Shown: piece by piece, positions 1 to 59,726 of the stretch
Position numbering within the stretch: position 1 is the first letter of the stretch
Layout: the number at the start of each line of letters is the position of its first letter
The notes under the pieces: generated by a model
The model's database searches: none
Told to the model about the DNA's origin: nothing
What the model saw: only the letters and a program-made list of their open reading frames with translations
DNA from: Limisphaerales bacterium
GTDB lineage: Bacteria; Verrucomicrobiota; Verrucomicrobiia; Limisphaerales; UBA1100
Assembly (NCBI GenBank): GCA_014382585.1
Contig: JACNJL010000053.1
Location: 1 to 59,726 of the forward strand
Direction: 5' to 3'
Length of the DNA: 59,726 bases
Translations under genes and position numbers: made by a program

Positions 1-570
1 TGGCGGCGGGGCGACCGCGAGGCTCAACGCGCTGAATGGGCGGTGGCGCCTGATGAGTTTTTATTGTTGTTCGCTGGTTCTGGCTGGGAACGGAAGGGTT
101 TGTCCTTTGTGCTTTCGGCGTTGGAAAAATTGGCCGACCCACGTGTAAAACTGGTGGTGGCCGGCAAGGGACGGCCGCCTCGTGGTGTCCCGGCGGGCGT
201 CCGGTTCGTGGGGCCCATGGCGGATTTGGAGAATGCGTATGCGGCGGCGGATTTGTTGGTGTTCCCGCCCATTTATGAGCCTTCGGCGAATGTGGTGTTT
301 GAGGCATTGGCGGCGGGGTTGCCGGTGGTGACGAGTGCTTGCAACGGGGCGGCGGAGGTGATCGAGGAGGGGGTCAATGGCACGGTGGTGGAGGATCCCT
401 CGGGCGTCGAGGGGCTCGTGGCGGCGATTGAGTCTTGGCGTGCGCGGCCCAATGCGCGGCCGGTGCCGGTGAAGGCGGACTTGAGTTTGGAGCGCAATGT
501 GCGCGAGACTCTGGCGGTGTTGACGTTGGCGGCGGCGGAACGGGCAGCGGAGGCGGACGGAACGCGATGA
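1..570 (+). CDS. Glycosyltransferase family 4 (GT-B fold), C-terminal part; 5' end outside window
   Basis: The frame is open from the first base, so the true start lies upstream; the GTG at 43 is probably internal because the residues before it fit the family. Visible are the start of the C-terminal Rossmann domain (LLLFAGSGWERKGL), the donor-binding GxG-type turn (VVAGKGRPP) and the EPSANVVFEALAAGLPVV segment, which carries the E-x7-E motif that holds the nucleotide-sugar in GT4 enzymes. Such enzymes transfer a sugar from an NDP- or GDP-donor to LPS or a glycolipid at the cytoplasmic membrane. The stop codon overlaps the next start (ATGA), so it is translationally coupled to the GT2 gene. 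The exact sugar specificity cannot be read from the fragment. Confidence 0.85.
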   Translation, partial: WRRGDREAQRAEWAVAPDEFLLLFAGSGWERKGLSFVLSALEKLADPRVKLVVAGKGRPPRGVPAGVRFVGPMADLENAYAAADLLVFPPIYEPSANVVFEALAAGLPVVTSACNGAAEVIEEGVNGTVVEDPSGVEGLVAAIESWRARPNARPVPVKADLSLERNVRETLAVLTLAAAERAAEADGTR

Positions 571-1328
571 AAATTTCTCTTTTTATTATTACCAAAAATG
601 AGGAGGCGAATTTGCGGCGGTGTCTTATGAGTGTGGCGTTGGTGGTGGATGAGATTATTGTGGTGGATTCGGGGAGCACCGATGGCACGGAGTCGGTGGC
701 GCGGGAGTTTGGGGCGCGGTGGGTGCATCAGGATTGGCCGGGGTTTGTGAAACAGAAAAATTTTGCGCTGAGTTTGGCGAGTCACGATTGGGTGCTCAGT
801 CTTGATGCGGATGAGGCGTTGTCGGCGGATTTGTTTTCGGAATTGCTTTCGGTGAAGGAGGTGCGTTTTCCAGAGGGCATCACGGGTTTTAGTTTACCGC
901 GCTGTGTGCTTTATGAGGGCAAATGGATTCGGCGCGGGGACTGGTATCCGGATCGGTTGGTGCGGCTGTTCAAAAATGGAGCGGCGAAGTTCACCGGCGG
1001 CAAGGTGCACGAGCGGTTGGAGCTGAAAGGGATGGTGCAGGAATTCGAGGGTGAATTAGAGCATCATTCCTTTCGCGATGCCGCTGATCACTGGGCGCGG
1101 TGTGAAACGTACGCTCAACTCTGGGCTGAGATGAAGCACGAGGAGGGGCAAAGGGCTCATCCGCTTGACGGGCCAATTCACGCGGCAGTGCGTTGGTTGC
1201 GCGGCTATCTGTTTCGTGGCGGGTTTTTGGATGGCGCGCAGGGTTGGCAAATCGCCCGCCTTAATGCGCGTGAGGTGAATTTGAAATATCGGTTGCTGCG
1301 GCAGATGAACATTGCCGCGCGGGATTGA
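567..1328 (+). CDS. Glycosyltransferase family 2 (WaaE/KdtX-like)
   Basis: A 253-residue GT-A fold protein. It opens with ISLFIITKNEEANLRRCL, followed by the nucleotide-binding VDSGSTDGT and the metal-binding LDADEAL (DxD-like) motifs typical of LPS core beta-glycosyltransferases of the WaaE/KdtX type. I chose the ATG that overlaps the upstream TGA by four bases; the frame extends further upstream, but that part is low-complexity glycine-rich translation of the neighbour. The flanking GT4 and MsbA-like genes suggest a role in LPS core or glycolipid assembly. The acceptor and donor are inferred only. Confidence 0.85.
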   Translation: MKISLFIITKNEEANLRRCLMSVALVVDEIIVVDSGSTDGTESVAREFGARWVHQDWPGFVKQKNFALSLASHDWVLSLDADEALSADLFSELLSVKEVRFPEGITGFSLPRCVLYEGKWIRRGDWYPDRLVRLFKNGAAKFTGGKVHERLELKGMVQEFEGELEHHSFRDAADHWARCETYAQLWAEMKHEEGQRAHPLDGPIHAAVRWLRGYLFRGGFLDGAQGWQIARLNAREVNLKYRLLRQMNIAARD

Positions 1329-1348
1329 GTGGCTTACAAGGCGGGCGC

Positions 1349-3202
1349 GTGGAAAATATCCGGAAAATTATTGGTTTTGGCTGGCCTTATGTGCGGCGGT
1401 ACTGGGGGCGGCTGGCGCTGGGCATTTTATTGGGTGTGGCATTTGGTTTGTTTAATGCCACTTTTGTTTGGGGCACCAAAACGCTTTTTGAACGGCTGGA
1501 GCCGGTTGAGTCCAAGGTGGAAATTCCGCAGGCAGCTGCTGTGCCCGGGGCGTGGGAAGCAAAGCTCAATGATCTGAATGTGCGCGCGCAGGGGGTGGCG
1601 GATGGCTGGCTGCCGCGCGTTGGCGAGCCGCTCAACACGCGTCAAATCATTGGCGGACTGATGTTTCTTCCAATGTTGGTTTTGCTGCGCAGTGGGATTG
1701 GCTATGCCAGCGTGTATTGTCTGGGGTGGGTGAGCGAATATTCCGTGCGCGATATCAAGCTGGATGCCCATCAGAAATTGCAGGGGCTTTCGATGGATTA
1801 TTTTCACGCGAAGCAATTGGGCGATCACACGATGTTAATCAACCGCGGCGCGGGGTCGCTGCACAAATGCCTCACCTACGGCGTGGCCGACGCGATTAAG
1901 GAGCCGTTCACGATTCTCGGTTTGGTGGTGGCGATGTTTTTGCTGGATTGGCAGCTCGCCTTGTTTGGCATTTTGTTTGCACCATTGAGTGCGATCCCAA
2001 TTATTTTGGTGGGCCGCAAGCTGCGCCGCGTGGCGAAGGTGGCTTATACAAAGGGCACGGAGCAGGATAGCCTGATGGTGGAGGTGTACACTAACATGCG
2101 CACCATCAAGGCCTACGGGTTGGAACGGTTGCAGCAAAGTCGCTTTGCGGAGATTTATCAAAAGCTCGCGCGGGTGGGGATGAAATCGTTGCAGGCGCGG
2201 CATTTGCAAAATCCGGTTATTGAGTTGCTGAGTATGTTTGGCGCGGGCGTGATTATTTTGTTTGTGTTCCATACCGGAAAATCCGCGCCGCAATTGGTCG
2301 GCTTCCTCACGGGAATGATTATGCTTTATCAACCCATCAAAAAACTCGGTGGCATCAACGCGTATTACCAGGAGGCCTCGGTGGGCGTGGGGATGTTGCG
2401 GACGGCGTTTGATACTAAGCCATCGGTAGCGGAAGTGACGGAGGCGAAGGCGTTGCCGCGCTTGCGCGAGGGGCTGAAGTTTGAAGCGGTGGATTTCAGT
2501 TACGGTGATGAGCCGGTGTTGCGGGGGTTGGAGGTGGATTTGCCGAAGGGCACGAAGTTGGGTGTGGTGGGCGAAAGCGGTGCGGGCAAGAGCACGTTGG
2601 TGAGTTTGTTGCTGCGGTTTTATGATCCAACGTCCGGGCGCATCACGATTGATGGGGTTGATATTGTCGAGGGTTCATTTGAAAGTCTGCGCGGGCAGAT
2701 GGCGTTGGTGAGTCAGGAGATCGTGATTTTTAATCAATCGGTGGCGGACAACATCGCGTGCGGGAAACTCGATGCCACGCGCGGGGATATCATCGCTGCA
2801 GCCAAGGCGGCGAATGCGCACGAGTTTATTGAGGGCTTGCCGCAAGGCTACGAAACTTCGTTGGGCGAACAGGGCACGCGGCTTTCGGGCGGGCAACGCC
2901 AGCGGATCGCCATTGCGCGGGCGTTTGCGCGGCAAGCGCCGATTTTGATTTTGGATGAAGCCACCGCGTCGCTGGATTCCAAAGCGGAGGCGGAAGTGCA
3001 GGGCGCGATCGATCGGCTGGAAGAGGGGCGCACGGTGGTGTGCGTGGCGCATCGGCTTTCGACTTTGCGCGGGATGGATCGCATCATCGTGCTCGATGCG
3101 GGCCGCGTGGTGGAGTCGGGCAACTTCGCGGAGTTGATGGAACGCGACGGCGCTTTTGCCACGATGGCGCGGAAGCAGGGAATTACTTCATCGGCGGGTT
3201 AA
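1349..3202 (+). CDS. MsbA-like ABC exporter (fused membrane and ATPase domains)
   Basis: A half-transporter of about 617 residues with an N-terminal six-helix exporter domain and a C-terminal ATPase domain. Walker A is GESGAGKST, the signature is LSGGQRQR, Walker B is ILILDEATAS and the switch histidine is in AHRLST. The loop between the first two helices is unusually long (about 60 residues, with a proline-rich part), likely periplasmic. Position behind two glycosyltransferases fits flipping of a lipid A or glycolipid intermediate. The start is uncertain: this GTG follows an AAGGCGG-like site, whereas a TTG at 1325 overlaps the upstream stop and would add eight residues. Confidence 0.85.
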   Translation: MENIRKIIGFGWPYVRRYWGRLALGILLGVAFGLFNATFVWGTKTLFERLEPVESKVEIPQAAAVPGAWEAKLNDLNVRAQGVADGWLPRVGEPLNTRQIIGGLMFLPMLVLLRSGIGYASVYCLGWVSEYSVRDIKLDAHQKLQGLSMDYFHAKQLGDHTMLINRGAGSLHKCLTYGVADAIKEPFTILGLVVAMFLLDWQLALFGILFAPLSAIPIILVGRKLRRVAKVAYTKGTEQDSLMVEVYTNMRTIKAYGLERLQQSRFAEIYQKLARVGMKSLQARHLQNPVIELLSMFGAGVIILFVFHTGKSAPQLVGFLTGMIMLYQPIKKLGGINAYYQEASVGVGMLRTAFDTKPSVAEVTEAKALPRLREGLKFEAVDFSYGDEPVLRGLEVDLPKGTKLGVVGESGAGKSTLVSLLLRFYDPTSGRITIDGVDIVEGSFESLRGQMALVSQEIVIFNQSVADNIACGKLDATRGDIIAAAKAANAHEFIEGLPQGYETSLGEQGTRLSGGQRQRIAIARAFARQAPILILDEATASLDSKAEAEVQGAIDRLEEGRTVVCVAHRLSTLRGMDRIIVLDAGRVVESGNFAELMERDGAFATMARKQGITSSAG

Positions 3203-3216
3203 GCCTTCGGATTCTT

Positions 3217-4107
3217 TCAAGCGGGAATTGCTGTGGGCACACCCATTGCCTCCGGAATTCCATTGGGACCGTTGGGGATGATGGGCATTTGTTGCACGCC
3301 GAGGATGGTGTGCAGTTGGGCGTTGAGAATGGTCATGTTCGGGTAACGCTGATCCGGCGAATGGGCGAGGCAGCGGAGGATGAGCTGGCTGAGCGCGGCC
3401 GGCACGTCAGAGTTTACGCGGCAAGGGGGCTTCACGGGAAAGTTTTCATTGAGCTGATTACGGATTGCTTCATCGGGCGTGTGGCCGCCAAACGGTTTGC
3501 GGTGGGTGAGCAGTTCGTAAACGGTGGCGCCGAAGGCGTAGATATCCGCGCGCTGATCTATTTTTTCATTCTTCAACTGCTCGGGCGGCATGCACGAGGG
3601 CGTGCCGGATGAGCGGGAAAATTGCTTGGGCTTGCGGGGGATTTTTTGTGCGGTGTCAAAATCCAACAAACTCACGTGGCCATTGAGTGAAATCATCAGG
3701 TTCTCAGGTTTGATATCCAAATGCATCCAGCCGTGGTCGTGCAGGTGGTTGATGCCGTCGGCGGCTTGGATGATCACATCGGCCACGTTGTCCACGAGAT
3801 GATCGTGATCGCGCAGAAGCAGTTCCTTGAGGTTTGCGCCTTGGATAAATTCCAGCACCATAAACGGCAGCCCATCGGCTTTGCCGTGGTTGATGTAGCG
3901 GACGATGTTGGGATGGGGCGCGAGCTTGCGCATCACGCTGAGGCCGGCTTTAAACAATTTGGGTGCATTGGACTGCTTGAGCACGCGTCGCCGCAGTCTG
4001 CGCACGGCGACGACGTTCTCGTATTCGTCGGTTGCGAGCCAAATTTCCGTGATTCCACCCTGATTTATGCAGTCGTGAAGCCGATATTTCCCAAATTTCT
4101 GTGCCAT
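3217..4107 (-). CDS. Degenerate Ser/Thr protein kinase (possible pseudokinase)
   Basis: A 296-residue Hanks-type kinase domain with a short proline/glycine-rich tail and no membrane segment. The catalytic loop is intact (HLDIKPEN, residues 129-136) and the activation-segment end reads MPPEQ. Several other key positions differ from the family: the glycine loop is INQGGITEIW (two glycines lost), the ATP-anchoring lysine of VAxK is arginine (R36), the helix-C glutamate position aligns with glycine 55, and DFG is DFD (149-151). It may therefore be weakly active, use an altered geometry, or be a pseudokinase. It is transcribed divergently from the efflux cluster. Confidence 0.85.
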   Translation of the reverse strand: MAQKFGKYRLHDCINQGGITEIWLATDEYENVVAVRRLRRRVLKQSNAPKLFKAGLSVMRKLAPHPNIVRYINHGKADGLPFMVLEFIQGANLKELLLRDHDHLVDNVADVIIQAADGINHLHDHGWMHLDIKPENLMISLNGHVSLLDFDTAQKIPRKPKQFSRSSGTPSCMPPEQLKNEKIDQRADIYAFGATVYELLTHRKPFGGHTPDEAIRNQLNENFPVKPPCRVNSDVPAALSQLILRCLAHSPDQRYPNMTILNAQLHTILGVQQMPIIPNGPNGIPEAMGVPTAIPA

Positions 4108-4423
4108 ATTGTGATTTTGCTAACGAGTATCGTAGACGCTCTACTATATATTCGCGTTTCAACTATGTTTTCTTGCAAAAAAGTGAAATTATTTTTCCCA
4201 AAATCCGGGAAAATCCAAATTTCCCCGTAAAAGAGCGCGGAGCATACATTACGTGTCAAGCGGTACGCCCTCAATTTGCTCAAGTTGTGAATAACTCTGC
4301 CGAATAGTGAGTAACTAGGGTTCAGCGACTGATGCCAAGGTATTGTGTCATCGGAATGTTTGAAACACTTAGGAAATCTGGACGTCTACTCTACGCTGGG
4401 CGTGGGAATATTGCGTCCATTTG
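4108..4423. other. Divergent intergenic region between kinase and efflux cluster
   Basis: This 316-bp stretch must hold the promoters of both neighbours. It is AT-rich near the kinase, with a TATATA/TATAGT-like block at about 4144-4150 in the right place for a minus-strand -10. A small hairpin with arms TTTTCCC (4193-4199) and GGGAAAA (4207-4213) lies further upstream. I see no convincing ribosome-binding site for the TolC gene and no RNA gene. Confidence 0.4.
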
Positions 4424-6157
4424 ATGATGAACATCCAAATATCAAAGGGTTATGGAGGGTTACTCCGAAGTTTTGCGATTGGTGCGCTGGTCTCATTGGG
4501 CGTTCTGGGCTGTAAAAACGCGGGGGAACATCATGAAGCGGCCGATGCGGAGGTGTACGATATCCTCAACCTGCGGCATCAGCAGCTGTTCGGCGCGGAG
4601 AAGGAGTTTGCGGTGGAGACGCCCTATTCCAAGCGCGCGCCGGGCGAGATCCCTTCGGTGGAGATTATCCTCAACCGCTTTTCCGATGGCACCAATTTAC
4701 TCACACTACCCGAAGCGTTGGAGATGGCAGTGAGCAGCAGCCGGGATTATCAACTGCAACGCGAGACGCTTTATCTCTCCGCGCTCTCGCTCACCGGCGA
4801 GCGGCATAAATTCGCGCTCAAACCTTCCAAAGCCAATCTCGACCTTAGCCGCAATCGCTCCAGCAGCAACATCAACACCACCGAATCCGACGCCACCCTG
4901 ACTCTCAGCAAAGCACTGAAGACCGGTGGCACACTCACGGCCACGTTGGCCAATGACCTCACGCTTTTTTTTAATGGCGGCGGCCCCAAGATTCCGGACA
5001 TCACCCTCGCGCTCACGCAGCCGTTGCTAAAGGATGCCGGCGCGAAGTTTGCCGAGGAATTGCTCACCCAATCCGAACGCAATTTGGTGTACTCCATCCG
5101 CACGTTTTCGCGTTATCAAAAAACCTTTCTCGTCGATCGGATCGCGGAGTACCTGCAGTTGCTTCAGAAAAAAGACGAGGTGCGTGTGCAATACCAGTTG
5201 TACCTGAATCGCATCCGGTTTCGGCAGGAACAGGAACTACGATTGCAGGGTGAGCTGATCAGCCAATTCGAATTGGATCAGGCGTTGCGTCAGGAATACT
5301 CCTCGAAGGTCAGCTACATTAACGCCATCGAATCGTATCAGGCGTTGCTGGATGATTTCAAAAAACAACTGAACCTGCCGCTGGGCGAAACCGTGGTGCT
5401 CGACGATTCCGAGCTGGGCAACCTCAAACAGTTCGGCCTGCGCCCTGTATCACTGAATGACAAACACGGATTCCAACTCGCGCTCACCAACCGGTTGGAT
5501 ATTTTGAATAACATCGACCAGTTCGAAGACAAAAAACGCAAGGTGGAAGTCGCCGCCAACGATTTGTTGCCCAGCCTTGCGGTGGTGGCGGATTACTCGT
5601 TGAAGGATCAGTTTTACAATCGCAACTCCTTTGACTTCGGCGAGTACTCCGGCAAGATCGGCCTCTCGCTGGATCTTCCGCTGGATAAACACACCGAGCG
5701 CAACGCCTACCGCAAAAGCCGCATTACCTTCGAGCAGCAACTGCGCAGCCTGATGAAAACGCTCGATGATTTGCGTGATGAGATCCGCACCAACGTCCGC
5801 ACGCTTTCGCAGAATCAACAAACCTACACCATCAACCAAAAAGCGCTGATCGTCGCCATGCGCGAAGAGGAAAAGGCGCGGCTGGATATGCTGGCCGGCG
5901 AACGCGTGTCGCCCCGTGATATTCTCGAAGCCCAAACCGCCGTGGCCAAGGCGCAGAATGATGTCACCAAATCGCTCATCAACTTTCACACCCAACGCTT
6001 GAAATTGCTCAATAACACAGGCATTCTCAACACGGGTTTGAATGAATTTTGGGTGAAACCCCAGCCCGTACCGGGCGTAGTGCCGGCCGTGCCTCTGCCG
6101 CCGGGTTCGGGACAGGATGTGCCTGTACTTCCGCCCGCACAAATCTTGGGTAATTAA
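4424..6157 (+). CDS. TolC-family outer membrane efflux lipoprotein (copy 1)
   Basis: First gene of the efflux cluster. It has a lipoprotein signal ending in VLGC (lipidated Cys about residue 30), a short conserved extension containing ADAEVYDIL, then two OEP repeats with long coiled-coil helices (about residues 90-540) as in TolC trimers, which form the outer-membrane channel and periplasmic tunnel. The proline-rich tail (PVPGVVPAVP) resembles that of the second copy. Three start codons lie in a row (TTG, ATG, ATG); I use the first ATG. The paralogue at 14232 shares the N-terminal extension, the SALSLTG motif and the tail, pointing to internal duplication of the cluster. Confidence 0.88.
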   Translation: MMNIQISKGYGGLLRSFAIGALVSLGVLGCKNAGEHHEAADAEVYDILNLRHQQLFGAEKEFAVETPYSKRAPGEIPSVEIILNRFSDGTNLLTLPEALEMAVSSSRDYQLQRETLYLSALSLTGERHKFALKPSKANLDLSRNRSSSNINTTESDATLTLSKALKTGGTLTATLANDLTLFFNGGGPKIPDITLALTQPLLKDAGAKFAEELLTQSERNLVYSIRTFSRYQKTFLVDRIAEYLQLLQKKDEVRVQYQLYLNRIRFRQEQELRLQGELISQFELDQALRQEYSSKVSYINAIESYQALLDDFKKQLNLPLGETVVLDDSELGNLKQFGLRPVSLNDKHGFQLALTNRLDILNNIDQFEDKKRKVEVAANDLLPSLAVVADYSLKDQFYNRNSFDFGEYSGKIGLSLDLPLDKHTERNAYRKSRITFEQQLRSLMKTLDDLRDEIRTNVRTLSQNQQTYTINQKALIVAMREEEKARLDMLAGERVSPRDILEAQTAVAKAQNDVTKSLINFHTQRLKLLNNTGILNTGLNEFWVKPQPVPGVVPAVPLPPGSGQDVPVLPPAQILGN

Positions 6158-6176
6158 CAACCAGCCTCCGCTCACT

Positions 6177-8459
6177 ATGAAACACACACATCGATTTTCC
6201 GTCAGCGCCGTCGCGCTCGCCGCAGTGGCCTTGGCCGGGTGTAATTATTTTTCCGCCAAAGAGGAAATCTCCAGCGCATACGGCACGGAAAAAGTTGAGA
6301 ATGATCAATTCATTGTGTCCTTTTCCGAAGGGGGCGAATTGGTGGCGGTGAATTCAGTGCAGGTGGAAAGTGAAATGGATGGGTCATCCACCATCGTCAG
6401 CATTGTGGAAGAAGGCACTTACGTCAACGGCCCGCGGCAGGTGCAAGCGGAGGCCGGCGACACTCCGGCGACATTGGCGGCACGAAACAAGGTAACCGAG
6501 TCAGATCTGGTTCGCGTTAATCCAAATCTAGAACAGGCGATCGCCAATAATGAGACGATTAATATTCCGGGCGATTTGTTGGTGGAACTGGATCCCGGTA
6601 CGTTGAAGGATCGGATTCTCAGTCAGGAAATCTCGGTGCGTACCGCGAAAAATTCGGTAACCAAATCAGAGAACGATTTGGAAATCCAAAAGCTCAAGAA
6701 CGAGCAGAATATTGATGACGCCAGGATCGCGCTTAATTTTGCCAGGTTGGATCTCAAGAAATTCAAAGACAGCGACGCGCAGCTCACGCGGGATGATTAT
6801 GCCGGGCAACTGGCGAACCTCTCCAATCAGGTCTCCATTTCGGAGGCCAAGCTCAAATGGCTCAAGGAATTGGAGGAACGGAAATTTCTCTCCAAAATGT
6901 CTCTGCGCGAGGAGGAGCAAAAGGTGGCCGAATACCGCCACAAAATTAAGATGCTGGCGGGGGAGAGTGATGCTTATGAAAAGTTTGTGTACCCGAAATC
7001 GGAGCAGGATTATAACTCCAAAATCAAACAGGCCGAACTGGGGCTCACCACCGTGGAACAAACCGCCACCAATAATATGATCACCGCCACCGAAGAGGTG
7101 GACACCCAAAAACAGAAGCACACACTCGAAGAGGAAAAGCTCGCCGAGGTAAAAAATCAGTTAACCACGAGTCGGATTTTTGCCCCCGCCAGCGGGCTGG
7201 TGGTTTATCATGTGGGCGAGTCCTCTCGCTATGGCGGTTCTTCCGGCATCATTGAGAAAGGCACCACCCTGCGCAAGGGGCAGGACATCATTCATCTGCC
7301 AGATCTTTCGAAAATGAAAGTGGCGCTCAAGATTCACGAGAGCCGCATTAACCAGGTGAAGCCCGGCTTGCAGGTGCAAATCCGCATCGACACCATTGCC
7401 GAACGCACCTTCCGCGGTGAGATTACCTACGTGGCCCCCGTGGCCGCCGCCGCCGAGCGCTGGGGCAGTGATAAAAAAGTTTTCAAGTGCGAAGTTTCCA
7501 TCGCCGATAAACTGCCTTCCTACATTCGCCCCGGAGCCTCAGCCACCTGCCGCATTTTTGTGGCCAACCTGCCTAAGGTGCGCACGGTGGATGGCAAGAA
7601 AGTCAAAACCCTGCGGGTGCCCATCCAAAGTGTCGTCACCACTGCCGAAGGCCGTCGTGTGTGTTTCAAGATGAACAAAAAAAATCAGCCCATGCCTGTG
7701 CGCGTGGAAACCGGCTATTACGATCAGACCCACATTCAAATTACCAGCGGTCTGGCTTTGGGTGAAGTCATCCTCAAAGCCCCGCTATTGCACGCCAAGG
7801 AGCTCAATGTCGGCGGTGGTCTCTTCGGCTACAAACAAATCAACGCTGAAGATTTTTTCGAAGATCTTCCCGAGACCATCCAGCCCGCCAAGCCGGTGGA
7901 GCCGGTGGGGCCGAACCCAACCGCTGCCCAAAAAGCGCCGCCCACCCAAGGAGGCCAAGGCAAGGGCCGGCCCGGCGGTAGTTCCGGGCGTTCCAGTGAA
8001 CCGCCCGCCGAACTCAGCCTCACTGCCGAGCAGAAAACCCAATGGGCCGCCGCCGCGAAGAAGATGGCTGAAAAAATGACCGCCATGCGATCGAGCGGCG
8101 ATTGGAGTGGGGCCGGCGCATTGCGCACGGATTTCCAGGCGGATCTCGCTAAATTTTTAAGCAAAGAACAGCTTGCCAAATATGCTGAGATGCGCGGCAA
8201 TCGCTCCAGCAAGGGTGGTGGAGGTGGAGGGCGTCCCGGCGGAGGCGGTGGTGGCGGGTCATTGATGGATTTGGACACTGATACCGACGGCAATGTTTCA
8301 GAAGTGGAATACGCGAAAATGCCCGAGCGGATCCGGCAGATCATGGGTGAGTTCAGCGCGTTGGACGCCGATGGTGATGGCGGCATTAACAAGGAAGAGG
8401 CCGATGCTGCACGGCGGCGAATGATGCAGCGCTTTCAAGGCGGCGGAAGTGGCCGATAA
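6177..8459 (+). CDS. MacA/HlyD-type adaptor lipoprotein with nested LysM-like segment and C-terminal EF-hands (adaptor 1)
   Basis: A 760-residue periplasmic membrane-fusion protein. It starts with a lipoprotein signal (ALAGC, Cys22). The first lipoyl half (VSIVEEGTYV) is followed by a LysM-like stretch (about 88-131: AGDTPATLAARNKV ... LVRVNPN ... INIPGD) and then the second half, GDLLVELDPG. Next come a long coiled-coil hairpin with tip SISEAKLKWLKELE, and beta-barrel and membrane-proximal domains up to about 570. A proline/glycine-rich linker and two EF-hand loops (DTDTDGNVSEVE and DADGDGGINKEE) close the protein. Adaptors normally bridge MacB and TolC; EF-hands suggest calcium binding. The start was chosen at the ATG of MKHTHRF, because the upstream frame lacks a signal peptide. 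Confidence 0.85.
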   Translation: MKHTHRFSVSAVALAAVALAGCNYFSAKEEISSAYGTEKVENDQFIVSFSEGGELVAVNSVQVESEMDGSSTIVSIVEEGTYVNGPRQVQAEAGDTPATLAARNKVTESDLVRVNPNLEQAIANNETINIPGDLLVELDPGTLKDRILSQEISVRTAKNSVTKSENDLEIQKLKNEQNIDDARIALNFARLDLKKFKDSDAQLTRDDYAGQLANLSNQVSISEAKLKWLKELEERKFLSKMSLREEEQKVAEYRHKIKMLAGESDAYEKFVYPKSEQDYNSKIKQAELGLTTVEQTATNNMITATEEVDTQKQKHTLEEEKLAEVKNQLTTSRIFAPASGLVVYHVGESSRYGGSSGIIEKGTTLRKGQDIIHLPDLSKMKVALKIHESRINQVKPGLQVQIRIDTIAERTFRGEITYVAPVAAAAERWGSDKKVFKCEVSIADKLPSYIRPGASATCRIFVANLPKVRTVDGKKVKTLRVPIQSVVTTAEGRRVCFKMNKKNQPMPVRVETGYYDQTHIQITSGLALGEVILKAPLLHAKELNVGGGLFGYKQINAEDFFEDLPETIQPAKPVEPVGPNPTAAQKAPPTQGGQGKGRPGGSSGRSSEPPAELSLTAEQKTQWAAAAKKMAEKMTAMRSSGDWSGAGALRTDFQADLAKFLSKEQLAKYAEMRGNRSSKGGGGGGRPGGGGGGGSLMDLDTDTDGNVSEVEYAKMPERIRQIMGEFSALDADGDGGINKEEADAARRRMMQRFQGGGSGR

Positions 8460-8475
8460 TTTCAAACATTCGAGT

Positions 8476-9204
8476 ATGGAACCCAACTCAAACGGCAACG
8501 GTAATCGCAACGGCACCTCCATCATTCGCATCGAGGGGATGACGAAGATTTACGACCTTGGCGAGGTGAAAGTGCCGGCATTGGCGGGGGTGGACATCAA
8601 CATCAAGGAAGGCAGCTACGTGGCCATCATGGGGCCTTCCGGCTCAGGCAAATCCACGATGCTCAATATTCTTGGATGCCTTGATCGACCCACTGACGGC
8701 CAATATTTTCTTGGCGAACAGGATGTGTCACTCATGAGCGACAGCGCCCTCTCCGAAGTGCGCGGCCAACGCATCGGATTTATTTTCCAATCGTACAACC
8801 TCATCCCGCAGCTGGACGTGGTGGAGAATATTCACGTGCCGCTTTTTTATCAGGGCAAACAACTCTCCGCCCATCGCGAACATTGCGAGGAATTGGCCCG
8901 GCTCGTGGGGCTCGGCGATCGGTTGGACCACCGGCCGCTGCAACTTTCCGGTGGCCAACAGCAGCGCGTGGCCGTGGCGCGGAGCTTGGTGAATGATCCG
9001 TTGATGATTCTGGCCGATGAACCCACTGGCAACCTTGATTCCAAAACCGGTCAGGAAATTCTCGAATTGCTCGACACGCTGCACGCGCAGGGCAAAACCA
9101 TCGTGGTTGTCACCCACGGGCAGGACGTGGCCGACCGCGCCGATCGGGTCATTCACCTCAAGGACGGTCTTGTGGATCGTGATGTGACGAACACGCGCAA
9201 CTGA
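8476..9204 (+). CDS. MacB/LolD-type ABC transporter ATPase
   Basis: The only ATPase of the cluster, 242 residues. Walker A is GPSGSGKST (53-61), the Q-loop FIFQSYNL, the signature [14 protein letters not shown], Walker B LMILADEP and the H-loop VVVTHG, all intact. The sequence is of the MacB/LolD/FtsE branch, whose ATPases drive mechanotransmission by permeases that do not move substrate through the membrane. I use the ATG; a GTG at 8449 overlaps the adaptor stop and would add nine residues. Its stop is separated by one base from the permease 1 start, so both are surely co-translated. It probably also energises permeases 2 and 3, which have no ATPase of their own here. Confidence 0.92.
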
Positions 9205-9205
9205 C

Positions 9206-10915
9206 ATGTTTGTATTTCGCTCCATAATCCAAGGCTTCAAAAGCCTGATGCTCTATCCGCTGCGCTCAATGCTCACGATGTTGGGCATCATCTTTGGCGT
9301 GTGTTCGGTGATCGCGATGCTGGCAATTGGAGAGGGCCAAAAACAAAAAGCCGAGGAGGAAATTAAAAAACTCGGCGCCATCAACATCATCATCACCAGC
9401 CAAAAACCCATCGCGCAGGAAGTGCAGGGTCAGCGCACCGGCTTTGTGGCGGAATACGGCGTGAAGTACGACGACGCCGCGCGCATTGCCGATCTCCGCG
9501 ATGCCGGCGTCATCCGCGTGTTGCCCGAGAAAATCCGGAGAGAAGATGTGGCCTTCGATCGATTTGTGAAAAAGGATCGCGCCGTTTATGGCACCACACC
9601 TTACTTCCTTGAGTTTAGCCAGGCCGAAGTGGTTATGGGCCGCTTCCTCAGCGAGGAGGATGAGATGACCAAAAACAACGTGTGCGTCATCTCCACCACG
9701 TTGGCCTCGGAATTGTTTGCGTACCAAAATCCGCTCACCAATGAAATCAAAGTGGGAAAATATTATTATCGGGTGGTGGGTCTCGTACGCACGCCGGCAG
9801 ATTTGTTGCGCGATATCAAAGGGCAAAAGCAGCGCGTACTGGATGAGGCCGCGTTGCGCGAGGCTGCCGATCGGCTGAAGGAAGATTTGGCCGCGCAGCA
9901 AAAAATTATCGATCAACGCCGGGGCATGTTAAAGAACGGCACCGCCAAGGAACGGATGGTGGGCGAAGTGATCGCGCTTGAGGATTCCATCGACAACGCA
10001 GATATTTTGAAGCTCAACGAGCTGCCGCCCATCGTGTTTCAGGAACGCCTGGATAATCAGGACACCCCGGAATCCAAATGGTTTGCCGATCAATCCGGCC
10101 AGGAATTTTTTGTGACGCCCAACAACTGGGTGTACGCCTACGAAAGCGGCACGGCCAAACTCGCCGGTCACCTCGCTCACGGGCGCGTGATGCGCATGGC
10201 GATGGAGGCGGACATGGGGAATCAGGAAAGCAACCTCGGCAAGGCCAATGAATTTTATGGCGACGTGTACGTGCCCTTTCACACCTTGCGGCAGGATTAT
10301 GGCGACCGCGAATTCAAGCGCCAATCCGGCGGGATTTCCGCCAAGGAAGTGCAGATTGATCGGCTGCGCGTTCAGTTTGATCATATGAGCCACGTCATCC
10401 CCGGCGCCAAAATGCTCGAGCGCACGATGCGTTACGGGCACAAGGATGTTGAAGACTTTATTATCCGCGTGCCGCTTGACGAGCTGGCCACCGCGCGCAA
10501 GATCAACCTCATCTTCACCATCGTGCTCGCGACCATCGCATCCATTTCGCTGCTCGTCGGCGGCATCGGCATTATGAATATTATGCTCGCGACCGTCACC
10601 GAACGCACCAGCGAGATTGGCGTGCGCCGCGCGTTGGGCGCGAAGAAGCTGCATATCATCCGCCAGTTCCTCGTGGAAACCAGCGTGCTCTCGGTGGCCG
10701 GCGGGTTGCTGGGCATTGCAGTCGGCTTGTCCGCGCCGCTCTTGGCGCAGTGGATCCTCGCGGAATATTACCAGTACGAACTGGCTATCCTATTCACCAA
10801 CTGGTCCGTGGCGCTGGCTTTTGGAATTTCAGTGTTTATTGGAATCATTTTTGGAATTTACCCTGCCTTCCGTGCGGCAAACCTTGACCCAATCGAGGCG
10901 CTGCGCCACTCCTAA
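9206..10915 (+). CDS. MacB-type ABC permease with large periplasmic insertion (permease 1)
   Basis: A 569-residue permease with the MacB layout: one N-terminal transmembrane helix (TMLGIIFGVCSVIAMLAIGEG), a periplasmic MacB_PCD domain, and a C-terminal FtsX domain with three helices and the hallmark GGIGIMNIMLATVTERT. Permeases 2 and 3 are about 430 residues; the excess here is an insertion of about 135-150 residues (roughly 198-350) between VVGLV and DVYVPFH, charged and helical at its start (likely coiled coil). The insertion lies in the periplasmic domain and is the likeliest cause of any substrate or partner difference. It follows the ATPase with one intervening base. Confidence 0.9.
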   Translation: MFVFRSIIQGFKSLMLYPLRSMLTMLGIIFGVCSVIAMLAIGEGQKQKAEEEIKKLGAINIIITSQKPIAQEVQGQRTGFVAEYGVKYDDAARIADLRDAGVIRVLPEKIRREDVAFDRFVKKDRAVYGTTPYFLEFSQAEVVMGRFLSEEDEMTKNNVCVISTTLASELFAYQNPLTNEIKVGKYYYRVVGLVRTPADLLRDIKGQKQRVLDEAALREAADRLKEDLAAQQKIIDQRRGMLKNGTAKERMVGEVIALEDSIDNADILKLNELPPIVFQERLDNQDTPESKWFADQSGQEFFVTPNNWVYAYESGTAKLAGHLAHGRVMRMAMEADMGNQESNLGKANEFYGDVYVPFHTLRQDYGDREFKRQSGGISAKEVQIDRLRVQFDHMSHVIPGAKMLERTMRYGHKDVEDFIIRVPLDELATARKINLIFTIVLATIASISLLVGGIGIMNIMLATVTERTSEIGVRRALGAKKLHIIRQFLVETSVLSVAGGLLGIAVGLSAPLLAQWILAEYYQYELAILFTNWSVALAFGISVFIGIIFGIYPAFRAANLDPIEALRHS

Positions 10916-11091
10916 TGCCGTTGACCATTCTCGGCTTTTGGAAATAGGAAAACAGAAACGAGGTAACATGGGCGGCATATTGGCTGTATGAATGATGGGC
11001 TAATTAGTTAGGAAAAATGGGAAATTCAGGTAAAGTAAAGTCAGGTTTCGTTAGGTGAAAATCTCTGCGATGGCTGCGACTTGTTGGAGCA

Positions 11092-12843
11092 ATGACAATC
11101 AAAAAACCACATCAATTTAGTGCGACCCAAGGCGGATTCACGCTGGGAAAAATAATCGGCTTGATGGCAGTCATTGGCTTGGTGGTGGGGGGTGTCTGGG
11201 GCGGGCGGCATTTGTTGGGTCAGAAAAACGAGACCGCGCGGCAGGACACATATTGGACCGCGGAGAAAGCTGATTTTCAGGTGACGGTCAAACTCACGGG
11301 CGAATTGGAATCGACCGATGTGGTGGAAATCAAGTGTGGGCTGGAAGGCACCACCACCATCGAGTGGATTGTGGAGGAGGGCACCGAGGTAAAAGGTAAT
11401 TCCCTCTACACCCTCAAACCCGGAGACACGCTGGAATCCATCGCCAAGTATCACGACAAGGACGCGCTTTCGATTCGCTTGTTAAATGAGAAACGGATGT
11501 TGGACTGGGATCTTTTGCCGGCAGACGAGGAAATTGAACTTCCCGGTGACCTCTTGGTGCAGCTCGATCCGCTGGGGCTGGAAGAACGCATCAGCAATCA
11601 GGAAATCGCCCTGCAAAATGCGGAGAACAATCTCAACCGCGCCAAAGGCAACATGGAAATTTTGAAATATTCTACCGCTCTGGCAGATAAGGTGGCGAAC
11701 AATTCTTACACCAACGCCCTGCTCGATCTCGACAAAGCGCGCAACAGCACGGTGAAAAATCACGTCAAGGATTTGAAGGGGCAAATCACCAACCTCACCA
11801 ACAAAGTTTCCATTTCCGAGGCCAAGCTCAAATGGCTCAAAGAGTTGGAGGCCAAGCAGTTTTTGTCGAAGATGTCCCTGCGCGAGGAGCAGCAAAAAGT
11901 CGCTGAGTTTCGCCACAACATTGAGATGGCCCAGGCGCAACTGGATGCGTACGAGAAGTACGACAAGATTTCACTGCTGAGCATCCGCGGGCTGGCCGTG
12001 GCCGAGGCCAAGGTGAACATCGAACGTACCAAGGTCAAAAACATCGCCGACTTACGCGATGCCAATTCCACCGTGTTTACCATGGTCAAAACCCTCGCCT
12101 TTCAGCACAAGAAACTTGAAGACCTCAACGAGCAAATGGCCAACACCAGAATCTATGCACCCTCCGGCGGGCAAGTTGTTTACTTTGCCGAGAGCTACAA
12201 GGAATTCGGCCCCATTATGAATGGCGCGCGCGTGCATCGTGGTCGCAATTTACTGAAGCTGCCCAAGACCCGCTCCCTGAAAATCACGCTCGACGTGCCC
12301 CAAGCCAAGCGCCGCCAACTACGCCGCGGCATGAAAGCCTGGGTAGAAATCGAGGGCGTCACAATCCCCGGCGTCCTCTCGGTGCTCGGAGCCACGGTGG
12401 ATACCAACAAACGCCGCCACAGCGAGACGATTGTTTTCAACGGCGAAATCACCTTCGACAGCAGCCTGCTCCCCAGCACCGCTTCCGAAGGGATGAGCGC
12501 GCGTGTGGAAATTGAGGTCATCAACCTCATCGGTGAAAACCAGCGCGTCAAAGTTCCCAACCAATGCGTCACCACCCGCGTCCGCAACGGCCTAGCCGAG
12601 CAGGGCTGTTGGGTGCTCAATCTCACCACCCAAAAACCTGAATGGCGGCCGGTCACCATCGAGTATCATGATGAACAATTCATCGCCATCAAGGACGAGC
12701 CGGGCACTGGGCGCGGATTGCAGCCCGGTGAACGGGTTCACCTTTCACCCTTGTCCGAGGCAGAAAACCTGAACCTTGAGGAAGGCGTAGGCAACAAGAG
12801 CTCCCCTCAACCCACCGCTGCCCAAACCCCTGCCGGCAATTAG
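11092..12843 (+). CDS. MacA/HlyD-type adaptor with nested LysM-like segment (adaptor 2)
   Basis: A 583-residue adaptor anchored by one N-terminal helix (about 18-36) rather than a lipid. The first lipoyl half (EWIVEEGTEVKG) leads into a LysM-like stretch (about 105-152: LKPGDTLESIAKYHDKD ... ELPGD), then GDLLVQLDP resumes the lipoyl fold. The coiled-coil tip SISEAKLKWLKELE ... FLSKMSLREE is almost identical to adaptor 1. Barrel and membrane-proximal domains follow. A GGAG lies just before the ATG. The 176 bp upstream hold no gene and no clear terminator. The partner permease follows 21 bp downstream with no ATPase between. Confidence 0.87.
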   Translation: MTIKKPHQFSATQGGFTLGKIIGLMAVIGLVVGGVWGGRHLLGQKNETARQDTYWTAEKADFQVTVKLTGELESTDVVEIKCGLEGTTTIEWIVEEGTEVKGNSLYTLKPGDTLESIAKYHDKDALSIRLLNEKRMLDWDLLPADEEIELPGDLLVQLDPLGLEERISNQEIALQNAENNLNRAKGNMEILKYSTALADKVANNSYTNALLDLDKARNSTVKNHVKDLKGQITNLTNKVSISEAKLKWLKELEAKQFLSKMSLREEQQKVAEFRHNIEMAQAQLDAYEKYDKISLLSIRGLAVAEAKVNIERTKVKNIADLRDANSTVFTMVKTLAFQHKKLEDLNEQMANTRIYAPSGGQVVYFAESYKEFGPIMNGARVHRGRNLLKLPKTRSLKITLDVPQAKRRQLRRGMKAWVEIEGVTIPGVLSVLGATVDTNKRRHSETIVFNGEITFDSSLLPSTASEGMSARVEIEVINLIGENQRVKVPNQCVTTRVRNGLAEQGCWVLNLTTQKPEWRPVTIEYHDEQFIAIKDEPGTGRGLQPGERVHLSPLSEAENLNLEEGVGNKSSPQPTAAQTPAGN

Positions 12844-12864
12844 CCGAAGCCTTCGAGGATCGTT

Positions 12865-14163
12865 GTGCACGGACTCATCCGCATCATCGCCGTCGGCTTC
12901 AAAAGCCTGAAACTCCATTTGTTGCGCAGTGCCCTGACCATGCTCGGCATGATTATCGGCGTGTGGGCCGTCATCACCCTCGTCGCCATCGGCGAAGGCG
13001 CCAGCCACGACGCGCAGGAAGCCATCAAGGCGCTCGGCGCGAAAAACGTCATCATCCGAAGCGTCAAGCCATTATCCGACAAGATTCAAATTCAGGGCCG
13101 GGAACACGAATGGGTGGCCACTTACGGCCTCAATAACGCCGATGCCGCGCGTATTCGCGACACTGTACCCGGCGTGCAACGCGTGCTGCCCATTCTCACT
13201 CAGCGCAAAAATGCCATGCACGGTATGCGCAGCCACGACTGCCAACTCATTGGCACCTTCCCCGACTATCCCGCTTTCACCCAGGCCCGCATAAAGGCCG
13301 GGCGCTTTTTGAGTGAATTTGAGGAATTAAATCGCATCTCCTCCTGCGTCATCACGTTGGAATTGGCGGAAAAATTATTTGTCGGCCAAAACCCGCTCAT
13401 GCAAAAAATTGTCATGCGCGGTTTTGAATCCGCGCAAGTATTTCAAGTGGTCGGCATATTACAGGAACGCACTGACAGCGTGAAGCGCACGCAAACCAAG
13501 GACGCCTCCGGCCGCACCACCGCTTCCAACGTGTACATTCCCCTCTCCACGTTTAAAGCACTGTACACCACCAAGAACATCGACCGCAGCCCCGGCATGC
13601 TCAAGGTCGAGCGGGTGGAGCTTACAGAAATTCGCGTAGAATTTGCCTCGGAGGCGCAGGTCATCTCCAGCTTGCCGCGCCTGCGCGATGCGCTCGATAC
13701 CACCCGCAAAGGCATCGTCGATTATGAAATCCAAGTTCCCATTGACGAGCTCAATACCCTCAAAGTACAGAAGGCGCGCGACACCCGCATGCTCATGTAC
13801 ATCGCCTGCATCTCGCTGCTCGTCGGCGGCATTGGCATCATGAACATCATGCTCGCCACCGTCACCGAGCGCACCCAGGAAATCGGCGTCCGCCGCGCGT
13901 TGGGCGCCACGCGCGGCGATATCACCGTGCAGTTCCTCACCGAAACCCTCATGCTGTGCCTCATCGGCGGCGGCATCGGCGTGCTCGGTGGGTGTGGATT
14001 TGCAGCCTTCCGCCATCACATTCTCGAATCCACCACTCTCGTCACGGACTGGTCAGTCCTGCTCGCCTTCGGTCTCTCGGTATTGGTCGGGCTGATCTTT
14101 GGGATGTACCCCGCCCGTCGAGCCGCTTTGTTGGACCCCATCGAGGCGCTGCGCCATTCATAG
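12865..14163 (+). CDS. MacB-type ABC permease (permease 2)
   Basis: A 432-residue permease with the N-terminal helix (TMLGMIIGVWAVITLVAIGEGAS), periplasmic MacB_PCD domain and C-terminal FtsX domain (GGIGIMNIMLATVTERT, then RRALGA). It starts at GTG, supported by GAGGA five bases upstream. The C-terminus ends in DPIEALRHS, nearly identical in all three permeases of the cluster. It has no cognate ATPase gene nearby other than the one at 8476, so sharing is inferred. The likely partner is adaptor 2 immediately upstream. Confidence 0.9.
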   Translation: MHGLIRIIAVGFKSLKLHLLRSALTMLGMIIGVWAVITLVAIGEGASHDAQEAIKALGAKNVIIRSVKPLSDKIQIQGREHEWVATYGLNNADAARIRDTVPGVQRVLPILTQRKNAMHGMRSHDCQLIGTFPDYPAFTQARIKAGRFLSEFEELNRISSCVITLELAEKLFVGQNPLMQKIVMRGFESAQVFQVVGILQERTDSVKRTQTKDASGRTTASNVYIPLSTFKALYTTKNIDRSPGMLKVERVELTEIRVEFASEAQVISSLPRLRDALDTTRKGIVDYEIQVPIDELNTLKVQKARDTRMLMYIACISLLVGGIGIMNIMLATVTERTQEIGVRRALGATRGDITVQFLTETLMLCLIGGGIGVLGGCGFAAFRHHILESTTLVTDWSVLLAFGLSVLVGLIFGMYPARRAALLDPIEALRHS

Positions 14164-14231
14164 TTGAAGTCATTGGAGTAATTGAATCTTCGCGCGGGGT
14201 GTGCGTCGAACTTCTCCTTGGAAAAAGTGAA

Positions 14232-15923
14232 ATGAAATTTTTATTGTGCAAATCGGTTTGCGGCTTAGCCTTGGCAGCATTGTTATTTGGTGGCTGTGAG
14301 GCGGCCAAGTACCGCGATGCGGCGGATGCCGAGGTGTACGATATTTTGAAGCAACGCGCCACCGACGTGCTGGGTGCAGAACAGGATTATGACATCCGCA
14401 CTGCTTGGAGTGGGCGCGCGCCGGATGCGATTCCGCCCGCGGAAATTATTACCGAACGCTTCAACGATAACGCCCGCGTGCTCACCCTCGAAGCTGCGCT
14501 GGGCATGGCGGTGACGAACAACCGCGCGTATCAATTGCAGAAAGAATCACTGTATCTTGCCGCGCTGTCGCTCACGGGCACACGGCACAAATTTGTGTGG
14601 CAGCCCACCAAAAGCACGGCGGATCTCGGCATCGTTCGCGAGGCGGATCACGGGCTCAAAGGGGATTCAGATCTCGATCTCACATTCAGCAAACTATTCA
14701 AAACCGGCGGAACGCTCACCGCCACTTTGGCAAATGATCTCGTGCTGTACTTTAACGGCAAACCGAAAGTGCCGGACATCACGCTCAAACTCACCCAACC
14801 GCTGCTGCGCGGCGCGGGGCGGGCCATCGCCGAGGAGGTGCTCACGCAGGCGGAGCGTGACGTGGTGTATGAGGTTCGCAATTTCAGCCAATACCAAAAG
14901 ACCTTTGCCATCGAGACGGTGTCCGAGTACTTCCGCATTCTGCAAAAAAAGGATTCGGTGCGGAATAGTTACAGTAACTATCAAAACCTGCAGGCCTCGC
15001 GTGCGCGCGCGGAGGCGATGGTGGAGGCGCAGCGGTTACCGAAGTTTCAGGTGGATCAGGCACGGCAAATGGAATTTTCTTCGCGCGTAAAATATTTAGC
15101 CACCGTGGAGAGCTATCGCGCCGCGCTGGATAGCTTCAAGCAACGGCTCGGCCTGCCTTTGGGAGAGGATCTTAAGCTGGATGACCTCGCCCTGCGCGAG
15201 CTGGTGCAGGAGGGCCTCACGCCGTTGGAGCTTAATGCGCGCAATGGCTACCTCATTGCCGTTACCAATCGGCTGGATATGCTCAACCAAATTGACAAAT
15301 ACGAGGATTCCCAGCGCAAAGTGCGCGTGGCGGCGGACAACCTGCAGCCGAGCCTCAATCTGGTGGTGGATGCTAAATTGACTGACCAATTTTACAGCTC
15401 CTTTTCGCCGGAAGATTTCTCTGCCAACGCCGGTTTGCAACTGGGTTTGCCGCTGGATCAATTAACCGAGCGCAACGCGTACCGCACCAGCCTGATTAGT
15501 TTCGAAAAACAACTGCGTACGCTGGCCACCGAACTGGATGGCTTACGAGAGGAAATCCGGCAGGGTACACGGCAACTGGCGCAGGAACGCGAAAATTATT
15601 TCATCCAGCAAAACGCCCTGGCCCTCGCCCAGCAGCGCGTAAATGTGATGCCGCTACTGCTCGATGCCAACCAGGCAGACATCCGCGACCAACTCGAAGC
15701 GCAGGCCGACCTCGTCAGCGCACAGAACGCCGTCACCGGCGCAATGGTCAATTACCACGTGGCTCGGTGGAATTTATTGAAGAATTTGGGCATAATGCGC
15801 GTCGGAACTGGACAATTTTGGCTTAAAAACCAACCACTTCCCGGTGTGTCCGCGGCAATTAACACCGGAGCCGCGGCACAGTTGCCCAGCGTGGTGACGC
15901 CGAAAGAGGTATTTGGGGAGTAA
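14232..15923 (+). CDS. TolC-family outer membrane efflux lipoprotein (copy 2)
   Basis: A 563-residue paralogue of the first TolC gene. The lipoprotein signal ends in LFGGC (Cys22), then comes the shared extension ADAEVYDIL, then two coiled-coil OEP repeats. Shared words include YLAALSLTG, FKTGGTLTATLANDL and KVPDITLKLTQPLL. The frame is open for 276 bases upstream inside permease 2, but the ATG of MKFLLCK gives a proper signal peptide. It probably forms the channel for adaptor 3 and permease 3 just downstream, although mixing with the first set is possible. Confidence 0.88.
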   Translation: MKFLLCKSVCGLALAALLFGGCEAAKYRDAADAEVYDILKQRATDVLGAEQDYDIRTAWSGRAPDAIPPAEIITERFNDNARVLTLEAALGMAVTNNRAYQLQKESLYLAALSLTGTRHKFVWQPTKSTADLGIVREADHGLKGDSDLDLTFSKLFKTGGTLTATLANDLVLYFNGKPKVPDITLKLTQPLLRGAGRAIAEEVLTQAERDVVYEVRNFSQYQKTFAIETVSEYFRILQKKDSVRNSYSNYQNLQASRARAEAMVEAQRLPKFQVDQARQMEFSSRVKYLATVESYRAALDSFKQRLGLPLGEDLKLDDLALRELVQEGLTPLELNARNGYLIAVTNRLDMLNQIDKYEDSQRKVRVAADNLQPSLNLVVDAKLTDQFYSSFSPEDFSANAGLQLGLPLDQLTERNAYRTSLISFEKQLRTLATELDGLREEIRQGTRQLAQERENYFIQQNALALAQQRVNVMPLLLDANQADIRDQLEAQADLVSAQNAVTGAMVNYHVARWNLLKNLGIMRVGTGQFWLKNQPLPGVSAAINTGAAAQLPSVVTPKEVFGE

Positions 15924-15932
15924 TCATTTAAC

Positions 15933-17633
15933 ATGGCGAAAGCGAAGGCATTTATTAAAAAGTATCCGGCGTGGACGACGGTGATCATCGTGCTGCTTGC
16001 CGGTGTATTCATGGGTGCCAAATGGCTGGAGCCCGCAGTTGATCCAACTGCCACGATGCAGTTTGCCACCGTCCAGCGCGGCAACCTGCGCGTGACGGTG
16101 TCCGAAGGTGGCGCGCTCGATTCCACCCGCAAGCTCAACCTCCGCTGCGAACTCGACGGCGGCGGCACCATCGTGGAGCTGGTGAACGAAGGCACTTACG
16201 TCAAAGGCCCCCATACCCATCAGGCGGAAGAAGGCGACACGCTGCAAAGCCTCACCGAAAAATACCTTACTCTTGCCCAAACCCCCAGCAACACCGATCA
16301 CCCCACCAAGCTGCAAATTAAAGCGCTCGAGCAATCCATCCAGAGGCTTAACCCCGATGTGGATTGGGAAAACCCGACCCTCGGCGAAACGCTGCATTTA
16401 CCCGGCGACCTGCTGGTAAAGTTTGAAGACGGAGTTTTGCGGGAGCGAATTTTTGGGCAGGTCAAAGCCGTGGAGGACGCCGAGCGGGATTTGGCCAATT
16501 CGGAAAAAGATTTGGCGCTGCGCAAAATTGAAACCGCCGAGGCGGATCGGCAGGCGGAACTCGACGTGGAATTTGCCGAGCAAGATTTGGCAAAATATAT
16601 CGAGGGCACCGCGCCGCTCGCCAGACTGGCATTGAAGGGCGACATCGATATTGCTGAAGAGGAAATCAAGCGTGCCGAAGACCGCCTCGTCAGCACCAAG
16701 AAACTCCGCGCCAAAGGCTATGCCACCGATCTCGAAGTGCAGGCTGATGAGCTGACCATCCAAAAGCAAAACAACCTCATTACCAAGTACAAGAAACAAA
16801 TGGATTTGCTGGAGCGGTTTGATATCCCGCAAATGACCAAGCGCCACCAATCCAAACTCTCCCAAGTGCGCGTGAGCGAACAGCGCATGATTGAGAAATC
16901 CAAAGCCATCGTCGAAAACCAAACCGAAGTGGTCGCCCGCCGAAAAGCCGGGCTGCAAGCCCAGCGTGACAAACTGGACATGTACCGTGACCAACTCACC
17001 AAGACCGAGCTGCGTGCGCCGCAGGACGGCCTTGTAATTTTTGCGCGCAGTTCCTCGCGATACAATGAATCCTACATCAAACTTGGCGCGGATATTCGCA
17101 AAGGCTACAACGTCATCGATTTACCGGACGTCAGCGAGCTGATGGCCGTAGTGCAGGTGCACGAATCATACGTGCGCCACCTTCGCACCGGTCTCCAGGC
17201 GGTGGTGAAAATTGATTCACTTCCGGAACAGGAATTTACCGGCGTCGTCCGCAAGGTGGCCCCCACGCCGGATCAGCGTCGCAGCTATTATGAGAATATA
17301 TCTGTGTACGATACGCACGTGTGGATCGTGGACAAGGAAGGCCGATTGCCGTCGGATCTGAAGCCGGGCGTTTCCGCGCGCGCCGAAATCGTCATTGCCG
17401 AGCTGGAAAGTGTACTTAAAATTCCCGTGCAATGTGTCACCACAAAAGGTGGCAAAAAAGTGGTGCAGGTGAAACGCGGCGAGACGGTTGAAATTGTTCC
17501 TGTAGAAACCGGTCAGTTCAGCGACCGCTTCATTGAGATTCGCAGTGGCCTTATAGTGGGCGATCAAGTTTCGTTGTCGCCACAGATTGCAGAGCCCACC
17601 AAAGGTAAAGCGCAAGCGGCGGTTGGGCAGTAA
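15933..17633 (+). CDS. MacA/HlyD-type adaptor with nested LysM-like segment (adaptor 3)
   Basis: A 566-residue adaptor with a single N-terminal anchor helix (about 14-28). The first lipoyl half (VELVNEGTYVKGP) is followed by a LysM-like stretch (about 97-156: EEGDTLQSLTEKYL ... IQRLNPDVDW ... LHLPGD) and then GDLLVKFEDG. Its coiled-coil hairpin differs from that of adaptors 1 and 2 (tip LRAKGYATDLEV), which may reflect docking to the second TolC. Barrel and membrane-proximal domains complete the fold. The start is nine bases after the TolC copy 2 stop, and the permease follows nine bases after its stop, so the three genes form a tight unit. Confidence 0.87.
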   Translation: MAKAKAFIKKYPAWTTVIIVLLAGVFMGAKWLEPAVDPTATMQFATVQRGNLRVTVSEGGALDSTRKLNLRCELDGGGTIVELVNEGTYVKGPHTHQAEEGDTLQSLTEKYLTLAQTPSNTDHPTKLQIKALEQSIQRLNPDVDWENPTLGETLHLPGDLLVKFEDGVLRERIFGQVKAVEDAERDLANSEKDLALRKIETAEADRQAELDVEFAEQDLAKYIEGTAPLARLALKGDIDIAEEEIKRAEDRLVSTKKLRAKGYATDLEVQADELTIQKQNNLITKYKKQMDLLERFDIPQMTKRHQSKLSQVRVSEQRMIEKSKAIVENQTEVVARRKAGLQAQRDKLDMYRDQLTKTELRAPQDGLVIFARSSSRYNESYIKLGADIRKGYNVIDLPDVSELMAVVQVHESYVRHLRTGLQAVVKIDSLPEQEFTGVVRKVAPTPDQRRSYYENISVYDTHVWIVDKEGRLPSDLKPGVSARAEIVIAELESVLKIPVQCVTTKGGKKVVQVKRGETVEIVPVETGQFSDRFIEIRSGLIVGDQVSLSPQIAEPTKGKAQAAVGQ

Positions 17634-17642
17634 CCGCGCCCA

Positions 17643-18932
17643 ATGCGTATGAACCTTTCCCTCATTCGTGTCATCCATCTTGGCATCAAAAGTTTGATGC
17701 TGCACAAAATGCGTTCGCTGCTCACGATGTTGGGCATAATTTTCGGCGTGTGTTCGGTGATCGCCATGCTCGCCATCGGTGAGGGCGCCAGCTATGAGGC
17801 GCAGGAAGCCATTCGCGCGCTCGGCAGTCGCAACATCATCATCCGCAGCGTGCCGCCACCCAAAGGGCAAAGCACCGCCGACGCTGTGCAAACTTACACC
17901 GCCAACTACGGCCTCAAGTTAGCGGACATCAAGCTTCTGGAAGAAACGCTTCACCCGCGTATCACCGCTACGCTTGCCAAACGCCGTTACCGGATGAGCG
18001 TTCGCGTCGGGCGCGTGGAATTGCCCGGCACCGTTTGGGGCACGCAACCCAATCACCTGCGTATGAGCCAAATGGAATTGCTCGCGGGTCGCTTCCTGCT
18101 ACCTTCCGATGACCGCGCCAACGTGTGCGTGATCACTGATTCGATGGCGGCAAAACTATTCCCCATTTCCGATCCGCTCAATGGAGAAATCAAATTCAAC
18201 AATCGGCAGGTGTTTCGAGTGGTTGGCGTGGTGCGCGAAACCGCCGCGGCCAGCGCCCGCGCCCCGGGGCAGGACTCCGCCGGTCAGGCGCTGGACGCCA
18301 ACCTTTACATCCCGCTCGCTGCCGCCCACGCACGGCTGGGCGTGCTGTTCACCGAGCAATCTTCGGGCAGCCGGGTTCGCGAACGTGTGGAGTTGCACGA
18401 ATTAGTCGTTGAACTGGCCTACGAAGATAAAGTCGAAGCCACCGTGCCGGCCATCCGCGCCGCGTTGAAGACGTCGCACAAAAAGATGGATTACGAAATC
18501 ATCGTGCCCCTTGAGCTTCTGCGGCAGGCGGAAGCCACCAAACGCATTTTCAACATCGTGCTTGGCTCCATCGCTGGCATCAGCCTCATTGTCGGCGGCA
18601 TCGGGATTATGAACATCATGTTGGCCACCGTCACTGAACGCACGCGCGAGATCGGGATTCGGCGCGCCCTCGGCGCGCAGAAGGGCCAAATCATCACGCA
18701 GTTTTTAGTGGAGACAGTCGTCCTTTCAATCGCCGGTGGTTTGGTTGGCGTGGTGCTCGGTGTGGCGCTGCCATTTGCAGTGGAGCATTTCGCCGAGATG
18801 AAAACCATTGTCACCCTCCCTGCCGTTCTGCTGGCCTTCGGTATTTCTGCGGTAGTCGGCGTAATCTTTGGCGTCTACCCCGCCCGGCGGGCCGCAGAGC
18901 TCGATCCCATCGAGGCGTTACGCCATACTTAA
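17643..18932 (+). CDS. MacB-type ABC permease (permease 3)
   Basis: A 429-residue permease with the N-terminal helix (TMLGIIFGVCSVIAMLAIGEGAS, closest to permease 1), periplasmic MacB_PCD domain and three-helix FtsX domain (GGIGIMNIMLATVTERT). It ends in DPIEALRHT. Two ATGs (17643 and 17649) are possible starts. It is the last gene of the cluster and lacks its own ATPase. As a MacB-type protein it should couple ATP hydrolysis in the cytoplasm to movements of the periplasmic domain that push substrate through adaptor and TolC. Confidence 0.9.
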   Translation: MRMNLSLIRVIHLGIKSLMLHKMRSLLTMLGIIFGVCSVIAMLAIGEGASYEAQEAIRALGSRNIIIRSVPPPKGQSTADAVQTYTANYGLKLADIKLLEETLHPRITATLAKRRYRMSVRVGRVELPGTVWGTQPNHLRMSQMELLAGRFLLPSDDRANVCVITDSMAAKLFPISDPLNGEIKFNNRQVFRVVGVVRETAAASARAPGQDSAGQALDANLYIPLAAAHARLGVLFTEQSSGSRVRERVELHELVVELAYEDKVEATVPAIRAALKTSHKKMDYEIIVPLELLRQAEATKRIFNIVLGSIAGISLIVGGIGIMNIMLATVTERTREIGIRRALGAQKGQIITQFLVETVVLSIAGGLVGVVLGVALPFAVEHFAEMKTIVTLPAVLLAFGISAVVGVIFGVYPARRAAELDPIEALRHT

Positions 18933-19124
18933 GGTTGCTCACCCAATTGTGGCACGTCAATTGCTTTAGCTGTGTCATTGAAAACAGAGATGAAAATCAC
19001 TGGTTTTCTTGAGTTTGGCGACTGAGTCGGGTGCGATTTTACGCAAAATGCGTAGGATTCACGCAACTCGAATCGCCACGGTAAATGCAAATTCAATGAA
19101 CATTGTTTTAAAAGGATCATTAAA

Positions 19125-20015
19125 ATGAAGAAAACCACCCCCATCAAAGGATTTACACTCATCGAGCTTCTGGTTGTGATCGCCATCATTGGTATTCTCG
19201 CCAGTATGTTATTGCCTGTCTTGGCCAAGGCTAAGCAGAAAGCGAATGACGTGAAAGCGATGTCCAACCTCAAACAGGTGGCTCTCGCCATGCAACAATA
19301 TATTGGAGATAATGACGAAACGTTTCCCAAGGTATACGGCGGCAACGGAAATGCCGGTAAGCCGATGTGGTTAAATTATCGTTACCCCAAGGAAAGCCAA
19401 ATCCTTCAATACCTTGGCAGTCAGGACGTGGGCGAGCTGGAGAAAATGTTCGTGCACCCCAAGGACAAATTCTACAAGCGCCGCGGATATAAATACAGCT
19501 ACTCGATGAACGCGCGGCTGAATGACCGTCCGGCGGTGTTCAACAGCGCGCAAAATATGGCCGTACTGTTAGAGGAAGCTTGCCAGCACGATCCTGCAGA
19601 TCGCGTGAACGCCACCGATGGCTCACAAAATAGCAGCGGTTATCGCTGGAGTTGGACGGCCGATGCGATTGTTGCCAAAACCGGCCAATATAACGCGGGC
19701 CAAAGCTGCCGAGAGGTTCCCATTAACGATCCCTACATGCTCGCTACATGGAATAGTCGTCTCCAGCTTTGCGATCCCGATACGGTGACGTTTCGCCACA
19801 TGGATGATTTCCATTTGTTGCGCGAAGATTTGAAAGCCGGTCGGCTGGATAAAGCCCGAATCCTTGAGGTTTGCAACACGCCAAGTGCGCATGTGATTTT
19901 TGCGGATTACCATGTGGGCCGCGCCTCCCGTACCGAGGCCAAAAACCCTGGCTACATGGAGCCGGAATTAAACACCGCCGATTTGCCCAACATCGGATAC
20001 GAGAAGTCGCGCTAA
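19125..20015 (+). CDS. Prepilin-like protein with type II/IV pilin N-terminus
   Basis: A 296-residue protein with a class III signal: short basic leader, cleavage after G9, mature start FTLIELLVVIAIIGILAS with the conserved Glu at mature position 5. The rest is a soluble domain of the large prepilin-like family expanded in PVC bacteria, ending with a FADYHVG segment similar to the DG part of the H-X9-DG signature. An AAAGGA lies eight bases before the ATG. These proteins are processed by a prepilin peptidase and sit in the inner membrane or a pseudopilus; the function of this paralogue is unknown. It is followed by a strong terminator. Confidence 0.85.
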   Translation: MKKTTPIKGFTLIELLVVIAIIGILASMLLPVLAKAKQKANDVKAMSNLKQVALAMQQYIGDNDETFPKVYGGNGNAGKPMWLNYRYPKESQILQYLGSQDVGELEKMFVHPKDKFYKRRGYKYSYSMNARLNDRPAVFNSAQNMAVLLEEACQHDPADRVNATDGSQNSSGYRWSWTADAIVAKTGQYNAGQSCREVPINDPYMLATWNSRLQLCDPDTVTFRHMDDFHLLREDLKAGRLDKARILEVCNTPSAHVIFADYHVGRASRTEAKNPGYMEPELNTADLPNIGYEKSR

Positions 20016-20032
20016 ATTTCAGCATCCTGTCC

Positions 20033-20065
20033 ACGGCGGTCTCGCAATGCGGGGCCGCCGTTTTT
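20033..20065 (+). terminator. Rho-independent terminator of the prepilin-like gene
   Basis: Seven-base-pair stem ACGGCGG / CCGCCGT with a 15-base loop, followed by a run of T. It lies 17 bases after the stop codon. Confidence 0.7.
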
Positions 20066-20094
20066 CGTATGCGTTCACATTATAGAGGCAAAAA

Positions 20095-20117
20095 AAACGC
20101 CCGCACTGCGGGCGTTT
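20095..20117 (-). terminator. Rho-independent terminator of the minus-strand Sel1-like gene
   Basis: Ten-base-pair perfect stem AAACGCCCGC / GCGGGCGTTT with a three-base loop. Read on the minus strand it is followed by a run of T, 28 bases beyond the stop of the minus-strand lipoprotein gene. Together with the plus-strand terminator it insulates the two convergent genes. Confidence 0.75.
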
Positions 20118-20145
20118 GAATCTTCCCATTTGACCTTATGGTTTA

Positions 20146-20523
20146 TTATTTAGGAAATCCGTCTCGGATGGATTTGATTTGGTTTTCGGCATTGGCTTTA
20201 TCTGCAGCGCTCACCGAGCGATCCAATTCAGACAATGCCGCCATCAAATCTGCGGCACTTTTCAACCCCTCGTCCTCCGACGCCAGCGTCAGCCAAATCA
20301 AGGCCATCAGGTTATCCTGTTTTACGTCCTCGGTGCCCTGATAATAGGTCATGCCTAAATTCATCATTTCGTTGTGGTTGCCTTTGCGGGCGGCTTGCTC
20401 GGATTGTGCGAGTGTGTCGGCTGCGCTCGGCGAATCTTCAACTTCCGTGCTGTCGCCACCACAACCAGTCCAAAGTGCCGCACTCAGGCATGCTGCACCG
20501 AATATGTGTAAGGGATGTTTCAT
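20146..20523 (-). CDS. Small Sel1-like repeat lipoprotein
   Basis: A 125-residue protein with a lipoprotein signal (LWTGC) and one Sel1-like/TPR helix pair (NLGMTYYQGTEDVKQD, then ALIWLTLASE). Sel1-like repeats mediate protein-protein contacts, so a periplasmic scaffold role is plausible but unproven. It resembles the lipoprotein at 53360 in size, lipobox and single repeat. Minus-strand terminator downstream. Confidence 0.75.
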   Translation of the reverse strand: MKHPLHIFGAACLSAALWTGCGGDSTEVEDSPSAADTLAQSEQAARKGNHNEMMNLGMTYYQGTEDVKQDNLMALIWLTLASEDEGLKSAADLMAALSELDRSVSAADKANAENQIKSIRDGFPK

Positions 20524-20603
20524 ACTTCGCTCATTATCCCCAAACCCCCGCGGCTGACAAGAAAAAGTGAAACGTTTGTGTCAGTTTTTGACTTTCATTG
20601 GCA

Positions 20604-20632
20604 TTGACCCACCCCGCCCCATTGCCTAGCAT
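20604..20632 (+). promoter_or_regulatory. Candidate sigma70-type promoter of the sugar epimerase gene
   Basis: TTGACC, 17-base spacer, TAGCAT (four of six matches to TATAAT), with the ATG only 14 bases after the -10. A second TTGACT lies at 20588. The bases after the -10 (CGCCGCTT) resemble those before glycyl-tRNA synthetase (CGCCGCCTT), suggesting a common promoter style with a very short leader. Confidence 0.4.
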
Positions 20633-20646
20633 CGCCGCTTCACGTT

Positions 20647-21492
20647 ATGAGATTTGGCATTAACTCCTTTTTATTCACTTCGCCGTTTACGACGAAATCC
20701 ACCAGCCTCTTTCCCAAGTTTGTGAAATGGGGATTCGACACCATCGAAATCCCCATCGAGGCGCCCGAACACATCGACTCGGTGAAGGTTCGCAAGGCTC
20801 TCGACAAACACGGGCTCGCGTGCGGCTCGGTCTGCGCGTGTATGGGACCGGGGCGCGACTTTCGCGGCAGCGCGAAGGACCAGCGCGAGGCGATGAAGTA
20901 TTGCAAGGCGCTCATCGACCATATGGTCAACCTCGGTTGTCCGTCGCTCATTGGCCCCGTATACAGCGTCGTCGGCAAGGCCGATGCGGTGGAGCCGAAG
21001 GAACAAAAACGCGAGTTCGCACTCGTGGTCAAAAACCTCAAAGTGCTTTGCGCTTACGCTGAGAAAAAGGGCGTGCAGATTTGTGTCGAGCCACTCAACC
21101 GTTTTGAGACCGATTTTCTCAACACTTGCGACAAAGGCCTGCGCCTCATCAAGGCCGTCAACAGCCCCGTGCTCAAGCTGCACCTCGACACGTTTCATAT
21201 GAACATCGAGGAGAAAAACCAAGCCGCCGCCATTCGCAAAGCCGGCAAATTGCTCGGCCACTTTCACGCGTGCGGCAGCGACCGCGGCACCCCCGGCAAC
21301 GATCACATCGATTGGCCGCCCATCGTCAAGGCGCTCAAATCTATCCGCTACAATGGCGATGTCGTCATCGAGAGCTTCACCACCGATGTGAAAGTCATCG
21401 CCCGTGCCGCGGCCATCTGGCGCCGCATGGAACCCACCCGCGAAGAAATCGCCGTCAAAGGCCTCAAGTTTTTGAAGAAAGCATTCAAGTAA
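20647..21492 (+). CDS. Sugar epimerase/isomerase of the D-tagatose/D-psicose 3-epimerase type (xylose isomerase-like TIM barrel)
   Basis: A 281-residue TIM-barrel protein. The four metal-ligand positions of the ketose 3-epimerase family are visible: E148 in VEPLNRFETD, D181 in LHLDTFHMNIEE, H207 in GHFHACGSDRGTPG and E242 in VVIESF; the arginine in SDRGTPG is also typical. It probably interconverts ketoses or 3-keto-sugars using Mn2+ or another divalent metal in the cytoplasm (no signal peptide). It stands 19 bases before the DUF1080 gene, now known as a 3-keto-disaccharide hydrolase-like family, which fits a 3-keto-sugar pathway; that link is inference. Confidence 0.8.
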   Translation: MRFGINSFLFTSPFTTKSTSLFPKFVKWGFDTIEIPIEAPEHIDSVKVRKALDKHGLACGSVCACMGPGRDFRGSAKDQREAMKYCKALIDHMVNLGCPSLIGPVYSVVGKADAVEPKEQKREFALVVKNLKVLCAYAEKKGVQICVEPLNRFETDFLNTCDKGLRLIKAVNSPVLKLHLDTFHMNIEEKNQAAAIRKAGKLLGHFHACGSDRGTPGNDHIDWPPIVKALKSIRYNGDVVIESFTTDVKVIARAAAIWRRMEPTREEIAVKGLKFLKKAFK

Positions 21493-21511
21493 ACCATCCA
21501 ATTCAACAACC

Positions 21512-22213
21512 ATGAAAAAACTCATCACGATTCTGTATGTCACCGCCCTGATGTTTCAGGCTACTGCCGAAGAAAAAGGATTTGAAAAAATCTTCGACGG
21601 CAAAACCCTCAAAGGCTGGGACGGCAACCCCAAATTTTGGAGCGTCAAAGATGGCGCCATCACTGGACAAACCACCAAGGACAACCCAACCCAAGGCAAC
21701 ACCTTCATCATTTGGAAAGCCGGCAAGACCGCGAATTTCATCCTCGAACTGGAATACAAAATCAACGGCGGAAATAGCGGCATCCAATATCGCAGTTTTA
21801 AAAAGGGCGGCAAAAATGACGGCTGGCGCATCGGCGGTTACCAAGCCGACTTCGAGGCGGGCGATCGTTACTCGGGTATTTGCTACGGCGAAGCCTTTCG
21901 CGGCATTCTCTCCGACCGCGGCTTTCAGACCACGCTTTCCTTGAACGACAAAGGCAAGCTCCAGAAAAAATCTGAGAAATTTGGCGACTCCAATGAAATC
22001 GGCAAAGCCATCAAGAAAGGCGAGTGGAACAAATATCGCATCGTCGCCGAGCGCTTCCATTTCGTGCACTACATCAACGGCGTCAAAACGATGGTGCTCA
22101 TCGACAACGACGAAAAAGCCCGCCGCCCCGACGGCTTGCTCGCACTGCAACTGCATCAAGGCCCGGCGATGACCGTGCAGTTTCGGAACATTCGGATTAA
22201 ACATTTGAAGTGA
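21512..22213 (+). CDS. DUF1080 protein (3-keto-disaccharide hydrolase-like)
   Basis: A 233-residue secreted protein. The signal peptide is about 19 residues (MKKLITILYVTALMFQATAE), followed by a single DUF1080 concanavalin-like fold with the family openings FEKIFDGKTLKGWDG and WSVKDGAITGQT and the NSGIQYRSF strand. DUF1080 domains are abundant in Planctomycetota and Verrucomicrobiota and some hydrolyse 3-keto-glycosides. It sits between the epimerase and the ThuA-dehydrogenase giant, so it may release 3-keto-sugars in the periplasm. Confidence 0.82.
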   Translation: MKKLITILYVTALMFQATAEEKGFEKIFDGKTLKGWDGNPKFWSVKDGAITGQTTKDNPTQGNTFIIWKAGKTANFILELEYKINGGNSGIQYRSFKKGGKNDGWRIGGYQADFEAGDRYSGICYGEAFRGILSDRGFQTTLSLNDKGKLQKKSEKFGDSNEIGKAIKKGEWNKYRIVAERFHFVHYINGVKTMVLIDNDEKARRPDGLLALQLHQGPAMTVQFRNIRIKHLK

Positions 22214-22241
22214 CAGGAAAAATGTCCAACACCCTAACCCC

Positions 22242-22306
22242 AATGACCAAGGAATGACCAAGGAATGACCAAGGAATGACCAAGGAATGACCAAGGAATG
22301 ACCAAG
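22242..22306. repeat. 11-bp tandem repeat, about six copies
   Basis: The unit AATGACCAAGG repeats head to tail at 22242, 22253, 22264, 22275, 22286 and (imperfect) 22297. There are no spacers, so it is not CRISPR. The same words occur inverted just downstream (TTGGTCATTGGTCATT, about 22363-22380), so the 22240-22380 spacer can fold into a long imperfect stem. Confidence 0.85.
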
Positions 22307-22396
22307 CTCAAATGACCAAAGCCAACTTCTTGGGCATTGGTTATTGGGATTTCCTTGGAGTTTGGTCATTGGTCATTGGAAATTAAAAGCAGCTTT

Positions 22397-25300
22397 ATGA
22401 AAAAACTAATCTTCCTCCTCGCCTTTTCCCTCTCCGCCTTCGCCGCACCCAAAAAGGTCGTGATGATCGCCGGCAAGCCGAGCCACGGTCCATTGTCGCA
22501 CGAGCACAATGCCGGCATCCAGCTCCTCGCCAAATGCCTCAAGCAAGGCGCCAGCGATCTTGTTGCGACCACCGTCGTGCTCAACGGCTGGCCGAAGGAC
22601 AATTCAGTTTTCGAAGGCGCCGATGCGGTGGTGATTTACAGCGACGGTGGCGGACGCCACCCCGCGTTGCAGGGGAAAAATCTGGAACTGCTCGGCAAGC
22701 TTATGGACAAGGGCGTTGGCTTTCTCACCATCCATTACGCCGTGGAGCCCACCACGGACAAGGGCAACAAGGAATTTGTTGCGTGGCAGGGCGGTTGTTT
22801 TGAGACCCATTTGTCAGTCAACCCGCACTGGACGGCCAACTTCAAAACGCTTCCCAAGCATCCCATCACGCAAGGCGTCAAGCCCTTCAAGGCCAACGAC
22901 GAATGGTACTTCCACATGCGCTTCGCGCCGGACATGAAAGGCGTGACACCCATCCTCTCCGACGTAGCCCCCGCCGACACAATGAAACGCGGCGACGGAG
23001 CGCACAGCGGCAACCCGACTGTGCGCAAATCAGTCGCGGCGGGTGAGAGCCAGCACGTTGCGTGGGCGTTCGAGCGCGCCAACGGTGGGCGCGGCTTTGG
23101 ATTCACCGGTGGGCACAATCATCTCAACTGGGCCAACGACGATTTTCGCAAGACTGTCCTCAACGCCATCGTGTGGGTCGCCAAAGCCGAAGTGCCAAAA
23201 GCCGGTGTACAAAGCAAATTAGTGGAAAAAGATTTGTACGATAACCTCGACAAAAAAGGCGGCCGCCGTCCCAAGCCCAAAAGCAATCCCGGCCCCAAAC
23301 CCACCGGTAAAATAACCGGCCCCAAAGCAGCAGCAGTTTCCAAAGTGCTGACCCAAAAAACCGGCCCCGCCAAGCTCGAGGCCAACATCGCGGGCGCGCA
23401 GGAATTGCACCTTGTCGTCACCGATGGCGGCGATGGTTTCAGCTGCGATTGGGCCGACTGGGCCGAGCCCACGCTCATCGACGCCGCCGGGATGCCCACG
23501 CGCTTAACCTCGCTGAAATGGAAAACCGCCTCCAGCGGATTCGGCAATGTGAGTGTGGATAAAAACGCCGGCGGCAAACCAATGCGCATCGCGGGCAAAT
23601 CGGTGGCTTACGGCCTCGGCACGCACGCCAATTCGCTCGTCAGTTACACGCTGCCCAAAGGCCACAAGTTTGTGAAATTCAATTCCACCGTCGGCCTCGA
23701 TAACGGCGGCACCGACCAAGGCAACTGCGGCAACCAAGCCAGCGTGCAGTTCCACGTGTTCACGGAAAAACCAAAATTTGTGGCGGCCGCATCCGGTGGC
23801 GGCCAAGCCGCTGGCGGGCGCACTCCCGAAGAGGCGCTGAAAAATCTCGACGTCCATCCCGCGTTGCAAGTCGAGCTATTCGCCGCCGAGCCGATGTTGC
23901 TCAGCCCGTCCAATATCGACATTGATCATCGCGGCCGCGTGTGGGTGTGCGAGGTCATCAACTATCGTGGCCACCGCAACAAGCGACCCGAAGGCGACCG
24001 CATTCTCATTCTTGAAGACACCGACGGCGACGGCAAGGCGGACAAAAGGAAAGTGTTCTATCAAGGCCGCGACATCGATTCCGCGCACGGCGTGTGCGTG
24101 CTCGGCACGGTGGACGGCAAAAACACGCGCGTCATTGTCAGCGCGTTGGACAAAGTGCAGGTGTTCACCGACGTGGACGGCGATGATAAGGCCGACAAAA
24201 AGGAGACGCTCTTCAGCGGCATCAGTGGCGCGCAGCACGACCACGGGATTCATCAATTTATGTTCGGGCCAGACGGCCGTTTGTATTTCAATTTCGGAAA
24301 CTCCGGCAAACAGTTGAAGGACAAAAACGGCAAACCCGTCATTGATCTTGCCGGCAATGTGGTGAATGACAAGCGCCAGCCGTATCAGGAAGGAATGGTG
24401 TTTCGCTGCAAACTTGATGGCAGCGAAGTTGAAACGCTCGGCTGGAATTTCCGCAACAACTGGATGGTTACTGTCGACAGCTTCGGCACGATGTGGCAAA
24501 GCGACAATGACGATGACGGCAACCGCGGCGTGCGCATCAACTACGTGATGGAGTACGGCAACTACGGCTACAAAGATGAATTCACCGGTGCGGGTTGGCG
24601 AACCTCGCGCACCAATATCGAGAAAACCATCCCGCTGCGCCACTGGCATCTCAACGACCCCGGCGTGATGCCCAACCTCCTCCAAACCGGCGCGGGCTCG
24701 CCCACCGGCATTTGCGTTTACGAGGGCGACTTGCTGCCGAAAATTTTCCACGGCCAAATCATCCACTGCGACGCCGGCCCTAGCATCGTGCGCGCCTACC
24801 CCGTCAAGCCCAGCGGCGCGGGCTACACCGCCACCACCGTCAACATCCTCGACGGCGCCAAGCGCGACAAATGGTTCCGCCCCTCCGACGTGAAAGTGGC
24901 CCCCGATGGCTCCCTCATCGTCGCCGACTGGTACGACCCCGGCGTCGGCGGCCACCGAATGGGCGACCTCGACCGCGGCCGATTGTTCCGCATCACGCCC
25001 AAAGGTCACAAGGGATACAAACAGCCGAAGTTAGATTTTAAAACCGCAAAGGGTCTCGTGGCTGCGTTAAAGAATCCAAACAACTCCGTGCGGCAAATTG
25101 CATTTACAGAATTAAAGAATCGAAAAGAGGCCACCCCAACTTTGTTGAAGCTGTTTGAGGATGGCTCTCCACATCATCGCGCACGTGCCCTTTGGTTGCT
25201 CGCCCAGAACAAGGGCATCCGCACCCCTTTGCTAATCAAGGCCGCTGTTGATAGAGATGAAAATATCCGGGCATTGTCCATTCGCATTTCGCGTCAATTG

Positions 25301-25726
25301 AAGCTCAACACATTAATTTCTATCCGAAATAAGGCCGACGATAATAGCCCGGTTGTCCGCCGCGAATGCCTCATTGCTCTGCGGCATCACAAGAGTCCGG
25401 AAGCCCCCGCGCTGTGGGCGTATCTGGCCAACGCGCACGATGGCAAAGACCGTTGGTATCTCGAAGCCCTCGGCTTGGCGGCGGACAAGCAGGAAAACAA
25501 ATTCTTTGACGCGTGGCTGAAGGCATCGCCCAAGCTCAACACCCCCGCCGCGCGCGACATCATTTGGCGTTGTCGTGGCACGCACGCGGCGAAGTATCTC
25601 GCCGACATCATCCTCGACAAATCTATTGCCGAGGAAGACAAACCCCGCTACCTCCGCGCCCTTGATTTCACCCCAAAAGGCAAGGAACGCGACGAAGCCC
25701 TCGCCCGTATTGCGCTGGGGTTGTAG
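22397..25726 (+). CDS. ThuA - NPCBM-like - membrane-bound dehydrogenase - HEAT multidomain protein
   Basis: A 1109-residue secreted protein with a signal peptide cleaved near SAFA/AP. Domains in order: ThuA-like amidotransferase fold (about 20-262: VVMIAGKPSHGPLSHEHNAG, FTGGHNHLNW), basic linker, NPCBM-like sugar-binding region (about 325-457), the PVC 'putative membrane-bound dehydrogenase' beta-propeller (about 480-900, with DTDGDGKADKRKVF calcium-type loops), and HEAT repeats to the end. It lacks the C-terminal CxxCH domain often fused in this family; a separate cytochrome follows. It likely oxidises or binds sugars in the periplasm; no substrate can be named. The start was placed at the ATG giving the signal peptide, not the frame's upstream extension. 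Confidence 0.85.
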   Translation: MKKLIFLLAFSLSAFAAPKKVVMIAGKPSHGPLSHEHNAGIQLLAKCLKQGASDLVATTVVLNGWPKDNSVFEGADAVVIYSDGGGRHPALQGKNLELLGKLMDKGVGFLTIHYAVEPTTDKGNKEFVAWQGGCFETHLSVNPHWTANFKTLPKHPITQGVKPFKANDEWYFHMRFAPDMKGVTPILSDVAPADTMKRGDGAHSGNPTVRKSVAAGESQHVAWAFERANGGRGFGFTGGHNHLNWANDDFRKTVLNAIVWVAKAEVPKAGVQSKLVEKDLYDNLDKKGGRRPKPKSNPGPKPTGKITGPKAAAVSKVLTQKTGPAKLEANIAGAQELHLVVTDGGDGFSCDWADWAEPTLIDAAGMPTRLTSLKWKTASSGFGNVSVDKNAGGKPMRIAGKSVAYGLGTHANSLVSYTLPKGHKFVKFNSTVGLDNGGTDQGNCGNQASVQFHVFTEKPKFVAAASGGGQAAGGRTPEEALKNLDVHPALQVELFAAEPMLLSPSNIDIDHRGRVWVCEVINYRGHRNKRPEGDRILILEDTDGDGKADKRKVFYQGRDIDSAHGVCVLGTVDGKNTRVIVSALDKVQVFTDVDGDDKADKKETLFSGISGAQHDHGIHQFMFGPDGRLYFNFGNSGKQLKDKNGKPVIDLAGNVVNDKRQPYQEGMVFRCKLDGSEVETLGWNFRNNWMVTVDSFGTMWQSDNDDDGNRGVRINYVMEYGNYGYKDEFTGAGWRTSRTNIEKTIPLRHWHLNDPGVMPNLLQTGAGSPTGICVYEGDLLPKIFHGQIIHCDAGPSIVRAYPVKPSGAGYTATTVNILDGAKRDKWFRPSDVKVAPDGSLIVADWYDPGVGGHRMGDLDRGRLFRITPKGHKGYKQPKLDFKTAKGLVAALKNPNNSVRQIAFTELKNRKEATPTLLKLFEDGSPHHRARALWLLAQNKGIRTPLLIKAAVDRDENIRALSIRISRQLKLNTLISIRNKADDNSPVVRRECLIALRHHKSPEAPALWAYLANAHDGKDRWYLEALGLAADKQENKFFDAWLKASPKLNTPAARDIIWRCRGTHAAKYLADIILDKSIAEEDKPRYLRALDFTPKGKERDEALARIALGL

Positions 25727-25736
25727 CGCATTTTAC

Positions 25737-25793
25737 AGACACGGATTTTCACGGATGTTTTTTAATCTGTGCGAATCCGTGTAATCCGTGTCT
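25737..25793. repeat. Imperfect inverted repeat of ACACGGAT words
   Basis: Left arm 25737-25756 (AGACACGGATTTTCACGGAT) and right arm 25775-25793 (ATCCGTGTAATCCGTGTCT) pair almost perfectly around an 18-base loop. It sits 10 bases behind the dehydrogenase stop and before the cytochrome gene. It could act as an RNA stem that stabilises or attenuates the transcript between the two genes. Confidence 0.75.
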
Positions 25794-25826
25794 TTCATTT
25801 TCAAGACACTCCATTACAATGCCCGT

Positions 25827-26933
25827 GTGAAACAGTTCATCGCCATTTTATTTTTGGTTGGCAATTTATCCGCTGCGGAGCCGTTGCCGCCGGCGAAGGT
25901 GAACACGTTGATTGAGGCGTTGGGGCGGTTGAAGCCGGCTTTGGTGAATTCAAATGCCGCGCTCAAGGAGAAGCTGAATCAAGTGCTTGATTCGGTGCGG
26001 GGCGAGGCACGTTCGGTGGCGTTGATTAAAAAATTCCAAGTGAAAGGCCGCGAAGTGGATTTGTTGGTCGTGGCGGTGAAGCACCCCAATGACCCCGCCG
26101 GTGTGGAGGCGTTGGGAATGGTGTTGGCGGGTGACGGGAAAAAAGCCGTGGCTGCGTTGCTCATCGGTAAGGATGCCAAACAAGCCGCCGCCGTGGCGCG
26201 CGCATTGGGGAACAGCAATAACCAAAAAGTCATTCCGCTGCTCGTGCCTTTGGTGACCAACGCCGAGGTGCACGTCAATGTGCGCAAGGAAGCGGTGAAG
26301 GGTTTGGCGAATTTCGAGGCTGGCGCGAAGCAATTGCTGGCGTTGGCGAAGGCGGGGAAGTTGCCACTGAGCGCGAAGTTCACTGCGAGTCTTGCATTGA
26401 GCACGGTGCGTTGGCCGGCCATCAAAGCGGAAGCGGCGAAGGTGTTGCCGCCGCTTTTGGGCGCGAATGCAACGCCGTTGCCGCCGGTGGCGGTGTTGGC
26501 CAAGCGCAAGGGCAACATTGGCAATGGCGCGAAGATTTTTCTGCGCGAAGCGGTGCAGTGCGCGCGTTGTCACAAAGTGGGCGATGCGGGAATCGAAGTG
26601 GGACCGGCATTAACGGAGATTGGTGATAAACTGCCGAAGACGGAATTGTACGCGTCCATCCTCGATCCGAGCGCGGGGATTGCCTTCGGTTACGAGGCGT
26701 GGCTGGTGTTAATGAATGACGGCAATGCCGCCTTCGGCATCATCGAAAGCGAAACGGACGATGAAATTTCAATCAAAGGCCCCACCGGCGCAGTGACGAA
26801 ACACGTGAAGGCGAATATCAAAAGCCGCGCGCAACAGCCGGTTTCGCTCATGCCGCCGGGATTGCATTTGACGTTGAAGGAAGCGGAGTTGGTGGACTTG
26901 GTTGAGTATTTGGCTTCGCTGAAGAAAAGGTAG
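25827..26933 (+). CDS. HEAT-repeat c-type cytochrome (PVC heme-binding domain)
   Basis: A 368-residue exported protein. The GTG start gives the signal peptide MKQFIAILFLVGNLSAAEP; upstream codons in the frame do not. Residues about 25-225 are HEAT-like helical repeats, followed by the PVC heme-binding cytochrome c domain with C245-x-x-C-H (QCARCHKVG), VGPALTEIGD and a final QPVSLMPPGL region holding the likely distal methionine. It should accept electrons from the dehydrogenase encoded directly upstream. In many relatives this module is fused to the dehydrogenase, so this looks like a split arrangement. Its stop codon TAG is part of a 54-bp palindromic repeat. Confidence 0.85.
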   Translation: MKQFIAILFLVGNLSAAEPLPPAKVNTLIEALGRLKPALVNSNAALKEKLNQVLDSVRGEARSVALIKKFQVKGREVDLLVVAVKHPNDPAGVEALGMVLAGDGKKAVAALLIGKDAKQAAAVARALGNSNNQKVIPLLVPLVTNAEVHVNVRKEAVKGLANFEAGAKQLLALAKAGKLPLSAKFTASLALSTVRWPAIKAEAAKVLPPLLGANATPLPPVAVLAKRKGNIGNGAKIFLREAVQCARCHKVGDAGIEVGPALTEIGDKLPKTELYASILDPSAGIAFGYEAWLVLMNDGNAAFGIIESETDDEISIKGPTGAVTKHVKANIKSRAQQPVSLMPPGLHLTLKEAELVDLVEYLASLKKR

Positions 26934-26982
26934 GGCGAGCTCTCCGAGCGCGCCGCGGCGGTTTCGGAGAAACCGCCCTACC
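26929..26982. repeat. 54-bp palindromic element, copy A
   Basis: Begins GGTAGGGCGAGCTCTCCGAG and ends TTTCGGAGAAACCGCCCTAC plus C; the ends are inverted repeats (GGTAGGGCG/CGCCCTACC) and an inner TCTCCGA/TCGGAGA pair exists. It fills the whole gap between the convergent cytochrome and HIT genes and supplies the cytochrome stop codon TAG. Confidence 0.9.
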
Positions 26983-26983
26983 C

Positions 26984-27322
26984 TCACCCCGGCGGCCAAG
27001 CCATCGCTCTCCCGCCCAAAATGTGCAGGTGCAAATGGGGGACGGTTTCGCCTCCGTCTTTGCCGTTGTTGATGACGAGGCGGAAGCCGTTTTCTTGGAG
27101 GCCAAGGTCGTCGGCGATTTCGCGGGCTTTCAAAAGTAGATGACCGAGGACTTGATGATCTTCGGGCTCGGCTTCGGCGATACGGGGGATTGGTTTTTTG
27201 GGAATCACCAACACGTGCACGGGCGCTTGCGGGTTGATGTCGTTGAAGGCGAGGACGAGGTCGTCTTCGTAGACGATGTCGGCGGGGATTTTGCGGGCGA
27301 TGATTTTCTCGAAGAGGGTCAT
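26984..27322 (-). CDS. HIT-family (HINT-like) nucleotide phosphoramidase/hydrolase
   Basis: A 112-residue protein covering the full HINT fold, from FEKIIARKIPADIVYED through NDINPQAPVHVLVIPK to the histidine triad H96-x-H98-x-H100 in HLHLHILGG. HINT proteins hydrolyse AMP-lysine or other nucleoside phosphoramidates in the cytoplasm. Its ATG overlaps the upstream TGA by one base (TGATG), so it is coupled to the 185-residue protein and through it to nrdR. Confidence 0.9.
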   Translation of the reverse strand: MTLFEKIIARKIPADIVYEDDLVLAFNDINPQAPVHVLVIPKKPIPRIAEAEPEDHQVLGHLLLKAREIADDLGLQENGFRLVINNGKDGGETVPHLHLHILGGRAMAWPPG

Positions 27323-27879
27323 CACACAATCATCAGCGTGAGCTTCGCTTGCTGTTGATGCTTGGAAACGATGTGGCGCAGGTAATCGACAATTTGATCA
27401 TTGAGCTTCTGGCAGCGCGGGCTCCATTGTTTTGCGCCGGTGAGTTTCTTGACCGCCTCGCGCAGTCCTTTTACGCGGAGCAGTTCGGGTTTGCCGTGGA
27501 GGTCGGCGTGGATTTGGTCGCGCAGGGTGCAGAAGAAAACCATCTCCAATCCTTCGCCGGCTTGATGGGCGAGATCGTGCAGATTGGTTTCGGCGGCGTC
27601 GTCATTTGAAATTTCATCATCGTCGGCCATTACTTTGAATCCAAACCCGCGCAGAATGCGTTCGAGTGCGAGCGTGAATTCACCGACCGAAACGGAGGAT
27701 TTATTTAGATCTACTTTGAAATGAAAGAGTACAGCTTCGGCCGCTTCGGTGACCATAAAGGGATCCAGCTCGTGCGCGGCATCGCCGAGTAACTCGACGG
27801 TGACGTCCTGCGCGGAGCAAGGGATGGCTTCGCCATCGGAGGTTTCAAAAACCAGGCAGTCGGTATGTAGCTGAATCAT
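27322..27879 (-). CDS. Conserved-looking protein of unknown function in the nrdR operon
   Basis: A 185-residue cytoplasmic protein without signal peptide, membrane helix or recognised motif. The N-terminal half has an ATP-cone-like rhythm (PFMVTEAAEAVLFHFKVDL, then EFTLALERILRGFGFKV), and a basic C-terminal part contains RCQKLNDQIVDYLRHIV. I do not recognise the family. It overlaps the 3' end of nrdR by 35 bases in another frame and the HIT start by one base, so the three are one transcript; a link to nucleotide metabolism is only inferred from that. Confidence 0.7.
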   Translation of the reverse strand: MIQLHTDCLVFETSDGEAIPCSAQDVTVELLGDAAHELDPFMVTEAAEAVLFHFKVDLNKSSVSVGEFTLALERILRGFGFKVMADDDEISNDDAAETNLHDLAHQAGEGLEMVFFCTLRDQIHADLHGKPELLRVKGLREAVKKLTGAKQWSPRCQKLNDQIVDYLRHIVSKHQQQAKLTLMIV

Positions 27880-28330
27880 GCTTTGTCTCGAGTTTCTTCA
27901 CGGCTTGGACGAAGTCATCGGCCTCCTCAAAGCGGCGGTACACGCTCGCGTATCGCACATAGGCCACTTGGTCAATTTCGCGGAGGCCGTTCATCACCGC
28001 CTCGCCAATCGCCATTCCGGGCACCTCCTCGGAGTATTCTTCTGAAATCGAATCATAAATACCCTGCGTGAGGTCCTCAATGACCTGTTGACTGATGGGG
28101 CGTTTTTGGCAGGCCTTGGAAATACCCGAGAGCAGTTTGTCCCGCGCAAATTCTTCACGACGCCCATCCCGTTTCACCACCATCAACCGTTGGTGTTCAA
28201 TCTGCTCGTAGGTGGTGAACCGATGCGTGCACTGGGCACACTCGCGGCGGCGGCGAATAATTGCCCCCTCCTTGGACGAGCGCGAATCAATCACCTTGTC
28301 CTCAATACATTCGCACTTAGGACAGCGCAT
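27845..28330 (-). CDS. nrdR: Transcriptional repressor NrdR
   Basis: A 161-residue protein with the full NrdR layout: N-terminal zinc ribbon with C3-x2-C6 and C31-x2-C34 (MRCPKCECIEDKVIDSR, RRRRECAQCTHRFTTYE), followed by an ATP-cone domain (about 49-139: VVKRDGRREEFARDKLLSGI, YVRYASVYRRF). NrdR binds (d)ATP and represses ribonucleotide reductase genes by binding NrdR boxes. No nrd gene is in the window. A palindrome resembling an NrdR box lies about 33 bases upstream of the start, suggesting autoregulation. Confidence 0.95.
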   Translation of the reverse strand: MRCPKCECIEDKVIDSRSSKEGAIIRRRRECAQCTHRFTTYEQIEHQRLMVVKRDGRREEFARDKLLSGISKACQKRPISQQVIEDLTQGIYDSISEEYSEEVPGMAIGEAVMNGLREIDQVAYVRYASVYRRFEEADDFVQAVKKLETKHDSATYRLPGF

Positions 28331-28362
28331 CAGTCAAATATTCCAAACCTCCTTGGCAGAAA

Positions 28363-28379
28363 GGCCACATATTGTGGCC
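28363..28379. promoter_or_regulatory. Perfect palindrome upstream of nrdR (possible NrdR box)
   Basis: GGCCACA-TAT-TGTGGCC, perfect seven-base arms. The core CACATATTGTG resembles the ACACwATATwTwGTGT form of NrdR boxes. NrdR targets usually carry two boxes and I see only one. The minus strand also carries a TTGACC further upstream, which would place the palindrome near a promoter. It could equally serve the divergent DUF721 gene. Confidence 0.4.
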
Positions 28380-28590
28380 AGCAAAGAAGTACCACACAGC
28401 AACTTGTGCGGTCAAGCATTCAAGCGTTGTCTCTTATTAACAGCGTGCTGATTTGTTCGCGCCTATTCGCAGTTTGCTCCCGTGAAGTTCCCGCCGAATT
28501 GGCAATCACAAGTTTGAATAACGTGAGCTTCGCGAAGAAAGAAAGTTGGCCGACACTCGGCGCGTTGTGCAAACCAAACGAACTCAACCG

Positions 28591-28971
28591 ATGAGCGCGT
28601 CACCGCCCACCCGGGCGGCACGAAGCGTGCTCGCCGCGTGGCGGGGTATTGACCTCAGCGAACAAGAGCGCGCTCGTTCTGACCGCGCGCGGTCTCCCGC
28701 CCACCTGATGCCTAACGTGATGAAACGGTTGGGGTTGGACCAACGTCGGCGCGAGGCGGAGGTGGCCAAAGTGTGGCGCAACCTCATCGACCCCAGCGTG
28801 ACCGCGCACGCGGAGCCTGCCGGCATTCACAAAGGCACGCTGTTTGTAAATGTGGACAGCAACGTGTGGCTTAGCGAAATCGTGCGCTACCGTCGGCACG
28901 AAATTTTGGAACGGTTACAAAACGCATTCGGAGCAGAATTCATCGCGCGTATTTCGTTCCGTGTCGGGTAG
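28591..28971 (+). CDS. DUF721 protein (DciA-like)
   Basis: A 126-residue protein with a DUF721 domain in the C-terminal two-thirds (VAKVWRNLIDPSVTAHAEP, GTLFVNVDSNVWLSEI, RHEILERLQNAFG). DciA, the best-studied member, loads the replicative helicase DnaB in bacteria without DnaC; whether this one does so is inferred. The start was chosen at MSASPPT; the frame is open 45 bases further upstream. The 260 bp between it and nrdR hold the palindrome above and no other gene. Confidence 0.75.
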   Translation: MSASPPTRAARSVLAAWRGIDLSEQERARSDRARSPAHLMPNVMKRLGLDQRRREAEVAKVWRNLIDPSVTAHAEPAGIHKGTLFVNVDSNVWLSEIVRYRRHEILERLQNAFGAEFIARISFRVG

Positions 28972-28992
28972 GGCGTGGTCTTTGGATCCGGC

Positions 28993-29802
28993 CTATTCTT
29001 CACGGATTAAATTTTCGTACCCCTCACGGAACGTCGGGAACCGCAACTTCCATCCCAGTGCCTTGAGTTTCGCATTGCGCACGCGCTTGCTCGTGGCCAC
29101 CCGCTTGCGGGAAACCCGTTCCCCTTCCGGTGGCATGGATTTTTCCAAGCGCGATGCGAGCCATTTGAAAAACGCGAGTTGCGTGACCGGTTCGTCATCG
29201 GCCACGTTGTAAATTCCCGGCGCCAATTTTATCGCGGCGAGGATGGCGCCCACCACGTCATCGCGGTGGATCATATTAATCCAACGTTTGCCGCCTTCGG
29301 TGAGCACGGCTTCGCCTCTCAAGAATTGTCGAAAAAGATATCCCCGTTTCGGTCCGTAAATCCCCGCCACGCGAAGCACGGTGGCGGCTTGCGTGGCGTT
29401 GAGAAATAATGCTTCTGCCTCGCGCAACACCGGCCCGTCAACGGGGCTAGCTTCATCTACCCACGCGCTGTCGGTTTGGGGATACACGCTCGTGCTGCTG
29501 GTGAAGAGCACGCGTGTTGTTGAGTCGCCCAGCCAATCAAGCAGGTTTTTTGTGCCGTCCACAAACACCGCGCGATGCGTTTCGGCATCACCGCGAGCGG
29601 AGGATACGGTGTTGATTACCCAATCAAAATTACGCGGCAACGCATCGAGTGCACCGGCCTCGGTGATGTCGAGCGCGTGCGACGTGATGCCTTCGGCGGT
29701 GAAATTCGTTCGCCGTACGCCGTGGACTTCGTGGCCCATTTCGGCTAGAGCCTTTCCTAATGGAAGGCCGACGTAGCCGCAACCGATAAGGAAGATTCGC
29801 AT
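28993..29802 (-). CDS. NAD-dependent epimerase/dehydratase-like SDR protein
   Basis: A 269-residue extended Rossmann protein with the nucleotide-binding GCGYVGLPLG at the N-terminus and the SDR strand FTSSTSVYPQ. The usual YxxxK catalytic lysine is not evident after the tyrosine, as in the YeeZ-like atypical SDR group, so the activity may differ from classical epimerases. The C-terminus has the family's RWINMIHRDDVVGAI and basic SKRVRNAKLKALGW segments. It is the last gene of a three-gene operon behind DtxR and a zincin, one base after the zincin stop. Confidence 0.8.
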   Translation of the reverse strand: MRIFLIGCGYVGLPLGKALAEMGHEVHGVRRTNFTAEGITSHALDITEAGALDALPRNFDWVINTVSSARGDAETHRAVFVDGTKNLLDWLGDSTTRVLFTSSTSVYPQTDSAWVDEASPVDGPVLREAEALFLNATQAATVLRVAGIYGPKRGYLFRQFLRGEAVLTEGGKRWINMIHRDDVVGAILAAIKLAPGIYNVADDEPVTQLAFFKWLASRLEKSMPPEGERVSRKRVATSKRVRNAKLKALGWKLRFPTFREGYENLIREE

Positions 29803-29803
29803 T

Positions 29804-30178
29804 TCAGTCTAAGTTCCGTTCTTCGAGGTCATCCTCGTCGAAGCCGAAGTAGTGGCCGAGTTCGTGGAGGTAGGTGATGCGGACTTCGTCGAGGTAAACG
29901 GCTTCGTCGTCCCCGGCGAATTGCCAGAGGTTTTCGAGGAAGAGAATAATTTGCGTGGGTTGTGGATGGCTGCTGGGCGGGTCAGCCATGGATTCGCCGA
30001 GAAAAAGGCCGAGGGTGTCCGGCGCGATGCCGTCGGCGACGAGGCCGTCGTTGGGGAGGGGTTCAAGGGTGACGACCACGGCTTCAGCGGCAGGGCGCAG
30101 CGTGTCGGGCAGTGTGTCGATGGCGGTTTGCACTTCGGTCCGCGCGAGGTCGAGCAGGCGGTCGAAGTTGGGAGTCAT
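29804..30178 (-). CDS. Small zincin-like metallopeptidase (DUF1025/Zincin_1 family)
   Basis: A 124-residue cytoplasmic protein with the HExxH zinc site H105-E-L-G-H109 and a downstream glutamate (FGFDEDDLEER). The preceding DEVRITYLHELGHYFG matches the 'metallopeptidase family protein' group whose physiological substrate is unknown. Its ATG overlaps the DtxR stop (four bases), so synthesis is coupled to the metal-dependent regulator; zinc or manganese responsiveness is an inference. Confidence 0.85.
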   Translation of the reverse strand: MTPNFDRLLDLARTEVQTAIDTLPDTLRPAAEAVVVTLEPLPNDGLVADGIAPDTLGLFLGESMADPPSSHPQPTQIILFLENLWQFAGDDEAVYLDEVRITYLHELGHYFGFDEDDLEERNLD

Positions 30179-30675
30179 GGCTTCGGGGAGGTTTTGCCGG
30201 AGTTACGGGAAGATTGAAACCGGGTGAGGGTTTTGGGGTTTTGTTGGAAAAATTCAGTGAGGTCGGCGAAGGTTTTTAGGGTGTCGGGGCTGAGATGATG
30301 CTCGATGCCTTCGATGTCGCGCGCTTGGGTTTCGTCGTCTAGGCCGAAGAGGGTGAAAAAACTGGCGAGCACGATGTGGCGATCGCGAATGCGCAGGGCC
30401 ACGGCGCGGCCTGCATCGGTGAGGGTGATGGAACGGTATTTTTCGTAACGCAGATAGCCGTCGTCAGCGAGTTTTTGCACCATACTGGTGACGCTCGGCT
30501 GGCCGACGTTGAGCGATTGGGCGATGTCGGCCACGTGCGCGGAGCCTTTGGCCTCGATGAGCTCGTGGATGCGCTCGAGATAATCCTCGGCGCTTTGGCT
30601 GGGCTTGGTAAGGCTGGCTGGCGTGGCGGGCACGGGTGGAGGGTAAGTTACGTGGGCGAAGCTGGCAACGTGCAT
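30175..30675 (-). CDS. DtxR/MntR-family metal-dependent transcriptional regulator
   Basis: A 166-residue protein. The winged HTH covers about 25-90 (AEDYLERIHELIEAKGSAHV, QPSVTSMVQKLADDGYLRYE), followed by the dimerisation/metal-binding domain with the expected acid/His positions (ARDIEGIEHHLSPDTL). No C-terminal SH3 domain is present, so it resembles MntR rather than DtxR. It should repress metal-uptake genes when bound to Mn2+ or Fe2+. The start is the ATG of MHVASFAH; the frame extends far upstream through the divergent channel gene. The 67-bp divergent gap to that gene must hold both promoters. Confidence 0.85.
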   Translation of the reverse strand: MHVASFAHVTYPPPVPATPASLTKPSQSAEDYLERIHELIEAKGSAHVADIAQSLNVGQPSVTSMVQKLADDGYLRYEKYRSITLTDAGRAVALRIRDRHIVLASFFTLFGLDDETQARDIEGIEHHLSPDTLKTFADLTEFFQQNPKTLTRFQSSRNSGKTSPKP

Positions 30676-30742
30676 TTTGCTTGAGGAAATGGCGGGTCGG
30701 GTATAGGTTAATTGAAAGGGGCGGCAGTATCGTCCCGCAGCG

Positions 30743-31798
30743 ATGGAGGCCACCCAATCAGCGGAAGACATCATTGGCGCGTTGCGGCGTGCCAAGGAAA
30801 CAGGTGAGCCGTTGGGGCCGGAGCTGCTTGATTTGCGTGGGGTGCGGTTTACCGATGCGGATCTTTCGGGGCTGGATTTGACGGGTTGCAATTTTTCCGA
30901 TTGCGAGATGAGCCGGTGCAATCTTTCCGGCGCGTGTTGCCCGAGCGCAAACTTCAACGGGGCTAAACTTTACAAGGCTACCTTGGATGGCGCGGAATTT
31001 CTCGGCACCACGTTTCGTGGCGCGAACCTCACTGAATGCAAAGCGCTCAAGACGGGGTTTGGCATGACCGATTTCACGGATGCCAATTGCTACCACGCGA
31101 AAATGGAGGACGCCACATTCGTGGAGGCACAAATTCGAAACGTCGATTTCCGCGCAGCCAAGATGGCGCGCACGCGATTGTACGAGGCGGATCTTGAGCG
31201 CACGGATTTTGACCAAGCCGACCTCAGCGATGCGGACTTGCGGGCGACCAACATCGAAGGCGTAAATTTCCGCAACACCTCATTGCGCGGCTCGCAGCTG
31301 CGCGAGGTGCAAAACTACACGCGCGCCGATTGGATTGGCGCGGACATTCGTGACATCGACTTCGCCGGCGCGTATCTCGTGCGCCAGCACATTATCGATG
31401 AAAATTTTCTGTACGAATACAAACACCAAAGCAAGATCACGCGCTGCGTTTACTATGTCTGGAAATGGACCAGCAACTGCGGCCGCAGCCTGACGCGCTG
31501 GGGATTGTTCCTCACGCTGAACGTGCTGCTCTTCGCCTTCATTTACTGGGCGCTCGATCAATGGGCCAAGCCGGCTGGCGGCGGCAGCCATCTTAAAGGC
31601 ATTGAGGAATTGGGCGGCGACTTTATTCCGTACCTTTATTATAGCGTGGTCACCTTCACCACACTCGGCTACGGCGACGTGTCGCCCACTTCGGCGATTG
31701 GGCAGGGAGTGCTGATTGTGCATATTGCCTTTGGCTATTTGGGATTGGGCGCGCTATTGTCTATCCTTGCTACTAAATTTGCCTCACGCGGACATTGA
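30743..31798 (+). CDS. Pentapeptide-repeat protein fused to a two-helix K+ channel
   Basis: A 351-residue protein. Residues about 30-210 are pentapeptide repeats (A(D/N)LxG units such as ADLSGLDLTGCNF, ANLTECK, ADLSDADLRATNI) that fold as a quadrilateral beta-helix. A two-helix channel follows: TM1 about 252-271, pore with the K+ filter TTLGYGD (306-312), TM2 about 318-343. A cytoplasmic beta-helix attached to a KcsA-like pore suggests a gating or scaffold function. It is divergent from the DtxR regulator and followed three bases later by an HDOD gene. Confidence 0.88.
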   Translation: MEATQSAEDIIGALRRAKETGEPLGPELLDLRGVRFTDADLSGLDLTGCNFSDCEMSRCNLSGACCPSANFNGAKLYKATLDGAEFLGTTFRGANLTECKALKTGFGMTDFTDANCYHAKMEDATFVEAQIRNVDFRAAKMARTRLYEADLERTDFDQADLSDADLRATNIEGVNFRNTSLRGSQLREVQNYTRADWIGADIRDIDFAGAYLVRQHIIDENFLYEYKHQSKITRCVYYVWKWTSNCGRSLTRWGLFLTLNVLLFAFIYWALDQWAKPAGGGSHLKGIEELGGDFIPYLYYSVVTFTTLGYGDVSPTSAIGQGVLIVHIAFGYLGLGALLSILATKFASRGH

Positions 31799-31801
31799 AC
31801 G

Positions 31802-32641
31802 ATGTTTTCCTTTTTCAAAAACAAGGATCCCCACGCGCGGCTGCACGAAATTCTGGGTGACTACGAATTGCCCAAGTTTCGCAAAACCGTTTTGGAAGCC
31901 TTGCGCCGCCTGCGCGATCCCGGTGCTTCCTCCGCGCACATCGCCGAAGTCATGGCGCTGGATCCCGACCTCACCTCGCGCGTGATGCGCACGGTGAACT
32001 CAACCGCCTACGCCCCGCGCACCCCCATCAAAAGCCTCGACCACGCCGTGACGATGCTTGGCAAATCCGAGCTCGAACGCATTGTGATGATGCTCGGCGC
32101 AAAATTGGCCGTGCCCGGCAACGTACCCAAATATTTGGACATGACCGCCTTTTGGCAACGCGCCGGACGGCGGGCCGTCATTGCCCGCGAGCTGGCCGAT
32201 ATGACCGCGCCGCCATTGGCCGGCCTGTGTTTCTCCGCCGGTTTCTTGGAAGACTTTAGCGTGCCGATCATCGCCGCCAGCAAAGGCCGCGAGTACGCTA
32301 GAATTTATCAAGCCTCCGCCGAGAGCGAAAAGCCGTTGCACGAATTGGAGAAGGAAGCCTTCGGCTGGGACCACGCCGAGCTGGGCGCATTGGTGTGCAA
32401 CGAATGGGAAATGCCTGAAGACATTGGCGCGGCTATCAGCGCGCAGAACGATCCGGACAGTGAGATGCGGCCTGACCCGATTTTTTATGTGCACGATCTG
32501 GAAACGCAGGAAGACGAGACGTGGCGCGATCATTTCAAGCAACAAGTCCTCACCCAATACGACGTGACCGAAAAGGCATTGAACCGGGTACTCGATGACG
32601 CAGAGACCAAAGCCAGAGATTTGGTGCGGTTGATTGCCTGA
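31802..32641 (+). CDS. HDOD-domain protein
   Basis: A 279-residue soluble protein with a single HDOD domain (about 15-215: YELPKFRKTVLEAL, IAEVMALDPDLTSRVMRTVNS, SLDHAVTMLGKSEL). HDOD proteins lack the HD metal site and act as signalling partners rather than enzymes. It is almost certainly co-transcribed with the upstream channel gene. No other output domain is visible. Confidence 0.85.
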   Translation: MFSFFKNKDPHARLHEILGDYELPKFRKTVLEALRRLRDPGASSAHIAEVMALDPDLTSRVMRTVNSTAYAPRTPIKSLDHAVTMLGKSELERIVMMLGAKLAVPGNVPKYLDMTAFWQRAGRRAVIARELADMTAPPLAGLCFSAGFLEDFSVPIIAASKGREYARIYQASAESEKPLHELEKEAFGWDHAELGALVCNEWEMPEDIGAAISAQNDPDSEMRPDPIFYVHDLETQEDETWRDHFKQQVLTQYDVTEKALNRVLDDAETKARDLVRLIA

Positions 32642-32764
32642 GTGCCATCAGCGCCTCCTTTAATCCGCGCCAAAAGAGCCGGTTCGGGCTGCATTGAGGG
32701 CTCGCTTCAAAAGGTCCGAAAAAACTGGCCTCAAAACTAATTTTCAATTTTTTCAGAAAAAGCT

Positions 32765-32780
32765 TGTGAAAAGTTTCACA
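32765..32780. promoter_or_regulatory. CRP/FNR-family operator upstream of the ATP synthase operon
   Basis: TGTGAAAAGTTTCACA contains the exact CRP half-sites TGTGA-N6-TCACA and is a perfect palindrome except for the central two bases. It lies 66 bases before the atpB ATG, preceded by an AT-rich tract. The surrounding 205-bp gap holds nothing else but a small hairpin (CGCCC/GGGCG) near the start codon. That a CRP/FNR-type factor binds here is inferred. Confidence 0.5.
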
Positions 32781-32846
32781 CACCCTATTTTGGCCGCGCT
32801 TTAGATTGTTTTCCCGCCCGTTTTGGGCGCAAAAAGCACTATTTTG

Positions 32847-33791
32847 ATGCAAATGCAGAGGATATTGGTCGCCCTATTCCTGTTTCTCGCGATCCCTCTG
32901 GCTCTGGCCGAAAAACCGTCTTCCGACGAAAATCAGCCCGTGAGCCACGAGGAAGGCCATTCTGCGTCCGCCCACGGCGAGCACGCCGAAGGGCTTTCAG
33001 CTCACGCACCGGTGATTTATGAGGTGGGGCCGCTGCAAATTACTAACTCTATGTTTGTCACGATGATCGTGGCGTTGGGGATTATCATTGTGGCGCAGCT
33101 GGCTACGAGAAAAGTGCGGCTGATCCCTGCCGGCCTGCAAAATTTTGTGGAGTATCTTGTGGAAGGGCTTTACGGATTTTTCGAAAGCATCGTGGGGCCG
33201 CAGATGGTGAAGCAAACGTTTTGGTTCTTCGGCACGATCTTTATTTTCATTTTATTTTCCAACTGGTTCGGTCTCATTCCCGGAATGGGCACGATGGGCT
33301 GGGGCTTGGATGATCACGGCCACTTCGCCGAGCCGCTGATGCGCGGGGTGAATGCGGATCTCAACATGACCCTCGCGATGGCCGCGCTCTTTATGATTCT
33401 GTGGCTTTATTGGAGCCTCAAAGCGATTGGCGCGGGTGGGTTTTTGGGCCACATCTTTAATGTCAAAGGGCACGGATCGGGCTTCTTTGGAGTATTCCTT
33501 GTGATTGTGTTCATCTTTGTGGGCCTCATCGAGGTGGTCTCCATTGGCGTGCGGCCGGTGGCATTGACCTTCCGGCTCTACGGCAACGTGTTTGCCGGTG
33601 AAAATATTTTGGAAACAGTGATGAAGCTTGGCGGGCCGTACTTTGGTTGGCTGGCGGTGTTGCCGTTTTATCTGCTGGAAATTTTGGTGGGCCTCGTGCA
33701 GGCGCTTGTGTTTGCTCTGCTCACCTCGGTGTTCACCGCGCTGATGTGCGAGCATCACGACGACGACCACAGCGAGGAACACGCGCACTAA
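32847..33791 (+). CDS. atpB: ATP synthase F0 subunit a
   Basis: A 314-residue polytopic membrane protein. The essential arginine of the proton half-channel is in RPVALTFRLYGNVFAGE and the last helices match subunit a (LLEILVGLVQALVFALLTSVF). The N-terminus is signal-like (RILVALFLFLAIPLALAE) followed by a His/Glu-rich periplasmic stretch. I start at the first ATG of MQMQRIL; an upstream TTG would add eight residues. First gene of the operon; no atpI precedes it. Confidence 0.93.
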   Translation: MQMQRILVALFLFLAIPLALAEKPSSDENQPVSHEEGHSASAHGEHAEGLSAHAPVIYEVGPLQITNSMFVTMIVALGIIIVAQLATRKVRLIPAGLQNFVEYLVEGLYGFFESIVGPQMVKQTFWFFGTIFIFILFSNWFGLIPGMGTMGWGLDDHGHFAEPLMRGVNADLNMTLAMAALFMILWLYWSLKAIGAGGFLGHIFNVKGHGSGFFGVFLVIVFIFVGLIEVVSIGVRPVALTFRLYGNVFAGENILETVMKLGGPYFGWLAVLPFYLLEILVGLVQALVFALLTSVFTALMCEHHDDDHSEEHAH

Positions 33792-33873
33792 CCAATTTCG
33801 GCGGTCGGACCATGCACGTCTGTGGAGGCCATCGGGAACAACTAAAAACCGAAACAACAGAAGGACAAAGACT

Positions 33874-34074
33874 ATGTTTGCAGTAATTACTGGAACACTT
33901 CACGTGGGTCTTGCGGCCCTCGGCTCCGCCATCGGCGTGGGCTTGGTGGGTATGAAAGCCGCCGAGGCCACCGGCCGCAACCCCGGCGCCGCCGGCGAAA
34001 TCCGGACTCAAGCGATCATCTTCGCCGCGTTGGCTGAAGGTATTGTGTTTATTGCGATCTTCCTCGCGAAGTAA
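33874..34074 (+). CDS. atpE: ATP synthase F0 subunit c
   Basis: A 66-residue two-helix hairpin. The polar loop is GRNPGAAGEIR and the ion-binding carboxylate is E55 in AALAEGIVF. The residues following E55 are not the E-S/T pair of Na+-type rings, so proton coupling is likely. Forms the rotating c-ring in the cytoplasmic membrane. Confidence 0.93.
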   Translation: MFAVITGTLHVGLAALGSAIGVGLVGMKAAEATGRNPGAAGEIRTQAIIFAALAEGIVFIAIFLAK

Positions 34075-34124
34075 CGCATCAACTGCCGGACGGGTTCGCC
34101 CGTCCGGCAAACTGAATTTTTGAA

Positions 34125-34670
34125 ATGGAAAACTTGATCTTACTAGCCGCGCAAGAAAGCGGCGGAGCCGCAGCGCAAATCGCCAAAGATTTTGGCGTCA
34201 ATTGGCAGCTTTTCATATCGCAGTGCATCGCCTTTTTGGTGGTGGCGTTGGCGTTGAAAAAGTTTGCTTACGGGCCGGTGCTGAAGGTGCTGGAGGATCG
34301 CAAGCAGAAGATTGCCGAGGGCATTGAGAATGCCGACAAGATTAAGGCCGAACTGGCGAGTACGCAGGAGGCGAAGGATCAGATTTTGTCTGACGCCAAT
34401 GCGAAGGCGCAGGAATTGATCGATGAAGCGCGGGCGGCTGCTGAGAAAGTGGGCGAGGCCAAAGCGCAGGAGGCGGTGAAGCAGGCGGAGGAAATTATCC
34501 GCAAAGCCCGCGAAGCCACCGAGGCGGATCGCGAAACGATGATGGCGGAATTGAAAGCCGAGATTGGCCGGTTGGTGGTGGAGACCACGGCAAAGGTCAG
34601 CGGTAAAGTGCTCACGAGCGAAGATCAGCAACGCTTGATCGATGAGACGAACAAGGAATTGGCCGCTTAA
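34125..34670 (+). CDS. atpF: ATP synthase F0 subunit b
   Basis: A 181-residue protein with one N-terminal membrane helix (about 29-45: LFISQCIAFLVVALAL) and a long charged coiled coil rich in Ala/Lys/Glu, as expected for the peripheral stalk. The start is the ATG of MENLILL, 50 bases after atpE. Confidence 0.92.
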   Translation: MENLILLAAQESGGAAAQIAKDFGVNWQLFISQCIAFLVVALALKKFAYGPVLKVLEDRKQKIAEGIENADKIKAELASTQEAKDQILSDANAKAQELIDEARAAAEKVGEAKAQEAVKQAEEIIRKAREATEADRETMMAELKAEIGRLVVETTAKVSGKVLTSEDQQRLIDETNKELAA

Positions 34671-34681
34671 TTTTTAGTTTG

Positions 34682-35074
34682 ATGAAAGGCAGTAAACAAT
34701 CACGGCGTGAAGCGAAGCAGCTTTTTAAAAGCTGCCGCATCGATGGCGCGTTGGACGAAGGGCGCGTGCGGCAGGCGGTGACGTTGGTGATTGAGAAAAA
34801 GCCGCGCGGGTATTTCGGCATTTTGCAGGAGTTGCAGCGTTTGGTGAAGCTGGATGTTTCCAGCCGCAGCGCGCGCGTGGAAAGCGCGGTAACGCTGAGC
34901 GATGCCCAACAGCAGAGCGTGCGCGAAAGCCTGGGCCGATTGAAGGACGGCGAGGTGGCAGTTGAGTTTGCGGAAAACGCGGATCTTATCGGCGGGATGC
35001 GGGTGAAGATTGGTGATGATGTTTTTGACGGCAGCGTAAAGACGCGTTTGGCCGGTTTGAGTGAAAGTTTTTAA
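34682..35074 (+). CDS. atpH: ATP synthase subunit delta, short form
   Basis: A 130-residue delta subunit, about 50 residues shorter than the usual 175-180. The C-terminal domain (ESAVTLSDAQQQSVRESLGR, ADLIGGMRVKIGDDVFDGS) is complete and links stalk b to the F1 head, while the N-terminal helical domain is abbreviated. A TTG three bases before the ATG is the only in-frame alternative; no upstream coding continuation is available because atpF ends 12 bases before the ATG. Confidence 0.88.
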   Translation: MKGSKQSRREAKQLFKSCRIDGALDEGRVRQAVTLVIEKKPRGYFGILQELQRLVKLDVSSRSARVESAVTLSDAQQQSVRESLGRLKDGEVAVEFAENADLIGGMRVKIGDDVFDGSVKTRLAGLSESF

Positions 35075-35095
35075 TCAGTTTAACGACGAAAAATT

Positions 35096-36628
35096 ATGAG
35101 CAACCTACTGCAGGATATTGAAGCCCAAATCGCGGGCGCGAAAACAGATGTGGCCCGCGAGAACGTGGGTGTGGTGCGCGAGATCGGTGATGGCGTGGCG
35201 AAAATCGAAGGCCTCACCGGCGCGATGATGAACGAGATGCTCGACTTCGGCAGCGGCGTGATGGGCCTCGCACTGAACCTCGAGGAAACGGAAGTGGGCG
35301 CGGTGATTCTCGGCGACCACACCGGCATCGCCGAGGGCGACGAGGTGAAGACCACCGGCAAGCTGCTCTCCGTGCCTGTGGGCAAAGCGCTGCTCGGCCG
35401 CGTGGTGGATGCGCTCGGCCGGCCGATCGACGGCAAAGGCGACATCGCCGCCGAGGCAAATTATCCCGTTGAAAAAATTGCGCCCGGCATCATTAAACGC
35501 AAATCCGTTAGCCAACCAGTGCAGACCGGCATCATGGCGGTGGACGCGATGATCCCGATTGGCCGCGGCCAACGCGAGCTGGTGATCGGCGACCGCCAAA
35601 CCGGCAAAACGGCCGTGTGCATCGACGCCATCATCAACAACGCGCGCATCAATAAAGAAGGCCTTGAAAGTGGCGATCCGAATTTCCGGCCGCTTTATTC
35701 CATTTACGTGGCCATCGGCCAAAAGCGCGCCAACGTGGCGAAGGTCATTCAAGACCTCGAGGAAAACGGCGCGCTGGAGCACACCATCGTGGTGGCTGCC
35801 ACGGCGAGCGATTCCGCGACTAATCAATTCCTCGCTCCGTTCGCAGGCGCTTCAATGGGTGAGTGGTTCATGGACAACAACATGGATGCGCTGATCGTGT
35901 ACGATGATTTATCCAAACACGCGGTGGCGTACCGGCAAGTATCGCTCGTGCTCAAGCGTCCGTCCGGTCGCGAGGCGTATCCGGGCGATGTGTTTTACCT
36001 GCACAGCCGGTTGCTGGAGCGCTCAGCGCGTTTGTCTGAAGATGCAGGCGGCGGTTCGCTCACTGCCCTGCCCATCATCGAAACGCAAGCGGGCGACGTT
36101 TCCGCTTACATTCCGACCAACGTAATTTCCATCACCGATGGCCAGCTCTTTTTGGAAACCGATTTGTTTTATCAGGGCGTGCGTCCGGCGATTTCCGTGG
36201 GCCTCTCCGTGAGCCGCGTGGGTTCCGCCGCGCAGATCAAGGCGATGAAGCAGGTGTCCGGCACCATCAAGCTGGACCTCGCGCAGTTCCGCGAGCTGGC
36301 GGCGTTCGCGCAATTCGGCAGCGACCTCGACGCCGCCACCAAAGCCAAGCTCGAACGTGGCAAGCGCATTGTGGAAATATTCAAGCAGGCGCAATTCAAG
36401 CCCGTGCCCGTGCCGGTGCAGGTGAGTATTTTGTGGGCCGTGCAGAACGGTCATTTCGATGACGTGGACGTTGAAGAGATGGACGCCACGCAGGACGCCA
36501 TCACCGCCTATTTGCAGGATCGCAAATCCGATTTGTTAAATAAAATCACCGCCGAAGGCAAACTCGATGACGCCCTCGAGGCCGACCTCAAGTCCGCCAT
36601 CGAAGATTTCAAATCGGCGAATAAGTAA
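35096..36628 (+). CDS. atpA: ATP synthase F1 subunit alpha
   Basis: A 510-residue subunit with the P-loop [10 protein letters not shown], family segments [17 protein letters not shown] and [16 protein letters not shown], and the arginine-containing noncatalytic-site signature. Full length compared with the family. Forms the alpha3beta3 head with atpD. Confidence 0.96.
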
Positions 36629-36636
36629 CGCACTCA

Positions 36637-37521
36637 ATGCCCAGCACCCGAGACATCCGGCGACGGATCACATCCGTCAAGAAGACCGCGCAGATTACCA
36701 ATGCGATGGAGAAGGTGGCGCAGGCCAAGATGGCGCGGGCGCAACAGGCGGCGATTGGCGGGCGACCATACGCCGAGCTGATGAATCGGATGCTCGGCGA
36801 GGTGGTGACGCACGCGGGTGATTTTGAACATCCGCTGATGGAATCGCGTGGTGGCGATCGGCGCGCATTAATTTTGGTGACCACCGACAAGGGAATGTGC
36901 GGCGCGTTGAACACGAATTTGCTGCGGCTGGTTTCCGATGAATTTATCAAGGACGACACGCGTGTGATTTCCGCCGGCCGCAAAGGTGCGCAGCACGCGA
37001 CGCGGGCGGGTTGGGATTTGGCGGCGGAATTTTCGTATGCCGATCGACCGACCTTTGCCGAGGCACGGGCGATTACGAAAATGGCGGTGGGCCTGTTCGA
37101 AAGCGGCGAGGTGGATCACGTGGACGTGGCCTTCTCGAATTTCATCAACACCATCACGCAAAAACCGGAGGTGCAGACGCTGCTGCCGATCACGGAAATC
37201 AAAGGTGTCAGTGCCGGCGTTGAGGGTGAGGAAATGTCCACTGAACTGCCGGGCGGCACTACGGAATTTTTGTTTGAACCTTCGGCGGGCGGCGTGTTGG
37301 GCGAGTTGCTGCCGCATTATTTAAATTTTCAGATGCACCAGATTTTGCTGGAGGCCAAGGCGAGTGAGTTCAGCTCCAAGATGGTGGCGATGAAGAATGC
37401 CACCGATAACGCGAACAATCTCATCAAGGATCTCACGCTCACTTATAACAAGATGCGTCAGGCGGCGATTACCAATGAGCTGTTGGAAATTACCACGGCT
37501 CAGATGGCCCTCGGGAATTAA
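36637..37521 (+). CDS. atpG: ATP synthase F1 subunit gamma
   Basis: A 294-residue central-stalk subunit. The N-terminal helix is PSTRDIRRRITSVKKTAQIT, the conserved TTDKGMCGALNTNL lies in the Rossmann part, and the C-terminal coiled coil ends in NELLEITTAQMAL. Nine bases after atpA. Confidence 0.95.
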   Translation: MPSTRDIRRRITSVKKTAQITNAMEKVAQAKMARAQQAAIGGRPYAELMNRMLGEVVTHAGDFEHPLMESRGGDRRALILVTTDKGMCGALNTNLLRLVSDEFIKDDTRVISAGRKGAQHATRAGWDLAAEFSYADRPTFAEARAITKMAVGLFESGEVDHVDVAFSNFINTITQKPEVQTLLPITEIKGVSAGVEGEEMSTELPGGTTEFLFEPSAGGVLGELLPHYLNFQMHQILLEAKASEFSSKMVAMKNATDNANNLIKDLTLTYNKMRQAAITNELLEITTAQMALGN

Positions 37522-37544
37522 TGCAATTTAAGGAATAATTTTAA

Positions 37545-39008
<1,464 letters not shown>

Positions 39009-39016
39009 CATCGAAG

Positions 39017-39430
39017 ATGGCCGACACGCTCAAACTTGAAATCGTCACCCCGGAGGCAGTGATTTACTCCGAGGACGTGGAGATGGTCACCCTCCCCGGC
39101 AGCGAAGGCGACACGGGCATTTACCCGAACCACGTTCCATTGATGACCAAAGTGCAGGCGGGCGAACTCATCGTCAAAAAAAGTGGTGCTGAGGATATTC
39201 TGGCTGTGGGCGAAGGCTTCGCGGAAATCACCGGCGACCACGTGGCCATCCTCACTGACAACGCCATCGGCAGCGCAGACATCGACGAAGCCGCTGCCGA
39301 AGAAGCCTTGGCCAAAGCCGAAAAGAGACTCGAAGAAGGTGGCGATTTGACCGAAGACGAAGCGAAGGCACTCAACCAAGCCATCCTTTACTCCGCCGCC
39401 CAACTCAAGGCGAAGCGATCCAGACGATAA
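39017..39430 (+). CDS. atpC: ATP synthase F1 subunit epsilon
   Basis: A 137-residue subunit with the N-terminal beta-sandwich (KLEIVTPEAVIYSEDVEMV, LPGSEGDTGIYPNHVPLMT) and a C-terminal helical pair (DEAAAEEALAKAEKRLEEG). Nine bases after atpD and last gene of the operon; the next gene is convergent, five bases away. Confidence 0.93.
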   Translation: MADTLKLEIVTPEAVIYSEDVEMVTLPGSEGDTGIYPNHVPLMTKVQAGELIVKKSGAEDILAVGEGFAEITGDHVAILTDNAIGSADIDEAAAEEALAKAEKRLEEGGDLTEDEAKALNQAILYSAAQLKAKRSRR

Positions 39431-39435
39431 ACTTG

Positions 39436-41238
39436 CTAACGCGTTTGCGTGAGCTTGAAGAGGTCGAACACCGCGTTTTCAAATATTTCCGAGGGGAACT
39501 CAAACACCACTGGTTCCTGTTTCAACGGATCCGTGGCCATCGCATACGGATTGCGCCTGGGGGATCGCCGACCGAATTCCAGTTTGCGTTCAACCGTTTC
39601 ACCACCGCGCCGGAGCTGCAACGTTAGCATTTTTTTCTCCTCAAGAATTCCGTACACCCCGCGCTTGTCATCACCGCGTGCAGTCCAATCGTGGGCCTTG
39701 AATCGCCCGAGTTGATTGATCGCCAGGTTGATTTCGCCGGATTCTTTCGCTGAAAGCTGCAGCCCCGGTTGTGTCCATTGGCCGGCGTTGTTGCGCTCGA
39801 GCGTGGCTATTTTGTCGCCGAGGGTTATGGTAAATTTAACCACGTCCTTGCCGGTGAAATTCCACAACTGCCGGTCGCGCAATTGATACGACCACGAAGG
39901 CAATCGCTGTTGATCTGCTCGAGCCACAGTGTAAGCCGTGTCTTCGTCGTGGCGGCGAGCGTACAGTTGGTCGCTATTGTTAACGGGCGAGCCGAACGAA
40001 ATTTGCGAGCGGATCGTGTTTGTGCCGCCGCGATTGCGCAGGGTGAAACTGGCGCTTGGCTGGGCGAGCCCGTATTCGTCAAAGTTGGCGACCACTTCCG
40101 CAGCCCGATCAACGGCTTGGAGTCGGCCGAGATTTGCGAGTAATTCAAACACCAATTCCTGATCTGCCGGCAGCGGTACGGGCGCGGTTAGGCTCCACAC
40201 GCTATTGGTGTTTTGCGTGAGGGTGAAGGGCTCGTTGGCCATCACTTCGATGCGGGCGAGTTCGCTGGGCACAAACCGGCTGGCGAGGTGGCGGTCACAA
40301 AAGGTCCAATCCTTGGAGCGCAGGGGCTCTAATTCAGCGCGGGCCACGATGACCACGTTGGAATGGTTCATCAGCCGCGCATATACCAGTCCTGGTTGGT
40401 TGGTGGGGCTGTGGCCGAATTGCACCCAAGCTAGGCGGTTGGTGCCTTGCCGCAGTTCCAGCTCCGCCGCAGGCGGGCGTAAGCCAAACGCTTCGAGTTG
40501 GGCCGCGTGCCGATCGGGAACAAAATGCTGTACTTCCCATTGCCATAATTGCGTGAGCACTTGCTGGATATATTGGCTGTTGCCGCGCTTCACCGGTTTG
40601 GGTTGGGTGACGCTCCATATTCGGTTGGTGGCCGGGCGGTTTAGTGTCATCCGCAGTGGGCCGTTACGCATCATCACCGTATCGATTTTTGCTTCGCGTT
40701 GGCTGAGATGAAACACCAGGCGATCGCGCCACACATGATTGCCTGCCGGGAAGTAATTGAGAAATTCTTTGGGCAAAACAAACACCCCGTCATTGCCTGA
40801 AGATTGTGCGTAAATGGAATGGCTCAACAGGACTTCACTGCCCAGCCGTAGCTCCAGCGGGTTGCCGCCATCGCGTTCCAGGTGAAGAATGACTTTGGGT
40901 GGAGCCAGTTCGAATTCAGATAAATGGCTTACTTCGCCCGGCTTCAAATAATCGGTGGCGGTCAGTGCCGCGCACGCTTGCAGCAGCGCCAGTACCGGCT
41001 CGGCTTGCGCGGGATAGTGCATCGGTTCGGTGAATCGCCATTGGCCGGCATCCTGTTCGAGGCGGAAAGAGTTGGTGCCATAAGAAATGCGCAGGGCGCG
41101 AATGTTGTTGGGCTTGAACGCTCCCCAAAGCTCCGGCACTTCGGAAGGGCTCGGCGCCGCCTCGCGTTCGAAGGCCCAAATATAGCCGAACATAATCACC
41201 ACCGCGCCCAGCAGCCACATTGTTTGTTTCGTAATCAT
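39436..41238 (-). CDS. DUF4340-domain membrane-anchored protein
   Basis: A 600-residue protein with one N-terminal helix (MWLLGAVVIMFGYIWAF) and a large extracytoplasmic part made of repeated DUF4340-type beta segments (WRFTEPMHYPAQ, WSLTAPVPLPADQE, QWTQPGLQLSAKES). DUF4340 proteins commonly follow GldG-type genes and their role is unknown. I use the ATG nine bases after the GldG-like stop; a GTG at 41268 would overlap that gene. Last gene of a four-gene ABC operon on the minus strand. Confidence 0.8.
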   Translation of the reverse strand: MITKQTMWLLGAVVIMFGYIWAFEREAAPSPSEVPELWGAFKPNNIRALRISYGTNSFRLEQDAGQWRFTEPMHYPAQAEPVLALLQACAALTATDYLKPGEVSHLSEFELAPPKVILHLERDGGNPLELRLGSEVLLSHSIYAQSSGNDGVFVLPKEFLNYFPAGNHVWRDRLVFHLSQREAKIDTVMMRNGPLRMTLNRPATNRIWSVTQPKPVKRGNSQYIQQVLTQLWQWEVQHFVPDRHAAQLEAFGLRPPAAELELRQGTNRLAWVQFGHSPTNQPGLVYARLMNHSNVVIVARAELEPLRSKDWTFCDRHLASRFVPSELARIEVMANEPFTLTQNTNSVWSLTAPVPLPADQELVFELLANLGRLQAVDRAAEVVANFDEYGLAQPSASFTLRNRGGTNTIRSQISFGSPVNNSDQLYARRHDEDTAYTVARADQQRLPSWSYQLRDRQLWNFTGKDVVKFTITLGDKIATLERNNAGQWTQPGLQLSAKESGEINLAINQLGRFKAHDWTARGDDKRGVYGILEEKKMLTLQLRRGGETVERKLEFGRRSPRRNPYAMATDPLKQEPVVFEFPSEIFENAVFDLFKLTQTR

Positions 41239-41246
41239 GGGTTCAT

Positions 41247-42722
41247 TCAGGCTCGCCTTCGCAGCCACACCATTGCGCCCAGTAACAACGTGCCGGCGGG
41301 CAATATGCCCAGCAGCAGTGCGAACATCCGGTGTTTTTGCGGTTTGGTATATTCAAATCGATATTCGCGAATGGGTTTGGGCCCGATGCCCTTGAGCAGC
41401 GAAGCGCGGTTGAGCAGCCAGTTGATCGTATGCCATGCAAACTCGCGATTGGCGTCCGTATCCATTCGGTCATTTCGCAAGAACGCGGAGTCGCCCACCA
41501 CCACCAGCCGCGTAAGCCGTGTGGCATTTTGTGCCTGTACGCCCGGGATGGCACCCTTCTCCACCGCTACCGCCACCGACAGTGAACCCGAACGGGTGAT
41601 GCCTGCCGGTCCGTTGGCGCTGGTTTCCCGCGCGGTGGCGGTGGGGCCGGTAACCATCAGTGTTGTGGCTTGGGTGCCTTCTGCGGCCAGCGCGCTGTTG
41701 GTGTTCGCTTCCACTCCGCGCGGCATCAGAAGCCGCACCGCGAGTTCTCCTTTTTGCAACGCGCGCACGGAGGGATGCGACATAAATTGTTGCACCCGCA
41801 AAGTGCCATCGCCCAACGTGTTTTCAGGATCGAGGATCACATCGTTGTGCGCGGTCACCGCCCAGCGTTCGAGTAAATATTCCAGGCCCGCGCGTGAATC
41901 GCGGTTGAGCAACACCATCATCCGTCCGCCATTTTGCAAATATTGCTCCAGCTTGGCGCGTTCAGTGGGGCCAATTTCCGTGCGCGGTCCGGCCAGCACC
42001 AGCAACCGGCAATCGGTGGGGATGCCCGTGTTTCGATTGAGCTGAAGCGGGGACGCCACCGCGCCAAGGTCCGTCAACAGCCGCAGACATTTTGTGTAGC
42101 CGGCATTGCCCGTGTTCGTGGGGCTATGCTCGCCGTGGCCGGTGAGAAAATACACCTGCGGCTCGACCGGATTCGACACCGCGTTGATTGCGGAGGTAAA
42201 ATGTAATTCGCCAAGAAACGCCGTGCGCTTAAATACCAATTCGCCTTTCGGAGTTCGGCCGGCCACATCCATTTTTGTGAGTTGTCCGTGAGTGATAATT
42301 TGCATCCGTTGATTGGCCTCGAAGATCACCAGGTTGCGCGCCTGCTCCGGGAGTCGACAGCGCCGGATCACTTCCCGTGCGCGGGCCGGTTCGCGTAACG
42401 GATTGACCGTCGTGAAGCGTATGAGTGGATTGGCGTGTTGATATTTTTTTAACAGTTCCAGCACCAACACCCGCGTGGATTCTTCCTCGTCATAAAACAC
42501 CGTCACGGTCACGGTATTGTCCAATTGCCGCAGCATCACCTCTGTGCGCGAGGAAAATTTGAGGTCGATATTTTCTGCTACGGACGCTCGGGAATAATTT
42601 CGATACGACAGGTAATTGGCCATTGCCGTCAGCGCCAACACCGAAAGCACCGCCAGCGTGCAGTTGATCCACCCGCTCCAACGGCGGCCGGTCGAGTAGC
42701 TTTCATTTCCGGGTGTGCTCAT
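41247..42722 (-). CDS. GldG-like auxiliary component of an ABC-2 transport system
   Basis: A 491-residue protein with an N-terminal helix (WINCTLAVLSVLALTAMANYL), a periplasmic GldG/IFT52-like domain (TVTVFYDEEESTRVLVLELL, VYFLTGHGEHSP, DCRLLVLAGP) and a C-terminal helix ending in MVWLRRRA. In flavobacteria GldA-F-G supports gliding; homologues in other phyla are not linked to gliding. It follows the permease immediately (stop and start adjacent). Confidence 0.83.
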   Translation of the reverse strand: MSTPGNESYSTGRRWSGWINCTLAVLSVLALTAMANYLSYRNYSRASVAENIDLKFSSRTEVMLRQLDNTVTVTVFYDEEESTRVLVLELLKKYQHANPLIRFTTVNPLREPARAREVIRRCRLPEQARNLVIFEANQRMQIITHGQLTKMDVAGRTPKGELVFKRTAFLGELHFTSAINAVSNPVEPQVYFLTGHGEHSPTNTGNAGYTKCLRLLTDLGAVASPLQLNRNTGIPTDCRLLVLAGPRTEIGPTERAKLEQYLQNGGRMMVLLNRDSRAGLEYLLERWAVTAHNDVILDPENTLGDGTLRVQQFMSHPSVRALQKGELAVRLLMPRGVEANTNSALAAEGTQATTLMVTGPTATARETSANGPAGITRSGSLSVAVAVEKGAIPGVQAQNATRLTRLVVVGDSAFLRNDRMDTDANREFAWHTINWLLNRASLLKGIGPKPIREYRFEYTKPQKHRMFALLLGILPAGTLLLGAMVWLRRRA

Positions 42723-43475
42723 TTATTTCCAGCGTCGGCTGCCGATGGATTGGCAGGTGAGGAACAAAAACACGGCGGTGAGGCTCAGGTAAAAAATCAC
42801 GTGCCGCGTATCGATGATGCCCGAGGAAAAATCCTTCATGTGTTCCAGTACCGAAATGTGTCGCAGCGCGGTGTACATCGGGGTGTCGGTCGGCGGGCTG
42901 ATTTCTCCCAGTAACCCGATCATAAAAATTCCAGTCCCCAGCGTGAAGCTCGTCATCGCCGCGACGATTTGGCTGCGCGTGAGGCTGGAGGTGAAGCACC
43001 CCAGCGCCATATAAAATGAACCAATCAACGCGATCCCCAGAAAAGTGCTCGCCACCGGCCCGGCATCCACCTGTGGGAAAACCGCCGCATAGTGCTTGAG
43101 AATGAACGGAAATGCCGCCATCGGCAAAAACGTCAGCAAATAAAAACCGAATGCACCGCTGAATTTTGCCAGCACCACTTGCAGGTCACTCACCGGCGTG
43201 GTCATCAGTGTCTCAAACGTGCCGGTGGATTTCTCGCGGGCGAAGGTGCGCATCGTGATCACCGGCGTCACGAGCAGCAGGACCAGCCAAAACAATCCCG
43301 TGCTTGGGAATTTTTCTGTGATCGGTAAATCAAATGGCCGGTTGTTCAGCGTGTCCACAATGAGCAACAAACTCAGCCCCAGCAAGAACTGCACGCCCGC
43401 TAAAATCACATAGCCGCGGAAGGACAAAAAATGTCCTGCCAATTCGCGCCGCGTGAGGGTGATCAACGTGCTCAT
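42723..43475 (-). CDS. ABC-2 type permease (GldF-like)
   Basis: A 250-residue six-helix permease. It contains the TRRELAGHFLSFRGYVI amphipathic start and the conserved ARE(K)STGTFETLMTTPVSD segment that contacts the ATPase. The overlap with the ATPase stop is four bases, and GldG follows without a gap. Substrate unknown. Confidence 0.87.
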   Translation of the reverse strand: MSTLITLTRRELAGHFLSFRGYVILAGVQFLLGLSLLLIVDTLNNRPFDLPITEKFPSTGLFWLVLLLVTPVITMRTFAREKSTGTFETLMTTPVSDLQVVLAKFSGAFGFYLLTFLPMAAFPFILKHYAAVFPQVDAGPVASTFLGIALIGSFYMALGCFTSSLTRSQIVAAMTSFTLGTGIFMIGLLGEISPPTDTPMYTALRHISVLEHMKDFSSGIIDTRHVIFYLSLTAVFLFLTCQSIGSRRWK

Positions 43476-44452
43476 TCGTCTTCGTCCTTTTGTGTGATAT
43501 GAACAAAAATATCCTCCAACGTGTGGCGGTCACGCGTCAGTTCGCGCAACGGCCAGCCACGGGTGCGCGCAAGCGCGGCAATTTCCGAACGTAAATCTAG
43601 CCCGTCGCGCGGCGTCAAGCGGCAGCGCTGGAAGCGCCCTTCCGCCGGTGTGATGCGGTGGTGTTCCACTTCGGCCATTTCTTCCCAAGCCGTTTCCAAA
43701 ACATCCGGCTCCGCTTCCAGTTCCACGGTGATGCGCTGCTGCCCGCCCAGCTTGCGCTCCAAATTGGCCGGAGTGTCTGTGGCCTCCACGCGTCCCTCGT
43801 GGAAAATCATTAGCTGTGAACACGTCACTTCCACCTCGGGCAAAATGTGCGATGAAATCAATACCGTATGATTTTCCGCGAGCTGTTTTATGCACTGCCG
43901 CACGGTGCGCACTTGATGCGGATCGAGCCCAATGGTGGGTTCATCGAGAATGATCACTGCCGGCTCGTGTACGAGTGCATCGGCCAAGCCCACACGTTGG
44001 CGGTAGCCCTTGGAGAGTTCGCCAATCATTTGCCGTGCGGCATCGGCGAGATTGAATTGTTCGATCACCGCATCCACGCGATCGCGGCTGGCTTGTTGCC
44101 CCAGCCCTTTGAGCCGTGCGCGAAATTTCAGATATTCCCGCACACGCATATCTGTGTGCAGCGGGTTGTTTTCCGGCATAAACCCCACGCGCCGCCGCAC
44201 CTCCTGCGAGGCTCCGGCGACGTCGTAGCCGGCGATCCGCACGGTGCCTTCGGTGGCGGCCAGAAATCCGGCGAGGATGCGCATGGTTGTGCTTTTGCCC
44301 GCGCCGTTGGGGCCCAGGAAACCGACAATTTCACCGCGCCCCACGGTAAAGGAAATATCGCGAATTGCCGGACGGCTGCCGTAAAGTTTGGTGAGGTTTT
44401 CCACCTCAATCATTGGCTTGGGCGCGGGGATGTCGTGAGTGTTGTCCGCCAT
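43472..44452 (-). CDS. ABC transporter ATPase (GldA-like)
   Basis: A 326-residue ATPase: Walker A GPNGAGKST, signature LSKGYRQRVGLADAL, Walker B VIILDEPTIGLDP and H-loop LISSHI. The C-terminal extra domain (about 225-320, ATDTPANLERKLGGQ onwards) is typical of DrrA/GldA-type subunits. The gene starts directly after the HtrA stop, so it is likely in the same transcript. Confidence 0.92.
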   Translation of the reverse strand: MADNTHDIPAPKPMIEVENLTKLYGSRPAIRDISFTVGRGEIVGFLGPNGAGKSTTMRILAGFLAATEGTVRIAGYDVAGASQEVRRRVGFMPENNPLHTDMRVREYLKFRARLKGLGQQASRDRVDAVIEQFNLADAARQMIGELSKGYRQRVGLADALVHEPAVIILDEPTIGLDPHQVRTVRQCIKQLAENHTVLISSHILPEVEVTCSQLMIFHEGRVEATDTPANLERKLGGQQRITVELEAEPDVLETAWEEMAEVEHHRITPAEGRFQRCRLTPRDGLDLRSEIAALARTRGWPLRELTRDRHTLEDIFVHITQKDEDE

Positions 44453-45814
44453 CTAACGTGCCTTCAATGTTGCTTCGCCGCTATGCCGTTGGAGGAACGC
44501 TCCGCGGCGGATTTCCCAAACGACTCCCAGTCGCACGGCTTCGCCGCGTTCCAATCCGCGGATCATTCGCGCAAAGGCCACCACATTGGGCGGCGTAAGT
44601 CCGTTAACTTCGCGAATCGTGCTGCCGTGTTTTAGATTCGCCAATGCCCCCGGGCCATCGGCTTCCACTTCGGTAATTAAGTAACCGCCAAAAAACGAAA
44701 GGCCCGTTTGTTCTGCCACTGCGCGGGTGAGGGGTCGCACTGTGAGGCCGAGGCGTTGCTTGATGAGCTTGGCGTTAAATACTTTTTCCTCCGGCTGCAT
44801 CGTGACGGTCACCGGGTGTGCGCGTCCGCCGCGAAAGATGCGAATCTCTGCTTTGATGTTCTGGTTCGCACCGCCTGTAGTAATGGCCTTGGCCCAGTTC
44901 ACAAACCCGTCTACGGCCTTCCCGTTGACTTCCAGCACCGTATCGCCGGCGGACAGTCCGGCGTGGGCAGCGGGGCTGCCCGGTTCCACGGTCGCCAGCC
45001 GCAAGCGGTCGCCATCCACCCGCACCCGCGCGCCCAGCCAGAGGCCGCGCAGATATTCCGGGGTAAAAAAATCGCCGAGCGCCGCGTTCACGCGCTTAAT
45101 GGGAATGGAAAAGCCGAGGCCCTGTCCCTGCCGGTGGATGGCCACATTGATGCCGATGAGCTTGCCATCGAGATTGACGAGCGGGCCTCCGCTATTTCCG
45201 GGGTTGATGGCCGCGTCGGTTTGCAGCCAGTTGGCGATATCGAGTACGGCGTTGGCCTCGGGTGCACGGCGGGCTTTGCTGCTGAGAATGCCGCGGCTGA
45301 CTGAGCCGCCGAGGCCGAATGGATTGCCGAGCGCAAGCACGGTTTCGCCGAGCAACAAATCGTCATCGCGCGCGAAGGTGACGGCTTTGAATTGCGTGCC
45401 GGGCTTGGCTTTGAGTTTGAGCAACGCCAAATCAGCGCGCTGGTTGTATGCCACGCGTTCGGCCTCCAACTCGCGTCCGTCGCTGAGCCGAACTTGGATG
45501 CGCGTGGCGCGGCGCACCACGTGGTCGTTGGTCAGCAAATAGCCTTCGGGATCAATGATCACGCCCGAGCCGAGGCTTTGGCGTACATCGCGGTGTGGTT
45601 GCCCATGTTGCCCATGATAGGGATTCCAGAAATCGCGAAACAATTCCGCAAAGGGATCGCGGATTTCCATCACCGTCTCGGTGCGGATATTGACTACCGC
45701 GGGCATCACTTTTTCCACCGCGCGCACGACGGCATCGCGCCTCGGGCCGTCCGCCGCTGTGGCGTGCATGGTCAGTGCGAACAGTGCAAATATAATATTG
45801 ACGATTTTTTTCAT
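44453..45814 (-). CDS. HtrA/Deg-type periplasmic serine protease with two PDZ domains
   Basis: A 453-residue exported protease (signal peptide about 1-21, ending ATAA). The catalytic triad is H98 (TNDHVV), D128 (RADLALL) and S208 (GNSGGPL). PDZ1 lies at about 265-345 (VEPGSPAAHAGLSAGDTVLE) and PDZ2 at about 360-440 (VEADGPGALANL). A Q-rich LA-loop-like insert (DPFAELFRDFWNPY) precedes the protease core. It degrades or refolds misfolded envelope proteins. Its position directly before the GldA operon suggests co-expression with that ABC system. Confidence 0.92.
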   Translation of the reverse strand: MKKIVNIIFALFALTMHATAADGPRRDAVVRAVEKVMPAVVNIRTETVMEIRDPFAELFRDFWNPYHGQHGQPHRDVRQSLGSGVIIDPEGYLLTNDHVVRRATRIQVRLSDGRELEAERVAYNQRADLALLKLKAKPGTQFKAVTFARDDDLLLGETVLALGNPFGLGGSVSRGILSSKARRAPEANAVLDIANWLQTDAAINPGNSGGPLVNLDGKLIGINVAIHRQGQGLGFSIPIKRVNAALGDFFTPEYLRGLWLGARVRVDGDRLRLATVEPGSPAAHAGLSAGDTVLEVNGKAVDGFVNWAKAITTGGANQNIKAEIRIFRGGRAHPVTVTMQPEEKVFNAKLIKQRLGLTVRPLTRAVAEQTGLSFFGGYLITEVEADGPGALANLKHGSTIREVNGLTPPNVVAFARMIRGLERGEAVRLGVVWEIRRGAFLQRHSGEATLKAR

Positions 45815-45903
45815 GAGATTAGGGTTTATTCAACCCCAGCGCGCGCAGTGTCCAACGCCAATCTGGCAGAAAAATGAGCCTCGTGCAACGGCAAGCCGAT
45901 TGA

Positions 45904-47325
45904 ATGACAGGCAGCTTTTATTCACAATGGCGCGCCCAATCTGTGGAGGCGCAAGTTCGCGAGACCGCCGGAGACACACCGCCCGAGCGGCTAATGCAGT
46001 CCATTTGGCAGCACCAACGCCTTCGGCGTGAGGCGCTGCTAACCACCGATGGCCGCCCGGTGCGGGTGTTACATCCGGGTTTTTGGAATCACGAAGCCGG
46101 CCCGGATTTCCAGCGCGCCGTCATCCAAGTGGGCGATGTAGTTCCCGCCTGCGGGGATGTGGAAGTGGATTCCACCGGCGCCGATTGGCGCGCGCACGGT
46201 CATCACACGAATCCCGCCTTTGGAGGAGTCATTTTTCACGTCATTTGGAATGGCCCCGCCAAAATCGCCCTGCCTACGTTGCGCATGCAGCCTCATATCG
46301 ATGCCCCGCTTGCCGAGCTGGCTGATTGGCAGGCGGCGGAGCCGTGGTTGCCGTTGCAGTTTGCCGGTAAATGCCGCGCGCCGCTGGCTGAATTAACCAT
46401 TGAACATCAAGAGACTCTACTTAGTGAAGCGGCCGCCGTGCGGTTGGGAGAAAAGGCTGACACCCTCGCCCGGCACGCGCGACGGCACGGTTGGGAAAGT
46501 GCCCTTTGGCACGGGTTGTTCCGCGCGCTTGGTTACAAGAATAACACGTGGCCGATGCAACACCTCGCGGATCATCTGCCCACACTGCGCGCCATCGGGA
46601 CTGCCAATGCAATGGGCTGGCAGGCGCGTTTGCTTGGCGTGGGCGGATTGCTCACCGACAATTTACCTGCACAAACGCCCGCTGCCCGCAAACACCTCCG
46701 AGCGCTTTGGGATTGCTGGTGGCGCGAACGTGATGCGTTTGAGAACATCATTTCCCCCAAAACGGTTTGGCGCTTTGGCGGCTTGCGTCCGGCCAATCAT
46801 CCCATCCGTCGCCTCGCCCTGCTGGCTCATTGGTTGGCGCGCGCTGACTTGCTGGCGCGCTTGGAGCAGTGGTTGCACATTGACTTCCCTAAAACCAAAC
46901 TTGCATCTTCATTAACCGAAACGCTCGCCGTGCAGCCGGAGTCATTTTGGAAACATCACTGGACTTTTCGTAGCCCGCCTCAGCCCAAGCCCTGTGCCTT
47001 GCTCGGCACCGCGCGCGTGACGGACCTTGCCATCAACGTCATTCTCCCGTGGTTCCATGCGCGAGCCGTCGCCGGCAACAACTCTGAAATGCAATCCCGT
47101 ATCGCTGCCCGCTATGCCGTGTGGCCTCCTTCGCAGGATAACGCCATCCTTAAACTCGCCCGCCAACGGCTCTTCGGCACTCCGCGCCGTCTCGCCAATG
47201 CCGCCGCCCAGCAGGGACTCATCCAGATTACCCGTGATTTCTGTGACCACGCTCCGGCCACCTGCGAGGGCTGCGCTTTCCCCGATCTCGTGCGAGGCTG
47301 GGCGGAAAATTTTGATTTAAAATAA
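45904..47325 (+). CDS. DUF2851 family protein
   Basis: A 473-residue soluble protein matching the DUF2851 layout: N-terminal RVLHPGFWNHEAGPDFQRAVI, GDVEVDSTGADWRAHGHHTNPAF, a helical middle (LFRALGYKNNTWPM) and a C-terminal cysteine motif (ITRDFCDHAPATCEGCAFP). The family is conserved in Bacteroidota and Verrucomicrobiota and has no known function. It is divergent from the HtrA gene. Confidence 0.82.
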   Translation: MTGSFYSQWRAQSVEAQVRETAGDTPPERLMQSIWQHQRLRREALLTTDGRPVRVLHPGFWNHEAGPDFQRAVIQVGDVVPACGDVEVDSTGADWRAHGHHTNPAFGGVIFHVIWNGPAKIALPTLRMQPHIDAPLAELADWQAAEPWLPLQFAGKCRAPLAELTIEHQETLLSEAAAVRLGEKADTLARHARRHGWESALWHGLFRALGYKNNTWPMQHLADHLPTLRAIGTANAMGWQARLLGVGGLLTDNLPAQTPAARKHLRALWDCWWRERDAFENIISPKTVWRFGGLRPANHPIRRLALLAHWLARADLLARLEQWLHIDFPKTKLASSLTETLAVQPESFWKHHWTFRSPPQPKPCALLGTARVTDLAINVILPWFHARAVAGNNSEMQSRIAARYAVWPPSQDNAILKLARQRLFGTPRRLANAAAQQGLIQITRDFCDHAPATCEGCAFPDLVRGWAENFDLK

Positions 47326-47383
47326 ATCGACACGTTGAGGCATTTCTCGTTTCCTTTGGGCGTTCGCTGAACACTATCTGGCC

Positions 47384-49099
47384 ATGGAAACACTGCTTGC
47401 TGCCGCTACTGAACCTGTCGATTACACGCCCTTCTGGATCCTCGCCGCTGGCGTGGTCTTTGTCATCCTCAGCATTGTCAAATTTCGACTGCACCCCTTT
47501 CTGGGTCTGACTTTGGGGGCCGTGCTGGTGGGCGTGCTCACTCCGCAGCTGCCGGACAGCTACAGTGAAAAACAGGCCCAGCTCATGGAAAAGTTGAAGC
47601 AGTATGATACCACCGGAGAAAACGAAAAACCGGATGGCTATTTCAACGCCACGGAGCAACTGGCGATTCCGGAAGCGGACCGCCAGGAGATGACCAAGAA
47701 TCATTTGCGCCCGGACGGCAGTGTGAATCATTGGGGCAAGGCGGTTTCGTTGTCCATGGCTGGGTTTGGCAAATTGGTGGGAGGCATCGGGTTCGTGATC
47801 GCCATGGCGGCGATTATCGGCATGTGCATGATGGAAAGTGGCGCGGCGGACCAGATTGTGCGGCGGTTGATGAATACCTTGGGCGAGGACCGCGCGGCTT
47901 GGGCGATGTTGATCAGTGGATTCATCCTATCGATTCCTGTGTTTTTCGATACGGTTTTCTTTCTGATCATTCCGCTGGCGCGGGCGTTGGCGTTGCGGAC
48001 GGGCAAAAACTACACGCTTTATGTGTGTGTGGTGGCCGGCGCGGGCGCGATTACCCACACGATTGTGCCGCCCACCCCCGGGCCGTTGATGATTGCCGAA
48101 AACCTCGGGCAATCTGCGGGCGCGGCCATCATCGCCGGATTGTTCGCCTCCATCATCCCAGTGGCAATCGTGATGTGGCTGGCCAAGCGGTTTAACGAAA
48201 AGCTGAACATCCCGCTCCGCGAGACGCGCGGTTCCTCGCTGGAGGAGCTGGGCAACATCGTAAAAAAGAAGGCGGACGAGTTGCCGGGGTTTGGCATTTC
48301 CCTGCTGCCGGTGGTGTTGCCGGTGGTGTTGATCGCCATGGTGACGTTCGTGGATTTTCTGGGTGAACTGGATGGGGTGAGCCTGCATGTCCCCGCGGCC
48401 TTGATGGGGGTGCTGGAATTTTTGGGGAACAAAAATGTGGCGATGTTTCTCGCGGCCTTGATCGCCATGTACACGCTGGCCAAGCAACGGGGATGGACGC
48501 TCGACAAACTGGGTGAGTCTGTCAATTCCCCGCTGGAGGTGGCCGGTGTGATCATCCTCATTACGGGTGCGGGCGGCGCGTTTGGCAGCATGATCCGGGA
48601 AACGGGCATTGGCGACACTATCAAGCAAATCGGGGTCAGTGAGGGCGGCACGGCGGGCATGTTGTTCATGGCGTGGCTGTTGACGGCGGTGATTCGCGCC
48701 GCGCAGGGTTCGGCCACGGTTTCAATGATCACCGGCTCAGGCATCATGGCCCCGATTTTGGCCGCGATGGCCGCCGACGGATCGCTTGGGTGTCATCCCA
48801 TTTATTTTTGCCTCGCGATTGGGTTTGGGGCGTTCCCGCTTTCGTGGATGAATGACAGTGGGTTTTGGGTGGTGCAGCGGATGAGTGGGTTCACCGAAAA
48901 AGAAACGCTGAAGACGTGGACAGTGATGCTCACGGCCATCGGTGTGGCGGGCATCATTCAGGTGATGGTGATGGCCTCGGTGTTCCCCTTGAAGCCAGAC
49001 AAACCGGCGGCGAAACCAGAGGCCGCCGCTCAGGTCAGTTTAATTCCAACGTCGGATTTAGTAGTGCCTGATGAGCTTCGGCTTCATCGGCGAAGATGA
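47384..49099 (+). CDS. GntP-family permease (gluconate/organic acid)
   Basis: A 571-residue polytopic protein with the GntP hallmarks: SIVKFRLHPFLGLTLGAVLVG, ESGAADQIVRRLMNTLG, ISGFILSIPVFFDTVFF, HTIVPPTPGPLMIAE and AIRAAQGSATVSMIT-like VIRAAQGSATVSMITG. An insert of about 60 charged residues follows the second helix, larger than in E. coli GntP. It should import gluconate or another sugar acid by proton symport. The 3' end overlaps the convergent gene by 65 bases, and the last residues may be that overlap rather than conserved sequence. Confidence 0.9.
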   Translation: METLLAAATEPVDYTPFWILAAGVVFVILSIVKFRLHPFLGLTLGAVLVGVLTPQLPDSYSEKQAQLMEKLKQYDTTGENEKPDGYFNATEQLAIPEADRQEMTKNHLRPDGSVNHWGKAVSLSMAGFGKLVGGIGFVIAMAAIIGMCMMESGAADQIVRRLMNTLGEDRAAWAMLISGFILSIPVFFDTVFFLIIPLARALALRTGKNYTLYVCVVAGAGAITHTIVPPTPGPLMIAENLGQSAGAAIIAGLFASIIPVAIVMWLAKRFNEKLNIPLRETRGSSLEELGNIVKKKADELPGFGISLLPVVLPVVLIAMVTFVDFLGELDGVSLHVPAALMGVLEFLGNKNVAMFLAALIAMYTLAKQRGWTLDKLGESVNSPLEVAGVIILITGAGGAFGSMIRETGIGDTIKQIGVSEGGTAGMLFMAWLLTAVIRAAQGSATVSMITGSGIMAPILAAMAADGSLGCHPIYFCLAIGFGAFPLSWMNDSGFWVVQRMSGFTEKETLKTWTVMLTAIGVAGIIQVMVMASVFPLKPDKPAAKPEAAAQVSLIPTSDLVVPDELRLHRRR

Positions 49100-49832
49100 C
49101 GCGGATGGACTTAAAGCGGTTCGTGCGCCAGTGATCTTCTTTGAGTAGCCATTCTTTCACAAAATTCGCCACCGTGTGGCGCGCTTCTTCGCGCACCTGT
49201 CTCACGTGATTTTCCTGCTGCGCATAGCTGTTGAAGCGCGGGGTGAGTGAGCGCTCCAGCGCGGCCATTTGTTCATCGGCATTCCAGCGGCCCCAGCCTT
49301 GTTCGGAGCGTTTAGACATTCGGTCGGTGTGGATAGCCACCGGCAGTGAGGCGCGCAGGCGCGGGGCAATTACCACGCATTGCTGGTCGTGGACTTCGAG
49401 TTTCCACGGATCACTCAGGCGTAGGTGATAACGAAACGTAGCGGGTACTTTGATTTCAGTGACGGTGGTTCCGAGGCTGATTTGTCGCCACAAAATGGTG
49501 CGCTTGTTGGTGCGTTTAATGGTTTCGGTGTACTTGATCGTGGCCAATTCGAGGTTGCCTTCGCCGGTGCCTTTGACTTCGGGGATGGATTCTTCAAAGG
49601 TATGTGTGATTTTCGTTTGCTGAAAACGATCCGCAATATCCGACACTTTACGGAAACTTTTCTCCACTGCGCCTGCTGTTTCTTTCACCGTGGCGAGGGT
49701 GGTTTCCTTTGCGGTGTTAAGCGATTTGATAAATGCCCCCAAGGCAATCAACGCCAGCATCAGAATCACAATCGGCCATCGCCATTCGCTGAAGTTACTG
49801 GGGGTTTCCTGCAAAGATTCATCTGTTCCCAT
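49035..49832 (-). CDS. Single-pass membrane protein of unknown function (weakly DUF4230-like)
   Basis: A 265-residue protein with one N-terminal helix (about 19-37: WPIVILMLALIALGAF), a helical linker (TLATVKETAGAVEKSF) and a soluble domain with alternating strands (TVTEIKVPATFRYHLRLSD, QCVVIAPRLRASLP) and a C-terminal helical part. The pattern faintly resembles DUF4230 proteins, but I do not assign it. It overlaps the GntP gene tail to tail and is divergent from a prepilin gene. Confidence 0.7.
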   Translation of the reverse strand: MGTDESLQETPSNFSEWRWPIVILMLALIALGAFIKSLNTAKETTLATVKETAGAVEKSFRKVSDIADRFQQTKITHTFEESIPEVKGTGEGNLELATIKYTETIKRTNKRTILWRQISLGTTVTEIKVPATFRYHLRLSDPWKLEVHDQQCVVIAPRLRASLPVAIHTDRMSKRSEQGWGRWNADEQMAALERSLTPRFNSYAQQENHVRQVREEARHTVANFVKEWLLKEDHWRTNRFKSIRVIFADEAEAHQALLNPTLELN

Positions 49833-49909
49833 GCCCTCAATATAACATTCAGCAGCCCGTCTGGCGAGCCTGCAGTAACCAGCGTTGTCCGTTGCACGTC
49901 TGTTGAACT

Positions 49910-50656
49910 ATGAATACGGACCGGCTTGCCAAAGTCCGTGGGGGCCCAAAGGGCTCCCGGGCGTTTACCCTCATTGAGTTGCTCGTGATCTTTGCGCTCA
50001 TGGCCATGATGCTCTCGATGATGGGCCCGGCCTTTGTGAAGGTGCGCGACAAGGCGCAGGAACTGCAGTGCCTGAACAATACCCGAAATCTTTCCATCGC
50101 GCACACGATTTATTCCAGCGATCACAACGACCAACTTGTTCCACATGCCGTGTGGCGTCCGCCTCACAACGGCGCGCTGGTGCCCACGGTGAACCTGACT
50201 TTCTGGCCCGACCTCCTGCAAGCCTATGTGGGTGATGACCGCGTTTTTCGCTGCCCCTGTATGCACTGCGGTTCAGAGCGCGCCATCGGCTATGGTATGA
50301 ACCTGCAAGTATCCGGCGCATTTCTTGTGCAATCGGAATCCGACACCCCGTCCTTGGCGGAAATTCAACGGCCTTCGCAAACCGTATTGTTTGCCGACGC
50401 TGCATTCGTGACACGCGCCACAATGAACCGCCCGATCAATGAATGGCAGGAAGACGCCACCCGCCCACGTGGCTGTTGGACGCTTCGTTCGGCTGCGGAT
50501 CCACTTTGGTATTTTGCTCCTGCACGGTTGATGCCCCGCCATCTTGGTCGAGCGAACAATGCCTTTGTGGATGGCCACGCCGAGACGCTCACGCCTGCCC
50601 AGCTTGGCTATGGATTGCCATTGCGGCATCCAAACAATTTATGGGATCGGTATTGA
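49910..50656 (+). CDS. Prepilin-like protein with H-X9-DG signature
   Basis: A 248-residue protein with a pilin signal: basic leader, cleavage after A18 (RAFTLIELL), Glu at mature position 5. The C-terminal part carries an exact H-X9-DG motif (RHLGRANNAFVDGHAE) typical of the large DUF1559/prepilin-like families of PVC bacteria. Two CxxC-like cysteines (CPCMHCG) sit in the middle. The function is unknown; it is processed by prepilin peptidase. Confidence 0.82.
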   Translation: MNTDRLAKVRGGPKGSRAFTLIELLVIFALMAMMLSMMGPAFVKVRDKAQELQCLNNTRNLSIAHTIYSSDHNDQLVPHAVWRPPHNGALVPTVNLTFWPDLLQAYVGDDRVFRCPCMHCGSERAIGYGMNLQVSGAFLVQSESDTPSLAEIQRPSQTVLFADAAFVTRATMNRPINEWQEDATRPRGCWTLRSAADPLWYFAPARLMPRHLGRANNAFVDGHAETLTPAQLGYGLPLRHPNNLWDRY

Positions 50657-50697
50657 ACACAGTGATTTATCCTGTATCCGTGTTCACATAAACCTGC

Positions 50698-52050
50698 TTA
50701 TCCCGTCCGCCGCCACGGACCGGTGATGGCGAGAGTAAACCCTTGGCGCTGGATGTTCACGAAGAGCGTGGTGCCATCAGGCGAAAAAGTGGCCCCGGCA
50801 AATTCGCTGTTGCTCGCGGCGTTGCGGGCGATTTTATAAAAACCGCCCTGCGGCGAAATGCCGGAGAGAAATTGCTCGCCCGGGCCGTCTTCGCACAACA
50901 CCAAATCACCCCACGGCGCGACTGTGAGATTATCCGCGCGGTCGATGATCGCCTGATCATTCGGCTCCGCGTAGAGTTCCAGCGTGCCGGTGGCGGGGAG
51001 GTATTTCCAAATTTGGCCGTACTGTTTTTTGCCGCCATTGGTGCAGACGAAATATACGCTGCCATCCGCCCACCACATCCCTTCGCCCCGCGCGAATTTC
51101 GCTGCGCCTTTGGCCTGCGCCTGCAGTCGCAAATCATTCTTGGGAGATTCCACCTCATTGAGGTCCACCCACGTGATTAAATGCTTCGCCCCGACGCGCA
51201 CGATTTGCTCCTTCCAGTTTCGTGTGTCTAAAGCAAATGAATCGCGCACCACCAGCGCCTGCAATTTTCCGCCCGCGGCGAGCGTGCCGGGGGTCTTGGG
51301 GATAAACCGATAAATCGCGCTGTCGCCCAGATCTTCCGTTTGATAAACGATGCCTGTTTTGGGATCCACCGCCACCGCTTCGTGCCGGAAGCGCCCCATC
51401 GCCTTCAACGCCACCGCGTGCGCAAGGCTCGGCTGCGTGGTGGCCGGCACTTCAAAATTATAACCGTGGTCGTGCATCAACGTGCCGCCCGCGCGATCCG
51501 CGGTTTCCTCGCAGGTGATCCAGCTGTTCCATGGCGTGGGCCCGCCCGCGCAATTGCGCACCGTGCCGGCGAGACTGAGAAACTCCCGCACCGTGCGTTC
51601 GCGTTTGGTGTCGTACACCACCGTCGTTGTGCCGCCGAGGCTGGGCGGCACTTGCTTGCCTTTGTGTTGCCCGCCGGCGTCATACATTTTTGCGCGGATT
51701 TTATCCGTGAGTTTTTTATTACTTTCACCAAAGGGCCCGGACGAGCCGGTGATCGCCGGATTCAATTCGTGATTCCGCACCAACACCGTCAACCCATTCT
51801 CCCCCGGGAACGCCGCCATTCCGTCTGGCGCACCGGGAACTTGTAAACCATCAGCCATCCGCGAGCCCGCTTTGGAAATCACGCGATATGAGAACCCTTT
51901 CGGCAAATCCAGAATCTTTTTTGGATCCGCCAGCAAAGTCCCGTACCCCTTCACTGCCCGCGCCCCAGCCGTGTTTGTAAGCAATTGTAATCCGCCAAAC
52001 CCCGCCGCCAACGCGGCCCCAGTTTTCAAAAAATGTCGCCGTGTGTTCAT
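50698..52050 (-). CDS. PhoX-type alkaline phosphatase (DUF839), Tat-exported
   Basis: A 450-residue protein with a twin-arginine signal (TRRHFLKTGAALAAGFGG) and the PhoX/DUF839 beta-propeller: VLVRNHELNP, GGTTTVVYD, AGGPTPWNSWITCEET, RFRHEAVAVDPKTGIVY, CEDGPGEQFL. PhoX enzymes hydrolyse phosphomonoesters in the periplasm with Ca2+/Fe3+. A second phosphatase is divergent from it 83 bp away, so this locus may serve organic phosphate scavenging. Confidence 0.88.
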   Translation of the reverse strand: MNTRRHFLKTGAALAAGFGGLQLLTNTAGARAVKGYGTLLADPKKILDLPKGFSYRVISKAGSRMADGLQVPGAPDGMAAFPGENGLTVLVRNHELNPAITGSSGPFGESNKKLTDKIRAKMYDAGGQHKGKQVPPSLGGTTTVVYDTKRERTVREFLSLAGTVRNCAGGPTPWNSWITCEETADRAGGTLMHDHGYNFEVPATTQPSLAHAVALKAMGRFRHEAVAVDPKTGIVYQTEDLGDSAIYRFIPKTPGTLAAGGKLQALVVRDSFALDTRNWKEQIVRVGAKHLITWVDLNEVESPKNDLRLQAQAKGAAKFARGEGMWWADGSVYFVCTNGGKKQYGQIWKYLPATGTLELYAEPNDQAIIDRADNLTVAPWGDLVLCEDGPGEQFLSGISPQGGFYKIARNAASNSEFAGATFSPDGTTLFVNIQRQGFTLAITGPWRRTG

Positions 52051-52133
52051 TTCGATTAATCGCCGGGCAAGGCTATCGCGCCTACGCCGGAAAAGAAACT
52101 CGATTAATTTTACACATCCGTTTCAATGTCCGC

Positions 52134-52811
52134 GTGAAAGCGATTTTGATCTTTGCGCTAATGTGTTTGTTTGGCATCGGCTGCGCTTCGCCGTCCACAC
52201 CAAAAACTGCACCGTTTACCACAGCGCTCAATTGGGTGACAAAATCCAGCGAGTACCGAGCCGTCTGCCAACAAACCTACGCTGCCGCTTGGGAAAAGGT
52301 GGCACCGGCCGCACGTGCGGCAAACGGCCCGTGGGTGATCGTGATGGATTTGGATGAAACGGTGCTGGATAATTCCAATTATCAGCGGCAACTCGAGGCC
52401 AGCGGCCAAGGCCACAGTCAAGCTGCGTGGGCCGCGTGGGTGGCATGTTCGGATGCGGGATTTGTGCCGGGGGCGAAGGAGTTTATCGCCAAAGTCCGCA
52501 CGCTCCCGCGCGCGCGCATTGTTTTTCTCAGCAACCGTTTTACGACCGGCCTCGATGCGACGCGCGCCAATTTAAAAAAACTGGGGCTCACGGCCGACTC
52601 CAATATTTTTCTGCTGCGCCGCGAGAAATCCGACACCAAGGCCATCCGCCAGCGGGAAGTGCTCGAGGGCAGTCGGCGCATGGCCCCGTATGGGGCGCAA
52701 CGGGTGGTGGCGTGGTTCGGCGATGCGGCGCACGATTTTCCGGATGACCTCAAGCTGAAATGGGGCGCGCAGAAATTTATGCTGCCGAATCCAGTTTACG
52801 GAAGCTGGTGA
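52134..52811 (+). CDS. Class B/e(P4)-type acid phosphatase lipoprotein (HAD superfamily)
   Basis: A 225-residue lipoprotein. A GTG start gives the signal MKAILIFALMCLFGIGC; upstream residues in the frame do not. HAD motif I is VMDLDETVLDN (both Asp present), followed by the family spacer, motif II in VFLSNRF, a lysine in REKSDTK and motif IV WFGDAAHDF. Such e(P4)-like enzymes dephosphorylate nucleotides or phosphomonoesters at the outer membrane. Two direct repeats TCGATTAAT lie in the gap shared with phoX. Confidence 0.85.
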   Translation: MKAILIFALMCLFGIGCASPSTPKTAPFTTALNWVTKSSEYRAVCQQTYAAAWEKVAPAARAANGPWVIVMDLDETVLDNSNYQRQLEASGQGHSQAAWAAWVACSDAGFVPGAKEFIAKVRTLPRARIVFLSNRFTTGLDATRANLKKLGLTADSNIFLLRREKSDTKAIRQREVLEGSRRMAPYGAQRVVAWFGDAAHDFPDDLKLKWGAQKFMLPNPVYGSW

Positions 52812-52859
52812 TGTTCGTCACCGGAATCGTGCGCGTACGGGCGGGCAGGTTACGCTTGG

Positions 52860-53288
52860 TCAGTCATTTTTCTTTATCGGGAGCAATACCGCGCGCGGGA
52901 CGAGGGCCATGCTCGTGGGCGTGTAGTTGCAGGTGCAACCGCCGGAAAGGTTGGGGACGTTGAGGACGCCATTGGCAGGAAAGATGTTGTTGCTGCAGGC
53001 GGCGCGGAGGTTCCAAATGGGTTGAAACTTTTGGGTGTCGAGATCAATGACCGCGGCATTGCCTTGGTAGCGGGTGGTGGCGAGATAGGGGCTGGTGCGC
53101 AGAGGGGTGCAACCGCGGCGGAACCACTTGAGCGGTTTACCCAGCTGCGCGCCGCTGGTGAGATCGTACATTTTATAATTATCCGATCCGCCGACCAGCA
53201 GGCTGTCACCGGCGATGTGGCTGCCGCTTTTATAATTCCATTGATCCAGCTGGGGATCGGCCAGCTTGGCTTGGCGATGAAGGTCCAT
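52860..53288 (-). pseudogene. C-terminal remnant of a PQQ-like beta-propeller protein
   Basis: About 142 residues match the tail of a large family of secreted PQQ-binding-like propellers of PVC bacteria: repeated blades (GDSLLVGGSDNYKMYDLTSG, GNAAVIDLDTQ) and the cysteine-rich end (RRGCTPLRTSP, NLRAACSNNIFPANGVLN, LSGGCTCNYTPTSMALVP). Intact members are several hundred residues longer. The frame stays open for 84 more bases upstream, but those residues no longer fit, and the Sel1-like gene begins there. No good start or RBS is visible, so I call it a truncated gene. Confidence 0.6.
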
Positions 53289-53359
53289 TGGTGCCCGCCG
53301 TCCCCTCAGCCAGAAAAGAAGTTTACACCCACTCGCCAATACGCTTGAATCTGGGCACG

Positions 53360-53704
53360 ATGAAAATAGCACTAATTATATTAGGACTATGCCTGTGCCT
53401 GCTAGCATCCTGCGCGGACAAGGACAAGGCGTTGTCGAAGGATTTCAAGGCACTGAAGGCCTTGGTAGAAAAAAATGATGCAAAGGCGCAAAGTGCTCTG
53501 GGGGACAAATATTATACTGGCAAGGGCGTGCTGAAAGACCATGTGACTGCCTATGCTTGGTGGAACATCGCTGCCTTCAGCGGCGACGCGGATGCAAAGA
53601 AAAGCAAAGGCATCATCGCCAAGAAAATGACTGAGGAGCAAATCGCTGAAGCACAAAAACTCTCCAAGGAAATGCTCAAGAAAAATCCGAAGCTGGCGAA
53701 GTGA
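53360..53704 (+). CDS. Small Sel1-like repeat lipoprotein
   Basis: A 114-residue lipoprotein with signal LLASC (Cys18) and one Sel1-like repeat (AQSALGDKYYTGKGVLKDHV, then AYAWWNIAAFSGDADAK) plus a Lys-rich tail. It is the same type as the lipoprotein at 20146. The start is the ATG of MKIALII; the frame extends upstream without a signal. A 54-bp palindromic element follows its stop by one base. Confidence 0.78.
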   Translation: MKIALIILGLCLCLLASCADKDKALSKDFKALKALVEKNDAKAQSALGDKYYTGKGVLKDHVTAYAWWNIAAFSGDADAKKSKGIIAKKMTEEQIAEAQKLSKEMLKKNPKLAK

Positions 53705-53705
53705 A

Positions 53706-53759
53706 GGTAGGGCGGTTTCTCCGAAACCGCCAAGGCGCGCTCGGAGAGCACGCCCTACC
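53706..53759. repeat. 54-bp palindromic element, copy B (inverted relative to A)
   Basis: Begins GGTAGGGCGGTTTCTCCGAA and ends with CGCCCTACC. It is the reverse complement orientation of copies A, C and D, and starts two bases after the Sel1-like gene. The rest of the 200-bp gap up to glycyl-tRNA synthetase holds a weak T-rich hairpin near 53810-53829 and the promoter below. Confidence 0.9.
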
Positions 53760-53864
53760 TGCAAAGTTCCCGGCGGCTCTGAAATGTCCAAGACTCATTT
53801 CCAATCTCAAAATCCCAAGTTGGGTTTTTGGGGGGTGGTCATTGGACCTTCCCCCGCCCTTGCC

Positions 53865-53893
53865 TTGACTTCTCCGCCGGTTTACCCGATACA
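53865..53893 (+). promoter_or_regulatory. Candidate promoter of glycyl-tRNA synthetase
   Basis: TTGACT (five of six) with GATACA 17 bases later, or TACACT with a 19-base spacer. The ATG is only about 11 bases downstream, with no clear RBS, as at the epimerase promoter. Confidence 0.3.
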
Positions 53894-53904
53894 CTCGCCG
53901 CCTT

Positions 53905-55401
53905 ATGGGTAAGGACAAGGCTAAAGATAATTCATTGATGGATGCCATTGTGTCGTTGTGCAAGCGGCGCGGGTTTGTTTTTCAATCCTCCGAAATCTAT
54001 GGCGGACTGCGCGGCCTGTGGGATTACGGCCCGCTGGGGGTGGAGTTGAAACGCAACATCAAGGAGGCGTGGTGGCGCGATATGATCACCACACACGACG
54101 AGCTGGCCCAGCCGGAGGGCACGCCGAGCACGTTCCAAATGGTGGGCATCGAGTCGAGTATCATCATGCATCCGCGCGTTTGGAAAACGTCCGGCCATTA
54201 CGATTTGTTTGCGGACCAAATGGTGGATTGCCGGACGTGCAAGAGCCGGTTCCGCGCCGATCACGTGTCCACCAGTGAGTGCCCGCAGAAGCCGAGCAAA
54301 TGCCCGGGCGACCACGAGGCGTGCGACCTGACGGAGCCGCGCGATTTTAACCTGATGTTCGAGACGTACGTGGGCGCGTTGCGCGATGAGGAGAACAAGG
54401 CGTTCCTGCGGCCGGAGACGGCGCAGGGGATGTTCGTGAATTTCAAGAACGTGATGGACAGCAACCGCGTGAAGATCCCCTTCGGCATCGCGCAACAGGG
54501 CAAAAGTTTTCGCAACGAAATCACCCCGCGCAATTTCACCTTCCGCACGCGGGAATTTGAGCAAATGGAGATGGAGTTTTTCTGTCATCCCGAGGAATCG
54601 CCCAAGTGGTATGCCTACTGGCGCGACCGGCGTTTCAAGTGGTACACGGATCTGGGCATCGATCCAGCGAAATTGATTTTGCGTGACCACGATGCCGATG
54701 AGCTTTCGCATTACTCCGTGGGCACGGCTGATGTGGAGTACGCATTTCCGTTCTGCGAGGAAGGCGAGTTTGGCGAGCTGGAAGGGATCGCCCACCGCGG
54801 CGATTTTGATCTGCGCTCGCACATGGAAGGCAAGCTCGTGCGCGAAGGCGATGAGTTGGTGGTGGAAAAAGGCGAGGACGGCAACCCGAAATATCCCGGC
54901 AGCGGCAAGGACATGACCATCCTCAACGAGGAAACCAAGGAACGCTACGTGCCGCACGTCATCGAGCCGGCCGCCGGCGCGGACCGCACGGTGCTGGCGT
55001 TCATTTGTAACGCCTACCACGAGGAAACGATCACCAACGAAAAGGGCAAGGAAGAGACGCGCGTGGTCATGAAGTTTCACCCGCGCATTGCGCCGTACAA
55101 GGTGGGCGTGTTCCCGTTACTCAAGAACAAGCCTGAGCTGGTCGCTAAAGCGCGCGAGGTGTGCAATCTGCTCCGCCCGCACATGGCGGTGTTTTATGAT
55201 GAAGGCGGGGCCATTGGCCGGCGTTATCGGCGTCAGGACGAGGCCGGCACGCCTTACGGTGTGACCATCGATTTCGATACGCTTGGCGAAAACGGCGATG
55301 AGGCCAAGGACACCATCACCCTGCGCGGTCGCGATACCATGGAGCAAACGCGAATGCCCATCAGCGAGCTCCTGCCGTTTCTGCTGGAGAAAATTCGGTA
55401 G
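53905..55401 (+). CDS. glyQS: Glycyl-tRNA synthetase, single-chain alpha2 type
   Basis: A 498-residue class II synthetase of the homodimeric (eukaryote-like) type. Visible are GFVFQSSEIYGGLRGLWDYG (motif 1 region), a Cys-rich insertion (CRTCKSRF, SECPQKPSKCPGDHEACD), motif 2 (FRNEITPRNFTFRTREFEQ), motif 3 region (EPAAGADRTVLAF) and the anticodon-binding start RIAPYKVGVFPLL. It charges tRNA-Gly with glycine in the cytoplasm. Full length for the family. Confidence 0.95.
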   Translation: MGKDKAKDNSLMDAIVSLCKRRGFVFQSSEIYGGLRGLWDYGPLGVELKRNIKEAWWRDMITTHDELAQPEGTPSTFQMVGIESSIIMHPRVWKTSGHYDLFADQMVDCRTCKSRFRADHVSTSECPQKPSKCPGDHEACDLTEPRDFNLMFETYVGALRDEENKAFLRPETAQGMFVNFKNVMDSNRVKIPFGIAQQGKSFRNEITPRNFTFRTREFEQMEMEFFCHPEESPKWYAYWRDRRFKWYTDLGIDPAKLILRDHDADELSHYSVGTADVEYAFPFCEEGEFGELEGIAHRGDFDLRSHMEGKLVREGDELVVEKGEDGNPKYPGSGKDMTILNEETKERYVPHVIEPAAGADRTVLAFICNAYHEETITNEKGKEETRVVMKFHPRIAPYKVGVFPLLKNKPELVAKAREVCNLLRPHMAVFYDEGGAIGRRYRRQDEAGTPYGVTIDFDTLGENGDEAKDTITLRGRDTMEQTRMPISELLPFLLEKIR

Positions 55402-55410
55402 AAAATAACC

Positions 55411-55506
55411 AAGGGACAATGACCAATCCCCAAGGAATTCCCAATGCCCATGGAGATTGTGGATTGGGCATTCCTTGGGCTTTGGAATTTGGGCCTTGGT
55501 CATTCC
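55411..55506. repeat. Imperfect inverted repeat of CCAAGGAAT words
   Basis: A 96-bp AT/GC-mixed spacer between glyQS and larB. The left part (ACCAAGGGAC, CCCCAAGGAATTCCC) is complementary to the right part (GGGCATTCCTTGGG, GGGCCTTGGTCATTCC). The same words build the 11-bp tandem repeat at 22242, so these are related spacer repeats. It could act as a transcript stem. Confidence 0.7.
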
Positions 55507-55553
55507 CCCATCTTCATCCTTGAAAAATGATTATGGAAAACTGAGTATTCCCC

Positions 55554-56312
55554 ATGACCCCCACCGAAGCGACTCAGCTGCTTGAGGATTTCCGCGCTGG
55601 CAAAATCAGCCAGGCGCAGGCGCTTGCTGCTCTTGGTAAGGAACCGGTCACCGACCTCGGCTTCGCACAGGTGGATCAACACCGCGCCCTGCGGCAGGGC
55701 TTTCCTGAGGTCATCTTCGGGGCGGGCAAAACCCCCGTGCAAGTCGTCAAGATTGCCGGCGAAATTCTCAAGCAAAGCGATCGCGTGCTCATCACCCGCA
55801 CCACGTCCGCCCACGCCAAGGCGTTGTCGAAAAAATTCAAAAAAGCCGTTCACCACGAAACCGCTCGCTGCGTGGTGATCGAAAAGAAAAAATCCAAACC
55901 CCAACGCGTCGGCACTATCGCCATCCTCTCTGCCGGCACCAGCGATCTACCCGTGGCCGAGGAAGCCGCGGTCACCGCGGAGACGATGGGTAACCCTGTC
56001 CAGCGCCTGTTCGATGTCGGTGTCGCCGGCCTGCACCGGTTGCTGGCGCGCGTGGAGGATTTCCGTGAGGCCAACGTCATCATTGTCGTGGCCGGCATGG
56101 AAGGCGCCTTGCCCAGCGTGGTGGCCGGTTTGGTCGACAAACCCGTCATCGCCGTGCCCACCAGCATTGGCTACGGTGCCAGCTTCGAGGGCGTGGCCGC
56201 GCTGCTCGGCATGTTAAATTCCTGCGGCAGCGGCGTCACCGTCGTCAACATCGACAACGGCTTCGGCGCCGCCTACGCCGCCAGCCAAATCAATGCGCTG
56301 ACCGATTCATGA
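55554..56312 (+). CDS. larB: Nickel-pincer cofactor biosynthesis protein LarB
   Basis: A 252-residue protein. The C-terminal PurE-like domain is clear ([55 protein letters not shown]). LarB carboxylates and cleaves nicotinic acid adenine dinucleotide, the first step to the Ni-pincer nucleotide of lactate racemase and relatives. Its stop overlaps the following protease gene by four bases. LarE, the sulfur insertion enzyme, is not in the window. Confidence 0.93.
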
Positions 56313-57289
56313 AATACCTTCGACTCACAATCGCGACCCTCTTGGGGGTTGTTGCTTTGGGCGAGATGGGCTGTGTCGCCCCTATTCCATCAGCGGCGGC
56401 GGTTTATGAGCGGGTCGAGCCGGCGGCCGTGGAGATTCTGGTAAACGGTCGCATGGCCGGTTCGGGCAGTATTGTGGATGCCGGCGGTAGCGTGCTGATC
56501 GCCGCGCACATGTTGCCCAATGCGTCCGAAACCGACGTCAAACTGGAGGCGCATTCGCCGGCGTTGGGGCGGCATCCAGTGCAGTGGGTGGCGCTGGATC
56601 GCGGGCACGATCTGGCCTTGCTGCAATTGCCCGCGCGCGAAACGGCGTATCCGCATTTGCAACTGGCCCGGCGCGCGCCGCGGCCGGGCGAGCCAGTGTA
56701 TCTTTATGGCGCTCCGGTGTTTCGCCACGACGTCATGATTGCCGGCCGCGTGGCGCGCGCCCGGCCGACGTATGAATTTTACGACGGCGCCTTTCGGGAG
56801 ATTGTGCACATCTCCGCCATCTCGCCCATCGGCACCTCGGGTGGGCCGTGGGTGAATGCGCGCGGCCGAATCTTTGGCGTGCAAAGCGCGGCCATGACTA
56901 TCAAGGGCGGGCATCAAGGCATCGCCTACGCCGCGCCGCTGGCGTCTCTGCAAACCCTGTTGGAAACCCGCCGCGATCAGGCCACGCCGACTCTGCAAAT
57001 GGGCGTGGAGGAATTGTGGTCGCAGGATCCCGGCTTTCTGAAACCGCTACCCGGCAGCCTGCGCGGATTGGTCGTGCGCCAGCTGCAACCCAACGGCCCG
57101 GCCGGCCGCGCGGGTTTGAAGGAGTGGGATATCATCACCACGCTGGACGGCTGGCCAGTGGAGCGCACCGAGGATTATGTGAACGCCCTGCGCCGCCATC
57201 GGCCCGGCGAAACAATCCGCATGCGCGCCACCGATCGAACCGGAGAAAACCCCCGCGACCTCACCATCCGGCTGGTGCCGATTCAATAA
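56309..57289 (+). CDS. Trypsin-like protease lipoprotein with one PDZ domain
   Basis: A 326-residue protein with a lipoprotein signal ending GEMGC (Cys22). The HtrA-like core has H67 (IAAHMLP), D101 (GHDLALLQL) and S177 (GTSGGPW), and a single PDZ domain at about 235-320 ([20 protein letters not shown]). It is cotranscribed between larB and larC by overlapping start and stop. That position in a cofactor operon is unusual; it may process or control a cofactor-dependent envelope protein, which is pure inference. Confidence 0.87.
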
Positions 57290-57302
57290 CTCCCAATGAT
57301 CG

Positions 57303-57539
57303 ATGGGTTCTCGCCAACTAAATGAACGGAAGTTTCCGGAATGGGAGGAGTTGCCTTCAGGGGGGCGGCTTTATCGTCGGGAGGTGAAAGGGCGGTCCGG
57401 TTGGACGGCGCGTTATTTGAAGGAAGTGGATGCACAGGAAAACACCGTCAAGTTTTGGCAGGAGATCCATGACGCCCAAGGCCGGTTGAAGGAAGTGCAC
57501 GAGAAATATCCGGTGGATAAAGGCCACCGGAAGTTGTAA
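57303..57539 (+). CDS. Small protein of unknown function in the lar locus
   Basis: A 78-residue charged soluble protein (WEELPSGGRLYRREVKGRSG, ARYLKEVDAQENTVKFWQE) without signal, membrane helix or known motif. It lies 13 bases after the protease gene. It resembles small conserved beta-rich proteins, but I do not recognise the family. Confidence 0.6.
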   Translation: MGSRQLNERKFPEWEELPSGGRLYRREVKGRSGWTARYLKEVDAQENTVKFWQEIHDAQGRLKEVHEKYPVDKGHRKL

Positions 57540-57548
57540 GGTGAATCC

Positions 57549-57809
57549 ATGACCATTACCAAACAGGTCATCGCTGAAAAGCTCACCGCGTATTTGCGCC
57601 ATGAATGCACGTCAGCCGAATTGGTCAGCTGGGCGGAAACGGCGTTGATGGACAGCGATGTGGATGAGTCGAATGCCGAGGTCGTGTCGGCCGCGCTGGC
57701 GCGCCTGGGCGTGGCGGATGTGCGGGCGTTCGGTTTGGAATGGGCCGATTGCGAATCCATCCTGCGCGATCTCGGGTTTGAAGCGCACGTGGAAATCACG
57801 GCCACCTGA
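57549..57809 (+). CDS. Small helical protein of unknown function in the lar locus
   Basis: An 86-residue acidic, probably all-helical protein (ITKQVIAEKLTAYLRHECT, LVSWAETALMDSDVDES, VVSAALARLGVADVRAFG). No motif is recognised. It sits nine bases after the previous small gene and 41 before larC, so the three share a transcript with the protease. Confidence 0.65.
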   Translation: MTITKQVIAEKLTAYLRHECTSAELVSWAETALMDSDVDESNAEVVSAALARLGVADVRAFGLEWADCESILRDLGFEAHVEITAT

Positions 57810-57850
57810 CCGTTGCCGCGCATTTCCCTCAACATGCGAATCTGTGTTTC

Positions 57851-59149
57851 ATGAAGACTCTCTATCTCGATATTTTCAGCGGCATTAGCGGCGATATGTT
57901 TTTGGGCGCGATGATGGACCTGGGCGTGGACTTCGAGGCGCTGGAGGCGGAGCTGCAAAAGCTCAAGCTCGAGGGCTACACGCTCAGCGCCAATCGCCGG
58001 CAGAAATGCGCCATTGATGGCGTGAAGTTTGATGTGCACCTCGCGTGCGGCGGTGAGGCCGATCACGATCATTCCCATTCGCACAGTCACGAACACAGCC
58101 ATTCGCATGATCACGGGCATGATCATTCCCATGAACACAGCCACGGCGGCGGCGAGGGCCATGGGCACAGTCGCAACTTCGCGCAGATTTCGGAGATGAT
58201 CCACACCAGCACCTTGAGCGATTGGGTGAAGCAAAAATCCGTGGCCGTCTTCCAGCGCGTGGCCAATGCCGAGGGGAAGATCCATGGCATGCCGCCGTTT
58301 GAAGTGCACTTTCACGAGGTGGGCGCGGTGGATTCCATCGTCGACATCGTCGGCGGTTGCATCGCGCTGGAGCTGTTGGGCAAACCACGCGTGCGCAGTG
58401 GGCCAGTCATTGAAGGCACCGGCTTTATTATGTGCGCGCATGGCCGCTTTCCCATTCCCGCGCCGGCCACGTTGAACATCCTCGCCGAACGCGGCGTGGC
58501 CATCACCCAATGCGATGAGCCCAACGAACTCATCACGCCCACCGGCGCTGCCTTGATTGCCGAATTCGCCGAGGACTTTGGGCCGTTGCAACATCTTACG
58601 CCGGAGAAGGTCGGGTTTGGTCTCGGCACCCGCGATTGTCAAACCCGGCCCAACGTGTTGCGCGCCGTATTGGGCGAGGAAACCGCCGCCAGCAGCCGCA
58701 ATGATTGGGAGACAGACACAATTTCAGTTTTGGAAACCAACCTCGACGACATCAGCTCCGAGGTGCTCGGTGACTTTGTGGAACGCGCCCTAAAGGCCGG
58801 CGCGTTGGACGTGGTGCACACGGCCATCCAGATGAAAAAGAACCGCCCCGGCGTGCAGCTCAGCGTGCTCTGTGCCGAGGGCGATGCCGATCAGTTCTGC
58901 GAAATGATCCTGCGCGAAACCACCACCTTCGGCGTGCGCCGCACCCTTACCGAACGCCGCAAACTCCAGCGCGAAACCCAAACCGTTTCCACCCCCCACG
59001 GCGAAGTGACCGTGAAGCTGGGTAAACTCAACGGCGAAACCGTGCAGGTCGCGCCGGAATACGAAAGCTGCCGCGCCATTGCCGCAAAAGCCGAGGTGCC
59101 ACTCAAAGCGGTGTATGATGCCGCCGTGGCAGCCGCGCGTTTGCGCTGA
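57851..59149 (+). CDS. larC: Nickel-pincer cofactor protein LarC (single-chain)
   Basis: A 432-residue LarC (DUF111) protein in one uninterrupted frame: N-terminal YLDIFSGISGDMFLGAMMDLG, a His-rich loop (about 71-107, HSHSHSHEHSHSHDHGHDHS), FHEVGAVDSIVDIVGGCIAL, and the C-terminal LETNLDDISSEVLGDF to the end. LarC inserts nickel into the pincer nucleotide using CTP. The His-rich loop is a plausible nickel store. Unlike Lactobacillus plantarum, no frameshift is needed here. Confidence 0.94.
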   Translation: MKTLYLDIFSGISGDMFLGAMMDLGVDFEALEAELQKLKLEGYTLSANRRQKCAIDGVKFDVHLACGGEADHDHSHSHSHEHSHSHDHGHDHSHEHSHGGGEGHGHSRNFAQISEMIHTSTLSDWVKQKSVAVFQRVANAEGKIHGMPPFEVHFHEVGAVDSIVDIVGGCIALELLGKPRVRSGPVIEGTGFIMCAHGRFPIPAPATLNILAERGVAITQCDEPNELITPTGAALIAEFAEDFGPLQHLTPEKVGFGLGTRDCQTRPNVLRAVLGEETAASSRNDWETDTISVLETNLDDISSEVLGDFVERALKAGALDVVHTAIQMKKNRPGVQLSVLCAEGDADQFCEMILRETTTFGVRRTLTERRKLQRETQTVSTPHGEVTVKLGKLNGETVQVAPEYESCRAIAAKAEVPLKAVYDAAVAAARLR

Positions 59150-59253
59150 TATTGGGTTGATGGACTCGCATGCTCGTCCCTTCATCGCGGCCCCATTGTC
59201 AATGGAGGGACGAGCCCGCGAGTCCGCTATCGTCAAGCGCCAATCCACTAACT

Positions 59254-59307
59254 GGTAGGGCGTGCTCTCCGAGCGCGCCGAGGCGGTTTCGGAGAAACCG
59301 CCCTACC
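59254..59307. repeat. 54-bp palindromic element, copy C
   Basis: Starts GGTAGGGCGTGCTCTCCGAG and ends CGCCCTACC. Same orientation as A; identical to copy D by eye. Confidence 0.9.
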
Positions 59308-59454
59308 TCAGCACTGTGGCCAGCTACGGCGCGCCGTTGCCGCGGAGTTAAACCAGATAGGGACGAGGTGGAATTCGTCCCTCCATCGCGGCCCCGTTGT
59401 CAATGGAGGGACGAGCCCGCGAGTCCGCTATCGTCAAGCGCCAATCCACTAACT

Positions 59455-59508
59455 GGTAGGGCGTGCTCTCCGAGCGCGCCGAGGCGGTTTCGGAGAAACC
59501 GCCCTACC
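59455..59508. repeat. 54-bp palindromic element, copy D
   Basis: Identical by eye to copy C, 201 bases further on, inside the duplicated unit. Confidence 0.9.
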
Positions 59509-59567
59509 TCACCACTGTGACCCGCAACACGGGCGGAAAGGCGGATGTGCCGCGCGTTAATTGGGTT

Positions 59568-59726
59568 TTATTCGTTCGTGGGCGCGCGGCCGGTGTGTTG
59601 GGGGTTTTGCCCACGCATGGGCCATGGGCTAGTTGCGAGGCCTTTGGAATCGGTCTTGAAGGCATAGAGCTTGTGGTCAAGTGACCCGACGTAAACGGTG
59701 CCATCAGAACCGATGGCGGGGGAGGA
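59568..59726 (-). CDS. PQQ-like beta-propeller protein, C-terminal end (rest outside window)
   Basis: Reading from the window edge, 52 residues of a propeller protein are visible: the blade signature AIGSDGTVYVGSLDHKLYAF, a short linker and the end motif SPWPMRGQNPQHTGRAPTNE before a TAA. This tail (WPM..xDxxHTGR type) closes many BamB-like/PQQ-repeat proteins of PVC bacteria. The N-terminus lies outside the window. Confidence 0.8.
   Translation of the reverse strand, partial: SSPAIGSDGTVYVGSLDHKLYAFKTDSKGLATSPWPMRGQNPQHTGRAPTNE

Follow-up and report, generated by a model that had tools for sequence, protein, structure and literature searches.

Proteins of the "PVC-type heme-binding CxxCH" kind (TIGR02604 plus TIGR02603) carry a dehydrogenase module and a heme module with HEAT repeats between them. 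In the window analysed here (59,726 nucleotides of a Limisphaerales bacterium; all coordinates refer to its forward strand), the same heme and dehydrogenase modules lie in separate genes, which we call A and B, and a ThuA domain and a permuted NPCBM domain stand ahead of the dehydrogenase. This raises the question of whether the two genes make one system, and what such a system would do. The initial annotation had taken the split for a departure from a single chain common in PVC bacteria and had suggested a periplasmic route of 3-keto-sugar oxidation.

Domain architecture of the gene pair

Gene A (22397-25726, + strand) encodes 1109 residues, which profile searches and a structural model (pLDDT 89.3) resolve into a signal peptide, ThuA, permuted NPCBM, a dehydrogenase of the PQQ fold and HEAT repeats; CxxCH is absent from the sequence, so that A has no heme. 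The limits and domains first given for this gene, including its ThuA/NPCBM front end, were therefore correct. Signal peptide-like N-termini were seen by eye on A, on B and on the DUF1080 protein encoded upstream. The ThuA domain (residues 35-261; 22499-23179, + strand) matches PF06283 at 1.4e-17 and 65.1 bits (cut-off 33.4), and ThuA residues H30, H35, H88, H113, E117, D168, E169 and H240 are the same in 50/50 alignment rows. The solved ThuA-like structure 4jqs is among the Foldseek matches of the model; the separate list of structural matches ranked by Z is filled by the propeller and barely covers the ThuA and NPCBM parts.

The NPCBM domain (97.7 bits, cut-off 23.9) is a true circular permutation: the canonical C-terminal part (PF08305 profile positions 87-136, 42.4 bits) comes first, at 23327-23476, and the canonical N-terminal part (positions 4-90, 62.0 bits) second, at 23501-23785, both on the + strand. 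Re-ordered canonically, the halves give a single match over positions 4-136 at 110.9 bits, against 104.1 for the two stretches as found. The swap is also visible against the solved structure 2vmg, a CBM51/NPCBM domain of Clostridium perfringens: both halves are recognisable in A, with the canonical C-terminal third first; the match of this C-terminal part is weak, and the second stretch of the comparison has i-E 0.032. The permutation makes the domain a relative of CBM51 with altered topology. It is no peculiarity of gene A, as 14/14 family genomes with a recognised domain have the permuted order, and the motif residues are invariant in this order in the 50 rows of alignment A1. The reversal singled out by the initial annotation is thus real, but it is the family norm and not an oddity. 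In a rapid tree of the best 80 of 287 relatives, in which many forks are weak, the domain is present in 74 of the 77 rows, a rate biased by the retrieval of these relatives partly with ThuA and NPCBM peptides; of the three rows without it, one (L159) is truncated at a contig end.

The TIGR02604/DUF7133 propeller (residues 477-870) scores 312.3-315.8 bits against TIGR02604 (residues 490-870; 23864-25006, + strand; curated cut-off 122.2). PQQ sugar dehydrogenases come first among its structural matches (Z 26-31), and the fold is of the GSDH/AA12 type: the comparison with 3a9g gives Z 31.0, rmsd 2.9 and 311 aligned residues, and those with 6jt5 and 1qbi give Z 29.9 and 28.1. Residues H616, R686 and N687 are invariant (50/50 rows). 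H616 falls opposite the catalytic His144 of sGDH in a weak alignment (sequence E 0.0011, best stretch i-E 0.87), and R686-N687 are equated with the Arg-Asn pair of CcPDH and sGDH by motif and spacing alone. A HEAT solenoid ends the protein (helices 884-1107 in the model, PF13646 match 885-960; 25046-25717, + strand).

Gene B (25827-26933, + strand; 368 aa, model pLDDT 92.2) encodes a signal peptide, HEAT repeats and a cytochrome c, as expected from its first description as HEAT plus CxxCH. Its likeliest start is the GTG at 25827, which opens the signal peptide-like stretch. The HEAT solenoid (residues 22-206; 25890-26444, + strand), recognised by model helices and HEAT/alphaRep matches, precedes a TIGR02603 heme domain (residues 233-364; 26520-26918, + strand; 114.6-117.2 bits, cut-off 68.15) with CxxCH at residues 245-249 (26559-26573). 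This domain matches Kustd1711 of Kuenenia stuttgartiensis (7zs0) with Z 17.1, rmsd 3.0 and 34% identity over 144 aligned residues, and the two share an Hfq-like barrel insert or "nose" (residues 287-340 of B). The available part of the Kustd1711 paper describes a diheme cytochrome c of about +350 mV, tuned by Ca, with M292 as distal heme ligand in the solved structure (PMC11791136). M342 of B aligns with this residue and, from the model, is the probable distal ligand. Unlike Kustd1711, B has one heme, and its N-terminal HEAT solenoid replaces the first heme domain.

One chain or several genes

Among the best 80 of 287 relatives (77 tree rows), the cytochrome is encoded next to A in 36, fused to it in 29, apart in 8 and unclassified in 4. 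Loci were scored "next" when a HEAT/heme frame in the orientation of A lay in the interval from 1000 nt before to 400 nt after the end of the A frame; a cytochrome 1.9 kb off (L171) was scored apart, and five loci (L126, L147 and L163 as fused, L124 and L160 as next) were scored on the HEAT part alone because of contig ends. The fused relatives that the initial annotation proposed to look for thus exist (29/73 classifiable), and the cytochrome does accompany the dehydrogenase elsewhere. All 44 unfused rows have A stopping at the same HEAT-HEAT junction. Several relatives encode DUF1080-ThuA-NPCBM-dehydrogenase-HEAT-HEAT-heme as a single chain, e.g., L137 (1739 aa), with PF06439-ThuA-NPCBM-DUF7133/TIGR02604-HEAT-TIGR02603 in one frame, and L135 (1749 aa), with the same six modules in the same order, PF06439 to TIGR02603. 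The split is therefore common among orthologues (36 next), although within the genome itself just two of the 13 over-cut-off TIGR02603 matches lie outside long TIGR02604-type frames, namely B and one at a contig end. Eight other frames of the genome have TIGR02604 and TIGR02603 over their cut-offs, and three more have a sub-cut-off TIGR02604.

New in this analysis is the place of the gene upstream of A (21512-22213, + strand; PF06439, 8.9e-38), which encodes a DUF1080 or 3-keto-disaccharide hydrolase-like protein and, judged from the fusions in relatives, is also a detached piece of the composite, namely its first module. DUF1080 is fused ahead of ThuA in 26 of the 64 classifiable relatives, next to A in 18 and apart in 20, with 13 of the 77 rows unclassified (best 80 of 287; the domain was sought up to 2.5 kb upstream, and a more distant copy in L183 was counted apart). 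Six loci have a fused copy as well as a separate one (L124, L130, L131, L132, L136, L173), and in all six the fused copy matches the DUF1080 protein of the window at 275-287 bits and the separate one at 56-114. The DUF1080 protein thus belongs with A and B, as first proposed. An 11-bp tandem repeat (22242-22317, + strand) lies between the DUF1080 gene and A. Further upstream, a PF01261 TIM-barrel protein of the sugar isomerase/epimerase type (20647-21492, + strand; 4.3e-40) is a neighbour and not part of the core. The name of 3-epimerase given to it was not sustained: its best NCBIfam match, D-psicose 3-epimerase (NF051856), reaches 180.7 bits (cut-off 300), no signal peptide was seen by eye, so that the protein is probably cytosolic, and its gene is directly upstream in near relatives only (among loci L105-L184).

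A candidate glycan-oxidising unit

We propose that the DUF1080 protein, A and B are exported separately as the three parts of a single modular unit for glycan oxidation, which belongs to Planctomycetota and Verrucomicrobiota and would follow a 3-keto route, and we put the probability of this reading slightly below one half (about 0.48). The permuted CBM51-type domain would anchor the enzyme on the glycan, and the A propeller, sharing the fold of PQQ sugar dehydrogenases and a putative form of their His/Arg-Asn signature, would oxidise a sugar hydroxyl. Electrons would pass from A to the c-type heme of B, which would dock via the two HEAT parts that fused relatives carry consecutively in a single chain. 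The product would probably be a 3-keto-glycoside, C3 being the presumed site of oxidation, and DUF1080 and/or ThuA may cleave the oxidised sugar. PQQ would be the cofactor, scavenged because no gene for its synthesis was found. That the unit oxidises sugars in glycans and delivers electrons to the cytochrome is probable, and the fusions tie a candidate 3-keto-glycoside hydrolase, a dehydrogenase and a cytochrome to one job. The links of DUF1080 and ThuA make a periplasmic 3-keto route plausible; the fusions uphold the outline of the route suggested by the initial annotation, without its 3-epimerase. The available part of one study reports that the DUF1080 member BT2157 is a 3-ketotrehalose hydrolase and that a proposed 3'-ketolactose hydrolase of DUF1080 lies beside a periplasmic 3-dehydrogenase (PMC9007349), and thuAB has been linked to 3-keto sugars in the accessible text of two others (PMC6683767, PMC4765114).

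The same unit might instead oxidise free aldoses or reducing ends at C1, giving lactones and no 3-keto sugar, with DUF1080 as a glycan-cleaving hydrolase and ThuA as an accessory domain. The nearest folds are indeed those of PQQ aldose dehydrogenases and AA12. The soluble enzyme sGDH oxidises free aldoses, and we know of no characterised PQQ-fold sugar dehydrogenase with C3 specificity. In the available parts of the sources, the substrates of the AA12 dehydrogenase are free aldoses (PMC4332668), CcPDH likewise joins a PQQ domain, a cytochrome and a carbohydrate-binding module and acts on free sugars (PMC6881789, PMC4332668), and PF06439 also includes the endo-xanthanase/lichenase THTE_1561 (PMC9007349). 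However, ThuA and DUF1080, which are linked to 3-keto sugars elsewhere, are fused to precisely the A-type dehydrogenase. We regard C1 oxidation as a serious rival to oxidation at C3, if a somewhat unlikely one.

Is the cytochrome specific to the dehydrogenase?

B might also be a general periplasmic high-potential cytochrome serving many dehydrogenases, its position beside A being loose and partly incidental. A-like and B-like proteins occur together in 97 of 196 genomes of the order, with A alone in 12, B alone in 5 and neither in 82, counts that ignore kinship and in which the threshold for A also admits relatives without ThuA or NPCBM. The two lie within 1 kb in 35 of the 97 genomes (at least 4 of the 35 with both in one frame), and in the other 62 B is more than 1 kb from any listed A match, in part because of broken assemblies. 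The neighbours of unlinked B genes are mostly unrelated (five of six regions placed, nine neighbouring frames scanned), and in L116, apparently the family genome G019, no B was found within 8 kb. This genome has 17 TIGR02604 frames over cut-off, several of them without a heme match.

B may have a promoter of its own. A TACAAT box resembling a -10 element (25815-25820, + strand) is separated from the GTG start by 6 nt and is a candidate for such a promoter, which would give a leaderless transcript. The pattern TANNNT is conserved at the same distance in near relatives (13 loci of genera g1 and g4: L015, L025-L030, L032, L033, L036, L037, L040, L042), and is found in 19/60 distinct B frames overall and in 0/23 other window genes tested. 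A sigma-70 scan called no promoter at the TACAAT box, and around the window genes sigma-70 and terminator sites were no more numerous than in shuffled sequences. The A-B spacer of the window contains an imperfect inverted repeat (25739-25782; arms 25739-25756 and 25765-25782), and the scan called no terminator-like site in it. This repeat is replaced in several relatives by a hairpin and T-run (by eye; one was scanned, L109, with one T-run hairpin within the spacer and site numbers no higher than in shuffles). The 17-base core of the palindrome is not dispersed (2 places in the genome at up to 1 mismatch), and its insertion is ruled out as the cause of the split, since relatives with other spacers are equally split. 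Against a general role of B stand the fusions of B-type HEAT-heme parts to A-type dehydrogenases in 29 of the 73 classifiable relatives (best 80 of 287), and the way in which B tracks A across genomes (97 with both, 17 discordant). A general cytochrome is thus rather unlikely.

The cofactor

It is quite improbable, in our view, that the propeller falls outside the PQQ enzymes altogether, using another cofactor or being lactonase-like or purely binding, with the heme of B serving otherwise. Gluconolactonase/SMP30-like propellers are among the structural matches of A, and the search of this genome gave no PqqC match at E<=0.001 and no PqqE over cut-off. PqqC is over cut-off in only 5/196 genomes of the order, which we take to be the set of the co-occurrence search (same parameters), and in 2 of the 109 that hold A (G038, G123), with weak matches in three more (G045, G068, G128) and none over cut-off in 107. 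Either PQQ would need to come from outside the cell, or the cofactor is another one; some bacteria do use imported PQQ. In favour of PQQ, the putative His...Arg-Asn signature of its site is invariant, H616 aligns, if weakly, with the catalytic His of sGDH, and structures of PQQ enzymes top the match list by about 2-6 Z units. Finally, an assembly error or frameshift in a single gene, a reading for which fused relatives would speak, can practically be dismissed, because the split pair, with a new signal peptide-like start on B, recurs in family genomes and beyond the family.

Comparison with known systems and significance

The closest analogy in modules is the AA12 enzyme CcPDH of Coprinopsis cinerea, which likewise combines a propeller of the PQQ fold (6jt5, Z 29.9), a cytochrome and a carbohydrate-binding module, and whose conserved catalytic His and Arg-Asn pair has putative counterparts in A (available part of PMC6881789). 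CcPDH has a cytochrome b (AA8) and CBM1, lacks ThuA and DUF1080 and acts on free pyranoses, whereas the unit described here has a c-type heme, a CBM51-like domain and HEAT repeats. The 3'-ketolactose route of Caulobacter uses LacABC, a dehydrogenase of the flavin GMC type and of another family than the PQQ-fold propeller. Both systems combine exported oxidation with an exported DUF1080 protein; the accessible text on Caulobacter reports no fusion (PMC9007349). The thuAB operon for trehalose and 3-keto sugars in rhizobia and Agrobacterium has the ThuA domain in common with the unit. Its oxidoreductase ThuB, an NAD-dependent Gfo/Idh/MocA protein, is of a different family. The pathway acts on imported sugars in the available part of the source (PMC6683767). 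We found no description of a DUF1080-ThuA-NPCBM-dehydrogenase-cytochrome composite in the paper listings and passages covered from the open-licence PMC library.

PVC genomes are rich in "putative dehydrogenase + heme" proteins of unassigned use, as the 17 TIGR02604 frames here illustrate. The fused composites link one clear subfamily of them to a cytochrome and to a candidate 3-keto-glycoside hydrolase, and Thalassoglobus neptunius KOR42 (L135) is a named strain that encodes the whole chain. With PqqC nearly absent, which cofactor this abundant enzyme family uses becomes a testable question. Should the 3-keto reading hold, glycan cleavage would be coupled directly to periplasmic respiration. 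More tentatively, and with the odds against it, the unit may be a self-contained oxidative glycosidase, exported as a single chain in Thalassoglobus and others and as three pieces here, that binds glycans by its permuted CBM51 domain, forms the 3-keto sugar by a PQQ-type reaction, passes electrons to a high-potential, Ca-tuned cytochrome c of its own and has the product cleaved by DUF1080/ThuA. This would amount to a respiratory-coupled glycan-cleaving system across PVC bacteria, working with scavenged PQQ or another cofactor.

Composition of the unit

The window corresponds to contig C53; the genome it belongs to is 3.7 Mb long and 95% complete. The nearest named relative among the best 80 of 287 is the MAG 'Verrucomicrobiia bacterium bin84o' (L105), whose A protein is 94% identical. 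Gene A (22397-25726) encodes 1109 residues matching ThuA, NPCBM, DUF7133/TIGR02604, and HEAT profiles, with no CxxCH in its whole sequence, and gene B (25827-26933; start codon most likely the GTG at 25827) begins with a signal peptide-like stretch, followed by HEAT and a CxxCH-bearing TIGR02603 match. The features that the initial annotation claimed for this region are real, and the AlphaFold models are confident (mean pLDDT 89.3 for A, where the signal peptide and two linkers score low, and 92.2 for B).

Sequence comparison points to the DUF1080 gene (PF06439; 21512-22213), directly upstream of A, as the front module of the same composite. Among 64 classifiable relatives from the best 80 of 287, DUF1080 is fused ahead of ThuA in 26, next to it in 18, and apart in 20. 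Fused copies score 114-330 bits against the window's DUF1080 protein, the value of 114 coming from a locus cut by its contig (L126), and in six loci with both forms the fused copy is far nearer to the window's protein than the separate one (275-287 vs 56-114 bits). Two relatives, L137 (1739 aa) and L135 (1749 aa, from Thalassoglobus neptunius KOR42), carry all modules within one frame, as confirmed with Pfam and NCBIfam; L177-L179 have DUF1080-ThuA followed by NPCBM-dehydrogenase-HEAT-heme, and L174, L180, and L182 have neither ThuA nor DUF1080 nearby. Of all the evidence, these fusions argue most strongly that the modules share a pathway. The PF01261 gene (20647-21492) lies directly upstream only in near relatives, as judged among loci L105-L184 (the best 80 of 287). 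A stand-alone second ThuA gene lies between DUF1080 and A in a sister genus and other relatives (L028-L033, L107-L109, L111-L113, L172), 46-49% identical to the ThuA of A in L028-L033. A short 11-bp tandem repeat, with inverted copies after it, occupies part of the spacer ahead of A (22242-22317).

Splitting and co-occurrence of the cytochrome

The split pair had been flagged as unusual, which does not hold among relatives: across 77 PVC tree rows from the best 80 of 287, the B-type HEAT-heme part is next to A in 36, apart in 8, undetermined in 4, and fused in 29, so that the fused forms sought do exist. It does hold within the genome itself, where 11 of 13 TIGR02603 matches over cut-off sit in a long frame that also contains a TIGR02604 match (above its cut-off in 8 cases, below it in 3), the remaining two being one at a contig end and B; a heme gene separate from its dehydrogenase is the less usual arrangement there. 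On the tree, the arrangement must have changed 12 times or more. In each of the 44 rows with an unfused cytochrome, whether next or apart, the frame of A stops 2-6 residues past the first HEAT profile, and in all 29 fused rows a 6-24-residue linker joins both HEAT parts at the same point; in the split form this linker gives way to a stop codon and a spacer, after which B opens with a signal peptide-like sequence.

Association with the dehydrogenase in other genomes was also found. At E<=1e-150 for A and E<=1e-40 for B, 97 of 196 genomes of the order hold both, 82 neither, and 17 are discordant (12 with A alone, 10 of them below 90% complete, and 5 with B alone), an odds ratio of 133 with kinship ignored. 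In only 35 of these 97 genomes do the two lie within 1 kb (at least 4 as one frame), so B follows A across genomes whether or not they are linked. Around B in five placed unlinked regions, scanned neighbours are mostly unrelated, and in L116, apparently of the window's own family, no B was found within 8 kb downstream of A. In L237 the B orthologue directly follows another composite (657-4820), one 1388-aa frame with ThuA, F5/8 type C, DUF7133, HEAT, and cytochrome, so another sugar-binding domain can take the place of NPCBM.

Evidence on expression of B comes from the spacer. In the window's genus and in genus g4, 13 loci carry a TANNNT box 6 nt ahead of the B start codon; counted over all distinct B frames the tally is 19 of 60, and none of 23 other genes of the window has such a box. 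A hairpin with a T-run, judged by eye, precedes B in L107-L109, L112, L113, and L183 (the scan calls the one in L109). Both features suggest, short of proof, that B is transcribed on its own, perhaps without a leader. A scan with generic promoter and terminator models gave no support for a separate B transcript in the window, where, as in L106 and L110, a palindrome-like spacer of a different type replaces the T-run hairpin. The A-B spacer of L105 exceeds that of the window by ~190 nt and contains a long CCCTCTCCCTGAGGGAGAGGG-type inverted repeat not seen in the latter.

A circularly permuted NPCBM domain

The reversed NPCBM order noted earlier is a genuine permutation and no oddity, being the family norm. 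First, PF08305 matches A as two swapped pieces (profile 87-136, then 4-90), which become one match (4-136) once canonical order is restored. Second, a profile of 50 relatives against the solved CBM51 2vmg agrees, with 353-444 matching chain 12-106 and, weakly, 296-349 matching chain 105-156. Third, NPCBM was detected in 14 of 20 family genomes, with the swapped pair in the A-type protein in all 14; four other NPCBM matches, in 3 of these, are single stretches spanning the break point in canonical order. Fourth, D351, W352, and W355 precede G408, H410, and S413, all invariant in 50 aligned rows, and a motif search picked up both motifs in 39 of these, always in that order (the second match in L105 is spurious). 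A search of the open-licence PMC literature on this point turned up no account of such a permutation.

Proposed cofactor, electron outlet, and chemistry

The propeller of A best matches PQQ sugar dehydrogenases (3a9g, Z 31.0; AA12 6jt5, Z 29.9; soluble glucose dehydrogenase 1qbi, Z 28.1). H616 aligns, weakly, with catalytic His144 of the last, and R686-N687 match the quinone-binding Arg-Asn pair of AA12 by motif and spacing alone; all three are invariant in the 50 aligned rows. PqqC, which PQQ synthesis requires, had no match in the genome and passed the cut-off in only 5 of 196 genomes of the order, including 2 of 109 holding A (3 more have weak matches), although PQQ-fold TIGR02604 dehydrogenases are abundant. 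The substrates of PQQ-fold sugar enzymes known to us are free aldoses.

The heme domain of B matches the C-terminal domain of the Kuenenia stuttgartiensis diheme cytochrome Kustd1711, Hfq-like nose and distal Met included. Common to both is an Hfq/Sm-like beta barrel inserted in the cytochrome c domain (B residues 287-340; Hfq chains at Z 8.2-8.6, most rmsd 1.4-2.5). Since potentials of ~+350 mV, Ca2+-dependent, are given for Kustd1711 in PMC11791136, B is likely a high-potential electron outlet.

It is through DUF1080 and ThuA that the unit is connected with 3-keto chemistry (PMC9007349, PMC6683767, and PMC4765114); the first of these papers also lists a glycan hydrolase among DUF1080 members. 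That hydrolase, the near absence of PqqC, and the free-aldose substrates are the reasons why we infer, and do not assert, oxidation at C3. Proteins annotated as sugar phosphate isomerases carry out elimination and hydration steps on 3-keto sugars when levoglucosan is broken down (PMC7676230), and a Bacteroides thetaiotaomicron lyase acts on 3-keto-O-glycosides by elimination (PMC13273386); for the PF01261 gene, such a role would be as good a guess as the 3-epimerase first proposed. The closest working model is the AA12 pyranose dehydrogenase of Coprinopsis cinerea (CcPDH), a PQQ domain with a cytochrome and a carbohydrate-binding module (PMC6881789). Together, DUF1080, A, and B form a predicted exported, modular sugar-oxidation unit that is widespread in PVC bacteria and is encoded here in three pieces.
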